Source: Polytrichum commune
Taxonomy: Eukaryota > Streptophyta > Polytrichopsida > Polytrichales > Polytrichaceae
Assembly: GCA_950295325.1 (NCBI GenBank)
Contig: OX485807.1
Location: 47,046,796-47,110,795, forward strand
Direction of reading: 5' to 3'
Length of the DNA stretch: 64,000 nucleotides
Part shown: one piece after another, positions 1-64,000 of the stretch
Layout of the letters: each line of letters opens with the position of its first letter
Numbering within the stretch: the first letter of the stretch is position 1
The notes under the pieces: generated by a model
What the model saw: the letters and a program-made list of their open reading frames with translations, nothing else
What the model was told of the DNA's origin: nothing
Database searches by the model: none
Translations under genes and position numbers: made by a program

Positions 1-1812
1 AATAGGCATTGACAAGCCACCCTAATCCCACCATGAACCAACCCAAGATAGACTGCAGCCCGTTACCTACCCTACATGAAGGTAGTGGAGGCTGCTATAA
101 GGTGGCACCACTAATAGCACCTAAAACTGTCACTCCGCGGGCCCAGACACTCCTACACCGCCGGGTACGGTTCAAGGTTGTAGAGTGTTGGCAATTGGGG
201 GCGGCTTACAAGTGTTGGTTTTGGATGGGGGTGTTGGTTTGTGCACCCTCTATCTTATGTGATAACACAGTAGATTAAATCATGGCATTTGTGTCGGATC
301 TCGGGTAAAGCACTCACCTGAGCATTAGGGTAGAACCAGCTTCAGTCCGGGTAAGTTACTTGTGGATAAGCCTGACCGCTCTCTGTATGCCCTATTTTAC
401 TTGCCACGTTCTAATCTCGAATCTCTCCTCTGATACCTGGTCTTGGTGGTATTTTTTTATCTGAACTCAATCTGATAAAAATTGTCTGTATTCTACTGCC
501 TATATTAACTACACACAGTCATCTGAGTCGAAGCTCATTAGGCCAAGTGGCAATCCTGGAGATGGCCCAGTAAGTTTGGGAGGCTCTTGGAATACACCGC
601 TTGAATGTTTTAAAATTGATCACATGTGATCAATTTATAATCATGTGGACTGACACACATGTGATCAGCGTTGGAGCTATAATGAGTGGTAGATTATTTA
701 TTTTTGTCGTGTACTTACTTTCTGAGGTTAGTGTAAGTCATAAACCATGAGGACAGTGTCTGCAAATGCGTTTGAATATGTTGCTTCATTCAGGCAGTAG
801 TCACCAGATCACAATAAAGTCTCTCACGGGCCCTTCGTTCATTGCTTCTTGTAGGAGTCCTAGTCTCACATTTGTTGTCTAGAGCAAGATTTTGACCAGG
901 GTGGATATTGCTCATTTGCGCCAAAGGATCCATCGACTATTTGTTGTGCAGCGATGTAGATGGAACGCCCGGGAAAAGTCCCAGAGACTGTAGATTTACA
1001 TGCCCATTGATCTGTAGGTAGGGACCGATGACCTGCAATGTGATGGAAAAATGAAATTAATTAGAAGCTTGAAGATCATCTCTCCTTCAGATTTTGATTT
1101 TCACTTTACCACAGGTTATCATAGTCTCAAGTGAGTCTGCACTGAGTCTATATTGACAATGTAATATGTCTGTACCAATGCTGACACATTTGGTAATTTT
1201 ATTACACACAAGGCACTGAAAAAAAAACTTCATGCTGACTCCCCACTTCGGAGCTGAAAACGCCTATAAGTATGAGGATCTAGATAGATGATCCCCTTCC
1301 TTTCCTGTTTAGTGTGCTGGAGCAGATTCTGGAGAATTCGTGGAGGAATTTGGTTTTTGAACCTTGCAAGCTTTTTCATGAGTCTGAGATGATCGCAATT
1401 GAATCATAGGAGGCAGGTCAATGTGTCAACGAAGCTCATGTAGTTTAATTGTTGGCCTAGAGGGGTTGATTGATGATCAATTACTTTAGGCTCTTTATAA
1501 TTGTAATGACTAAGTCTACCAGTGGGGTTAACCGACTTGGTGAATTCCGGCTTGACTAAAAGGAAGAGTCTGGTGTCATATGTAGGTGAGCACTTGGTTT
1601 CGGGAGTTGTGTAGACAGGAAGGGATTTGTTGCGTTTAGTAGTGTCTTTGGTTGCCTTCGCTTGGATGCACGGTCACCTTCACAAAAACATCTGAGTTGC
1701 CAATGTGGATGTGGATCCAATAGGCAGTATCTTTGGCTTCAAACTACCCTCAGTTACATTTTTCATTACAAATTCCAGACCGCTAATAATATTTTATAGG
1801 ATCATCATCAGA
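1..1812. other. intergenic, upstream of F-box gene
   Basis: I see no supportable gene here. The notable structure is a perfect 24-bp palindrome at 613-636 centred on ACATGT, with a second partial copy of the same half (CACATGTGATCA) at about 657-668. Open frames in this stretch are short and lack family signatures or consistent splice sites. Confidence 0.5.
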
Positions 1813-4645
1813 ATGGAGTCATGTGGCACTCTCGCAAGGCTGAATGGAGACATCCTGGACGGAATCCTCACCAAACTCACATTCCGGGAGATATTTCAGC
1901 TCCGGCCCGTTTGCAGAGAGTTTCAAGGTATCATAGGAAAGGAGAGTTTTCAAAGAACCTGTGCTATTTCTTCCAAGATTCAAGGCCATCATGAGCAAGG
2001 CTCCCTGAGCTTCAGTCCCATTTTTTTCTTCCTAGCCAAGGGCAAAATCGAGTGGATGGGGTACAACAACACTTTGAGAATTTGGCAAAGATTGCCCTCC
2101 TTGGGGACGATGCTGCCATCTCCAACTCCGACATTGTTGATGAAAGATTTCTTCATCACGGCTTCAGGGGGGCTCTTGTGCGTGAATGTCTCCGAGGATC
2201 GCCACTTCGAGAGCATCATAATCTGCAATCCATTGACACAGACTAAGGTGGAGCTTCCTCCTCTCAACTTTCGAAGGCAACCCGTACTTCTCCATCTTCT
2301 TGTGGGATCGAATCACACGTACAAAGTCATCGCTGCGGGGAGCGCGGCCATGGGCACGGGAAACTTGTCCAGAAAGACCGAAGTCTACGATTCCGCTACA
2401 GGTGAGCTGAAACTAGTGTTTATCAGGCTTGTTAAAACTAAAACTGGTGATACGCTTTGTCTTGCACTAATTTAATCATGATGCGTTTAGACCCTTTACT
2501 GTATGAGCGGTAGCACTCCTATATGTGGCAGAAAAGGAGGCTGACAAGTCAATGCTTCAACGCCAAGACTGGCTTCCTTGTGGGATTGACAATCATGGGC
2601 TGGAGGCGAAGGTGACTCGTCAACATTGATTAGGTATGGGTATCTTTGGTGGTAAGTGCCTATACGGTGAAGAATCAACGCTTCGACCATTTCCATGATT
2701 TTGCTCCAGGATGTCAGGGTTATTTTTCTTTCTTTGTCAAGTCGGCGGAAGTGCATAACATTAGTTAGTTGAGTTTGTATGTTGGGTGGGTCTCGGAATA
2801 AGTCATATTTTATTTGGAGTTATATTATGTTCATCCTCATAACACAACACAACACGAGCACATTCATGTTATAAAACTCGGTTGAAGCAATGTTTTGACA
2901 TTATTAGAACATTATAGATGATAGCAATTGAATAATGTCGCGTGGTTCGAAAACTCTGTTGCTTGTGTCAATGGTAGTGACTTTACAACATGTCCACTTG
3001 TATGGGCGCATATTTATGCTCTCATTGGATTTTGAGGCAAGTTTACAAGATAAGTTGGCATTCTTATCCATGCGATGAAAACATAGTTGGTTTTCATTAC
3101 CGAGGCCTTGGTAACTTGACAAGTGTTTTCATGTTTGTTTGGTGAAGGTCTCCAAAGAGATGCCCTCTTACCTATAATTCCTTGGGTAATTTTTTCTTAT
3201 GAACTATGGTGAGAGTACCGTGCGACAAGCATGCCATCTCACCTTATGAAGTTTAAATAGTTGATAGTAGCAAGATGAATTTGACGAGTTTGGTGGGCAT
3301 GCTCTTATGTTATTGTCAAGGCGTAGTTGACTAGAAAGAGGGCAACACGTTCTATTAACATAATGTGGATGTTTCAATTTATGATTTGTTAATTTTCTTA
3401 GTATTCAACCTGTAATAAATGTGCATAAGAAGAAATTTATATGATGCTGGCATGACGTGAGGGCAAGACCGGCTTTACTTGTAAAAGATTGGTGTTATAA
3501 CATCTAATTTATGATAATCATTAAATTATCAATATGCTCGGGACCCTTTGCTTGCAAACACCAAAATCTAATGTACACTAAAGGTTTAGAACATGGTGGT
3601 GGGTCAACTTAGTAGGTTGGAACTTGGTATTGGATTCACCTACTATATATCTTTCCACTTTACTCTTCCAACATATTATTTTTTCCATGACGGTATTATT
3701 CGCGTACTCGAATAATCTGCTTCAATTATTTTCACATTCAATCGAAAAGAATATCAACATCAACCATTATACCAATAATTACTCTCCACGATACTATTCT
3801 CTTTCCTTGGGAATAATCTTGATTGAGAATACTTGGATTCTAGAATAACATCAATGAGAATGCTTGATATAATTTCAACATGAATCTAGGAAGTAGGAGT
3901 AAGGAGCAATTTTTACTACGTTTAGAAATAGAACAATTTTTCAAGCCCACCTTTTTATGCGGGAAACCTAGACTAATGTACAGTTTCTGTATTGCCGTCT
4001 GGCTGGATAGGTCAGTGGCATGTCACAGGTGACATCTCAGGACCAGACCATGGATTGAATGAGTTTCAATCAGGCGCCTACATCAATGGTATTCTATACT
4101 GCCTTGCATTCTCCGAAGAGGGCCATCAAGCGATCCTAGCTTACGACGTGGAGAAGGAGGAATGGTTGACAAACTGGAAGTGCTCCTATCCTAGGGAGTA
4201 TTTGCGGTGTGTGGATCGTGCCACGAATCCACAGCTTCTTCGGTGTGGAGAGCATGTGTATTTCTTCTGGGAGGAGACAGGAGATCGAGGCCCCCAAGTT
4301 TCGCAATTTCGCATAGCCAGGCTCAATAATCCCACAAAGGATTGCAATGTGGATAAACAAGGGTGGTCGGCAGTTGTGAGTCATGTCAGAAAGGGGAGCA
4401 ATGGGTTGCTTTCCTATCCAGAGTACACTTGCAGTAGCTCTAGCCATGGGCCGGAAGATTTAAACACGCATCTTTGCGTGTTCAATACAATTTCACACAC
4501 TGCAGAGGTTTATGATGTGGCAGGGAAAGCGAATCCCACACCTGAGATACTTGAGCCGCCGTGTATCAAACATGATTGGGAGCCTTTCTATCCTTTAAAC
4601 CCTGTGGCTTTCTCCTTCGAACCCAGCTTCTGTGTAAGGGTTTAA
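1813..4645 (+). CDS. F-box protein, two exons, plant kelch-type F-box family
   Basis: Probable substrate adaptor of an SCF (Skp1-Cullin-F-box) ubiquitin ligase. Exons 1813-2401 and 3984-4645 give a 416-residue protein. The ATG at 1813 is followed by an N-terminal F-box (residues ~10-50: LARLNGDILDGILTKL, then FREIFQLRPVCREF), the region that binds Skp1. The donor is ACAG|GTGAGC, the acceptor GTACAG|TTTC. The split codon joins in frame into a typical plant F-box C-terminal region (EVYDSAT, then VLPSGW; YINGILYCLAF; LLRCGEHVYFFWEE) expected to fold as a kelch-like propeller for target binding. Length and two-exon structure are normal for the family; no frame break is seen. The 1.58-kb intron is AT-rich and otherwise featureless. 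The target cannot be inferred. Family assignment is secure from the N-terminal F-box; the kelch label is weaker because individual repeats are diverged. Confidence 0.85.
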
Positions 4646-7600
4646 AGAGACAAGGATATCTGGTACCTATTACGGGATATGTGACCCTATAATTAGTGGT
4701 TCGCAGATGGAATTACTAGTTTTTATTTCGGGAGGCAAACATATTTCCAATTTTGCGAAAGAAACACAAACCTTAACACAACCGGTGGGACAATGGAACC
4801 CCAAGAAGAGCCATGAATGGGATCCTAGGTTTCAAACATTGAAGGTTTTGAGTTCCAGGTTGGAGGTTTCTAAACAATAATCAGGGGTTATGTTTAATGT
4901 TTGGTTTCTAGTGACAGCTTTTGCGGCTAGTTGCAGCAGGGAAAGAGAGGGCAAACCCTTCTCATTGGAAGCTGGTAAAGGGCCAGTGAGGCAAGAGGCG
5001 CATCTCCCGTTCGTGGTTCCCAATTTTCTTGCCCTGGATGTGAAGTGTGGGATGACTAGTGTTTGATATTATGTGCATGTCGGAGGAAGTCAGCAATCAC
5101 TGGGTTTCTATTCACCTTTCTGGGACCCCCCACATTGTGGAGAACTCCCACTCCACCGACATTTGTGACCGTTGGATTGGCTCAGTGACAGTCTCACCTG
5201 GTTTGAACCAACAATGGCAAATCATAAAGAGAGTTTCATCTTCGAGTTTCAGTATTGTAATGAAGATGTAAAATTAAGTATCTCACACAATCAAGGTTTA
5301 CTTGTGTGAGGGGCAGTTTTCATGCAGGTCACTTGCTCACTAGAATCGAGATAATAGTGGATCGGAGGTGTTCACATGTAGTTAAGCATAAGCCACTATC
5401 CAACCACATTATGATGGCCTACTAGAATATGAACGGATCTGGACATAAGCTAGTAGATTTCCATGCACCCACTAAGAAATCTTTTATTTACAAGTCCCTG
5501 TCATCAAAGGATTAAGACTAGTTTTGCGGGTGACCGTTGACACTCGAGTGCTCTTGTGGCACCAAGATCTGCCTTTTGCCTTGAGTTATGTTTGTGATCT
5601 TATGTTTGTGAATAGTCAAAGATCTTGTGTCTTGTGTGCGTGAATTTGTGTGTAGGTTGCCAACAAGCATTGCCCTTCAAATGATAATTGTTTTCCCTCA
5701 CCATGGTTTCAAATCTAGATTTGAATAGTTTATAGACAATAGGTTTATCCAATCCTCACAAAATCAAGGTTTATGCACAAAGCAACTGGAGTCTTCATGA
5801 GCCAGTCCATGCTTTTCTCTTGATGGCAACTCAAAGTATACATGCACACAATCTAAAGCTCCAACAGAAGTTGGCAACCCTTGATATTGTTTCAATAGAT
5901 ACTTCACTCTATCTAACCCTAGCCCTTGTGGCCATTGCAAATGATGTCAAGCTTTTTGTACAAAATTGTGGACAAGTTCCATACAACGCAATAGATTGGA
6001 AACTCCATACAACTCCTAAATTGTGCAATTCATCACTTGTAGCAAGTCTACAAAGAGCAAGAGAGACTTGTTTCTTAACGGGCAAAATTCTACCCAAGAT
6101 GTTGCTAAATCCTGGGGCACTCGTGGGTTTCAAATCCGCCTTTGTCAAAGTACGACTATAATCAAATGTATCTTTTGTAACTCTACACCACTTTTCAGCC
6201 TTGTAGGATCACCTTGGAGAATGTGAGCCTCATGGTCTTCCCACCACAACAAAGAACGACCTTTGATGTAGAATTCACTATATTTGATTCCAATAAGGTC
6301 TCTCCTTCGTAGTGCTCCCAAGCAGTTCAAACAACAATTTCAAACCATTGTAGAGACAAGGAGCCTTGGAGGCCTTCCCCATATGGGGGATGTGGGAATG
6401 TGGCATGTTTTCCAAGTGGGTTGGAACCTCGAAGTGTGGATTTCATTCCCTTCGTCCAGGCCCGGGTCATTCACTTAGTGTATTTTTGAAATGATGTGCA
6501 GCATAATATAGGGAGGATTAAATTCGTTTGACATAAAATTTATAAAGGAATTCCAAATAATGAAGGGTCCATTAAAAGTGGACAATCTTATTATAGGTAA
6601 GGTAAATAAGTTTAAAATATAGGTCATTCTTTTTATAAAAATAATATAGAGGTTGAAATTAAGGATCCTAGGATGTATGTTTAATAGGATCAATTTTGTA
6701 CACATGCCTCATGATGGATGAATGAAAAATGGCTCATCATTTGTCTAAATGGATGAAAATTGCATCGCCCGTTAATGGTCGTCTTCCTGCACTGCCGTTT
6801 GTAAACAACACATACCTAGGGTTTTGTTTCTTCCTTGAGTTTACTGTGTTTTGAGCAACTTTTTGTGGAAGCTCCTCCTTGTTGAAGCTTATGGTAACAA
6901 AATCCAAGGATGTGTCTTGTTGTAGTTGGTTTAGGATCTCCTTTGTAGAGTCTCCTTTGTAGTTGCTTTAGGATTGGGGACCGCAGTGAAGTTCCATATA
7001 GGGTTTTGCTTTTCTTGGCTGAAGGTCTTATGGTATGTTTGGAGGCAGTTGAGGGTTTAAAGTTTTTGTGCGCGGCTTCTGATTGATTGTTCCGCTTCTA
7101 ATGAGGCGGTTGTGTTGGTGTTTACGAATGGCAACTCAAGTGAAGATGTGGACTATGGAGGGTGATTCTATTGTGCCGCAATATTACAACAAATTGAAGG
7201 TTTTGAGGTACGCCTTGCTTAGGGTTCGTTTGGATAAGAAATCAGCATTGGATCTTGAGCTGCTGCCACACCCAACAACCTTGGGATCGCATGGACCTCA
7301 CCGATGAGGAATGCATCTCCAATTTGAAGTTTCTCTTGTATTTGGCCATCATCAACAACTACACAAAAGAATTTGTGGGCAATATGGTGGAATTTGGTGT
7401 ATTTCAACTCGCAAAAACCGACGTCGCTGCATTTTCTCCACATTGACGTGTATTTCAAGGGCTGGCAATAGTCAACAGCTTCAACGCCCACATGGAGTTG
7501 TTGTGTAAGTTGTAGGCTTTGAATAACCCGATGCCCGACTGCCTTTGAATGAGCTCTTTTACACGCATCGACGTAACAAACCTCTATGCAATCCATTTGC

Positions 7601-9711
7601 ACCTCAAGTCTGGTTGGCCGTGAGAGCGTCCGTCATGGTGATGGTTTGGTTGACAATGTGGGAGTCTAAGTAACCCATACTCTTAAATCTTGACATTTGT
7701 ATGTTTTTTTTAATCGTAAATCGCTAGTTTCTTTGGTGCATGATTGGACACTAAGGTATGGGACAGGGTTACATAGGTTTGTTTAGTTTTGCATACCAAC
7801 CTGCACAAACTTGTAGGGAACCACAAGACTTCTGCATAGCTATAACGGTTGCGGTTTTTGTGTGTGTTTAAGTCAGACTTTTACGGAACAAATCTTGTGT
7901 TTGTGAACACATGCTCACTCTTGTTGTGTTTCCACCCTAAGCTTTCTTTTTTGATGCATGAAGATTATGTTCTATGGGCTTTAAAACTACAAATTTAAAA
8001 GAAAATTTAAAACTGCATTATGCTTAAGTATCCTTGTGTTCTTCATCACTTGCAATTGTATGATATCATTTAGATTATGGTCTTGGAATGATATGCATCA
8101 CACTTGTTCTTTTGTGATATTGTTAACGATACACATATTTTGCACAAGTTAAGATTTGTTTTGGTAAGCACAAGTCTTTCACTTGTATGATAAGTATTTA
8201 AACTTAATTTTTACAATACTATGTATGCTTTAAACCTTTTTGTTGCCATATTTTTCCCACCACTTTTGCATTGCATATACTTTTGAATTATTATTTTTTA
8301 ATTAAAAGGGTTGTAGACTACAAAAATTGCAATGACATGGGCAATATAAGTAATGGTAGGGTGTAAGAAAATAGGTCATTTTAGAAAATTAAGTAACTAT
8401 AGGGAGCTTTTAATTCGTGCCTTGGAGCCCTTAAACAAATACCCCTCTGCCGCACGTGGTGCACAAAAATCCTATAGAGTGACCTACCTGAGCCTCTAGG
8501 GTTCCCTGTGTAGGTTGTGGAAAAAATAACCACCATAATCAATTGCATCTTCAGTGATGAGACGTTGAAGCAGTTGTGCATGTCCAAATTGCTCCATGAG
8601 GAAGTTGAGAAGTGCCATTGCAACTCCTAAAGCAATCATATTCGCCATTGCCAACAACTACAATGCTCATGAAACCTTATCTATGAACATTTGCCACTCT
8701 TAATTCGTGCAGGTAAGTTGATTAGTTTGTACAATTACAAGAATGCAAGAGTTCCTCATTTAGGGTTCAAGAGAAACTCCACCTCACCCACTTCACTCAT
8801 GGTTGAAGACTCAAGAGAACCAATGTTGTTCTAGAACTCCATCCTTGGTAGCCTCTACATTTGGACGAGTTTGTCCTTATTCACACTAGACTCTGGTGGA
8901 CGAGTGGTCTACATGGAAACTCACCCTTAGAGTCCAATCAAGTGAAGATTCAACTCTTTCTCTTGAAACAATGCTCTCTCGATTGTGCTCACTATTGGCC
9001 TGGACATGGTTATTGTATTTTGTACGCTAAGTCCAATCTCATCGTAATACATGTCTTTCTAGTTTTCATTCTTGACTACAACTTTGTCATATCTCATCCA
9101 TATATAGGTGGTCAATCAATTGGAAATTGTGCAAGGTCCAAATATCTATAATCTTGGTGTAGCAATTTTACTCGTGTTGACAAGGTGACTTGTACAATTG
9201 AGCACTACACTACATTATTTATGGTGTTGAGTATCACATGTGTAATAGTGTCACTTACCTCTCACTTACCCTATTTTGAGGTGTATACTAGGTTACACAA
9301 ATGATCAACAACTTCATCATTAGTGCGTTTATTAATGATGACACTTGGCATTCAAAGTGTGCTCATTATTATCTTGATATGAGGATGTTCAATAGTGCTA
9401 TGAGGTGTATGCCTATGTTACACAATGGTCTACAAGTTGACTAAAGTATACACAAACGGCACTTGGCATTGGTATGCTCAAGATATCTTCTCCTACATAC
9501 TAAAATGCAAACACATGGCATTTGCCATTAGTATGTTCAATAAATTTTTCCTCTTGCATATTAGAATAGAAATTATCACCTCAAGTATCCCATTATGCTA
9601 CACTAAATGTCACTATGTAAATAAAATTTTGCTTCAACAGTTACATATGTTGACAAATAATATCATATTGGCAATTGGTGGACATGACACTTTGAAACCT
9701 CTAGGCATCTA
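4646..9711. other. long intergenic stretch, no supported gene
   Basis: Only short frames without recognisable domains. The stretch 7083-7560 has a few overlapping short frames in both directions that could be a decayed coding fragment, but I could not match any family or find splice sites supporting a gene. The sequence is AT-rich with scattered short repeats. Confidence 0.4.
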
Positions 9712-10079
9712 CAATAAATATGATATTTAATGTCATATGGTATTTTATGCCACTATGGTAATTTTTTGGATAACACTTATGAATAAGTAAACAAATATTG
9801 TCGAGGATGATGGACGAATTCATGCATTGGCCATAACCCTACCTTCTCTTATCAGCAACTTGTGATGAAATATTGTCCATGGACTATTGAAATTTGGATG
9901 AAAAATCACTTGGTAAGTGACAGTAATTGCAACACTCTAATCTATAATCCCCCCAAAATGTACAAGGAATGACAAATGATGTTGGGTCAATATTTAGTGT
10001 TGGTGACACTAAACCACGGTTTATAATTAGTGTTGAGCAAGACAATTAGAATTGGTGACACTAAATATCATATTTAGTG
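9712..10079. mobile_element. MITE, TA-flanked, CACTAAATAT-type ends (copy A1)
   Basis: A 368-bp non-coding element. The left end begins CAATAAATATGATAT and the right end, reverse-complemented, begins CACTAAATATGATAT. TA flanks it on both sides (9710-9711 and 10080-10081), the target duplication of Tc1/mariner-like elements. It is homologous along its length to the copy at 16392-16783; shared internal blocks include CAGCAACTTGTGATGAA and the GACAATTAGAATTGG segment. Each end is itself nearly palindromic. It has no coding capacity and so is non-autonomous. Confidence 0.65.
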
Positions 10080-13000
10080 TACTTTAAGCCCTTTGCAAAT
10101 AGTGTACATAACACTATATTAATACTAGAAACAATATACACGAATTGCAGACTGGTGGGTGCAAGCATGGTAAAGTGGACCCAAAATTTTTTTCAATGTT
10201 TTAAAATCATATATTATTTGGTCAAATGCCTCAAAATAGTAGCAAAATGTTGTTTTACTTGAATAATTTTTCATGATGATCTCTATTTTTGTGTTACAAG
10301 TACTCAAATTTGAGCAATGGACATACAATGACCACATGATTACGTATCCTCTCCTTATTAGGCTGCCGTGATTATTGGAGTTTGGTCATAGTAGACTACC
10401 TAGCCTTAATTGGGTGTGGGTGACTCTATCTTGTAAATTTAGGTTATTAAACTCCAGTCGAGGTTAGACATGGTGAGGTCAACGACATCCATAGTCTCTT
10501 GATTCTTGTTGCGTCATCAGCAGAGAAACAACATAGTTCATCATTTAAAGAATGTGATGAGGGGTCCACATTTTAGATTGCATTGAATTGAAAAACATGT
10601 CATTTGTACTTGTATTGATTTGACATATGGCTTTGTCTGCTTGAAGAGCGCACATGTCTAGTAAAGGTGGTGCTTGCTGCCAATTTTCAAACCTACATAC
10701 TTCAAGAAACACCTCCACAATGCACATGCTTCAAATGATAACAGTGGAAGAGAACCATTAGTCAGACCACGTGATCCCAGTAGAGCTGGATCCGTGTCTT
10801 CTGGATTGATAATTTGCCTGTGCGCTGGCTGGTACGAATGCCGTGGTCACGATTTGCACGGATTGACGTTACAACAGATCAGATGCACTTCCATATAGGT
10901 GAGTACTAGCTGTGTTAGCTGTCGATTACTTTGATGATCTGCAGCTACTAAGTTAAGATAGCTGGGTGTTTAGAAATATACAGACAGAAATTTTTTGTAA
11001 TGATTATTGTTCAGGAGAGTATACTCATGTTTGATGTTTTGTCACATAATTCTATTATGTCGGTTTGAGAATCAACGATCGGGGAGAACCGACAGTTAGT
11101 TACAGATGAACCGGTTGAAGTTCAAGACTTCAGGAGAATTACCGATCACTTTAGAGGAATTTATGGAATATGCCTCACATTAATATAGAAAAACCGAAGG
11201 ATGTCAACATGTAACCAGTCGGACTTGCAAACACTAGGATCTCAACTGATTATGTTCAAAAATCTCCCCGTCACTGTTGAGAATGAGGTTGAGTTGTTAT
11301 TACTGCAGTTAGATATTATATGTTCATACTTGTGACTGTAATGGGTTTTCTTTTGTGTCACAGGAAAGCAAATCAAGGGAAACGTGGTCCTCACATGTCA
11401 AATTATGTTATTATAAACGATCTCCCACAAACTGCTTGTGATGTGCAGTGTGGATATATAGTGGGTTTCAACAATTTGATAGTCAAAAGTGGGCCTCATG
11501 GTGACTCGGTTTTTACTGCTCTCTCATTTTGCTACCATAACTAAGAATGAAAGTCGTTGTTGGTAAGAGGGAATAATTGCATATATGAGCATACCCTCAT
11601 ATGTCATGCAACGAAAATGTCTTGGAAGTGAACATGCCATGACACTGAAATTAGCTGTAAAGACCTCAAAACCATAGGGGGCAAATTGCATTATGGATGG
11701 TTGGAAGGTAAACTCAACCCTTGTTTTGCAATAATTCCTTTCTGCCAGCTCCATCTATGACAAATTTATCTACAGGTTATTGACTGATCACATGTAAGAT
11801 AACAGTTTCCAAGTTTCTTGGAGCCTAACAAGACTGCTATTAATTTACACATCACAGTTAAATTTGGATTTGTGAAGGTGTTAGCCTGTTGACCCTTTGA
11901 TGATGTGCCCATTTCAAGTTTCAACTACTATTTTTCCAAGAGACAAAAATTGTTTCCGACATTCATGAACGTATCTCTGGATTCTAGGAAGATACGCAAA
12001 GACAAGGCTGTTAGATAAGGCTGTTACTACTGGAGAGAACCTCCAGAAATTGTTCTCTCAGAATAGTGTCTGTATCTCTATCAGAAGCAGGGCTTGCTTT
12101 CAGCATGAATTTGTAACGTGTTGAACAATGAATTCCTTGTAAATCTTAGTAGTAGTAATGATGAGTGCCTTTGCTAGGGAATCAACTAAACGTGCAGACT
12201 CCATCATGGTTGAGCATGCAGATATCATGGGATGCTCAAAAGTACTGTAAAGAGTACATCAGCTATTTGATGGCGATAGTGTAAACTAGCTGATCTGAGC
12301 ATGCACTCAAACATCTCGATACTGAAATTTAGAATGTGTATTTGCACTGAGCTTAAGCTCGTGGCAGAATAATATGTATCTATTGGACATATCAAATATT
12401 GTTACCAGGAGCATGTGCCTTTAATCTTGCTCTTCTTGACAGTGATCTTTTCTGGTATCCTTATGGCACAGACAAGCAGAAACATAGCTAGAGACTGCGG
12501 TTGGATACATAGTGATGAACAATTTCCAACAATTATTACATGTCATTACTTTTGTAAAAATAATCAAGTTACAGAAAGTGGACCATTTACCAGTGACATG
12601 TGCTTTATACCTAAAGCTAAATTATTGGATCTCAAAGTGTCTGTCCAGTACTTGAAACTTCGAATGGAGTTTGTAAACCCTAAACCGTATACCCTAAACC
12701 CTAAACTCTGCATTTGCTCGAAAATCAGAATGTTCAGAGAAACTATCTCCATCAAACAAGGTACTTATGGTTCTGAATTGGCAGCAGATAGTGTGATGAT
12801 GCACACAATGCCCAATCCCATTTCCGTGAAGTTGGCCCCACTTATACGTTTGCAGAGAGATTAAGTTTACAGTGGCCTTTATGTTGAGAATGAAGCCCGG
12901 CTATAAGTATAGGCCATTTTGTAGATTCAAAGGACTAGATAACATGACCATTTTTACAAGACAGTATGCAAACCCACATTTTGAAACACGTTCAAACGCA

Positions 13001-13853
13001 TTTGCGTCCCTTTCCTGATTTAGCATTACAAAACACAGTTATGGAGGCACTTGAGGCACTCAGTCGAAGTCTGCCATTCTTCCACAACATAATTCTGCTG
13101 TGTTCTGCATAGCAGCACACTAGAAAAAGCAAGAGTTCTAAAAGTCGATTCACTCCTCAAATCAAAACAATTCTAGTAGGTTAAACCACTCGTTCACCGC
13201 AAAATCTCTGGAATTTAATAGGTAGCCTATTTCACCCATTGCATGTAGAAGTTCCATATGCCTGACTAAAGCACATACGCATTAGAAACTACTACTAAGT
13301 CTGCGTTTTGCACTATAACTACTCATAACTCTAGATCGGACCACATTCAGTGCACGTTTGATTTTGTCTCTGCCGGAATCCCGAAATTAACACTACCACC
13401 AAACGAGTCCCACACAACACATCATTCGCCACTGAATATTTGGCACATGTACTAGTAGTAGGTTCATGATATTGCGTCAGTAACACAAGCCGTGTTGCAT
13501 GGGACTCGGATGGTGGGGGTAGTGTAAATATATTAGACTGTCTGAACTTGTGGATTCTGGTTCAACTCAAACAACCACCTGCAGTATGAGGTTCGTATTA
13601 TCCCATACATCTTGCACACGCCTGGTCCATGTCTACAGTACTAAGGTGAACCATGGAGAAGGTTAGATTATGTCTTTGAATAAACCCAAAGACTGCAGCA
13701 AAGTAAAGATATACTATTCCATGGGTGATGACACGTGGACCCATCTGGCATCCCACATGCCAGATGCACAACCCTACAGTCTGACGTGGAAATCAAAAGT
13801 TTTTTCCAACCTGCCCGAATTGAATTGTACCGTAGTTACTACTGTAGAAGTAC
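10080..13853. other. intergenic, dispersed repeat and telomere-like motifs
   Basis: No supported gene. Around 11.06-11.27 kb there is a dispersed repeat (AACCGGTTGA, then GGATGTCAACATGTAACCAG) with diverged relatives at 24.05-24.23 kb and 31.33-31.53 kb. At about 12676-12710 there is a short run of CCCTAAA-type motifs, like an interstitial telomere-like sequence. Confidence 0.4.
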
Positions 13854-14163
13854 ACTAAATAGGATATTTAGTGTTTGATTATATTTAGTGTTGTTACCAC
13901 CCTACCCTGCTCAATTTCAATTCTTTGACAATTAGTGTTAGACATAAATGTGCCGCTACCTTCCCTACTCCCACCACCCTTATTATATCTTTTTTTTCAT
14001 ATCCTTTCTAACACCAAATTCAAACATGTAACTTCCACATATTACCATAGTTGATATTTAGTGTTTGAGTTTACATACAATGTTTCTTACTTTCATAGGG
14101 TTATTGATATTTAGTATATGCGTTCATATTTAGTGTATCAAACACTAAATATCCTATTTAGTG
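13854..14163. mobile_element. MITE, TA-flanked, 27-bp perfect inverted repeats (copy A3)
   Basis: A 310-bp element with a perfect 27-bp terminal inverted repeat starting CACTAAATAGGATATTTAG, flanked by TA at 13852-13853 and 14164-14165. The ends resemble those of the 9.7-kb and 16.4-kb elements, but the interior differs, so it may be a related subfamily. No coding sequence. The TA duplication points to Tc1/mariner-type mobilisation although the ends start with CACTA. Confidence 0.7.
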
Positions 14164-16290
14164 TAATGAGTGCAGACATACCTATTTCCGTTAGCATAAG
14201 AAATTTCGCATAAGTGTGGTACATGTGTGATATGGGGGCGACTTCTTGCAAGTCTGGGATTCTCCATAAGTGTGGTACATGTGTGATCTTGGGGTGACTT
14301 TTCACATGTCTAGAATTTTATATCACAAACGTTTAACAAAAAAAAATCACAGTTCATTTCCCAATTATGAAATTGCAATAAATTTTCAAAGGCAAGATTC
14401 TCCCCCAACCCATATTCACGGCATAGATCCACCTATTTCTGATAACTAGGAGATGAAAACTTCAATACACTTAGTGTCCTTCCCAAGCAACCGAAATCCA
14501 TGCCCTTTTAACTTACTTTTCGAGTCGCGCCGAATGTGACGGCGACATGTGTGATTCTTCATGACTTTTTCCATCACCTTAGAAAATCACGGCTACATGT
14601 GTGGAACTTCATGACTTTAGGGGACTCTAGAGTAGAGGCACCCATAACCGATCACTTAAGAGATTTTGCGCTAGATCTGGAGTAAGCATAAGGTGGTGCA
14701 AATTTTTCCTATGTAGGAAAATGCAAATTAGGAGGACGGTAATGTTATTCCGCAAATTGAAATTATAGTGAACTTTGAAGCCATAAGTTGGCCCAAACAT
14801 ATCACCCACGTCTAGAGGCTGCCATGATCGCTCATTTTAATTGCTCATTCCTTCATAAGTTAGCACTCAAAACAAAGACATGTGTCATGGCACTATTGGT
14901 TCTGGCTTGATCGAAATCCAATCCCAACCTGTTCGAAATTCCGGTACACTATATAAATTGCCAATGGGGTCTTGATCGGGAATAGGGGAATATACTATAT
15001 ATATAGTAAGATTTGGGGGATCAAAACAGGTCTATCTACTCTAATTTGTTGTTCTCGAGTGCAACCCTTTGGTCGAATGGGGCTCCATGGTAAGTGGAGG
15101 TGCAGCAAGGCGAGCTTATTAAGCAGTTGGGAGACTTCAAAACATCCCATTTGATCCGTAAGTTGAATGAACCTTTTGTTTCTGGACTGTAGGTTAAATA
15201 TGTCAGATGTATGTTATGGAGAAACACACATCATGTGCATGCCACCTTGGCTGGTTAACTTAGTGCCATAAAACCCTAATTCAATTAGCAAGCCTGAGAG
15301 ACCTAACTAAATAAAAACAACGGTGGCCACATTCCATAAAAAAAGGTAGGAACTTAGGAAGTCTCCTTTCCCCGACCCTTGGTTATACATGATTAAAGTA
15401 AGGTCTAACTGTCACCCATCCACATTAAGTGGAGTTCCGTTAATCCCATTGGTCAGTGATGACAAGGTCTATTTGTTGAAGATTCTTTGTATTGTGAACA
15501 ACTCATAAATGCTTCATCAGACCCATTCCTAAACTCAATAGATGCGCCTGGGGAACACTCGAAATGTTCCCCAAATAAGAGAAAAACCATCTCTTATATA
15601 TAGAAAGAAGAGAGACAGAATCATGATATTGAATGTTGGGTGATTCATTTCACGTGATTGATGACAATGATGACCTATCCATTACCTTGGATAGGTCCAA
15701 GTGAAAGTGATTCAAAACTATATACTAACTTTGAATTTTGTGAAGGAATAAATCATAAACATTTGAAGAAACATAGTGATGTACAAAGCCAAGCAATTTG
15801 AGTTGACAAAAAAAAATTTCAAGAAAAGTCTACATATTCTAGAAGACGGTGCAAGTAGTATGCATATTGAACACGTAAATGTTTAAAATTTGTTTGAGAC
15901 ATGATAAAATGACGTTATCATTGATGTTTTTCAACAAATTTTTGTAATGGTGCCCTCAAATTTATGATGAATTCAAGGAATATGAAAAATAAATCCAACC
16001 TCAAAATATTTAAGGTCATGAAATCTATGTCCAAAACCAAATTAAGTCATTACCGTTTGAGCAGTACTTTTGATGATAAGTTTTAAGGATCTCATCTTGA
16101 AATTCAATATTTGAGTACTCAACACAACATTAGAGGGTGTCATGAAAAATAAATCCAATTAAAACAACACTTTGTTACTACTTTTAGGCGTTTGACCAAA
16201 AACATTATGGTTTTAGTATGAGCATTTTTTCTGTATACTTGATCAGGGTTGCTCTCTGAGACTCTGCTTAGATTATGTAGGTATCATCAA
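14164..16290. other. intergenic, no supported gene
   Basis: Contains a ~55-bp direct duplication at about 14.21-14.31 kb (GTGTGGTACATGTGTGAT twice) and related motifs at 14.54-14.61 kb. No coding region is supported. Confidence 0.4.
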
Positions 16291-16908
16291 CTACATTGTT
16301 TTGTCTAATTAGTGTGGATTACCACATGAAGTTACACATTCTTGTAACATTTTTATTGAGAGTATCGTTTTTTACCCAAATAACATACGTACACTAAATA
16401 TGATATTTAGTGTCATGTGGTATTTTATGTCACTATGGTAACTTTTTGGATGACACTTCTTTTGCATAAGTGAAAAAATATTGTCATGGATGATGGATGA
16501 GTTCATCCACATGCTAAACCCTACCTTCTTTTCTCAGCAACTTGTGATGAAGTGTTGTAATGGATGTTTGAAATCTGGATGAAAATCACTCGGTAAGTGA
16601 CAATAATTGCACCAGTGTAAATCTATAAACCCCCAATAAATTTACATGGAATGACAGATGATATTGGATTAATATTCAGTGTTGGTGACAGTATATCACG
16701 GTACAAAATTAGTTATTGAGCAAAGACAATTAGAATTGGCGACACTATATCGCAGTTTTAAAATTAGTATATCATGTTTAGTGTAGTTAGTATGTACACC
16801 AAAGAATATGATATAACTTTGTTGGTAAAAAACGATAATGTCGGTACAAAGTTATAACAACACGCAACTCCGAATGGTAACCCACACTAATTAGACAAAA
16901 CATTGTAG
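16291..16908. mobile_element. non-autonomous DNA transposon (family B), carrying a nested MITE
   Basis: The outer element is bounded by ~36-bp inverted repeats with about two mismatches. The left arm begins CTACATTGTTTTGTCTAATT; the right arm ends in its reverse complement. A related unit with the same termini lies at about 23829-24052, where it is only ~220 bp. The difference is explained by the nested 392-bp TA-flanked MITE at 16392-16783. The target duplication of the outer element is unclear. Confidence 0.6.
16392..16783. mobile_element. MITE, TA-flanked (copy A2), nested in family B element
   Basis: A 392-bp homologue of the 9712-10079 element. The left end is CACTAAATATGATAT and the right end, reverse-complemented, is CACTAAACATGATAT, with TA on both sides (16390-16391, 16784-16785). 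It interrupts the family B element, so family A moved after family B here. Confidence 0.7.
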
Positions 16909-17611
16909 TTCAAATTCTGGAAAATGATGTTTTTGTTCAATTTATTAATATCCTCAAACCTCGATAGATTAATAGATTAAAAGTCAAGTCCTTTGAAGTG
17001 AATATTCGACCATCTAAACTCACTTTCTGGTGAATGGGGCTGACACGGAGATCGGCATTGGAATTATAACATATATGGCTCTCAAGGGCCTACACATTAC
17101 AGTACATATAATGTCTTGTCAGTGCACTTGGTGTTCACATAGCACTAAGTAACACTTTAATTGACTCTCCAGCTACTCAGGGAAACAGGAAAACCAATAT
17201 ATTGACGTTAGATGAAGTCCTGATTAAAATAAAAAACCACAAGATGTCAAGTTTCCTGACATGAAAGACATGAAACTCTTCACCCTGCATGCAATTCCAG
17301 CACAAAAAACTTGAATCTTTGAGAGGAATACGCCTCTGCAAATAGCACAGGATTTTCATTACTTGGTACAACATGATTCACAGAGGCAGAGTTTTCCAAC
17401 ACTAATGTGAAACTCTGCTCTTCAATGACAGTTTCTATTTTAGCATCATGTACTACATGCAGTAGACCGTGACCGCCTCAGTCTGCACACATGAACACCC
17501 GCACAAACTGTTATTTGATGAGATTCTTTTCTGACCCAAATTCATGAGGTATAGGTCAATGAACTCTGGTGCAATTATACCATTTAGTCAAATACAATCA
17601 ATGTGAGTCCA

Positions 17612-18940
17612 GGAATATTATCAGAAGTTCCACTTACCGGATACTCAAATTACAGCTGAAATTTCTCAAGAGTCAACACCTAGGATTGGAGGTGAGCTGG
17701 ATCATCATGAGATGGATTTGCTGGTAACTAGGCAATGTCAAGTCCCAGGAAAGCTGAATTTGGGATTTCAGGCAGACATTGGTTTCCGAGCCAGCATTTA
17801 AATTTATACATAGCTTTGAACCTAATTCAGGGTTATTAAGGACACAATGCACCATCCACATCATGTCACAATTAGAAACTGGGACAGGAGAGCACATACC
17901 TCTTGCCGTATGTGCTTGTCACCACCAAAAAGAGGGGATCAAAAATATTGATTTTGGCAACAGACACAAACTCTTTGAGGGTAAGACTGACATGGACCTC
18001 TTTAATCTCATCAACCATTTACTCATCTACCACATAACTCTTGAATAAATTTTAGAAATACTCGATCACAAGAGGAAATCAGCAGCAGAAGTTCCCCTAA
18101 TAACTGGATACCAAATTACATCTGAAATTTCTCAAGGCTCTAGGATTTAAGTTGAAATATATGATCATGAATGCAAGAACTTTTGCTGGTTATGCGATGC
18201 CAAGTCTCAAGAGATATGAATTTGGGTTTGCAGTTATGTCCCAGGCACACATTGCCGGCCCTAGAATTTCAATTTACGCATTGATCAGTTTGAAACAGCT
18301 ACTGGGATACTCAAATGTGCTTGACACCAGCAAAAGCGGCGATGAAAATGATTGGTCATGTGACCTTCAACAGATTGAGGCTCTGCTCTGAGAGTAAGGC
18401 TAGCTGACATGGACCTCGTTAAACTCATCAACAAATGACTCTGGTATACAACATTGACAATAGAGAATTCTGTTGGCCTGAAGAAAAAGTGAAATTCAGC
18501 TACTTAGCCACAGGAGAAGATTATCAGAATGCCCAGTTATTACTGGCTCCACAAAATACAGCTGATGAAATTCTTCGAGACTCTAGGCTTTCAGGTCACA
18601 GATGGATGATCATGAATGGAGTTGCTGGTAGCTATGCAATGCCAAGTCTCAGGAGAGCTGAACTTGGGATTGCATCCATGATGATCCGCATTGCAGGCAG
18701 AAAGATTGCCTTCCGGAGCTAGCATTTCAATCTACACATCTGGGTTATTCATAAGTGCTTGTCACCAGCAAAAAGAATGGAACTTAAAGAATGGTTATTA
18801 TTGAATTTCAACGAACTGAAACTCTACGAGAAATTGACAGTAAGCCTGACATGGACCTCTTTAAACCTATCAACCGCTGACTCCACCTCTACTCTAACCG
18901 CATTGACAAAAATCGAAGTCAAGTAATTGGGTAGTATCAA
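17612..18940. repeat. three diverged tandem copies of a ~440-bp unit
   Basis: Units at about 17612-18072, 18073-18510 and 18511-18940 share ordered landmarks: a CTGAAATTTCTC-like block, ATGATCATGAATG, a GCAATGCCAAGTCTC-like block, GTGCTTGTCACCAGCAAAA and CTGACATGGACCTC. The units are clearly related but substantially diverged. No reading frame is conserved through all three, so this is probably an old duplicated non-coding or pseudogene segment. Confidence 0.65.
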
Positions 18941-18996
18941 ATCCTCGTACCGTGCTGTGATGAGATCATGTCATCTAGCGCTTCTTTATTCGATGC

Positions 18997-19206
18997 TCAC
19001 AAAATGTGGCAACTAGGGCTAACTTGCCCCTGGTCGTCGTCGGGGGGGATTTGGGCCGCCATGTCAGCAGGCAGCTCCACTCCCGGCCAGCTCTTGCACA
19101 AGCACACCTGATCCTTGCTCAAAGTCTCGTAAACTCCAGGCACATGCTTCCCACATCCTGCCCATGACGTTTTCCCACACTTGCTGCATCCCACCGGGTA
19201 ACACAT
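18997..19206 (-). CDS. small conserved plant Cys-rich protein (MCYP...CGKTSWAGCG type)
   Basis: An intact 69-codon single-exon gene starting at a true ATG (19206). The N-terminal half has the pattern of a small uncharacterised protein widespread in land plants: MCYP followed by C-x2-C (CSKC), the block WAGCGKHV, then CLCKSWPG. The ordered Cys/His residues suggest a metal-binding (zinc-ribbon-like) fold; that is inference from residue spacing, not a known function. The C-terminal ~25 residues are acidic and low complexity. TATA-like stretches lie upstream at about 19468 and 19590. The location after a tandem repeat array and the lack of interruptions suggest a real host gene. Biochemical role unknown. 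Confidence 0.75.
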   Translation of the reverse strand: MCYPVGCSKCGKTSWAGCGKHVPGVYETLSKDQVCLCKSWPGVELPADMAAQIPPDDDQGQVSPSCHIL

Positions 19207-22200
19207 TGTGCCACTCCTAGAAATCCCTTCCGTCCTCGCTCACAACACAAGACTCCAGCTATCCGGCCACCCAGCTAGCTGCACCTTAAGAATGGAAACC
19301 CACCTAGTCCTCCAACCGTTGTGCAATCGGCCGACTGGCTGGCTTATGAATGTCTTGAGAATTCTGATCTTGCGGTGTGCACAACATTGTGGTTTGTTGT
19401 TAGGGTAGGGCACAAGCAGCAGGTGTCTCGGAGCCGAAGAGCAAAGCGTCAGAGTCAAGCAAAGTATCTATATATCCTGCAACAATGCTAAGGAAGTTGA
19501 GATAGAAGATAGATACTAAGAAAGACAAGGTGAAGAAGGTGGGGAGGATGCTTCCTGATGCAGCATCAACAAGTTCGCTTCGGCTTCGCACATATATAAA
19601 ATGTAACTCGGTGGAAGAAGTGAGATCCATTTCCAACAGTGAACGCTGCATTTATAGATCCGCACAACCACAATATTATTTTGTGATCCCGCCTGAAGTT
19701 GGCATTCCATCATTCCTGCTAAAGTTGCATCACCCAGGACTCCGGAAGGACGGAATAAGGTAACTTCAGGTACATAAAGGCTAATGTGGACACCTCCAGC
19801 TCCAAGGAATCATCTGCTGATGGGTCCAAGCGATAGAAGCTTGAGCAGGTTAGCAAATTGCGAATCAGGACCAAAGAATTTGAAATCGGAGTTGAGGAAG
19901 ATGTCGATCTAGGCTTCATAATCGAAGATTCTCTATTTTTCCAATGTGGTTTTACAGGGAGGTGAACTCTTTTATCGTTCCATGTTGTGTAAGTGGACAA
20001 GATACTTAGCGTAATATTCTACATGGTTCATTTGCTAATGGAAACCAAGTTTAATGCCAATATTGGTTGTGTCCTGTTTCTAAAGTGATAACATGTAAGA
20101 TTAGATGTTGTTGATTTGTTTTTTCATTATAGGATACCCATAATACAAGTTGGTCAGCACCTCACAGTCATGTGTTGCCTCCTAATTGGCCCACCTCGGG
20201 CACAACAGTCAAGAGTGTCAAAGGTAGGTGGATAGCACTCTTAATTATGAAGATGGCGGGTGTAGTTTGGCTTTTGCGAAGGTGACTAACCCAAATATCA
20301 TCAAGGCGGCGATTCAATCAACATGTATTACTCACCCACCAAATTAAAGCGACTATACTGCCAATTAGGAGCCAAAAATAGGTGTTTGATTAAGGAAACT
20401 AACCGAATTAGCCTTATCTACCTTAGATCTGCAACGAATGGGAAGAAATTTGAGCCAACTTGGTCGCTATCCTCACCTTCTTTTTTAATCGTCAAACGGT
20501 AATTCATTGGAATGCTTCAGTTATTCCTTGTATTGTTAATTACAATAGTAAGTTTTCCAATAGAGGAGTCGGTTCATTTCCTAGAGTTTTGATTTTAAAT
20601 TGACAATTTGGGAGAATGAAATGGTTAATACGTAACTAGCAGCCGTTTCTTCCCGTTCATTCAAGGTAAGTGGCCCTATTCATCGTGGGAAGAACACTTC
20701 TTGCTCTACAAACAGTTTTGACCATTGGATTAGATCAGGAATCGTCTCATCTAGTTAGTGATTGCGAATCATAGAAATTTGGCATTTCAAATTTCAAAAT
20801 TAGGGATTGGATGCAAATGTTGTATGAAGTCAAAGTGAAGATTCTCCTTAATCTATCACATAGGCCCCCTCCTTATTGTGTTAACTACTTATTGAATGTA
20901 GAACGATGTTTAGATTTTGAGTGCCCATATAGTCACTCTCATAGGGGCACACTGTTTTTTCTGAGTGTCCATTCTAAACCTCAAGCATAACCATATAGTA
21001 TCACTCGAATATAAGAAGTGTCTAATTATGAAGAATGACCAAGAAAGGTCCACAGTGGAGAGGTTTGTCGAGAATCACCCCTACTTTGAACTAGTAGCCG
21101 GGAATTGCATCATCCAGTTAGCCATTGCAATTTGCAACGCACTATGATTCATAAAGTGATCTCTGGAAAAGGTCCTTTACGAGGTCAAAAACTCAAAACA
21201 AATCTAAAATTACCCATTACGTTCACTTTGGGTACATGTGTCAGAGTATCATTATTGGACATTGTACTAAACTCAACATGTGCCTATTATGGGCTTGCTA
21301 GGAGTCTCCAAGTTCAGCGACCACGCACAGTGTTCAAGTTTGAACTGTGCACATGCATTTCGTTGTGAAGGGCTTCAAAATAATCACACTTCACAAAAAG
21401 CAAACTTTCAAACTCTTTGGCAACACTTCACAAAAAGAAAACTTGATGTTGGCCGTTTTGTATTGAATATGAAAACAATATGATGTCTCACTAAATTGAA
21501 GAAGTACATGCAATAAAATGATGCACTAAACTTGTTTAGATTCCCTATATAATGCACTCAATCATCATCCAACTCCAAAGGCAACGTCCTCTTGTTTTTG
21601 GTCGATTTCCAAGTGTTAAAATTTCTAGCCCAATCCATGTTTTCCATCGGAAGACCGCATAATGACACCCGCATCAATGCATCCAATGTTTCACATTTCA
21701 ATCAACTTCTACGATCACCTTATCACCGAGTTCCGTTTAGAAGCTCCATGTTCACATATAGTTGTGCTTGCCAAGCCGAAGTTGTAGTCAGTCTTGAGTT
21801 AAACTTGCAGAGTTGAAATTACAGGAGGTATTGGAATTTGGAAGTGTCTGCTAGAGTGCCAAGATTGGAGTCCGGCTATGATTCTATTTGCGAATTGCAA
21901 CCACTGTATTTTGTGACCAGCAGTTTTTGGAGAGGCCTTCACTGTGACCGGCGGAAACTTTGCATAACACAATTTTGTGAAGTGCTCCCCCCCCCCCAAA
22001 AAAAAAAAAAGACAAAAACTTCTTTGATAGCCAAAATGGCATTTGGCAAGTGTTGAAGACTTCGATATTGAACAATGCACACCACCCACCCACCCCCTTT
22101 ATGGGAGTGCGCATCTCCCTTCCACAATCACCCCGCTCCGGGTTGAGCTCATGGTGTAAGTGTAGGGTGTTGTTTTGAAGGGGGCAAAATGTTGAGGGAG

Positions 22201-23828
22201 GTTGCGGAGTGGGAGGGTTACAATCATTGAATGGAAGTTGTCTTGTGGGAGGTTTGGGCATTGAGAGAATTGAAGGGAGCGGGTAGGCTTGTGAGGGAGG
22301 TTGCAAAGTGGAGTTGACGGGATTTTGCAAAGCGGGAGGCAACATTGAAGTTGCGATCTACACATGTGAATCCTCACCTTCCGACATCTTCTTAAATACT
22401 TGTGATGTTGTTGCCCATTTGTAGATGTAGATTGAGCATGAGGTTTGAGTGTGTTAAGCCTCCCCGCCTGGAGGGTTGGCCATTTATTTTTGGAGTTTAG
22501 TCATGAGAATTACATCACCATGTGTTGATTTATGTTGTATATGTGCCAATAGTAAATTTCTATAATCTTGGTGTCACACATCCTACTTCACTTCATATAG
22601 GTAAAGGCATGCTAAACTTCTCCATGCTTGTGTTTTAAGATTTAATGTTGTGTGAGTGATGCAAAGATTGGACTATTTTTGGTTAGGCATAGCGTTGATT
22701 AGGTGTGATATCTACATTTGCAGGTGCTTCAAAGCCATGTATATTGCAATTTCTTCGTAAAATTTGGTCTTTACCTGACATTTAAGTATATTAGGACAAA
22801 CCACTTATCCAAAATTGATGTGAACTTTTGGGGACAAAACATTAAATGGTAATAACAAAAGCAATAATACGACAAGCACAACTTCAAATGTTTGTATTCC
22901 ATGTTTGCCAACCATCATATTTGTGTAGTTTTGCGATCTAGTGTACATCATAATGGCGGGTGGAATTGTCCGAAATTGATGCATAAATCCAAATATACTT
23001 AAATCCTAGTTCTTTGCACACAAGAGTTGATAGTGTTCAACTATTCATAGTGCATGTGATCAGTAGTGACATTTAGGGTTATATGCATTGCTGATTTTGC
23101 AAGGAGTAGGGATTATAGTGGTGGGTTTAGAGATTTTAGGCCATTATCAATGTTTATCAACTCCAAGTGAACCTCTTCCTAAGCTTATGAACTATAAGGT
23201 GTGTGGATTTTTACTGTGTTACACAATTGTGTTGTGTGTGTAAATATCATATAAGATATTATCCTCCATGTGTAGCTTTCACACTCCATGTTCTATTGCA
23301 TTAGTATTAGCATTTGATTCTATTGGACTACCGCACCACCTTGACCACAACCATTGCTCACTCGTATTAATCATTCGTGTCATATCTCGTTTCCAACTTC
23401 CTTGACCATGGTTAGGCATAAGGCATATGTTCATACCGCGTGTTCATTGAGCTCTACATAATCTCACGTGTTCATTTGAGCACATAGTCCAACCTCATTA
23501 TAAGACATGCATTATTGGTGTTTGTTCTTAAGACTGCAAGTCTTGTCATGTCCAATCAAATATAGGGGATTTGATTTATAAAAGCAACCCCCGTACCTTA
23601 TTACAATCCTCGCTTGACTCAATTTTCTCAAAATTTAGGCCACCTGAGTCTACGGTCGACTTGGATCAGAGTTACAATCATCTACTCTACAATATCCTGT
23701 ACATGCTTTCAAGTGGCAATAACAATATCTTGCACTATCACCTATTTTCAAAAGGTAGACTTCTATGCCTAGTGATGATCCACATGATCCCCTGGTCTTC
23801 ATACACAATGCACGGGAAAACCCGACAT
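19207..23828. other. intergenic, no supported gene
   Basis: Short frames only. There is a C11-13/A13 homopolymer junction at about 21988-22011. The 22.08-22.38-kb stretch gives several overlapping Pro-rich minus-strand frames that look compositional, not coding. I recognise no families here. Confidence 0.4.
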
Positions 23829-24052
23829 CTTCATTGTTGTGTCTAATTAGTGTGGGTTACAATCCGGACTTACATGTCGCTATAACTTTTTTGCCAACAA
23901 TTATTTTTTACCAACTAAAATATATCATATTTTTCAATGTGCATACTAACTACTTATGTTATTTGGCTAAAAAAATAGTACTCTCGGTAAAATGTTATAG
24001 CAATACATAACTCCAAAAGCTCACCCACATTAATTAGACAAAACAATGTAGT
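23829..24052. mobile_element. non-autonomous DNA transposon (family B), uninterrupted copy
   Basis: About 220 bp with termini matching the element at 16291-16908: left ATTGTTGTGTCTAATTAG, right the complement (CTAATT...CAATGTAG in inverse orientation). Internal blocks (CTATAACTTTTTTG and its inverted counterpart GTTATAG) form a second inner inverted pair. Boundaries are approximate to a few bases. Confidence 0.55.
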
Positions 24053-24347
24053 TACAGATGAACCAGTTGAGTTTGTGAAATAACGGATTCAAATTTAGCT
24101 AAATCGCCACTCCATTGAAAAGAATTTTCAAAATGTTCTTCAATTTAATAAAGAAAATCCAAAAGATGTCAACATTCAACCAGTTGGTCTTGGAAACAGT
24201 AGGATTTGGACTGATTATACCCAAAATGCTTCCTACATAGCTTATAGTACAATTGAGCCCTAGACTTTTCCAAATACCACTTCATATACATAGTGCACTA
24301 AAACGGGTCAGTAGTGTGGCTAACACTAAGTTTTTTGGACTTCCATT

Positions 24348-24687
24348 CTCCGGGGGGGGGGGGTAGTCATTGGTTGGAGTAGCAATATACGTGCGAACAA
24401 ATGATAGGGTATTTAAAAACCATGGGGGCAAAAAATTATAATTGGACTTAAGAGTAATATAGGGTATCAAAAATGGCACTGGACATCTTCAAAGTACTAT
24501 AGGGTATGGAATAATAGGTAATTTGGAATTATAAGTAATGCAAGCCATTTTTATATTAACCCAAAGTAGAAATTTACATAATGATAGCATGTGAAAAAAA
24601 AAATTGAAAGTAATACCCCCCTATAAAATAATGGTTGTTCGCACCTATATCCTAAACTTTTTAACACACTGGCCCCCCCCCCCCGAG
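24348..24687. mobile_element. MITE with poly-G/poly-C termini and 8-bp target duplication
   Basis: A 340-bp element starting CTCC + G12 (24352-24363) and ending C12 + GAG (24673-24687), so the termini form inverted repeats dominated by the G-run. It is flanked by perfect 8-bp direct repeats CTTCCATT at 24340-24347 and 24688-24695, the length typical of hAT elements. Further inside, GTGCGAACAA recurs inverted (left near 24391, right near 24635). No coding capacity. The hAT assignment rests only on the 8-bp duplication. Confidence 0.7.
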
Positions 24688-25812
24688 CTTCCATTAATAT
24701 CAGTAATACTAATTTTTATTGTGATAAGTACATGTAATATTGGAGTGTACCCAAAGTAATACATTTGAAACAATTGATAATTTTTGAATACTGTCATTCT
24801 AGTCTAATATTTAGCATGCCATCAACTAGACAAATGTTTTTGCTACCATCGACTTTGGAGACTTTATAAGTCATGACAGCGTGATGAAAACATGTTTGTT
24901 CTCTCCTTTTACAATCAAAATCACTCATTGTCCATTGCTTATGTTGTGGAGGACCTCTCTTTGACAGTTTTGGGGTGCAAGCATGGTGAAGTGGACCAAA
25001 CAAGTGCTTCAGTATCCTAAAACTATAATTTTTTTGGTCAAACGCCCAAAAGTAGTAGTAAAATATAAATAAAATTGAACTTTTTTTTTGCACGTCACCC
25101 TCTATAAGTGTGTTAAGTGTTTGAATATAAAAATATCAAGATGAGATCTTAAAAAATTCACAGAAAGTAATGTTCAAAAGCCAATGGCTAAATATGGTTT
25201 TAGATGTATGTTTCATGACCTTAAATGTTTTGAAATTGGAATATTTCCTCACATTTCTTGAGGGAATAAAAAAAAGTAGAGAAATCACCACTTTAATGAA
25301 AAAAATTTAGTTTAGAGAAAAGTTAGACAATTACTTCTCAATATTACCTACTTGCACACCACTTGCAATGTCTTCTAAAACATGTCTGTGTATATATATG
25401 TTTATGATTGTTTTTATCACAAAATGAAAATTTAGTATATAGTTTCGAATCACTTCCACTTAGCCTTTGTAGGGATCAAGAGTTGTCCACTTACTATGCT
25501 TGCATCCCTTAAACGGATACATCATGTCATATTCACCCAACAAATGTCCTCAAAGAGAGACCCTCTTACTCATACCGATGAGCAATGACAAAATTTGCTT
25601 ATTTCATTGATGACATAAAGTCAGAGTTGGCTTATGCTCTTTCTAATGAACTTCAAAGTGCTCACTTGTTCAAGTTCCAACTACCATTTGGGGCATGTGT
25701 AATACATGTATAATTCAACTTTTTAGAATGATTAAATTACATATTATAATAAATCTTTGATTTGACTTGGAACTCCAATGCTTTTAGATGGTCACTTTAC
25801 CTTGAGTGTCTT
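24688..25812. other. intergenic, left flank of the CACTA element
   Basis: No gene is supported. The last ~75 bp (25740-25812) are homologous to 46589-46664, the left half of an unoccupied relative of the CACTA insertion site. Confidence 0.5.
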
Positions 25813-26337
25813 CACTAGAAGAATTTCTTCAATCAACAACTGTATTTAATACTCTAATACATGTAATAAAGGACAAGAATGACTATAAAAATGTTAGTTA
25901 TTATGGACAAGTTGTAACGGACATATAGTGATTGTGGACATGACATGGCTTCCACGTCAACTTCATCCAAATCGGACACACGTGAGAGACATTTGCCACG
26001 TGGCTCCGACGTGGTAGCCACCTCATGACTAGGCATACATGATGGCATCCTTGTCACCATCTATGTGGCAGGGCCTTTGAGGATGTGGCATTCCTATTTT
26101 GGCATGTGAGTGTGTGCCACGTGTCATTATGTCATAGTTACATGTGGCGAAACCATTCGAGTCGCATAATGCCACGTGTGAAAATGCGTAGTGATTGTCT
26201 AGTTGAATGTATGTGTTTATTTGCCACGTAGGATACGCGTGACGGTCATGCCGTGAATTGCATGCCACGTCATCTTTGGTGATTAGGCCATGTCCCACTC
26301 GGAGATGCTGCCACGTACATGCCAATAGTGCCATGTG

Positions 26338-26585
26338 GACTTCGTTATAGTCATATACTAGTCGTTGATTATAGTCATATAGTACTATTTGATTATAGTC
26401 ATAGCTTACTTATTGATTGTGGTCATAGAGTAGTCATTGATCCCAGTCATAGAGTAGTCATTGATTGCAGACATAAAGCGGTCATTGGGTACAGTCATAA
26501 AGTTGTCGTTGATTACAGTCATATAGTCCTCGTTCATTACATGCATACAGTAGTCATTCAAGAGTCATAGAACAGTAATTGATTG
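26338..26585. repeat. left subterminal repeat array of the CACTA element
   Basis: About eight imperfect ~30-bp units of the form GTCATTGATTACAGTCATA. Read on the minus strand they give ATGACT motifs, which also recur on the plus strand at the right end (about 41.0-42.0 kb). In En/Spm such subterminal repeats are binding sites of the accessory protein; here that role is inferred. The adjoining 25.95-26.33 kb is rich in GCCACGT motifs. Confidence 0.75.
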
Positions 26586-26890
26586 TTATATATTATTGGT
26601 TCCATGTCACATGTCAAATAATCACACGTCATTGAAAAAATCACCATGTGTGAACGTTGATAGTCATCAGGGCGTGTTCATTCAACAACTCAAACTTCAG
26701 GCAATTCATGCCTGACTACATTGATTCAAAAATAGGGTACATTCATACATTCACTAATCCGCTTTCGATGTCATATGTGCAATAAAGCGTGGTTCGACAC
26801 TTACAACAAGTGCCACCTGACTGTTCATTTGGCAGTCCTAGCCCCTTCAGTGTAGTACCTTCTAAACATGTTTGCTATGCCTACATTTTC

Positions 26891-29800
26891 CTAAGCCTTC
26901 AAATACTTCTGGCTCCATAAGACACTGCCTCCTATCACATCACCTACAACGAATTGATCTCCTTCTGCATGTGGATGCATGAGAGGGGCATCACCTACTT
27001 GTACTTGTGTAACGTCAACCTTGTAGAACGAGTGGGGAATTGGCTTGAAATGAAATTTATCTACCCCCCACACACCACTAACAGTTCCAAATGCCACTAT
27101 CTGCCGCGGACTCTTGAAATTCATCAAGTGCACAACTTCGCCAATAGTAAACTGCCCCAGCCCAACATCCGCAACACGCAACATGTCAAGGGGCATGGAA
27201 ATTATGCAACAAAAACAAATTCAAGCTTTGGAACCTATACATCAATCAAATTGTAGTTGAGTACTTACCCGGTGCACATTGGGTCCTTCATTCAATGCGG
27301 CGTCAAGTGCTTTCACCGTCCTTGTTCGAAGCTCCTTCCCTTGATTTACCTGCACACAATCCAACATATGAAGCCCATTAGTGAATTCAATGTCAACATA
27401 GGCAAGGGGACATTGCAAAGTGTGAACCAGTAGTTCACAGCTCCCCTAACCTGACAACGGAGGATGTCCCGACAATATTGTGTCTGCAAGTTTCATCTTT
27501 GAGCTCCTCGTTGTCCTCCCACCCGCGTGTACATTTCGCGAATGATCCCCAATTGCCTGCTTGGTATTAGGCAACACACTACCATGTGTGTGAACATCAA
27601 GACTATCACCTAGGCCTTTCAGAATAGGCCACAAACCAAATCTCAGGTAATTGTTATCATCTGCAAGCTTTGTGATGTCCTCCACATAGAAGGGGGGCGG
27701 GATAATGACGTTCGCATCTCGATTGCAGTCCACCATAGCTCGGTGGTGGTCGATGATCACTGTGTTCCCCTCATTCCATTCTGGCCACATCCCCCACACT
27801 TTGGACAGTGGTTTTCTCCACTTTGACACCCCACTCTTCCCACTATCTGCCTCACATTCCTTTGCTGACCATATGAACACAGGTTTGTGGCTACCCAAGC
27901 CACTAAACTTCCGCAACATCGAGGCCACAACATCTTCCATGTTTGTTGTGCTCTTGATTCCCCAAAATGCAACTCTAAAATTTCTGAAGCACTTGTCTAT
28001 GAATTCAACAAGCCATGGCCTAAACACCATCCGTCGTGTCGAGGACCGCGTAGTCACACGGATAGATGTGTTAGGATTAGGCTCCGTCAATAGACTGCAA
28101 TCTAACAGCGTGCCATGGACATTAAAAATCAATAATTTTACTGGAACTTGGGTACCAATTCTCTCGATGTCACTGCTCACCTGCTCTCGTGGATGAGCCT
28201 CTTGACTGCCACTACCACCTACTCTGTTAGGGGAATGGTGAGGCTTTTTCCTCCTTGGTTTAGTAGGAGTGGCTCTCTTCCCTGGTGACAATGGCGGAGC
28301 CATGTCCACATTCCCACTTCGAATGCACCTACCTTCTCCATTGCCAGACCCTCCACTCCCACCCTCCACCGCCAATGCAATCGCAGTCCCACCATCAGCA
28401 CTTCCCTCTATCAAGGTAGCAATTCCTGCACCCTTTGCACAAACATCAACCCCATCCTCCCCATTACCACCTTGGCTAGGAGTAGGGTCCCCAACCGCTG
28501 CGCCTCCACCTTCCATGAGTGCACCTGCAAGGATCTCAACTACCTCTGTTCCACCTACCTTGCTAGCGCCTACCTCGCTAGCAAGCTCCGGGCTCCTACC
28601 ACCCCCCATCACACCCTCCCCATTCAACTTGGCCACATTAGTGGGAGCTTCAGACTCAATCACCTTAGTGACTGGGTTTAGGGTGGTGTCACCTGCACTA
28701 CCATCCCATGAATTCAACATGGGTTCTGAACTAGGCATATGGGAGTTAGTATATTGGGGTGTGGCTGACTTGGGCTTGCATACAGTCACTGGGTTCCCTA
28801 GTTTCTCCATCATGATGGTGAACATTGATGAAAGGTTATTGAGGACCACGGTGTTTTGTTGAGAAGTGTGCAAAACTTCGGATAACTGCTGCTTGAAGTC
28901 ATTTTGTTGGCTCTCAACTACACTCAACCGTGTTGACATCCTCCCAGAAACACCTTGCTGCACACATACCCACCAAAGAGGAGAAGGGTTTCAAAACAAC
29001 AGACTTCATGAAGACGTTGACCTCATGATGGCAGCATGGACCCAACATAAACACGGACATCACAGCAGTATGCTAGCGGCATTAATCCAATATAAACACA
29101 TGCAAAGATTGCTGTTCCTACATTACTAAGTGATAAACACATCGATCCACTGAAATATGTTAGTAAGATGTTGCAACATAAACCTTTTATGCCACCTAAT
29201 GTAAACCCAGAAAGTATGACTGTAAACTTACTACAAGAAAAGAGAGCAATATGACTGCGATGTTACTACATAAATCCAGCATTATGACTATGAACTTACT
29301 GCATGGCCCCAGGGAGTGACTCAACATGGAACCTTATGCTACTTTAATGGACAATGACTGCAAGTTTACTTCATAAACCCAAGCTCAAACCCAGCCTGCA
29401 CCCATCATTATTGCAGCAGTTCACAGTGGAATGCATCATGACAGATATTGCTCGAACACTTAAATCACTAAAATCACCCAAAAATTACTCTCACAAAAGT
29501 CCAACATAAACACAGCGATGCACTGAAATATGTTAGTAAGATGTTGCAACATAAACCTAGGCTGAGCATGCCACCTAATGGAAACCCACCAAGTATGACT
29601 GTATGCTTACTACAAGAAGAGAGCAATATGACTGCGACGTGAGTACATAAAGCCAACATTATGACCAACCACTTACTGCATGGCCCCAGCAAGTGACTCA
29701 ACATGGAACCCTTGCAGGTGATCTACATGAACCCAAGACAGCAAACTTAGTTGAATAGAGCCTCATTACTTACAGATGTACAAGCTCCAGTCTGCTCAGA

Positions 29801-32800
29801 CTCTTGTAGCTCTTCCGCGATTTCAGTAATCCCTGGGCTCCTTTGCCTCTTTTTTCGCTGTCATAGCAATGCAGCGGAGCACCATTAGTTCAATTATGAT
29901 ATAATAAACATGTGAAATGGCTTACAAGATATGGAGTTTCTGCATTACTTACCAATTGAGCTTATTTTCCAGCCTTTCCAGTCCTCCCAACATTCGACAT
30001 GTTCTTCACTTGCTGCCTTGCTTTCGCCATCAACTGCGCCTTTTGTTCTGTCTCGGGCGCCGACCAATATTCACATAAACGTGCCCATTGATCCGGTTCA
30101 ATGAAAACCGGGCATTGTTTTTTGCCGAACATAAACCAACCTTTCATTTTGGCCCTCTCAGTTTTCATTTGTCTTTTGACTGCATCTTTGAAGCCACCAT
30201 CTGATAGCCTATGTCCCAAGTACTCAAACTCATTGTCTATGGCAGACCTCAGCTTCTCCACGGAGCTAGGATGCTGGAACTTCCACTTTAGCACGCTTAC
30301 ATCCAAAATACGAGGAACGAGGCTGCGGAGCGCCTCATCAAAGGCATTTTTGCCTTCACAGCCGCCATCTATGCCACCACCGGCTTTCACTCTCAGTGTG
30401 TAAGGTTTTTGGCCTCCAGAGCGCCGCAAGTCCACATTTGATTCTGCCTCCTTCCTATTGGCTCTCCGTGTCGCTCTTGCTTCACTCTCTGCCTTTACCT
30501 TAGACTGGTTTTCAAGGTGTTCCGGCAGTTCGGGCGGGGGAATCCAGTGGCTAGGGTATGGTTGGCCCCATGGCCCCAGATGGCTAGGGTATGGTGGGCC
30601 CCATGGGCCCATGCCCCCATGTTGCTGTTGCATCCACGGAGGCTGCATCCAATTGGGGGGCCATTGATTCTGAGGTTCCCTTGATCCCTTGTTTCCTTGT
30701 TTCGCTGCAACCTAACCACAACCACAACAAAGGCTTTGTTAAGGGTATATAATTGTGTATATAATGGTTGAATCTAAAATATGGCTTTAGGCACTTAGCT
30801 CTAGACACAGAAAACTGCATACGTAGTTCACAAGTAGGGTAAAAGTAGTATGGCGGAAGTCAGATTGGGTATACTAATACTACAAACTTATTGCAGAGCA
30901 ACTGCAAAATAACTGCAAACTAACTGCAAACTAACTGCATAATTACTGCAATCTAACTGCAATCTAACTGCAAACTAACTGCAAAATTACTGCAACAGTA
31001 GTGCAGACCCTTAACACGTACCTTTTTCTGTGGAGACTTCAAAATTTGTCTAGCTCGTTTTCGCTTTGTAGCACTGGAGCCAGCCAAACCATGAGTGCCT
31101 TCGTGTACAGACTCGGAGTCCTCAGAGCAGTCTGCACCATGGAAAAAAAATGAGGGGTTAACTACAATGCTTGGGAATCCGAGGAACCATTCCTGAATCA
31201 AACTTTGGGCCAGGTATGCGTTCACTTCAATTATTTATCCTACAGGTTTACAGTGGGAGTTACTCCGATCTGACATTAGGGAAAAAAAGCCCAAGAAGCG
31301 AGCAGGAGAAGAAAAAGATGGGGGGATGAAATCTGCAAAGCCATGAGTAACCGGTTGGACTTGCAAACACACTGATCTCAACATATTATGCATCAAATCG
31401 AACCCAAACACACCCCCAACCTCAAGAACCGAAATTTAACAGGTGTTGTTTCTTCTAGAAAAACAATTAGTCCAACCTATGATGTGGGAGAACCAGCAGT
31501 TAATTATGGATGAACCGAAGGATGTCTACAGCTTTCCCAATGTGTTGTAGTTTGGCAACCCCATACTCCAAATCTAGATTATGATAGTACATCACCTAAA
31601 TAACCACAGGAATTGGCTTAGGTATAGTTCAAATAAGACAAGTGTTCGCTTCTGTTTGATGACAGTTTTCTGAAGTATTGACACTTAATTCTCCAGATTA
31701 TGAAGCAACATAAAACTTGCATAATGATGAATGAGTGCCCTCAGATGTATTACACTAATAAGGCAAACCCCTAACCACTAATAAAATGGAAATAGAATAT
31801 AGGCAAGGTTTAAACGCAGCAAAAGCCAACCCAACGTTTTTTTCTTCCTAAAATGGATTCATAAAGTCAAGTGTTGCAATCTACATCTAAAACAGATTAG
31901 ACACCAGCAACAGAGGGTCCACGAAACAATTACTCTTTCATTTTGATCACCCTAGAGAAGAACCCTGTGAGGTATGCATCAACTCCGTACAGACACAGAG
32001 CTTGGAAGTCGAGACTCTTTTGAGGGCAGCTCATCCGAAACAGGCTCACTTGTTTTGGATTCCATTACAGACACTACAAAAAGCTGGGGACACAAGCAGA
32101 GAGTTCGAAATTCATGTCTTTTAATCTGAAATATACCGAAAATGTTCTTTAAACCGAGCAATGAAGCAAGTGACCGCAAGTAAGCAAGGAAGCAAGTATG
32201 CAAGCAAGCAAGTATGGAAGCACGCAAGTAAGCATGCAAGCAGGTAAGAAACCAAGTGTGCACACGACTAGTATCAAGGGAACCCTTCAACAAAGACTAA
32301 ACCCTAGACTTTGGATTAAACCCTAGACTTTGGATTAAACCCTAGACCAGTATGCATACGAAGTAAGTAAGTAAACAAGTAAGCAAGCAAGTGAGCATTC
32401 AAGTAAGCAAGCTAGTAAGTAAGCAAGCAGGCAAGTAAGATGACAACCCCAACATAACCCTAAACCCCAACAAAATCCACGCCAAGGCAAGAGAGATGGA
32501 GTGAGAGACTTACCTGGGACGTACTCGTCCTCGGTCTTGGACTCGTCCGCTTCCTCGGCGCGCGGCATTTCGGACTGGCCACCCCCCTGCGAGTTTTTTG
32601 CAACACAAGTCCTGTTGCTCCTGCGCGGGGGTTTGAGTGGGTTTGGAGCGGGTTCGCGGCGTACTTTGGGGTGCTGTGCGTCGCAGCAATCACGCCTGCC
32701 ACCCAACAAAATGCTTTAACCGATGTACACTAAACCCTACCGATCCACACAGTGGGATGCACACCGGACGTCTTCAGGCGAGCAAGTGCGCGGAGAGAAC

Positions 32801-33673
32801 TCACAGGGTTGGAGACTGACGTGAGTTCTGGGCGTTCTCGACGTGTGGGAGAGAGACCCAGTCTCAACCGTCCACGTGTGATGGCCCTACCCATCACACG
32901 TCAGCAGGGACCTCAAACCCATCAGACGTGGCTCTGAACAATTACTAAAATTCAACTTAATGGACCAAATCACTAAAAAATAACTCTCAGCAAGTCAGCA
33001 GTAAGTTTGTGTTATTTTGACCGCACTGCGACTATGTACGTACGTAAAGGGCATGATGGCGTGAATTTGAATAGTTAACCTAGATACTATAACAGTTCGG
33101 CACCAGTTCTATGTGAGTCCGAGACAACAAAGGCTACGGATGCTGGAGGAAAAAAACACTTCGTGTATAGCGGCAAACCCGGTGCTGAGAGGATGCTAGG
33201 TCGGGGAGGCAAATGTACTCTTATGCAGGAAGCCTTCAAGAGTTTACATCAGTGAGCACTAGTAAGTAAGCAACAGTTGGCAGAAGAGAGCTGATGTGCG
33301 CTCATGTTACCATTTTACTCTACAACCGAAGGATGACCGACTCTGCCCAAAAAGTTACCGAACTCTACTGTTCAGTATCCTGCTTTGTTGCTGCAGTACT
33401 TGCTCAACCCCAAATACAAAATGAACTACCATAAAGAAAGTAAAGGACTTACAGTGCTGTGGCTGCAGTCTGCACTGGCTTCAGAAACTCCTGTAATGCG
33501 GCTACACGTCTGTCGCGGGCGAGCTCGTAGTCTCCTTTGAGAGCGGCATCAGCTTGGACTACGCCAAAGGTATGACTACTCTCCCCCCTGTTTGCTCCTT
33601 CATTGTTACGTGTTTTTAAAGGGGACTGCACAGAATTCAAGCTGTGCTCCGGAACATCCCCTGAACCACCCAT
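26891..33673 (-). CDS. CACTA accessory protein (Ptta/En/Spm, TNPA/TNP1-like) fused to an FCP1-like HAD domain
   Basis: Likely the second CACTA protein, which binds subterminal repeats. Phase-consistent exons: 33673-33453, 32695-32514, 32073-32050 (24 nt), 31131-31022, 30711-29953, 29857-29774, 28957-27451, then about 27355-27271 and a final exon ending at 26891; the last two junctions are uncertain. Exon 1 starts at a real ATG. Exon 5 holds the Ptta/En/Spm (Transposase_24) region (MKGWFMFGKKQCPVF, WARLCEYWSAPE, QQVKNMSN). Exon 7 begins with a coiled-coil-prone segment, then a Gly/Pro-rich linker, then an FCP1/NIF-like HAD domain at about 28141-27550 (FNVHGTLLD, FRPWLVEFID, NTVIIDHHRAMV). The last exon matches the conserved tail of this family (QIVAFGTVSGV, GGSVLW). 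Two oddities: HAD catalytic Asp residues are replaced (N-x-H in motif I), implying an inactive phosphatase fold, and a single in-frame TAA at 29962-29964 interrupts exon 5. Confidence 0.72.
29137..29712. repeat. ~200-bp direct duplication in intron 6 of the CACTA accessory gene
   Basis: Segments at about 29137-29333 and 29512-29712 are collinear (GAAATATGTTAGTAAGATG, ATGACTG, CTTACTGCATGGCCCCAG). They include ATGACT motifs of the subterminal-repeat type. Confidence 0.65.
30896..31005. repeat. 11-bp minisatellite, ten units
   Basis: Ten consecutive 11-bp units of the form AACTAACTGCA (each ending CTGCA, one GTGCA), in the intron between exons 4 and 5 of the CACTA accessory gene. Confidence 0.85.
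32150..32440. repeat. AAGC/AAGT tetranucleotide-rich tract with telomere-like triplet
   Basis: Two stretches of AAGC/AAGT/AAGTAAGC repeats (about 32165-32250 and 32355-32435) surround three copies of an 18-bp unit, TAAACCCTAGACTTTGGA (about 32296-32345), which contains the plant telomere-like AAACCCTA. All lie in intron 2 of the CACTA accessory gene. Confidence 0.7.
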
Positions 33674-35069
33674 GGAGTTGTTGAATGCTCGCTTCCCCTG
33701 ACACTACCCTCGCTCTGATTCCACGGCCCCTCTCAATCTGCAACACCCTCTCAAATTTTTTACCCTTTCAATCTTGTTACCCTCTCAAGTTTTTTACCGC
33801 GGCCCCCAACAGATTCTTAACGCCTCCCCCAACAGATTTTTACCGCGGCCCCCAACAGATTATCACCTCGGCGCTCAGCTTGTTATTGCTTCGGCAGTCA
33901 CCCAATTCCCCGGCTCTCTCCTACCCGCTACCATCTGACGCTCCTGTGTCTACCACCCCACCTCCCTAAACAATACATACACAATACGGCCGGATTTGAT
34001 CGCCGAATGGTCACGGGTTCAGAAACCTTGTTTATGTCGTTTCTATCTGAGGCGTACCTAGACTATGTTGTAGCATTAGGGATTAGGGTCCATTTCAACG
34101 GCACTAAAAACCCTAGCATATACGCCAACGACTATGGAATGACTGTATTCGTGTCCACGTAAGAAAAAAATATGACTGTGGTATTACTATATTTTGGTCC
34201 ACCTAAACACTAAAATGACTTTGGAATGACTGCATTTCTGTACACGTGGGACACAAAACAAGTAAACAACAACTTCAGCTCAAGACAGGAAGGAGTATGT
34301 TACAACTTCATTCTTACTCTGGAACTTCATTATTACTCTGGAACCCTGGTATGAAGCTGTGTGAGCAATCTTGTATTTGAGCTAAACCCTAGTACGAAAT
34401 CTCAAGTTTAGGGCCACTGAAAGGTCATGGATCTCATATCTCAAAATACGAGTGACCAGAATATCATGTTAAGTCAGTGTTGATGCATGCACTTGAGGGT
34501 TTAGTATGTTTTCAACGCTAACCGAACATCTAATTTCCAGCCTTTTAAGTCTAGTTTCTATCAAACGTAGAAACAAAAGATTGTAAGGTGCAAGTGGATG
34601 CCTCATAGTTATTCAAAGAGTCCTAACCTGGGATATTGCTTTTTTAAAATTGAAGATACACGCAGTTACACAGTTCGATGCTTTGAAGAAGGTGGGAATC
34701 GCTACGTGGTATTTAAACATTCATCATGTGCATCTACTTTTTTGCAAAATTGAAGAAACACAGTCATAACATTATTAAGCTTCAGAAATTGTTCACGGGG
34801 GATTGAAGAATGAAAGGCACCGCGATGCAGGTCATGTTAGAGAATATTGTGAAATTCTAGGGTCTAATCGGAGAAGTTGTGAAGGCTTTTTAAGTCTTAT
34901 CCTAAGCCCTTAAATAACGGGGTGAGGAACAATAGGAGCTTGTTACTTGACTTTGAAGAGACAAATTGAAACTCTTCTTTGCTTCTTGGACCAAGGGTCC
35001 TTTGTTCATTGTGCTGATAAAATGAAGGGAAAGGTAAAATATCTCAAGTATTGAAACTGTACTTGACAG
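33674..35069. other. promoter-side region between accessory gene and captured host exons
   Basis: Upstream of the minus-strand ATG at 33673 there are direct repeats of TTTTTACCGCGGCCCCCAAC (33791-33862), which may be part of the promoter or 5' leader. At 34137-34325 there is a repeat (ACACGTGGGACACAAAA, GGAAGGAGT) with a relative at 36712-36860; the two bracket the captured host exons. Confidence 0.5.
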
Positions 35070-35695
35070 ATTCTTTGACATAGTGGTGGGGCGAAGACTA
35101 TTTATGTGGCGTTGCAAGCCAGGTGAGAGCTCTATATCATCATATGTGTCTGCAATAACCTCCTCAGAACAGAGGAAATGGCATGATAGCAGCACTAAGT
35201 ATGCACTGCCTTCTGCATGGGTGGCTGTTGGTTTCAATTCTGGGGAGTGTCGACTGCTGGACTACAGAAGTGGAAATCTGGTGGTAAACTGGCGTGCCCA
35301 TGATGCCTCCATCACCAAGGTACTCCTTCATAATTCCAAAACCATAGGTGCTATGATAGCTCACGTCAAATCCAAGGAGCTTCGTCAGCATCTAAGATTG
35401 AGCGATAATGTACAGTATGTTCTATATAGAATCCTTTAAAGTATGTGGTGCAAAAAGATTGTTATATTTCAGTCATGGGGCTCACAGGGAGTTAAAGTGA
35501 TTCTGCACCCTTGTCATTAATCACTGAAGCACTAGATACACTTATATTCTTCATTTCAGTTGAGTTGCAGCAGACTGTTTTGGTTGCTTTGAAATGACTT
35601 CTCCAATTTGTGGGTATGCAGCTGGATGTGCTGGATGAAAATTATTTGGTGTCCAGCTCTATTGACAGGACACTCAGCCTTTGGGACCTACAAAG
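35070..35695 (+). pseudogene. captured WD40-repeat gene fragment (two exons)
   Basis: Two exons with intact splice sites sit inside the CACTA element. Exon 35070-35319 is preceded by TTGACAG and ends ACCAAG|GTACTC; exon 35622-35695 follows GTATGCAG and ends CAAAG|GTACC. They join in phase 0 and encode WD40-type strands: WVAVGFNSGECRLLDYRSG, then NWRAHDASITK, then SSSIDRTLSLWDLQ. The pattern resembles the C-terminal WD40 region of plant BEACH/WD40 proteins (GFS12-like), but that identity is tentative. There is no start codon, no other repeats and no stop in proper context, so it is a fragment of a larger host gene taken up as genomic DNA with its intron. Function in the transposon: none demonstrable; it may form chimeric transcripts. 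Confidence 0.7.
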
Positions 35696-36376
35696 GTACC
35701 ATCCTCTGCAATTGCCTTATCTTGTCTACGGCCAGGGTTTCAGGGTTCGCAGGTTTAGGGTTCCTACTAAACCCATGTTTTCCAACTGCCCTTTTGACAT
35801 TTTGAGGTCAATACAGGAAGTGGTGTGCACATCTACAAATTCACACTATGTCAGCTTGAATTATTTTAATGATCACAAAGGATTAATGAGTCAGAAGTTG
35901 GTGGTATTATATTTTGGACAAGCATCTCAGAAGCTTCTTGCAGCCGAGATTGTTGGCACCATGTTGCATATGTGTGTTCTTGCAGATCCATGGTTTCAGT
36001 GTTGACGTTGCATGAGTTTGAGATATTGGCTTGAAAATCTCTATGTGGTTTTAGTATTGGTGAACACTTTGAGTGGGTGTGGACAAATCGGCTTGCAACT
36101 AATCTCCCCCAAGGACATGCCTTTAGGTTTTCACATGGCTGGGTAAAATATTGTTTTTGACTCGAACACTCTCACTATCATTGGGTGAACTATAGAGTGG
36201 TAAGGTGCACCAAAACAAATGCCAGGCAGTTCACCCATCTGAGTCCTATTTCAGCCTTAGAGTTCTTAACTTTAGATTTTCATGGGATGGATAAGAGGTT
36301 AAAGCACCTTGCACATCATGTATATCTATTACATGGGGTTGGGAAATGAGTTTGCTGAAATTTGGTGTCTGTGCAG

Positions 36377-36646
36377 GTGACTTCTAGAAAAGATCAAGGA
36401 CAGTACTGGTTTGACAAGAGTCGCCCTTACCAATTCGTCCCTATGAAGGCTTTTGCGGAAGCATATCCTAAGTTTCACGTGGGAGAGCGACTCAGTGAAG
36501 AGCTTGCCACTCCCTTTGACAAATTGAAAAGCCACCCGGCTGCTCTTCTGAGTGAGCGCTATGCTCTGAGTAACTGGGAATTCACATTCTGCGAGACCAG
36601 TAGGGCCCTTATCTTGTCTTCAACCTATTCCCTTCAAAGTGCGTAA
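36377..36646 (+). pseudogene. captured PDR-type ABCG transporter exon
   Basis: Begins directly after an acceptor-like CTGTGCAG and reads VTSRKDQGQYWF, YQFVPMKAFAEAYPKFHVG, ELATPFDKLKSHPAAL. This is the strongly conserved segment at the end of the first nucleotide-binding half of pleiotropic-drug-resistance (ABCG full-size) transporters, where VTSRKDQ..YW and PFDKSKSHPAAL are family signatures. The frame runs to a TAA at 36644-36646, but the family match fades after about 36590 (SNWEF), so the true exon end is lost or altered. No membrane-spanning part is present. It is a host exon fragment carried by the CACTA element, not a working transporter. Confidence 0.78.
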
Positions 36647-36711
36647 GAGACCGGAACATCCCTTCCAGTTGCTCACTAATGGTAACATGCATGTTTGAAA
36701 TAGGCATGTTT

Positions 36712-36860
36712 GGAATGACTATATTGTGTTCAGCCCTAAACCCTAAAATGACTTAGGAATTACTTTATAGTATGGACACGTGGGACACAAAAAGAGTAAA
36801 CAAGAACTATATGTCAGGAGAGGAAGGAGTTTGTTGCAACTACATTATTACTGTGGAACT
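36712..36860. repeat. direct repeat bracketing the captured host fragments
   Basis: About 36742-36856 matches 34212-34320 in the same orientation (TAAAATGACTT, ACACGTGGGACACAAAA, GGAAGGAGT, ATTACT.TGGAAC). A more diverged third copy lies in TNPD intron 1 (about 38985-39115). Confidence 0.65.
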
Positions 36861-37048
36861 CAATTAGGATGTGAGAACACACACATTGCACTGTAAACAC
36901 TCCACACACAGAGCACTGTAAACAGCTGCGGAATCCACTTACCCGTGAAATAAGTGAAACCTACAGTGCACTTAGGTAGGTATGAATTTGGATTATCAGG
37001 CATTTGGTCAATAGCATATCACGTACACTATCCTAACACTCAGTGTTG

Positions 37049-40000
37049 ATGGCTGGCAATGGAAATTGTGTATGTGCTTCGGAACTTAGAATGGAGCAAA
37101 GGAGACTACCTGTTCGCGATAAGAGGAGGCAACAGCTGCGAGATGATAGGCTATGGAAGAGGGAGCAGCAGAGGGCAATATTCTACAACCTGAAACGCAT
37201 ACGTTGTCCATGTTCCAAGTGCAAGGGCCGTGTGCAGTGCTCACTGGAGAAGGTGAAGGAGCACCTCATCCAATATGGCAGAGAACCCACTTTTAGACTA
37301 TGGAGAGGCCCAGGTGACAGGGATTCGTCTGATGAGGAATGGGAGGAAGAGCTGAAGTCAACGCGCGTGACACATGAAGATGGGAGAATGGACGTTGGCA
37401 TCGAAGTGCGTTCAATGGTGGAGGATGTATTCCAGGAAAATGACCAGCCACAACGTCCTCTGGAAGAAACAATGGAGGACATCGTAATGGACGCATTTAC
37501 TGTGGTTGATGGCCTACAAGAGGGTGCATGTGACTCGGGTGATTCAGACGATGAGGAACCCATGGGAGACCTAGGCAATGAGGATGACAAAGAGGATGCA
37601 CCACATGAATTGGAGGAGGCAATCCAGGAACTATACGATGGAGCTAAGTCATCGGTTTTAGCGGCCACGATTTTGATCATGACCTTGTGCACAATCCACG
37701 GAGTCAGCAACAAATTCGCCGATCAAGTATTCGCTCTTTTCCGCCTACACCTTCTTCCTGGGGATAACAGACTACCCAAGAATTACCATGCGGCAAAATC
37801 ATTGATTCGACGGTTGGGGCTAAATTACAAGACTATTCACGCATGTGTGGGCGGTTGTGTGTTGTTTAGAGGACCTCTTGAAAATGTTGTCCGTTGTCCT
37901 AAGTGCAATGCTCCACGGTATAAAGACGAGGGCCAACATAAAAGACCTTGGAAAGTCCTTAGACATTTCCCTTTGATTCCTAGACTAAAACGCATGTTTC
38001 GAACACCGGTCATATCGGAACTCATGACATGGCATTCAAAAAACAGGAGCTCGGATGGGATGGTTAGACATCCATGTGATTCCAAGGCATGGAACCATGT
38101 GCATGACAATGTGGATGCCACATTTGGACAGGACCCCCGAAATGTACACATGGGACTTGCAGCTGATGGTGTTAATCCTTTCAAGCTTCAACGCTCTACT
38201 TGGTCAACATGGCCAGTGATGTTGCTTAACTATAACATTCCACCGTGGCTGACAACCAAGAAATTTTTTATCATGCTAGCCCTGCTTATTCCTGGAAAAC
38301 AATCTGTTACTGGCCAATTTTTTGACGTGTATTTGGCCCCTCTAGTTGAAGAATTGCAACAGTTATGGAGAGGGGTGTTAGCTTATGACATCTCGAAAGA
38401 GGTTGGGTTTCGGACTTTCAATTTGAGGGCAATACTTTTGTGGACAATCCATGATTTTCCAGGGTATGGAACAGTAGCAGGCGTTGCACACCAAGGCTAT
38501 GTTGCATGCCCAGTTTGTGGGCCAGATTTTAGGGGGGAACATTCCATTGAGCTTGGGAAACAGACTTACACGGACACAAGAAGATGGCTTCCACCTGATG
38601 ACCCATGGAGATCTAGTAGAATGAAGGATCACTTTAACGGCCGCGCGGAAGAACGAGGACCTCCTAGAGTCGTCACAGCAGAAGAGCAAGAACTAAGGGG
38701 TTTGCAATACCAGGATTGGCTCAGAAAGGGGAACAGAGAAGGCAGTGACGGAGATCCATCAAAAATACATGGAGTGAAGAGGAGAAGCATTCTGAACGAT
38801 TTGCCATACTGGAAGGTATTGTCTGACGCATTTTTTTTTGAATTATCTGCACCCTAAACCAGCAAGTACTGCAATGCAAGCCCAGAGACGCACTTGAATC
38901 CATATTGTCGCAGAATGTTCCCGGTTCAGAGTCCACTGCATCCATTGATGTTTACGCTGTACTTTACAATGATGTAATGTTAGGATCTTGAAAATGACTG
39001 TGGAGTGACTGTATTTATGTCCACCTGGACCCTTAAACGACTAAGAAATGACTACCTTTTTGTGCACGTTGTCAACAGAATGACAAAACTTCAACTACAA
39101 CTGAAGAGTGTATGTTTTGACTGCAATTTCAATCTCTTAAACTTAAATGTTTGTGGTGTTTATCTAAACCAGGACCTCCTTATTCGATACACACTGGATG
39201 TTATGCATTGCGAACAAAATCTGTCGAAGAACATACTGAAGACTGTTACGGGGCATAAGGACACTGTGAAAGTTAGACGCGATCTGCAACGTAGGGGAAT
39301 CAGGAGACACCTTTGGCTAACCAACAACCCAAAAAAAGCTGGAAAAATGTTAAAACCTGCAGCCCCTTATGTACTGACTAGCGAGGAGTTTGACATATTT
39401 GCCAACACTATTGAGTCTCTGAAAGCACCTGCAGGCCACATATCCAACATGGCTCAATACATACGGAAGAAGAACTTTGGGGGATTGAAGTCGCATGATT
39501 ACCATGTACTCATGCATCAAATCTTACCGTTAGGCTTAAGGGGTTTGTTGTCACCAGGACCTAGAATGGCAGTGATGAGGATCTCGAAGGTATTTCGGAG
39601 AATTTGTAGCAAAGTGTGGAATCCAATTGAGTTTCAGGGGCTTCGACTTGACGTTGCTCGGAGCATGGCACTCTTAGAGATGCACTTCCCTCCGTCGTTT
39701 TTTGATATTATGACTCACTTGGTGTATCACCTTGTGGAGGAACTGGATTTGTGTGGACCTGTTTCTACAAGATGGATGTACCCTGTTGAGAGGTACATGA
39801 AAACATTGAAACACTATGTGCGGAACATGGCAAGACCAGAGGCCTCCATGGCAGAGGGATATGTGAAGGATGAATGCCTTGGGTTCATCACCGAATACCT
39901 GCAGAGGTTTGAGGTTGTCGACCGACGAGTGTGGGACGCAGATGAAGAATACGGAGATGCAGAGGAGGTTCTGGAGGGGGCAGGCTCAAGTTATGTCATG

Positions 40001-40969
40001 ACTTCTCCATTGAGAGAACTTGCTCATCAATATGTCTTAACAAACATATCACTCTTGGAACCCTGGCATCGGTGAGCAGACTGTTCAATAGTCGCTGTGT
40101 AGTTATTTTTCAGTGAATCATGACTGTAGCAGGACTTCATCATCGTCCTCATTCATTAGTGGAGGTTCAATGACTGTAATATGACAAGTATATGACACCT
40201 GTGAGTCACATACTAATGTATCCATGCTGTGTTCAGGCAATGGAGGGATGCACATGATGCAAATGGCAACATCGAACCATTTGATGTTTGGGTTAAAAAA
40301 GCAGTGCACACCCATCCACACGATCCCAACAACGGGGACGACATGGACAGGATTTTGTTGTGTAGCAGGCCATCCCAAAAAGCAACACGGTACACGAGGA
40401 TGCGTGCATTTGGGAACCACTTTCGAGTGGAAGATTCACAATCCGCATTGTTGCAAACATACGACAGTGGAATTGCTTCTATATTTGAAGTACCCACTGT
40501 TGACTCTCAATCTGAAGTATCCCTAAACTATGTGGGAGTGCTCCAAGATATATTGAAGTTGGATTATGGTCCATTGCGAACTCCAGTAATTCTTTTTCGG
40601 TGCGAGTGGTTAAAAAGAGAAGATAATCGTGGGAATCCAACTTATGTACGGGACGATGCCGGATTTATGGTGGTGAATTCTCGGCACAAAGTACCCAAGA
40701 TGTTGGACCCGTTCATTTTCCCAAGTCAAGCTACACAAGTTTTTTTCTCCAATGATTTCAGAAAACCCGGGTGGAAGGTAGTATTGCGAAAGGAAGCACG
40801 GTCAAGGAGGGAAGAACAAGACACATCGGATGTTTTCATAACAACTAGCTTAGAATATCAAGGCATGAGTGCTCCAGAGCATGTCCCCCCACCTCCAAGA
40901 ATTGTCTCTCTAGTAGGGGCCATTGAATTATCAGACAAAGATAATTTGTTGGCAGTCGCCAAGTTTTAA
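37049..40969 (+). CDS. CACTA transposase TNPD (Tnp2 family)
   Basis: Catalyses excision and insertion of the CACTA element, acting with the accessory protein in the nucleus. Exons 37049-38815, 39173-40071 and 40237-40969 (1132 residues); junctions GGAAG|GTATT / AACCAG|GACC and CATCG|GTGAGC / TTCAG|GCAA keep frame. Domains in order: N-terminal CPCSKC-type zinc-binding segment (CPCSKCKGRVQCSL) typical of plant transposase-associated domains; acidic region; Tnp2 core (GVSNKFADQVFALFR, KIHACVGGCVLF, VRCPKCNAPRY, HDFPGYGTVAG, GYVACPVCG, then LDVMHCEQNLSKNIL after the first intron); DUF4218-like region in exon 2 (GLRGLLSPGPRMAVMRI, YPVERYMKTLK); DUF4216-like region in exon 3 (PVILFRCEW, QATQVFFSND). 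The start is the ATG at 37049, because in-frame GTG/TTG codons before it are not plausible. No stop or frameshift is seen, so this copy may be functional. An upstream untranslated exon cannot be excluded. Confidence 0.88.
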
Positions 40970-40999
40970 GTTGACATTATATTTTGTATGAGAAAATAT

Positions 41000-42060
41000 A
41001 GTTTCTGTATTCTAATTCTCAACAATGACTTAGAATTTACAGTAGGCAAGTATGACTACACTATGAGTCCAATGTGTCCAAACTATGACGTCATTGCGAC
41101 AACACTATTGCTAATGCTAACCTTGATTACGTGACATGGCATATAAGAATGTACAAGCACTCAATAATGACTAAATTTTCACTTCGGTTGGGATAGCAAA
41201 TTGTTGTGTAGATGCAATGTTTACGCTCATTGTTGACGTGGCAAGGTTATTGATGATGTACACAATAGTCATGTATGTATGAACGATTAAAACATACAGG
41301 ATCTCAAATGCTACAAATGATATTCACAGTCTCCATAAGTCCTCCCTAAACTTTAATTAATACGATCCAGAATCCTATTTCAAGACTAGCCCAATTAATT
41401 AGACACGTTAAATATTATTTAATTATAGCACATTCATATTTTTACTAGTAGTATGCTCAAAAAGTTTCGTGCCATTTGGAGGTCGTTGGCATAGAAGGAA
41501 TGGATTAAACCACAGTTAAAATAAAAGTATTTTGCAATCTGGTAGCATGTTTAATAATGACTTGTCAAAGTATGTAAAAATTCCATGCCACATGTACAAG
41601 AATAACATGAAAACGAGACGGAAACAACTAGTATTGGGTATAGAGTGCAGGGGTGTATGCCACCTCAACTTACGAAACATCTATAAGTCATTGACGTTAC
41701 CAAAGTAGTCATTAATATGACACGTCATTATTACTGTCATTGTTGCTCCTATGAAATTTCCCTATTTTCCACATCATTCTATAGCCCTAAATGCCACGTC
41801 AGAAAAGAATGTTAATACAAAGTTATAGTGCATCCTCGTCGGTGAATGACTACAAAAGAATGACTTATGAATAACTAGGTCATGATCCCATATCCACGTC
41901 ATACACGAGTGGATGGAGTGGATGATATATGGTGGACAGAAAATGACTATGTGTGAGGTCTTCAACAGAGTTCGTCGTTGAGTCAGTTGAATGACTTCAA
42001 AATGACAACCATGCTACACACGTCACCACAGGTGAACCAGATATGCGCCGTAGTCGTTTA
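41000..42060. repeat. right subterminal region of the CACTA element
   Basis: Non-coding, rich in ATGACT-type motifs (ATGACTAC, AATGACTT) and ACGTCA/CCACGT motifs. These mirror the left subterminal array (26.3-26.6 kb) in inverse orientation, as expected for accessory-protein binding sites. Confidence 0.65.
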
Positions 42061-42124
42061 ACAAGTGGTTTAGGACAAGTAGTCATTGATACCATGGTCG
42101 GAATGGACAAGGATTCTTCTAGTG

Positions 42125-44455
42125 CTTGCATTTGAGTTTGTATGAGGTAATATCATCATGAAACATGATACCATTATTATCATTATTATTTTTTTATCAT
42201 TAATGATATTGATGATATTGATGATATTATTATTATGTTATTGATTCTTCAAAATGAATATGTAAAGGATAATTTTCACTGCCCCTCCCCCAAGTACATG
42301 TCAGTATTCGAATTAAAAACTTATAAATAGTCTCAATATCCAAATTTCAATAAACATAAATTCTAAAATACAAATAATAAATTCTAAATAAATATACCAA
42401 TTTATGTGGCTTTTGTTTTCCGCTACCTAGTAAATCATCTATTGTCGTCAATAGTTGAGTGGAGCATTTTGGAGCCTTCAATATATGATTAAAAGACTTG
42501 GAACATGCCGTCATTCCTCATAAAGCCTCAAAAAGCAAATGCCATAACCATAAGCAAGATAATTTGTTTGGTTTGTTGCCAAGTGGCAAGTACACCTTGA
42601 CCTCCCTAGTATCACGCATGTGGCAACCACTATGCATGTGATAATAAGGAGGTTTGTAGTATTAACTTGGAAGCATGAAACCAGAGAATTAGTGTAGCAT
42701 GTGACAATACATAATGACACAAAATCAACATTGCAGTAAGAACAATAATGACAATAAAGACAATAATGACAACATGGTGCGTGTGAGCGTGTGGTGTGAA
42801 TTCTTGGGTGGATTAATTGAATGTCAAAACCCATAATATATGCGAGGAATTGCGACAACATGGAGGGAGATCTAAACTAAGCACATCTATTCCCTAGGGT
42901 TTCGGGATAAAAGAGGGAAGTGACATCATGTATGGTCATATTATGGAAGGTGACATTGTGGAGGGTGATATTAAGGAGGTTAGGGTGTACACTCTAACAA
43001 GAAGATTGTGCATCTAGAAAATTGTACAAGTGTCATGGTGAAAATGCACTTGTGTTGCGCAAATTGCGCATAGGCTACTTCAAGTAGCTGCTATAATTTT
43101 CCCTACGAGACTACTTCAAGTAGATGCTATGATTCTCCCTACGAGACTACTAGGGCCGTAAAGGAGGAGGCTGTAACGACTCAGTGCAGTCTACTAGGAC
43201 AAGCGGAGGACTAGCAGTTACTTACACTGAAGGTTCGGCCTGCGAGAAAATGGGTGTGGAGTTTCCTTTTTCATGTAAAATGGTCACTATTTCAAGTCAA
43301 GGTTCGGGATATTTTTGAGCTCAACCAGCTAAAATCCGTCCCTTCACAACTTTTACCGGTTCTTTCAGGATTTGACCGGTTGCAAACTTGTTACCATTAA
43401 CTTGGACCGGCCAATATCCTATATTCGTTTTCAAGTGCCGGCTGATTTCCTCTTCATTGTAATGACAGCCGGCCAGAAACTTGGGCATTGATAAGTAAGC
43501 CAGTTTTCCAATGTAGCAAAATTATATTTACAAACAACATACACCATTCAACAACAACGTCCAAAGAACATACCAACATACAACAATAATATGTAATGAT
43601 ATCAACATCCAACAATAATGATCAACAATTTATTCATAGCAGGAGTTGAACCTGAAATAACCCATCAACCGGTTGATGGCCGTGGATTTACTCTTCTATC
43701 ATACCTAGGTTTGAAAACCTCATATTAGATTTGAGGCCACAACATGATAAAAGAGTAACCTAACATATCATACTATATACAAAAATGAAAATTCATCAAC
43801 TGTTAGAGTCAAAATCAGCAGTTTCATCTTCACGTTCAAGAGGAAAACGTCATGAAAGGAATCTCTGTGGATGTGAAAACAACCATCTAAACTTTGTAGA
43901 GTTCCTCCATAAAGCAATGGCTTCCATTTGTACGTTATCAAGATCACCACGAAGATCTTCCATGGACACAGATAGATAGATAGAAACTCCGGTCCCTGGG
44001 GCAGGGGCCGGCGTGAATAAAGTGTCCGTTCGTAAAAATCCATGGACACACTCATAATACATTCTAAACGCTAGCCGTCAACAATGAAATGCAATAATGA
44101 AGCAAAAGCTTCGCTTGTCCGCCATTCACCAAATCATTACAAGCCTACAACAAACACATAACCTAAACCTTAGAACCAAATGATATCTGGCCCTAGATGA
44201 ATCAAACCAGATGAAATCCGCCTATTTCACGATTCATCCGGAAAAAAATCCTCCTGCTCAAAATGGTTGCCGGTTATAATCTGTTTTTTTTAATTTTAAA
44301 AACATCGGTTTCACATCCTCCACTTTCCCAATTCAACTGGACTTTTCATAAAACCAACCGGCCACCATTACACTAAATACCGGTTCTCCCTAGACATTGT
44401 TTCAAGTTTGCCTTCATGAATTGGACTACAGCTCATGAGTTGCCATTTCCAATTG
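42125..44455. other. intergenic, right flank of the CACTA element
   Basis: 42125-42407 is homologous to 46664-46865 (unoccupied relative of the insertion site). An ATT/GATATT microsatellite lies at about 42170-42240. A short tandem duplication (ACTACTTCAAGTAG) lies at about 43074-43148. No gene is supported. Confidence 0.5.
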
Positions 44456-44597
44456 CATAACATTATTAAGCAGTTCATGTGGGCTCCGAGGATATAACCA
44501 TGGGATGCCGTAGCTTTGGATTTGCACTAGTTGTGGCATCCCATGGTTATGCTCTCGGGCTTTAGATGAACGAACGCACATTGTTTAATAATGTTAT
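44456..44597. other. ~140-bp imperfect foldback (hairpin)
   Basis: The left arm CATAACATTATTAA ... ATAACCATGGGATGCC pairs with the right arm GGCATCCCATGGTTAT ... TTAATAATGTTATG around a ~25-nt loop (44511-44535). The inner 16 bp and outer 14 bp are perfect; the middle (GGGCTCCGAG against CTCGGGC) is mostly paired. It could be a miRNA-like precursor or a foldback MITE; neither is shown. Confidence 0.6.
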
Positions 44598-47500
44598 GTG
44601 CCAATCCGCTTCTCACAAAGTGTATAAAATTGTCCACTTTTCCCTGTGGACGTGGAATCGAAATTCAAACAATATTGTTAGAAGATTACTACTATCAACA
44701 CACGTAGTTTCATTGATGACTTGGAGTCGGCGATGGTTTATGGCCTTTGTGATGAACAACAAAGCAGTCAAGCATTAAAGTTTCAAGCACCGTTTATGGA
44801 ATGTTCTGTACACATACATTTCAGTTTTTAGATGTTCTATACACAAACGCTTCAAATTTTACACGTTGTGTAGATGTATATTTTTATGCACCACATTTGA
44901 CCTGAAGAGGAGGTCAAATTTAGTGTGCATGCAAGAAAGAGAAGAAAAAATGTCACTTGTGGTTAGTTGCCATAATGACTCCCAAGTATTTGGGCACCAC
45001 AATTCTTGGATGCTTGAGAATGGAAGGTGGTTGTGTGCACAAATATAAATGAGCAATCAATCTTCTTCAAGAGGACTTCTCCTTTGGACTAGCTAGTGCA
45101 ATCATAATTTTGCACTTTAGCCATGTGGCCGGAGAATACAAGTTCACTTTTGTCATGACATAGATCCCTTGTTTTTAGTTTAATATCTTTGTCATGGGAG
45201 AGCGGTACTAGTGCAGCAGTGCTAATGACTAAGGGACTCAATAAATTGGAACCTTGTCCTACTAGCAACAGCCATAGAAGAATTTAGAAACCATGTTAAT
45301 TATATCTTATAAGAAGACTTGCTTGTGTCTCCAACCCCTTCTCAGTTGCAAGGATTGCCTTCATTTGATCTACCAAGTCTTGGGGCAATGAGTATCAATG
45401 AGTCAAGAAACCATCATCAAGTTTGTATCTCCTCTCGATTATTGAGTTGAACACGTTGATAAAACTAGAGTATGGTGTCATCAAAGTGAGGGTTAAGCAT
45501 TAATTTCAATATCAAGTTGTGAAAATTGACAATTTTTGCAATCTCAAATTTCATTTGGTGACTAAGCCTACGTTTGTGTGTCCAAGAAAAATTAAATCCA
45601 ATTGCAAATTGCAATATAATTTTCAATACTCCCTCTCTATATTATCAATTTGTGAATCCATATGTCTCAGTTTGTGCAACCACAAGAAAGATAGTGGTTG
45701 GATGTTTTGGAGCCAAAGCATGATAAAGTCAACAAGAAAAGTGGTATGCATTTCCACTGTGATACAATTTTCATATATAGTACGGGAAGCAAGCTCAAAT
45801 CTATGCAAGGGCAAACCCCTAACCACTAATAAAATGGAAATAGAATATTGGTAGGGCTATATGATTGATTGCACACTTTACCACACACAACAAAAGCCAA
45901 CCCAACGATTTTTTCCCCAGAAGTGACCCTTTTGTCAAAGCTGCTAGTATGAAAGGCAACTGCTTGGAATAAAGCCTTAACAAAATTGTCGTGTAGCACG
46001 ACGGAATGTCATTTCGAGACCATGGAGCCCTCCAATGGGGTTGAACCAAACATAGTACAAAATGTGTGCCTCATTAGTATTATGGAGATACGTATAAAAT
46101 AGATCCTAAACTAGGTGATGGATTTGAGCTAAAACGTGCTTCATTTCAAAATTTATTATGATTGGCGTGTATAGTTCAAGTATTTGGTAAGATCATATTG
46201 TATGTTAATGCGCCCCTAATTTTGAAGCAAAATATATTTTCTTAAGGTGGTACTTCACCTCACTTTCCGAAAACGGACAATTATGGAAGTATATTCTACA
46301 AACTTAAGGATCTACTTCTATCATTTATGAATGTAAATCGTGTAGTTTGCAAATAAGTATATGAAAACATCATGACCCACCTTATTAGTAATTTTAATAT
46401 GAATCAATATTATTGTTTTGAGTTATATAACTAGGAAATGTGGCTACTTGCGCCTCTAAACTGATAGGGTACAACTTCGGTTCACTTTACCATGCTTTGG
46501 CCCTTTGATGTTTTGTTAGTAGACATGTTAGTATATAGAATCGAAGATACTCATTTGCTTGAGATAAAGGAGGAGGCCCTAGATATTACATTTTATAATG
46601 TATCTTTCATTTTGACTTGAAACCCCAACACTTTTAAATGGTTGTTTCACCCCTATTTTTTTTTCATTTGAGTTCAAACATAGTAATATCACAAAACATG
46701 ATATTTTATTAGTTTTATGTGAATGATTCCTCAAAATGCCCCCCCCTCAAAAATACATGTCAATATTCAAATAAACAACTTATAAACGGTCTCAATTTTC
46801 AAACTTGAATCACTACATAATTGAAAATACAAATCATAAATTCTCATAAATATACCAAGTCATCATTGATGGGTGGAGCATTGCAGAGCAGCCCATAATA
46901 TGCATTACTATGTAACAATGCAACCATTACTTTGTAACATCACTAGTAGGAAGGGGGGTCCCTTTGACATGTGGCCCATGACATGAAAAACTTTCATGTT
47001 GGAGTTTTGAGCTCCGTGACATATTTCTTGCATGTGTGGGAGTTATGTCACTTTCATGTCATGCAAAAGGTCCATGAAGGAATGTTCTATCTTTATTGAA
47101 TTTTATAGATCTTCTAGGTAGATCTAGACCTAGATGTGAGTCATCTTCTTCATTAATTATTAAGGTAGGAGAGAGGCAATTAGCACATACAAGTGTATCT
47201 TTCATTCATCCAACATTAAAGCATTGTAATAATAGATTATAAATAATAACTCTATATATTTCACAATAAATAGTAGATAATATATTATAAACATTAAATT
47301 AATATTAATAGACCATAAATAGTAAATAAGATACTTTAAAGAGTAACTAATAAACATTAAACATTATAAATAGATAATAATAATAGATGGTAAATAGTAA
47401 ATGATATACTATAAAAGTAATTATAATAGAAGACCGTAGATAATATATAATAATATATAAACACTAAAGAATAGATAGTATATAGTAAATAATGGCAGAA

Positions 47501-47639
47501 AATAATACATGGTAGGCAATAAAAAATAAATAGTAGATAGTAAATATTAAACAATAAATATTAGACAATAAATATCAAACAGTAAATATTAGACAGTAGA
47601 TAGTAAAGGAAGGTAGTAAATTATATACAATAAATAGGA
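44598..47639. other. intergenic with unoccupied CACTA-site relative and AT-rich tract
   Basis: 46589-46865 is collinear with the two CACTA flanks joined. 45808-45912 repeats a segment found inside the CACTA element at 31757-31845 (AAACCCCTAACCACTAATAA). 47210-47600 is low-complexity AT-rich sequence built from TAGTAAATA-like words. No gene is supported. Confidence 0.5.
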
Positions 47640-48289
47640 TGTCGTGTAAACTAAGATCGTTAAATACAACAGATCGAGTGTCGTTGTCAACATCAATTAG
47701 CAAAATAAAATAGCAAACTAAAATACTAAACAACCACCTCTTCAAGATGAGAGTTTCTCTCTCCAAGCTTAAGAAACTAAAATGTCTCCTTACAAAGCTT
47801 AAGAAACTCTAAAATTCACACACAAGAGTCAAGCTATCTCTCACTCCACGAAGGGAGAATCCAAGAGTGCAAGTGGTGGAGAAAGAATGCAAAGGCTTTA
47901 CTCATAATCTACTACACTATAGCCATGAGAAAGCAACAACAAGCTCTCTCTCTCTCTCAAAACACACTCACAAGACTTGACTTGACAACAATGGCAAGTC
48001 AAGAGGCCTTCCTCTCCATACAACCCCAATCCTATGTGGAGTTCATCCATGGAGTGGATGAACAACTAACTAGGACTCCCAATGGAGTCCATTACTCATC
48101 CCAACACACATGGACTCCTAATGGAGTCCATTTACTCCTAAATTGACGTAACTTAGCCCCCGATGTCACCTCACGTGACAGCTGTCGTGTAAACTAAGAT
48201 CGTTAAACACAACAGATCGAGTGTCGTTGTCAACATCAATTAGCAAAATAAAATAGCAAACTAAAATACTAAACAACCACCTCTTCAAG
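47640..48289. repeat. 107-bp direct repeat pair, LTR-like
   Basis: 47640-47746 and 48183-48289 are identical except for one base, in the same orientation, 543 bp apart. Each starts TGTCGTGTAAAC and ends CCTCTTCAAG (TG...CA if trimmed by two). They could be the short terminal repeats of a TRIM-type element (~650 bp) or remnants of the 3' LTR of the neighbouring gypsy element. The intervening DNA has no long frame and contains TGGACTCC/GGAGTCCA inverted motifs. No clear primer-binding site or target duplication was found. Confidence 0.5.
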
Positions 48290-48612
48290 TGCCCCCACTA
48301 GCAGATAAGGAGCCCCTCCAATCGGCTAGGAACAAACACACTCATCGGTAGAGTTGTTGAACATGATGAAGTTGTTGCTACATTTATACATATTTAATTG
48401 GGTAGTAGTAATCGAAGGAATTAAACTCGTGATTGACAAGTAATCCAAGAACTGTAGGCTAGGTGCAATGTGAGCCCCATCCTTAATCGCCTTCAACAAT
48501 TAATGTTGAATTCTTGGATAACTCTTTCAATGTGGTCTTAATCCCATAAAATTTCCAACCAACTAAATAAAAACTTCACCACTAAAACATGTGGTAAACA
48601 TCCACAAAATTC

Positions 48613-51600
48613 TCAATCATGACCATTAACGGCCACAGAATGAGAGGCTTTCCGACAACGAGGACAAACCTAATTGCCAGAATGAAGAGTAAAAAGGGGA
48701 GGTGTCAAACATGCCATGTGCCATCCACATTGACATTGGTCGCACAATAACATTGTTGCAGCTCCTTTCTTCTCTCCACAAACATAACAAGGCAGACCCT
48801 GTGGTACAACCGCCAACTCGGGATGCACAGAGCCGTCGATGGGAAGGTGACATGGAGCACAATTCTTTGAATGCTCACGACATTCCCGTCCATCCTTGCC
48901 TTCAAGCAATAATATACCACTTGGCAAGACATCTTTTACCCGCAAAATCGTGCGCCCAGCCTTGACATTCAATGTCGTAGGCGCCTCCCGTTGCAAGTAA
49001 ATATAATCCCCCTTGGAAAATCTACGAACCTGAGGTCGATAAGCTCCACTGCGGATCCGGGCATACCGTAATGTATCACGATGTTGAGCAATATTTAAGT
49101 TCTCCATAGCCATAGGCATGGCCTTTTGAAAGAACGCTGCTCGGTCATGAAGACATTGAGCCCAAACATCTGGATCATCCAAGTTTACCACGGGAGCCAA
49201 TTTCTCTCGCACCGAGCTAGGTAAAATTGGTTCCCATCCATACAAGAGTTGGTAAGGACTATAGGATGCCGAAGATGCTTGGCTGCTGAAACGATAACCC
49301 ATTGCTATCCATGGTAACATCAAGTCCCAATCGCGATGGTTGCCATGAAGCAATCCATACTTCCGCAAACCGCGCTTAACCGTCTGAACAACTCGTTCAG
49401 CTAAGCCATCTGCCTCAGGGTGATCTCTGGAAGTTGTCCGATGATCAATCAAAGCCTTGGTACACAAAGCTTCGAAAGATCCAAGAAATTCTCTCCCTTG
49501 ATCCGTCAACACCTCTGTAGGTGCTCCAAACCGTGCCAAAACTCGATCAAGAAATGCCATAGCCGCCAATTCTGAGGAATTTTGGGGAAGAGCCACGAGT
49601 TCAATCCACTTACTAAAATGCTCCACCATCACAAGCACATACTTGGAGCCACGTGGAGTGATAGTAGGCGGTCCGGCAAAATCCAAAGACCAACGATATC
49701 CCAAGCCCATAATAGGTAAAGGCTGAAGTTGAGGTGACAAAGTATTAAAACTTGACTTGACCCGGTCACATACTTCACACCTAGAAACATAAGTGGCAAC
49801 CTGTTGATACATACCAGTCCACCAATATTGGTTGCGCAACATAGAGTGTGTCCTTCGCACTCCAAAATGTCCAAGTTCCTCGTGCACTTGGAGCACTAAA
49901 AAAACTCTTTGATCTGGCCTTGGAACGATGGGCCTTATTCCGTTCGGCCACACACGAAATAACAAGCCGTTTGCCCAACGAAACCTTGTTATTCGATGGC
50001 TAACTCTATCTCGCTCCATAGCAGATAGTCCAAGAGGAAATATCCCTTGTTGAAGTTTGTGCAAGACCGCCTGGTCGTCCCACACATCACTAACAACGAG
50101 AGATTTATCAACCTCCTCATTTTGTTCTTCCACAAGGATCTCAGCAGCCAATCCCGATATCATTGTGAGATATGTGGCAGCATGCCAACCCGGCACTGCC
50201 TCACGATCATAATCTCCATGCCACCTGGCTCCAGTTAAATCCTCATCTGAAGGACTTGGATTGCGAGACAATCCGTCTGCATCCAAGTTGGCAATTTCTG
50301 CTCGGTGAACAACTTCAAAATCATATTCCTGAAGTAACAATGCCCATCTAGCAAGTTTCCCGGTGAGCTTATCTGATTCCATAAGCCATTTTAAAGGCTG
50401 ATGATCAGTCACCAAAGTAAACTTTTGCCCATACAAATAAAGTCGAAAATGTGCAATGGCCCAAACGGCCGCCAAGGCCTCGCCTTCATAAGAAGAATAA
50501 TTAGATTCAGCACTATTATTGCTTCTAGATGCATAAGCCACCACATATTCCTTTCCCTCTTCATCTTTCTGTGTCAATACCGCTCCCAATCTCACTTCAC
50601 TCCAATCCGTGTGCAATTGAAAAGCTCTAGATACATCCGGGCGTCGAAGCACTGGCGCTGAACCGAGCCTCTGCTTCAATGTATCAAATGCCTGTTGTTG
50701 TTCCCGACTCCAAATCCATGGTTGGTCTTTCCCCGTGAGAATGGTAAGAGGTTTGGCAATCAAACTAAAGTTTTTGACAAACCTCCTATAATAATTTGCC
50801 AATCCTAGAAATGCACGAAGCCGTGGTACATCACTAGATGCGGGAATTTTGTGCAAAGCATCCACCTTCGCCTGCTGCACACCAAGACCGCCAAGAACAA
50901 TCATGTGGCCTAAATAGGGCAATTGATCATGGAAAAACTTACATTTTCCATGATGTAAACGGAGTCCCCACCGTTGAAATCGTTCAAATACCGCTTGCAA
51001 ATGTCTCACATGATCCTGTGGACTATTACTAAAGATGACAACATCATCAATGTAACATCTAGCAAACGGCAAACCAGCCAATAACTGGTCCATCACCCGT
51101 TGAAATTCAGCTGGTGCATTCTTGAGACCAAATGGCAGAAATTTCCAATGATAAAGTTGATCATTGCCATCTTTATCAATTCCCCAAAATGCAGTCTTCA
51201 CCCGATCACCCAACAACAAAGGTAATTGGTGATAACCAGACCTCAAATCCAGAGTGCTGAAGATTCTAGAAAATTCCAGTGCATCAAACAACTCCTCCGG
51301 CATCGGCATTGGATATCGATCCGACTTGGTCTTGCAGTTGACTGGACGATAATCACCACACATCCGTTTTTCCGTCCAGTTGCCAAAGATATCCTTCTTT
51401 GACGGCATAACCGTGGCACAAGCATACTCTCCATTGGAGAGTTCAATCAATTCCGCTGCCAATAACTCTTGACGTCGAGTTTGAACACCCAACCTTTCAG
51501 AGGTACTAAGTCTGTACGGCCGTCTGAAAATAGGGTGGTTGTCCTCGAGTTGAATACGAACATGTTTACCTTTATATTCTTCAAGATCATGAAGACTAAA

Positions 51601-51756
51601 GGCAAAACAATTACGGTAAGAGTGAATAAATGCCCGTACCTTTCGTGCTTCGGCACCAGTAAGCTTTGGCCCCACTTCAATTGGCCAATCGTCAAACTCC
51701 GTGGTTTCCTTCTTCATAGAAGGATTGCCACTTGGTGCCAGCACAACCTGTGATTG
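48613..51756 (-). CDS. Pol: reverse transcriptase, RNase H, integrase and C-terminal PHD finger
   Basis: Continues the same frame after TAG 51757-51759, with no ATG at its beginning. Numbering from the GTG at 51744: RT with MCGDYRPVN, TLDLRSGYHQ, LPFGLKNAPAEFQRVMD and active site YIDD (231-234); RNase H with HTDWS (D380), YASRS and VTDHQPLKW; integrase zinc-binding HEELGH/CEVC (621-659); integrase core LDFAG (D688), TDQGREF (D748), HPEADGLAERV (E783). The C-terminal ~40 residues form a PHD finger: CYVC (986-989), CDQC (1001-1004), H1009, C1012. The TAG at 48670-48672 cuts it where PHD fingers usually have Trp; the last Cys pair (VCPRC) follows in frame and the frame ends with TGA at 48613. 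RT and integrase residues appear intact. Confidence 0.88.
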
Positions 51757-52587
51757 CTAGTCCGTGGAGAGGGCAACACCTTTGCCCCCATCATCTGCAC
51801 TTGAATCCAAATGCGTATCATCTCCACTACAATCAGTTTGTGTAGCTAAATAGCTACCCACATATGAAGTATCACCAAGAAATAGAAGTGGAAACATTTT
51901 ATGGACCTCCAACTTCCCAAACTCTTGGGCCAAAGCCGACAAAACACGTTGGGCTCGAAGATCTTCCGCAACATGAAGTTTCAAAGGAAATAATCCCTCG
52001 GTGTCATTGACCTCAATGTGATCCTTGGATTGCGGCTCCATTGCCCCCTGACCATTGTTCTCTGCCCTCAGAGTAAGCAATTGGTCATCCATACATTGTT
52101 GAGCAGCAAGACAAATTCCAATTATCCACACAATGCTATTAAGATCCATAGCTTGCCCCAATAGGAAACGTCTCTGACCTTCCTGAAGCCCATGAGCAGC
52201 CGTGGTACCTGTAAGAAAACCCATGGCGCGTTGCCGCTCATCTGCCGTAGGTTCCTCATAAGTTTGGGATTTTGAATCCCAAACCATGCCAGGTCCACGA
52301 GATCGAAATGCAAAAGACTGTGGATATGTCACAAAAGTAGGTAGTGCACCTCTCGGAATGCCCACCTTGTTAATTAATGCAAATGGCAAGGTGTCATCCT
52401 TGGTAACTGCCAAGGAAACACGATGATCATCTAAAATATCATCCACCTTGCGATCCATAAGGCGGGGAATGCGGGCAATCGCCGCTGAAAGCACCCGAGG
52501 TGATACCAAGTTGGTCCAAAACCAACGAGGCCGATGAGCAAAGGATCCCAAAGATGCAGCATCCAGAAATGTTGGAGTACCCAGAAT
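51757..52587 (-). CDS. methyltransferase C-terminal part (continuation of polyprotein after TAA)
   Basis: In the same frame as the preceding segment, directly after the TAA. It carries the remaining methyltransferase motifs: a motif VIII-like HRPRWFWTNL (DNMT3 enzymes have HRARYFWGNLPG there), a target-recognition stretch, then ADERQRAMGFLTG and LLGQAMDLNSIVW, equivalent to motifs IX-X. About 110 residues of linker follow, to the TAG at 51757-51759. The first plausible start codon in this segment is not an ATG near its beginning, so it is not an independent gene. It is the second half of one enzyme cut by a nonsense codon, and the methyltransferase of this copy is probably inactive unless the stop is bypassed. 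Confidence 0.8.
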   Translation of the reverse strand: MLGTPTFLDAASLGSFAHRPRWFWTNLVSPRVLSAAIARIPRLMDRKVDDILDDHRVSLAVTKDDTLPFALINKVGIPRGALPTFVTYPQSFAFRSRGPGMVWDSKSQTYEEPTADERQRAMGFLTGTTAAHGLQEGQRRFLLGQAMDLNSIVWIIGICLAAQQCMDDQLLTLRAENNGQGAMEPQSKDHIEVNDTEGLFPLKLHVAEDLRAQRVLSALAQEFGKLEVHKMFPLLFLGDTSYVGSYLATQTDCSGDDTHLDSSADDGGKGVALSTD

Positions 52588-55500
52588 TTAGTTAATGTAC
52601 TCACCATTCTTCACCACTTTGTGCCGGGTATCACCCAATAATGGTACATTTTCGAAAATGTACCCTGGCGGAGTTGATTGGTGGGTAAACCACCATTGCG
52701 TCAATCGCATCAAATCCGCAAACAAACTAGACCTAGGATCATCCAATCCCTGGCCAGTTCCTGCCCGCGAATGGCCTTGACAAGGCCATCCTGCAATAAT
52801 CAAATCCACGTGGCCCAACCTTCTCAAATCCTCATCACTAATCATAGTGACATCTTGAGGAAGTTGACCACAACATCCATGAATGGCAGAGGCTGACAAT
52901 TGTGCGGGGTATCTCAACAACAATTGTTGGATGTGATGTCGGACGGCTCTGTTGGCTGCATACCCATTGTCCACATGAATATATCGCCAAACTGTAATTC
53001 CAGCTTCCAACACTGCCGCCAAACCTGTGCCAATGCCTCCAAAGATCTCCACAAGGACAATACCTTCAGGTGATGGTTGCCAACGAATGGGTTGAGCAAA
53101 AGAAAATGAGGATGAAGTTGGAGGTGCCTCTCCAAGCTCCAAATCCGCTACAATGTGTCGACAATGGTCGGATAACTCCTTAGGAGTTCGCCATGGTCGA
53201 GGTGGATCCTTGAAATGTCGAGCAGGAATTTGAAAAGATGATAAAAATTGTTGTTCTGCCGCATTACAAGTGTAGTCCATTGTTTCCTCCAATAAAACTG
53301 CAGCACAAGACAAATCGGCAACTGAACCGCTGCAACCAAACATTGCCTCTGCAACCATAGTCATAGCAGTGGCTGCAAATGTGACGGGAATAAATACCTT
53401 CCTGCTATCTCCAGTGGACCATCCCGGTCTAATCCATGCCTCTTCCGTCCAATTATCCAAACCAAAGCCAAGTGGGTAAAGAGCTTGCTGACCAACAAGT
53501 ATATCATAGTTGGTAGCATTAGTAACAACACACTTCATTGACAAATGGGTGTAAGTAGGCCCTGCCCCCACATGAAAAATCAAGCGTAGAGGTGCCTTGG
53601 TGTAACCTGTTGCACGTTCAGTGCCCCCTACTGAAGTCACAATAGTGAATGGATAAGGATCCAAGCTTGCTGGCGTCAATCCAAGACTGTCAGCAAGTCC
53701 TTTGCCAATCATAACCGGTTGAGCACCGGAATCCATCATAACTCTCAGTGGTGTAGCACAGATAGTGAGCATATCCGTGCGTGAAACGACAAACAAAGAT
53801 TTGTCGTTCATCAGCCGTACAACTCCAGGTTGCAAATTATGCCGTTTGCGAGCAGGCCTTGCAAAAATGTCTGCAAGATATGCCGCTCCCGACGCATAAT
53901 TCGAAAATGATGTATCCACTGCTGAAATTGATGCTGGAGGAATATCAGTTTGCTTACCAAAAGCAATGATCGCCGCATCCGCAAGACTCGCTCGCAAATT
54001 GGCTAAGTCCTCCACCTCCTCAGCCACAGGTACGTCAACCACAGCTTGGGATACTTGAAGGGATGGCAAATCCGCCTTATCTTCTAACATTCTCCCAGCT
54101 AAATGAAAAACTGCAGCAGGCTTGAAATCCGAAGCCATAAATTCCGAACCCGAGAAAATTGGCATATGGAGAATTTTATATGCCAATGCCTGCGTAACAT
54201 CCTTCGAGATGGAATCTCCATCTCTCAAAGGTACAGGGTTTTTAGCCCCAACAACAGTGGTGTCTACCAATCCAAATGAAAGAGGTAAACGTACTTGACC
54301 AATTTGATCAGCTGGTCCGGTATGGCGAGGATGTAGCACCTCGTTGCTACCACCACTCGTGGAAGCCACCGCATCTGCCAATGTTTGTGAGCGAGTAGAA
54401 GCCGCCGCCACCACCTCTCCAGCTGCTCCAAACATATACATGTCCGAACCCGAGGTGCCACCACCCACATGCGGCTCAGAAATTTGAGCAAAAGATGCAG
54501 AAGATTTGAGCTTTTGCTCAAGCTCTGCCACCTTAGCCTCAAGACTCTTCTCCCTTGGAGACTTTCCAGTGACATAACTGGCAGGCCGCATCTCAGGATG
54601 AAGTTGGAAACAATGATCCACATTATGATTAGTGCCACCACAATGGTTACATTTCAATTGTCTCTTCTTAGAATTGTCCCCTGCTTTTACTGGTTCCATC
54701 TTTTGTTTTAATTTTCCCAAAGGCTGAGTTTTCTTCTTCTTAGGACAATTGGGATCATTCTTCGAATGACCAGCTTCTCCACAACCCCAACAATGCAAAA
54801 TCTTTTGCTCCTTGACGGGTTGAGTCTCAGCTAAACTACTAGTAGCTGTGACAATTCTTCTTGGTTTCGGACTCTCTGTCATCCAAGATACCATATCCGT
54901 GGCATCATGTTGGCAAAGAGCCCGATCACATCTCTCAACCACGTCAAACGCTTGTGCAAGCGTAGCTCGGCCCTCGTAGTCGAGGATAATCCGAGGTGAT
55001 GCCAACTCAAGTAGCCGCTTGTCAATCTTAGACAAAAAGATTTTAACAAGCTGACTCTCAGCAAAAACACCTCCCGACTCCACAGCAAATCGCGCGAGTC
55101 GCGTATACATGGTCCGTGGAGTATCATCCTTCTCTTGGCGGAAATCCTGGATGCGCTGCATCTGGTCTTGCCGAAACCCACCATACTCCACTTCCAAATG
55201 TGTGACAAATTCAATAAGGGGATTAAACGGAGGTGGTGGACCAACAATCGTCAATGCTGCCTGTGTAGCACGTGCCACCCGTGAAAGGGTTGCCGTGCTA
55301 CTGCTAGCCACCATTGGCCCAAGTGCCAGTTCCGTGTCCTTAGACTCCGCCGGCGATTCCTCCTCCTTTAAGGTGGGTGGAGCTAAGGTAGCAACCGCCC
55401 CATCCTTAAGGGCTGAAATGAGCTCAACCCGAGCCTCCCAATACTGCTCCACCTCCCGAAGTTGTCGCTGATGACCCTCTGTCCAGCATTCATAAGTTTG

Positions 55501-55683
55501 GAGTGCCTCATACTCCAAATGTTGAGGCAGAAGTTCAAAGGCATACCAATCATTGAAATTGGAAGACCTTTGGCGTTTCTCCTTAATCCAGGTACGAAAC
55601 CGGAGTTTCCAATCGGACAAGGAAATGCCCCCAGCTCGACCTGAAAACCGATCACGCACTGAATTGTGGCGATCGTCCTCCAT
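52588..55683 (-). CDS. Gag - protease - methyltransferase N-terminal part (first open segment of polyprotein)
   Basis: 1031 codons from a true ATG. Residues ~150-260 are a retrotransposon Gag capsid-like region. Two zinc knuckles follow: CWGCGEAGH...C at 298-313 (C-x2-C-x4-H-x6-C, longer than usual) and CNHCGGTNH...C at 345-358 (standard CCHC). An Ala/Ser-rich, acidic linker leads to an aspartic protease with the active-site motif MMDSGAQPVMIG (DSGA at 651-654). From residue ~874 comes a cytosine-5 methyltransferase: motif I VEIFGGIGTGLAAVLEAG, motif IV GWPCQGHSRAG (catalytic Cys ~968), GLDDPRSSLF, and motif VI FENVP (~1011). The frame stops at TAA 52588-52590 between motif VI and the next methyltransferase motif, which continues in the same frame. 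Confidence 0.85.
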   Translation of the reverse strand: MEDDRHNSVRDRFSGRAGGISLSDWKLRFRTWIKEKRQRSSNFNDWYAFELLPQHLEYEALQTYECWTEGHQRQLREVEQYWEARVELISALKDGAVATLAPPTLKEEESPAESKDTELALGPMVASSSTATLSRVARATQAALTIVGPPPPFNPLIEFVTHLEVEYGGFRQDQMQRIQDFRQEKDDTPRTMYTRLARFAVESGGVFAESQLVKIFLSKIDKRLLELASPRIILDYEGRATLAQAFDVVERCDRALCQHDATDMVSWMTESPKPRRIVTATSSLAETQPVKEQKILHCWGCGEAGHSKNDPNCPKKKKTQPLGKLKQKMEPVKAGDNSKKRQLKCNHCGGTNHNVDHCFQLHPEMRPASYVTGKSPREKSLEAKVAELEQKLKSSASFAQISEPHVGGGTSGSDMYMFGAAGEVVAAASTRSQTLADAVASTSGGSNEVLHPRHTGPADQIGQVRLPLSFGLVDTTVVGAKNPVPLRDGDSISKDVTQALAYKILHMPIFSGSEFMASDFKPAAVFHLAGRMLEDKADLPSLQVSQAVVDVPVAEEVEDLANLRASLADAAIIAFGKQTDIPPASISAVDTSFSNYASGAAYLADIFARPARKRHNLQPGVVRLMNDKSLFVVSRTDMLTICATPLRVMMDSGAQPVMIGKGLADSLGLTPASLDPYPFTIVTSVGGTERATGYTKAPLRLIFHVGAGPTYTHLSMKCVVTNATNYDILVGQQALYPLGFGLDNWTEEAWIRPGWSTGDSRKVFIPVTFAATAMTMVAEAMFGCSGSVADLSCAAVLLEETMDYTCNAAEQQFLSSFQIPARHFKDPPRPWRTPKELSDHCRHIVADLELGEAPPTSSSFSFAQPIRWQPSPEGIVLVEIFGGIGTGLAAVLEAGITVWRYIHVDNGYAANRAVRHHIQQLLLRYPAQLSASAIHGCCGQLPQDVTMISDEDLRRLGHVDLIIAGWPCQGHSRAGTGQGLDDPRSSLFADLMRLTQWWFTHQSTPPGYIFENVPLLGDTRHKVVKNGEYIN

Positions 55684-56031
55684 TTCGTCGAACGTGCCGA
55701 CACTCCAAATCCGAAGCCTACAACACTATATTCGTTATTTGGAGACTTTTTGTTAATTTTGAGACTATTTAAGGACGTGGCTTTCACATTTATAGGAATG
55801 AAAACACTAAAAATATGCTATGTTCCCAATTTTGGAAACAAATAAGAGACTCAAATGCATGGAACTACACATTAACAATAAGAAAATGGGATATATGAAA
55901 ACATTTGCATATGGAAAATCAATATCATATTTATTGAATAGGGGTTGAAGTACAAAATGCAAGTGGAATATCCAATATTAGGCGAAAGTCCTAGAAACAT
56001 AATTCCACAACTACATGTATGTTAATATAGC
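55684..56031. other. boundary between gypsy element and ParB-like module
   Basis: AT-rich. No LTR matching 47640-48289, no primer-binding site and no coding region were recognised. The left edge of the next module cannot be placed exactly. Confidence 0.4.
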
Positions 56032-56928
56032 CTATACGTTCGGATCATGATTACGACTCACTACTTTTGCTTTTGCAATACTATTATTAGCATTTACGGC
56101 CGTTTCACGTTCCTTTGCTTTCATGGCCTCCATGGCTCTAAAGATCTCGGGTCCGCGGCTGTAACCTTGTTTATTTGTTGACCCCGAATATGCGCCATTT
56201 GCCCATATTTGCCGACCCCCTTCCGAATAAGTGGAATACGAATGCGTTTGGGAAACCGAACGTCTTGCACTCTTCCGTAGGGCCAAACAACGATCAGACT
56301 CGCAAGAAGCTGTCTTCAGTGTTCGCCTATCCAATGACGAAGTCGATGATGCCCGGCCCACATTCGTGTACATTGGGGTCTGAACAATGACCATAAATAT
56401 ATATAATGAAGTGGGTTAGTATAAGTGGTTACAAGTTACGGATGGAAGTCCGAAAAACCCAAGAAGTTGAAATGCACTAATACACGGAAATCATCAAGGA
56501 AAAACTTGAGAATGCCAATAGTTGGGCACCTTCGCCTTTGGGGCGCTGGTTAGAGCTTTTGGGACATCGACGGGTGTAGATACAAGCCCGAGAGGGACGT
56601 TCGCAAACGCCGGGACATCAATTTGGGGTTCATCCATGCAAAGGCGTCTGGTCGACCGTGGGTTACGGACGTGCTTCTCACTGCGGAGGGGAGATGGAGA
56701 TGGACTTGGAGAGTAATTGAGTTTTGCAACCTTTGCAGGAGGGCTATCCACGACTCCGTCTTCAAACCCGGAGTCTTTGGAGTAATCAACAGCAGAGGCA
56801 GCATCGACGGCCGAATATTGGAATAGTGAAGGCATTGCAACGTCGCTCATACCAAGGGAAAGGGAGCCGGTGTCTGCCTGAGATGCAGACATGCCATTGA
56901 CGACACTTTTGGGTGCTTGGTGAGGCAA
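56032..56928 (-). CDS. unrecognised two-exon coding segment (low-complexity, Ser/Pro-rich)
   Basis: Two exons are supported by splice signals. 56928-about 56497 follows the acceptor TGTCTTAG and encodes a Ser/Pro/Asp-rich protein (DSGFEDGVVDSPPAKVAKL, SPSPSPSP, PLGLVSTPVDVP). A second exon, from about 56379 (after GTTCAG) to a stop at 56032, encodes SSTSSLDRRTLKTAS and a Lys/Arg-rich tail. The junction keeps frame (CAA|GTTTTT to CAG|ACC). No family is recognised. It may be the 3' part of a gene whose 5' exons lie in the adjacent module, or a short TE protein. Composition suggests a nuclear, disordered protein; this is inference. Confidence 0.45.
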
Positions 56929-57020
56929 CTAAGACACAAAAATACATTACAAAGATAAGGGGAGAAATGTTAGATATTTACATGGAGAGTCCAAGTACAA
57001 ACCCAAAATCATCAAAGTTT

Positions 57021-57740
57021 TCATATTAATTTATTGAGTCTAGCGTAGCCGTACAATCTCCTAAATTCCTCATCTTGTGGGCCTAGAGGCCTATTGCCAA
57101 TTGGGTTGGAGAGCACAAAATCCGGGACACTTCCGGGGTGATAGGCAAGCCTCCTAATGTAGGGTCCTAGTTCACTCTCTAGAAAGTTGTCATTTCTATC
57201 GCTTTCCCAAGGATCCGGGAATATGCAATTGCCCGGGGGATTGAGAATACTCTTTGCCGGGCTGTCGTCAATGAGGAGTGTGTTATCCGGGGTGGGCCAA
57301 CAACCGTGGGGAACCCCCTCCAACATAGGGACGCCCACCCAGAGGTTCTTCCTCAGGACCTTTAAGAATTGAGGCCCATGACCTCCTCCAACCTTGGGTA
57401 CAATATTGCCACTACGGTCATAGAGGTCATCGCAGTGTTCTTGACCGAGAAGCAAGCATGGCATTGCGAGTTCTCGGAAAAGGAAACCGACGATGGCCTT
57501 CGTGTTGTCCATGAGCATAGAGCTCCAAATGATGACATGGGCGAAGCCAAGGACCTCACGAAGGAAGCTCCTCAAACCGGGGCGGGCACGTACAACCTTC
57601 TTATTTATGAGAGTATCGAAATGTCCGCCGTAATCCATGTCTTGTGGACTACGGAAGGGCCCCTTGGACGCACTATTCGAGATATGTTTGGATTGACAAA
57701 GCACCCCATTGAGGTCAAATATTATGAACGGTTTCATCAT
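57021..57740 (-). CDS. FCP1/NIF-like HAD-family protein
   Basis: 239 codons from tandem ATGs at 57740. HAD motifs in order: IIFDLNGVLC (motif I; nucleophile Asp kept, second Asp replaced by Asn), ARPGLRSFLREV then VIIWSSM (motif II, Ser), a lysine-rich segment around KVLRKNLW, and NTLLIDDSPAKS (motif III, DD). NIF/FCP1 phosphatases, which act on the RNA polymerase II CTD and other phosphoproteins, have RPG..FL and L.IDNSP at these places. The D-x-N change makes full phosphatase activity doubtful. It lies just downstream of the ParB-like gene on the same strand. It is a distant relative of the FCP1-like domain inside the CACTA accessory protein (27.55-28.14 kb). No transmembrane or signal segment is seen. 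Confidence 0.7.
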   Translation of the reverse strand: MMKPFIIFDLNGVLCQSKHISNSASKGPFRSPQDMDYGGHFDTLINKKVVRARPGLRSFLREVLGFAHVIIWSSMLMDNTKAIVGFLFRELAMPCLLLGQEHCDDLYDRSGNIVPKVGGGHGPQFLKVLRKNLWVGVPMLEGVPHGCWPTPDNTLLIDDSPAKSILNPPGNCIFPDPWESDRNDNFLESELGPYIRRLAYHPGSVPDFVLSNPIGNRPLGPQDEEFRRLYGYARLNKLI

Positions 57741-58083
57741 GGGCGCGCTTGGTTTTCCCGCGGGGTTGCGACATATCTCCGACGGACCCTGTGATGGAAC
57801 ATTCTATCTAGGTAAATGGTACTACTCAAGAAAACCAATTGACAAGCATGGATAAACTCAACACAAATTATAAGGCCAAAAATAATCCGAACCATCCAGT
57901 TGAAAAATTGGTATTAATGTAATTGGTGATATACATTTGGTGAATAATATACATTGTCGCAAAAAATATCTGTTGAAGTTAATGGAATCTATGCTAACAA
58001 AATTGTATCCACCCGCCGGGCGAAGTCGAGGATTGAACTCGATAATATACACACGCCACGAAGGAGGCAGACAAGGAAGTTTT

Positions 58084-61000
58084 GGACGCGCGTCCGTAAC
58101 GTGGGAGGCATGCTCAAAGGTTGATTACCTCTTCAAGGGCGAGGTCCGCGCCAGCAGTGCCTCCCTCACCTGGCCCCGTCATGGGCACAGGATCCGGACG
58201 CGCGTCCGCAAAATTGTCCAGATCTTCGACCACCAACAAGGTGTCTCCAGCCGCTTGCGACCCTTGAGTATCCACGTAAGGCTGATCCTCCTCTGTGGAG
58301 TCTTGGCTGCCCCGCATATGTACATCTTCATCGCCGATGGGGGCATTGCCTTCATTGACATCTGTCTCGGCGGCACCCGCCATGTCACGTGCCGGTATCT
58401 CCTCCACTCCTGTAGGATGAGAGGAGGGCTCCTCTGGAGTGGCGACAACAAGGGGAGAGGGCGGGACAATCAACGCGGGGGCTGGATAAGCATGCTCGGG
58501 TATATACACCGCATGGCTACTAGACGGAGGCCGCATGAGAGTGGGGGGCATAGACATGACGGCATCGGGAGCTGTATAGACTACAGGGGGTCTTGCCTGC
58601 AAGCTCTGCATCAGGCTCATAAATTGTTGACTTTGGGCCAAGAACTGTTGATTTTGGGCCATGAGATCGGCGTGCCTTCGAGCAGACTCCAACCTAGCTT
58701 GCTCCATCTCAGCTTGGATGGCGGCCATCTTTTTGGCGTGCTCCTCGTTAGCTTCTCGAAGCCGTTGGTCAAGCTCTTCCTTCATTCGCCTCTCCATCTT
58801 CTCGTCCAATTCGGACACTGACATCGGCTCTTTCTTCACCTTGCCAGGTTCCGTAGGCAAGGCAGAGATGGCATTGTGAATCCTAATCTCATCCTCGTCT
58901 TCATCGGAGAGCTCCAAGACCGCGCCTTCAGGGTATTCGTTGTATGGCGTCTTGTTCCTCTTTCGTCGACTCTCACGATATAGAGAGATATCAGGCCTCA
59001 ATATCAACTCCAGCACATCCCTCCCCTCCATAGGGGGTAGATCTGAATGTTGAGATCCCCCTCCAGATGAAGCGGTGCATCCGCCTTCTGCCGCAAGGTC
59101 CACATCCTTCTCGGCCATAACTCCTGGAGCACGAGATGGACCCGCAGTTGAGGGAAATCCAACTCGAGAGGTGGGAGTCCCAAAAGGTGAGAGAACAGGG
59201 GTATGAGGGACCCTTATCGGAGTGAAGTTCACGCGTGCCTCCTGCGCATCCGTGTCGTCTGTTCCCAGCAGGAAAGCACTTGGATTAATTGGGTCGCGAA
59301 CAAGGCCGTGTAAAGGCTCCTGTGTGGAGGGTTGCGCTCTTGGGGAACTGGGATCTTGGTCCTCTTCAGGGTCTGTCTCCATTCCGGGCATTGCCTCTTC
59401 TCTAGAAGAAAGAGGCACAACAAGATGGGGTGTAAGGACGTCCATGATGTCCTGGATATCCATTTTGGAGGCCATTACCCTGTGAGTATGGGCGTCATCG
59501 TAGTCGGAATCTTGCACAAAAGAATTCACCTGCAAGCCAAGCATCTGGACCATAACAAGAAAATTAGATAAGAACAATAGTGGTGATTGCATATAAATGA
59601 GGCTAGATGTCAACACGTTATACGGACGCGCATCCGTAAAACCACCACTCAAAAGTTGGACAATTTTACGGACGCACGGTCGTAAAATTCACATGCACTT
59701 GATACTGGGTTTTTACGGACGCGCGTCCGTAAAATAACTATGCAAAAGATAGGTGGGTTGAAAGACAAACAAATACTCACCAGTGCTGCATACATAAACT
59801 TCGTGCCTCCGAAGACGTTGTAAACTGTCTCACTCATGACAGTTAAAGCCTTCAAGACCCCTATATAAAAGTCCATCCGGAGCTCGAATGCCGGATAGAT
59901 TGCATGCATTGTCTCCTCAACAAGCTCCTTGGGATGTGGTGGCGGCAACGAATAGACTTTCCTGAACACCTCGTGTGGTTTAATGGGCAATCGCCCAGTT
60001 GGGGAAGACTTGCGTGTTAAGAAATAAAGCTGCACAGCTCCCACTTGCTTCACCCCCCTTGCCTCTTGAATGAAAGTGATCCCTTCTGTCTTCGCTGGGA
60101 TGTAGGTGCTGTGGTACATATCGTATTCGAGGTCCATCGTTGATGTGTACAGATGGACAATGGATGTGGACCTCTCTTGTTCTACAATCCATAACCACAC
60201 ATGAGGCTCGAAGAGGGCAGGCGAGCGATAGCTCTTGAAGGCTTTTAAGAAGGGCTCGTAGAAGGGTGCTCCCGCAACGTCTTGCTTCCATGCTCCGGGA
60301 ATTGCACGAAAATAAAAAATGGCGAAAGGGCAACCCCTGGGGTCATCTCTCACAGAGGCTCTTGAAGCATGGGTGTCCCATGCGCCGAACTTCATGCCCT
60401 TTGCGACCGTGCAGAATCTTGCAAACCCTCCAAATTTCGCGTTCTTTTTCCTATCGAGAAAGTGAACATACAACCCTGCCTCCCTCTCGTCGATGGATCC
60501 CTTCTTTTCGTTCCTTCTGGATCGTTGGGCAAGGAAGGATGATGCCCCTCTTATCAAAGCTCGCATTGAGACGCCATTGATGTGGTATTCACCCTTCAGC
60601 TTCCTCCAATTCTCCCACACGATCTCACCATCACTATTAATGAGGTTGTGGGTGGGTAACAATTTGCTAATCTCCCTTACAGCCATGGTCTTCTTCTTTC
60701 TGTAATCGCACCATTCCTTAATGTGGTACGTGGATGGCTTCATGTGCTTCGGCCGCTTCAGAAAGATTTTGGGATAGGGCAGAGTTCTTCTAGGAGTTTC
60801 TAGAAGAATGTGTTCTGCTGCCCTGTACAGCTCCGAGTCCATCAATCCTTGGAGGGGACGAAAGAACTCTCGCAGGATTGGTGGTACCTTAACTTTTGAG
60901 TCGCTCTTGTAGGTGTTCTCCGTATCTGGATTGACAAGGTCGCCGTTGTTGTGGGCATCGAAAAGTCGCAACCATATTGACCACGTCTCTTCTGTTGCAG

Positions 61001-62723
61001 TGATGAGCTTGAGTTCGCCTTTTAATTCATGCACTGTTTTCATGCCGCTTGTCTTCATGTCTATACTCGAGAACTTTGTCAATATGGCATTGCTGAATGT
61101 CTGCAAGAGGCGCGAATTGCAAGAAATCAGAACATTGAATTCAGTACAAATTAAATTCAAATATTTGAAGCAGTGGGAGGAGAAGGGCCACATTTACGGA
61201 CGCACGTCCGTAAATCTATTTGAGTAACATACCTGCCATTTTGGGTTCTTCACGACAGCATTATCTCTTTCTTTTGGGGGACATTCGTGCTCCACCCACA
61301 AGGTCCTCCCAGCCACGATGTTGGCTGCCCATGAAGCCTCGAACTGCCTCACTTTATTCTCCTGGTTCATGAAGGCAGATATTGCTATGAGTTGGTTCGA
61401 GTCCTTGGAATGCACGACGAATGCCTTCCAATATCGGATTGTCTCCTTTAATGGGCTTTTCCACTCGTCGTCTTCAAGGAGAGCTTTTGCAGCCATTACA
61501 CTATGTTGGCCGTCGACAATGTAGAACTCTCCATTCTTGAGAATCGGCCAATTTTTTTCGTTGACTTCAACGATAGGATCCTTTGGTGTCACACAAATGG
61601 TTTGCCTGTCAAACTTGGGGTTGTTCATGATGTTGTTCATTTGCTACCATACACCGCTTTCTTCTTTTGCTCTGGTATTCATACTTTCGGTGCCCTTGTG
61701 GCATTTGTAGACGTCTACTTCGAAAGTAAAATACCTGCCAAGGGGCCAGCATCCCTTCGTCTTCTCATCGAACTCTTGGAATATTTTTGTTGAGAGTTCG
61801 GCGTCAGGGCGTTGACCCTTTTTGAGGAGTGGAGCGACAGTCAGTGTAGAGCTGACATCCGGACCCTCTGTTAGTCCAGAGTCCATCTGCGAGTGAGAGC
61901 GTTTACTCGCCTGTCTGCTCCCTCTTGATGCACCACTCTGCGAGGGCCTTGAGGATTCCGGCACTGGTTTAGGCACACGCTTAGGTCGTTCAGGAACGAC
62001 TTGTTTTTTCTTATCTTTCCCCTTTCTGGCCTCTAGCAAGGCTCCATTTACTCTTGTTACATTGTTCAAGAGTCGTCCAAGCCGCTTACCCGTCCAAGGT
62101 GCATTGCATGCATAGTCTTGGAACTCCGTCTGGAGATTGAAGCAAGCCGCATCTGTACTAGCATTCTCACACTCATTTTTGTTGAAGGGGTGGTAGGATT
62201 CGTGCAAAATGAAAGTGACCCGATCTTCTTTCTTCTCAAGGTCTATTACTACATAATCCCCTTGTGCCACTGCACACTCTACTGTCCACGATTTAAGCTT
62301 TATCCACTTCTCAGCTTCATCTATGTCCGTCTTCATTTGATATGCAAATCTAAGCACAAATATTTCTTTCTCGTCCTTTTCTACCAATACTGTCCAATTA
62401 TCCACAATTTCATCTTGTGGCTTGTAATGGTCGTTGGGACTTATGTCTTTGATGGCTTCTGGTAGCGGAGGAATGAGAGCTTCTGCGAACATCTCAATTG
62501 CATGTCTCTTTTTAGATGCCATCTGCAAATGATAAGATAGATAAGTTAGAATTCTTGGCAAAAGATATAGATCATACTTTACGAACGCGCGTTCGTAAAG
62601 TTTTCCAAATTGTCTCAATTATATTTTTGGATCCAAATGAAAAGATACATTTCTTCCAAATACGCATAACGCGTATATTATATACTCAAATATCTCTATA
62701 AGTTACGGACGCGCGTCCGTAAA
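58084..62723. repeat. dispersed CpG-rich palindromes, core GGACGCGCGTCC
   Basis: Eight copies in and around the ParB-like gene: 58084-58095, 58196-58207 (inside coding sequence), 59621-59638, 59664-59687 and 59711-59734 (all intron 2), 61192-61215 (intron 1), 62577-62600 (ACGAACGCGCGTTCGT variant) and 62703-62722 (upstream). Full copies read ACGGACGCGCGTCCGT flanked by TTT/AAA. The variant at 62577 changes both arms symmetrically, which suggests selection for dyad symmetry. Imperfect copies are those at 59621, 59664 and 61192. I did not find the core elsewhere in the window. Confidence 0.85.
58114..62522 (-). CDS. three-exon gene with ParB-like DGQH motif, methyltransferase-like Gly motif and coiled coil
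   Basis: Exons 62522-61233, 61100-59781 and 59544-58114, all phase 0 (CAG|GTATGT, CTG|GTGAGT donors), 1346 codons. The first exon begins at ATG directly after TTTGCAG, so a further 5' exon is possible. An unknown N-terminal domain is followed by a basic Ser/Pro linker. Then comes a ParB/Srx-like segment, EFYIVDGQHSVMAAKAL (DGQH at ~337-340), with the pattern of prokaryotic ParB-type and DGQHR proteins. Exon 2 is unrecognised. The exon 2/3 junction reads ETVYNVFGGTKFMYAAL then MLGLQVNSFVQDSDYDDA, resembling the FGGxG...AALxLG segment of amino-type (N4C/N6A) DNA methyltransferases, but no DPPY motif was found. Exon 3 ends in a long charged coiled coil (MERRMKEELDQRL to about LMQSLQA) and a Pro/acidic tail. 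An in-frame TAG at 61641-61643 (codon 294) interrupts exon 1. Function unknown. Confidence 0.6.
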
Positions 62724-62842
62724 CTTCGCAAAGATAGTATGGTGGTAAATATCAATGTATTCAAGTTACGGTTAATATTTTTTTGAGAGTCTTGTTTCAC
62801 ACCTACATTTTTTGAGAGTCTTGTTTCTCACCTACATATATT

Positions 62843-63355
62843 TTTGAGAGTCTTGTTTCTCACCTACACAAAGATCCACAAAGTTTACGGACGCGCGTCC
62901 GTAAACTTTGAGTATTATAAAGGCTATTTTAATATGCCTAATATTACAATATTTGGCTTCGTTTGCGTAATATATTGTTTGAGAGGCTTGTCTCTCACCT
63001 ACCCAAAGATCCACAAAGTTTACGGACGCGCGTCCGTAAACTTTGAGTATTATAAAGGTTATTTTAATATGCCTAATATTACAATATTTGGCTTCGTTTG
63101 CGTAATATGCGGTTTGAGAGTCTTGTTTCTCACCTACACAAAGATCCACAAAGTTTACGGACGCGCGTCCGTAAACTTTGAGTATTATAAAGGCTATTTT
63201 AATATGCCTAATATTACAATATTTGGCTTCGTTTGCGTAATATGTTGTTTGAGAGGCTTGTCTCTCACCTACACAAAGATCCACAAAGTTTACGGACGCG
63301 CGTCCGTAAACTTTGAGGATTATAAAGGCTATTGTAATGTTTGCGTATTCCAATG
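62843..63355. repeat. 135-bp tandem repeat array, ~3.8 units, each with a 32-bp palindrome
   Basis: Units at 62843-62977, 62978-63112, 63113-63247 and 63248-~63355 (last truncated) are nearly identical. Each holds a perfect 32-bp palindrome (62879-62910, 63014-63045, 63149-63180, 63284-63315) built on ACGGACGCGCGTCCGT. Partial units of only the first ~30 bp (TTTGAGAGTCTTGTTTC) precede the array at 62785-62842. It lies upstream of the minus-strand ParB-like gene. Open frames across it in both directions are translation of the repeat and are not genes. Confidence 0.9.
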
Positions 63356-63674
63356 TTTTCATTAATGCTCCGTGTTTTTCGGGACTTTACCTTGTCGTCC
63401 AATATGGTTTTGCCCTCCAAATAAGAATGCAATTTTACTTCACTGCAATAGCAAACACTGCACTGCAGATTGACAACATAAGGCACTTTCAGAACACTGA
63501 CATGTCCATAACTAAATGATTCTTAGAATGTAGCCATAGACAAAGTACTAAACAAATTCAGAATTCCTTGAAACTGGAATCTCACATTCTGTCATGCTAA
63601 CCTTAAGCCCTAAACCACAACAACCCAAAATTGCAATCATACAAAATGCAATTGCAATGTTCTAAAAAACTTAC

Positions 63675-63733
63675 CTTTCTAGAGTGTTTGCTCCTAAACC
63701 ACAACTAGCTGCTCCTGCTGCAGCTAATACCAA
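63675..63733 (-). other. possible 59-nt exon of an unseen minus-strand gene
   Basis: A short Ala-rich open segment (LVLAAAGAASCGLGANT) lies between a good acceptor (TTCATTTGCAG) and a good donor (GAAAG|GTAAGT). It could be a 5' exon of the ParB-like module's gene or of a neighbouring host gene. Only the splice signals support it. Confidence 0.35.
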
Positions 63734-64000
63734 CTGCAAATGAACAATAAAATTGAGGTCAGAAACCTCTAGTAATTCAATGTGCACATGCATGATTCAA
63801 CATTGAGAACTACTCAAAAAAGTTGCTCATAAATCAGATTCATGCAACACAAGTGAAAGGAAACTATTGATTTGTATGCAAAAAATATAATGAACTACAT
63901 GGTGAAGCTACAACTGAAACCCTAATGAGCAACATCTGAAACACTAATTACCCTTGCAACAACTGAGATCAACAACTGAAAACAACCTAATGAGCAGTAG

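What the first reader, a model, noticed from the sequence alone, without database searches (positions are those of the whole stretch)
52100..53064. Ty3/gypsy retrotransposon carrying a cytosine-5 DNA methyltransferase between protease and RT
The Gag-protease frame continues into a methyltransferase with motif I (VEIFGGIGTG), motif IV (GWPCQGHSRAG), FENV (motif VI) and, after one stop codon, HRPRWFWTNL and LLGQAMDLNS (motifs VIII, IX-X). The motif order is the normal linear one, like DNMT3 and unlike plant DRM. Capture of cytosine methyltransferases by retrotransposons has been reported in dinoflagellates and charophyte algae; a polyprotein with the enzyme placed between protease and RT is unusual and suggests self-methylation of the element or manipulation of host silencing.
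Basis: partly seen in the sequence, partly recalled or inferred. Interest (0 to 1): 0.92.

Follow-up and report, generated by a model that had tools for sequence, protein, structure and literature searches.

The report
Moss retrotransposon carrying DNA methyltransferase
A jumping gene present in at least 180 copies in a moss-like plant carries its own DNA-methylating enzyme, apparently made together with its coat protein, which extends a rare, known case from green algae to land plants and suggests how the enzyme may reach the element's own DNA.

The parts
47640..55725 (-). Window copy of the element, 5'-truncated: lacks A1, 5' leader and about 64 N-terminal codons of ORF1
   Evidence: 97.2% identical over 7542 aligned bases to copy L013, starting inside its ORF1; no match to A1/5' leader in the window
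54610..55725 (-). Gag part with two zinc knuckles (54745-54792 and 54610-54651)
   Evidence: motif positions; zf-CCHC Pfam 0.0038, below its cut-off, in copy L024
53473..53748 (-). Aspartic protease (MMDSGAQPVMIG ... DILVGQQALYP)
   Evidence: Pfam Asp_protease_2 2e-4 and gag-asp_proteas 8.6e-4, both somewhat below their cut-offs; motif positions
52072..53085 (-). DNMT3-related C5-cytosine methyltransferase domain, motifs I, IV, VI, VIII, IX, X in linear order
52588..52590 (-). Premature TAA inside the methyltransferase, a defect of this copy
   Evidence: frame open in the 18 of 20 fetched copies with ORF1 of 1356 codons or more
51760..52071 (-). ORF1 tail after the methyltransferase, little constrained
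   Evidence: dN/dS 0.65 between subfamilies
51751..51759 (-). Conserved in-frame stop TAG followed by CAATCA (UAG CAR YYA type): presumed readthrough site between ORF1 and ORF2
   Evidence: 33 of 33 copies TAG, 32 of 33 CAR YYA; genome-wide pattern rows
51732..51740 (-). 5' arm of a possible long-range RNA stem 3' of the UAG
   Evidence: fold z -2.64; 91.8% of cells of this helix paired, one pair exchanged on both sides between subfamilies
51651..51659 (-). 3' arm of the same possible RNA stem
50899..51375 (-). Reverse transcriptase core
   Evidence: PF00078 1.1e-29; YIDD at 51028-51054
50323..50637 (-). RNase H
   Evidence: PF17917 1.1e-37
49417..49899 (-). Integrase H2C2 zinc domain and DDE core
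   Evidence: PF17921 1.6e-16, PF00665 1.1e-13
48670..48795 (-). PHD finger at the C-terminus of ORF2, cut short here by TAG 48670-48672
   Evidence: PF00628 6.8e-5, just below cut-off, here; 1.4e-10 and 1.1e-9 in uncut copies L024 and L032
48182..48289 (-). B1 repeat
   Evidence: 98% to B of L015; 99% to B2
47747..48180 (-). A2 repeat
   Evidence: 97.9% to A2 of L015
47640..47746 (-). B2 repeat, right terminus (...CGACA)

Best explanation
This is a degenerate copy of a large, recently active Ty3/Gypsy-type family in a moss-like land plant that carries a DNMT3-related C5-cytosine methyltransferase as the last domain of its Gag ORF. Shown from sequence: domain order, conserved catalytic motifs, purifying selection, conserved UAG, split direct repeats, 4-bp target duplications, PHD finger on the integrase ORF. 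Inferred: (1) most ribosomes stop at the UAG and make Gag-protease-methyltransferase, while a minority read through and make the RT-integrase-PHD fusion, so the methyltransferase is packaged in excess with Gag; (2) inside the particle it methylates the element's own cDNA (or the RNA-DNA intermediate) before integration, giving a copy that enters the genome already bearing host-like cytosine methylation; (3) the internal B1|A2 junction (GACA-GC-TGTC) templates both ends, and the DDE integrase trims GC and inserts the TGTC...GACA ends; (4) the PHD finger steers integration by reading histone H3 tails.
Against: No enzyme activity, readthrough or cDNA methylation was measured. The Klebsormidium enzyme showed no activity in yeast, called inconclusive by its authors (PMC5890265). 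The copies are not CpG-depleted: o/e 0.67-0.75 in nine copies against 0.55 for the rest of the window. C/T differences per site are about equal at CG and CHG and higher than at CHH, but transversions follow much the same order, so this is no clear mark of methylation by anyone. Motif IV is PCQ where DNMT3A has PCN. Within young family-1 copies dN/dS of the methyltransferase is 0.56, weak selection at short range. The RNA stem is not supported in subfamily 3 (z -0.19), and the number of pairs with double changes is no higher than in shuffles (301 of 500). One genomic place has AAG at the stop site. A Closterium protein shows no stop between enzyme and the start of ORF2 (a gene model).
Confidence: 0.5

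Rival explanations
1. The methyltransferase acts in trans on host chromatin or on rival elements (silencing competitors or dampening its own copies), not on its own cDNA.
For: Large copy number (123 scored of 353 candidates; 140 scored of 485). A silenced but tolerated element could persist; the Discussion of PMC5890265 raises host benefit by slower transposition.
Against: Gag-linked position favours particle-bound action; no nuclear-targeting evidence was sought.
Confidence: 0.2
2. The domain works as a nucleic-acid-binding, RNA-modifying or chaperone part of Gag rather than a DNA methyltransferase.
For: Gag-level placement in one ORF with zinc knuckles; the Klebsormidium enzyme inactive in yeast (PMC5890265).
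Against: SAM-binding, catalytic Cys, ENV and motif X residues are kept in nearly all covered rows, more than a binding role needs.
Confidence: 0.15
3. It is a host DNMT3 gene into which a retroelement inserted, or a chance fusion.
For: None found.
Against: Same protease-methyltransferase-UAG-RT order in the 20 fetched copies, 15 of them with separate insertion sites read to the base, and protease-methyltransferase collinearity in Sphagnum, Calypogeia and Marchantia proteins.
Confidence: 0.01
4. The UAG between ORF1 and ORF2 is not read through; ORF2 is made another way (splicing, reinitiation).
For: Readthrough not measured; L053 breaks the CAR context.
Against: UAG with CAR YYA kept across three subfamilies although CAA/CAG and TCA/CCA/TTA vary; ORF2 stays in frame directly behind it.
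Confidence: 0.15

Closest known systems
KnitGypsy-Dnmt3 of Klebsormidium nitens (de Mendoza 2018, PMC5890265; parts 1-3 of 7 of the text, the Discussion and passages read; figures not held)
   Same: Gypsy domain set, unrearranged Dnmt3-type enzyme, DIRS-like repeat arrangement, purifying selection on the enzyme
   Different: There the enzyme is described as in the Pol ORF; here it ends ORF1 before a conserved UAG. Host here is a land plant. The main text there does not contain PHD, Gag, readthrough or target site as words. Sequences could not be compared.
SymbioDIRS-Dnmt3 / SymbioLINE-Dnmt of dinoflagellates (PMC5890265)
   Same: Retroelement with captured C5 methyltransferase; the SymbioDIRS enzymes were active in yeast
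   Different: DIRS (tyrosine-recombinase) or LINE elements; unrelated to the Gypsy case according to that paper
PAT-type DIRS elements (PMC4157794, passages read)
   Same: Split direct repeats A1-B1-A2-B2
   Different: PAT elements use a tyrosine recombinase; here a DDE integrase domain and 4-bp target duplications. The Dam-like adenine methyltransferases of DIRS elements are structurally unrelated (PMC5890265).
DNMT3 and DRM of plants and animals
   Same: Fold and motif I-VIII similarity, linear order as DNMT3
   Different: PCQ instead of PCN in motif IV; no ADD or PWWP family among the Pfam rows; embedded in a Gag ORF
Gammaretroviral gag-pol UAG readthrough (PMC5009743, passages) and plant-virus UAG-CAR-YYA sites (recalled)
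   Same: In-frame UAG between Gag ORF and Pol ORF; CAR YYA context
   Different: Protease and methyltransferase lie before the stop here

Membership tests
DNMT3-type C5 methyltransferase | Catalytic motifs I, IV, VI, VIII, IX, X in linear (not DRM) order | tested here: met
DNMT3-type C5 methyltransferase | Best profile and fold match to DNMT3 among solved structures | tested here: met
DNMT3-type C5 methyltransferase | PCN in motif IV, as in DNMT3A (a usual trait, not a strict criterion) | tested here: not met
   PCQ here; alignment, counts. I therefore write DNMT3-related, not DNMT3 orthologue
DNMT3-type C5 methyltransferase | Place in a tree with DNMT1, DNMT3, DRM, CMT | not tested
   No reference sequences obtained; the tree holds transposon-type relatives only
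Ty3/Gypsy | Protease, RT, RNase H, integrase in that order, DDE integrase | tested here: met
Ty3/Gypsy | Short fixed target duplication | tested here: met
   4 bp in 15 of 15 pairs of termini (read by eye)
Ty3/Gypsy | Two plain LTRs | tested here: not met
   A1 ... B1-A2-B2 split repeats; so Gypsy-type by enzymes, not a standard LTR element
Ty3/Gypsy | RT tree position | not tested
   no RT tree was built
PAT/DIRS | Split direct repeats | tested here: met
PAT/DIRS | Tyrosine recombinase | tested here: not met
   ORF2 of L024, L032 and the window gives rve and H2C2 and no PF00589 row
KnitGypsy-Dnmt3 | Dnmt3-type enzyme in Gypsy element with DIRS-like repeats | tested here: met
   PMC5890265
KnitGypsy-Dnmt3 | Enzyme in the Pol ORF | tested here: not met
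   Enzyme lies before the UAG in 20 of 20 fetched ten-kilobase copies
KnitGypsy-Dnmt3 | Common descent of the element | not testable with these tools
   Klebsormidium sequence not obtained
UAG-CAR-YYA readthrough site | Stop and 3' context | tested here: met
   33 of 33 TAG, 32 of 33 CAR YYA
UAG-CAR-YYA readthrough site | Measured readthrough | not testable with these tools
   needs a reporter assay

The most novel reading that the evidence does not exclude
A streptophyte-wide retrotransposon lineage, older than the split of mosses and liverworts and perhaps shared with Zygnematophyceae, keeps a DNMT3-type enzyme as a Gag-level component of its particle, pre-methylates its own cDNA, integrates with a DDE integrase from a PAT-like split-repeat intermediate, and targets chromatin with a PHD finger.
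Probability: 0.3. Interest if true: 0.85.

Novelty: new variant of a known kind. Interest (0 to 1): 0.62.

Why it matters
Cytosine methylation normally silences transposons, so an element that has kept its own methyltransferase under selection poses a direct question about what methylated cDNA gains. The published cases that I read were in dinoflagellates and one charophyte alga (PMC5890265); [quoted passage not shown] Here there are at least 186 ORF1/ORF2 junction sites (119 + 67) in a moss-like land plant, some copies with long open frames, and relatives in other bryophytes. The UAG arrangement makes a testable prediction: the enzyme is made with Gag, not with Pol. Split repeats combined with 4-bp target duplications also connect two element classes usually kept apart.

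Tried and rejected
Host gene with inserted retroelement: rejected. CpG depletion as a mark of self-methylation: looked for, not found; context of C/T differences inconclusive. Viral contigs: no match. A host DNMT3 exon was not found: with a DNMT3A fragment 47 rows had E<=1e-6 (best 1.5e-8, 34% identity); many of their places coincide with those, but I did not check each one, and first-look limits mean this shows no absence. Tree with DNMT1, DRM, CMT: not made for want of references. tRNA-type primer site after A1: no obvious TGG-type site in families 1 and 3; family 2 has TTGGCAAG, not matched to a tRNA. RNA stem: weak, one double exchange in the long helix between two subfamilies only, count of such pairs not above shuffles, none in subfamily 3. 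Relatives without the methyltransferase in the same genome were not counted. DRM is absent from the fold rows, which excludes nothing. Rows left out: L008, L032, L053 from the RNA alignment, leaving 23 of 26 distinct rows; ten of 34 listed proteins left out of the tree for length or a failed cut (P0118 and P0151 were not in that list); L049 has no junction match; L013 gave no A1 in its extension, so 15 of 16 were used; protease dN/dS between subfamilies could not be computed (saturated). In one search only 100 of 119 places are listed. In some searches I mistyped the pattern (no match); one search is the corrected one. The patterns fix the bases after the stop, so they test the stop, not CAR YYA; a pattern with those bases open did not complete. 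No paper on such elements in bryophytes, PHD-integrase Gypsy elements, or Gypsy with split repeats showed in the listings of my searches; the library is open-access only and I opened few of the listed papers.

Full report
WHAT IS IN THE WINDOW. On the minus strand, 55725 to 47640 holds one retroelement copy. Its first frame (52588-55725) has Gag with two zinc knuckles, an aspartic protease (Pfam matches somewhat below cut-off) and the first part of a C5-cytosine methyltransferase (Pfam DNA_methylase 44.5 bits, cut-off 22). After TAA 52588-52590 the same frame carries the rest of the enzyme; after TAG 51757-51759 it carries RT, RNase H, H2C2 and DDE integrase and a cut PHD finger. The repeats B1, A2 and B2 follow at 48289-47640; the left repeat A1, the 5' leader and about 64 N-terminal codons are missing. 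So the copy is dead: 5'-truncated, with a stop in the enzyme and one in the PHD finger.

HOST. The window lies in a 408-Mb assembly of 64 contigs; seven large contigs, lengths, add up to 406 Mb. The genome has LEAFY SAM domains (4 places); a LEAFY DNA-binding exon matches chain 4bhk best (110 bits, next 101), which I recall as Physcomitrium LEAFY. It is therefore taken as a land plant, moss-like. Seven chromosomes suggest Polytrichaceae, which is recalled and not tested.

THE FAMILY. A Pfam search of that genome scored 123 of 353 candidates, all 123 over the cut-off; a search with the window's C-terminal part scored 140 of 485. Exact junction patterns of families 1 and 2 find 119 and 67 places. 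These are lower bounds. I read 20 ten-kilobase copies chosen mostly for long frames, so intactness below is not a random sample. In 18 of 20, ORF1 is open over 1356-1386 codons (stop to stop) and contains the protease and methyltransferase motifs; L031 has 1296 and L032 has 1011 plus 313. In 15 of 20, ORF2 is one frame of at least 934 codons; L019, L022, L025, L030 and L031 are broken. Three subfamilies exist: family 1 (the window's), family 2, and family 3 (L032 only); their enzymes are 63% and 46% identical to family 1 (medians).

THE STOP BETWEEN ENZYME AND RT. In 33 of 33 copies with an alignment over the junction the codon is TAG; in 32 of 33 the next six bases fit CAR YYA, although they vary (CAA TCA, CAA CCA, CAA TTA, CAG TTA, CAG CCA); L053 has CAC TTA. 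Over the genome, a pattern with the stop left open finds 119 family-1 sites, 100 listed: 98 TAG, 2 TAA, no sense codon (counted by eye); for family 2, 67 sites: 66 TAG, 1 AAG. Those patterns favour young copies and fix the following bases. That UAG-CAR-YYA is the leaky plant-virus context is recalled; gammaretroviral Gag-Pol by UAG readthrough is in PMC5009743 (passages). A long-range stem in bases 17 to 106 after the stop folds in families 1 and 2 (six stretches, z -1.6 to -2.9) but not in family 3 (z -0.19). Its 9 pairs form in 91.8% of cells, with one pair exchanged on both sides between the two subfamilies; the percentage paired and the covariation score exceed all 500 shuffles, but the number of pairs with double changes does not (301 of 500), and two related subfamilies are little evidence. 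I take the stop as programmed and the stem as possible. The consequence is that the enzyme is translated with Gag and protease, and RT-integrase-PHD only by readthrough.

TERMINI. Copies have A1 - coding - B1 - A2 - B2. This split arrangement is that of PAT elements (PMC4157794, passages); a DIRS-like arrangement was noted for KnitGypsy-Dnmt3 (PMC5890265). A1 begins TGTC, B2 ends GACA, and in 15 of 15 copies a perfect 4-bp duplication flanks them (read by eye). At the inner B1|A2 junction the sequence is GACA-GC-TGTC, as if the two extra bases were those an integrase trims; this is inference. A G-rich tract precedes B1 in the six copies printed. A1 and A2 are 98.8-100% identical over each copy's longest aligned piece, 300-567 bases (15 copies), so these insertions are recent.

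PHD. ORF2 ends in a PHD finger (PF00628 1.4e-10 in L024 and 1.1e-9 in L032) whose best sequence matches include CHD4, PHF12, KMT2D, ATXR5, DPF3 and UHRF1. A role in targeting is inference.

SPREAD. Relatives include named proteins of Calypogeia fissa, Sphagnum troendelagicum, S. tenellum, Marchantia polymorpha and Closterium (120 of 204 listed). Sphagnum P0090, Calypogeia P0102 and Marchantia P0143 and P0151 align with moss ORF1 across protease and enzyme; Closterium P0152 aligns with the enzyme and then, without a stop, with the start of ORF2 (E 1.1e-5), though it is a gene model. In the tree of 29 rows, family 3 groups with metagenome sequences (100/96) and the Sphagnum, Marchantia and Calypogeia rows, with four others, form a group (100/100), apart from families 1 and 2; Closterium is a long, unsure branch. 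That suggests several old lineages; descent of the element as a whole was not tested.

FUNCTION. Best reading: particle-borne enzyme that methylates the element's own cDNA. For: Gag-level position, kept catalytic residues, selection, and the published CG activity of SymbioDIRS-Dnmt3 enzymes (PMC5890265). Against: no CpG depletion (o/e 0.67-0.75 in nine copies against 0.55 background); C/T differences per site are 0.034 at CG, 0.032 at CHG, 0.020 at CHH in family 1 (0.067, 0.058, 0.034 in family 2), but transversions fall in a similar order, so no context stands out; and the Klebsormidium enzyme gave no activity in yeast, an inconclusive result there. PMC12344493 (passages) again notes DNMT3 members embedded in retrotransposons, citing the 2018 paper.

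VERDICT. Real, well supported in anatomy, function inferred; a new variant of the known Gypsy-Dnmt3 kind, in a land plant.

Noticed in passing
window 57024-57803 (-): ORF of 260 aa with an NIF/FCP1-like phosphatase domain (PF03031 4.4e-13) beyond the truncated end of the element.
   Followed up: partly
window 58117-62618 (-): Four long adjoining ORFs without Pfam match at E 0.01; one (61197-61643) has a DGQH motif and a weak ParB-like hit (E 0.017). Possibly another mobile element.
   Followed up: partly
window 47251-47610: AT-rich degenerate tandem array directly beside the right end of the element.
   Followed up: no
protein P0062: A protein assigned to a Candidatus Obscuribacterales MAG is 76% identical to the window enzyme, probably eukaryotic contamination of that MAG.
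   Followed up: no
L022, L025, L030 (family 2 copies): These copies have a long open ORF1 but stops in ORF2, so enzyme-only expression would be possible from such copies.
   Followed up: no
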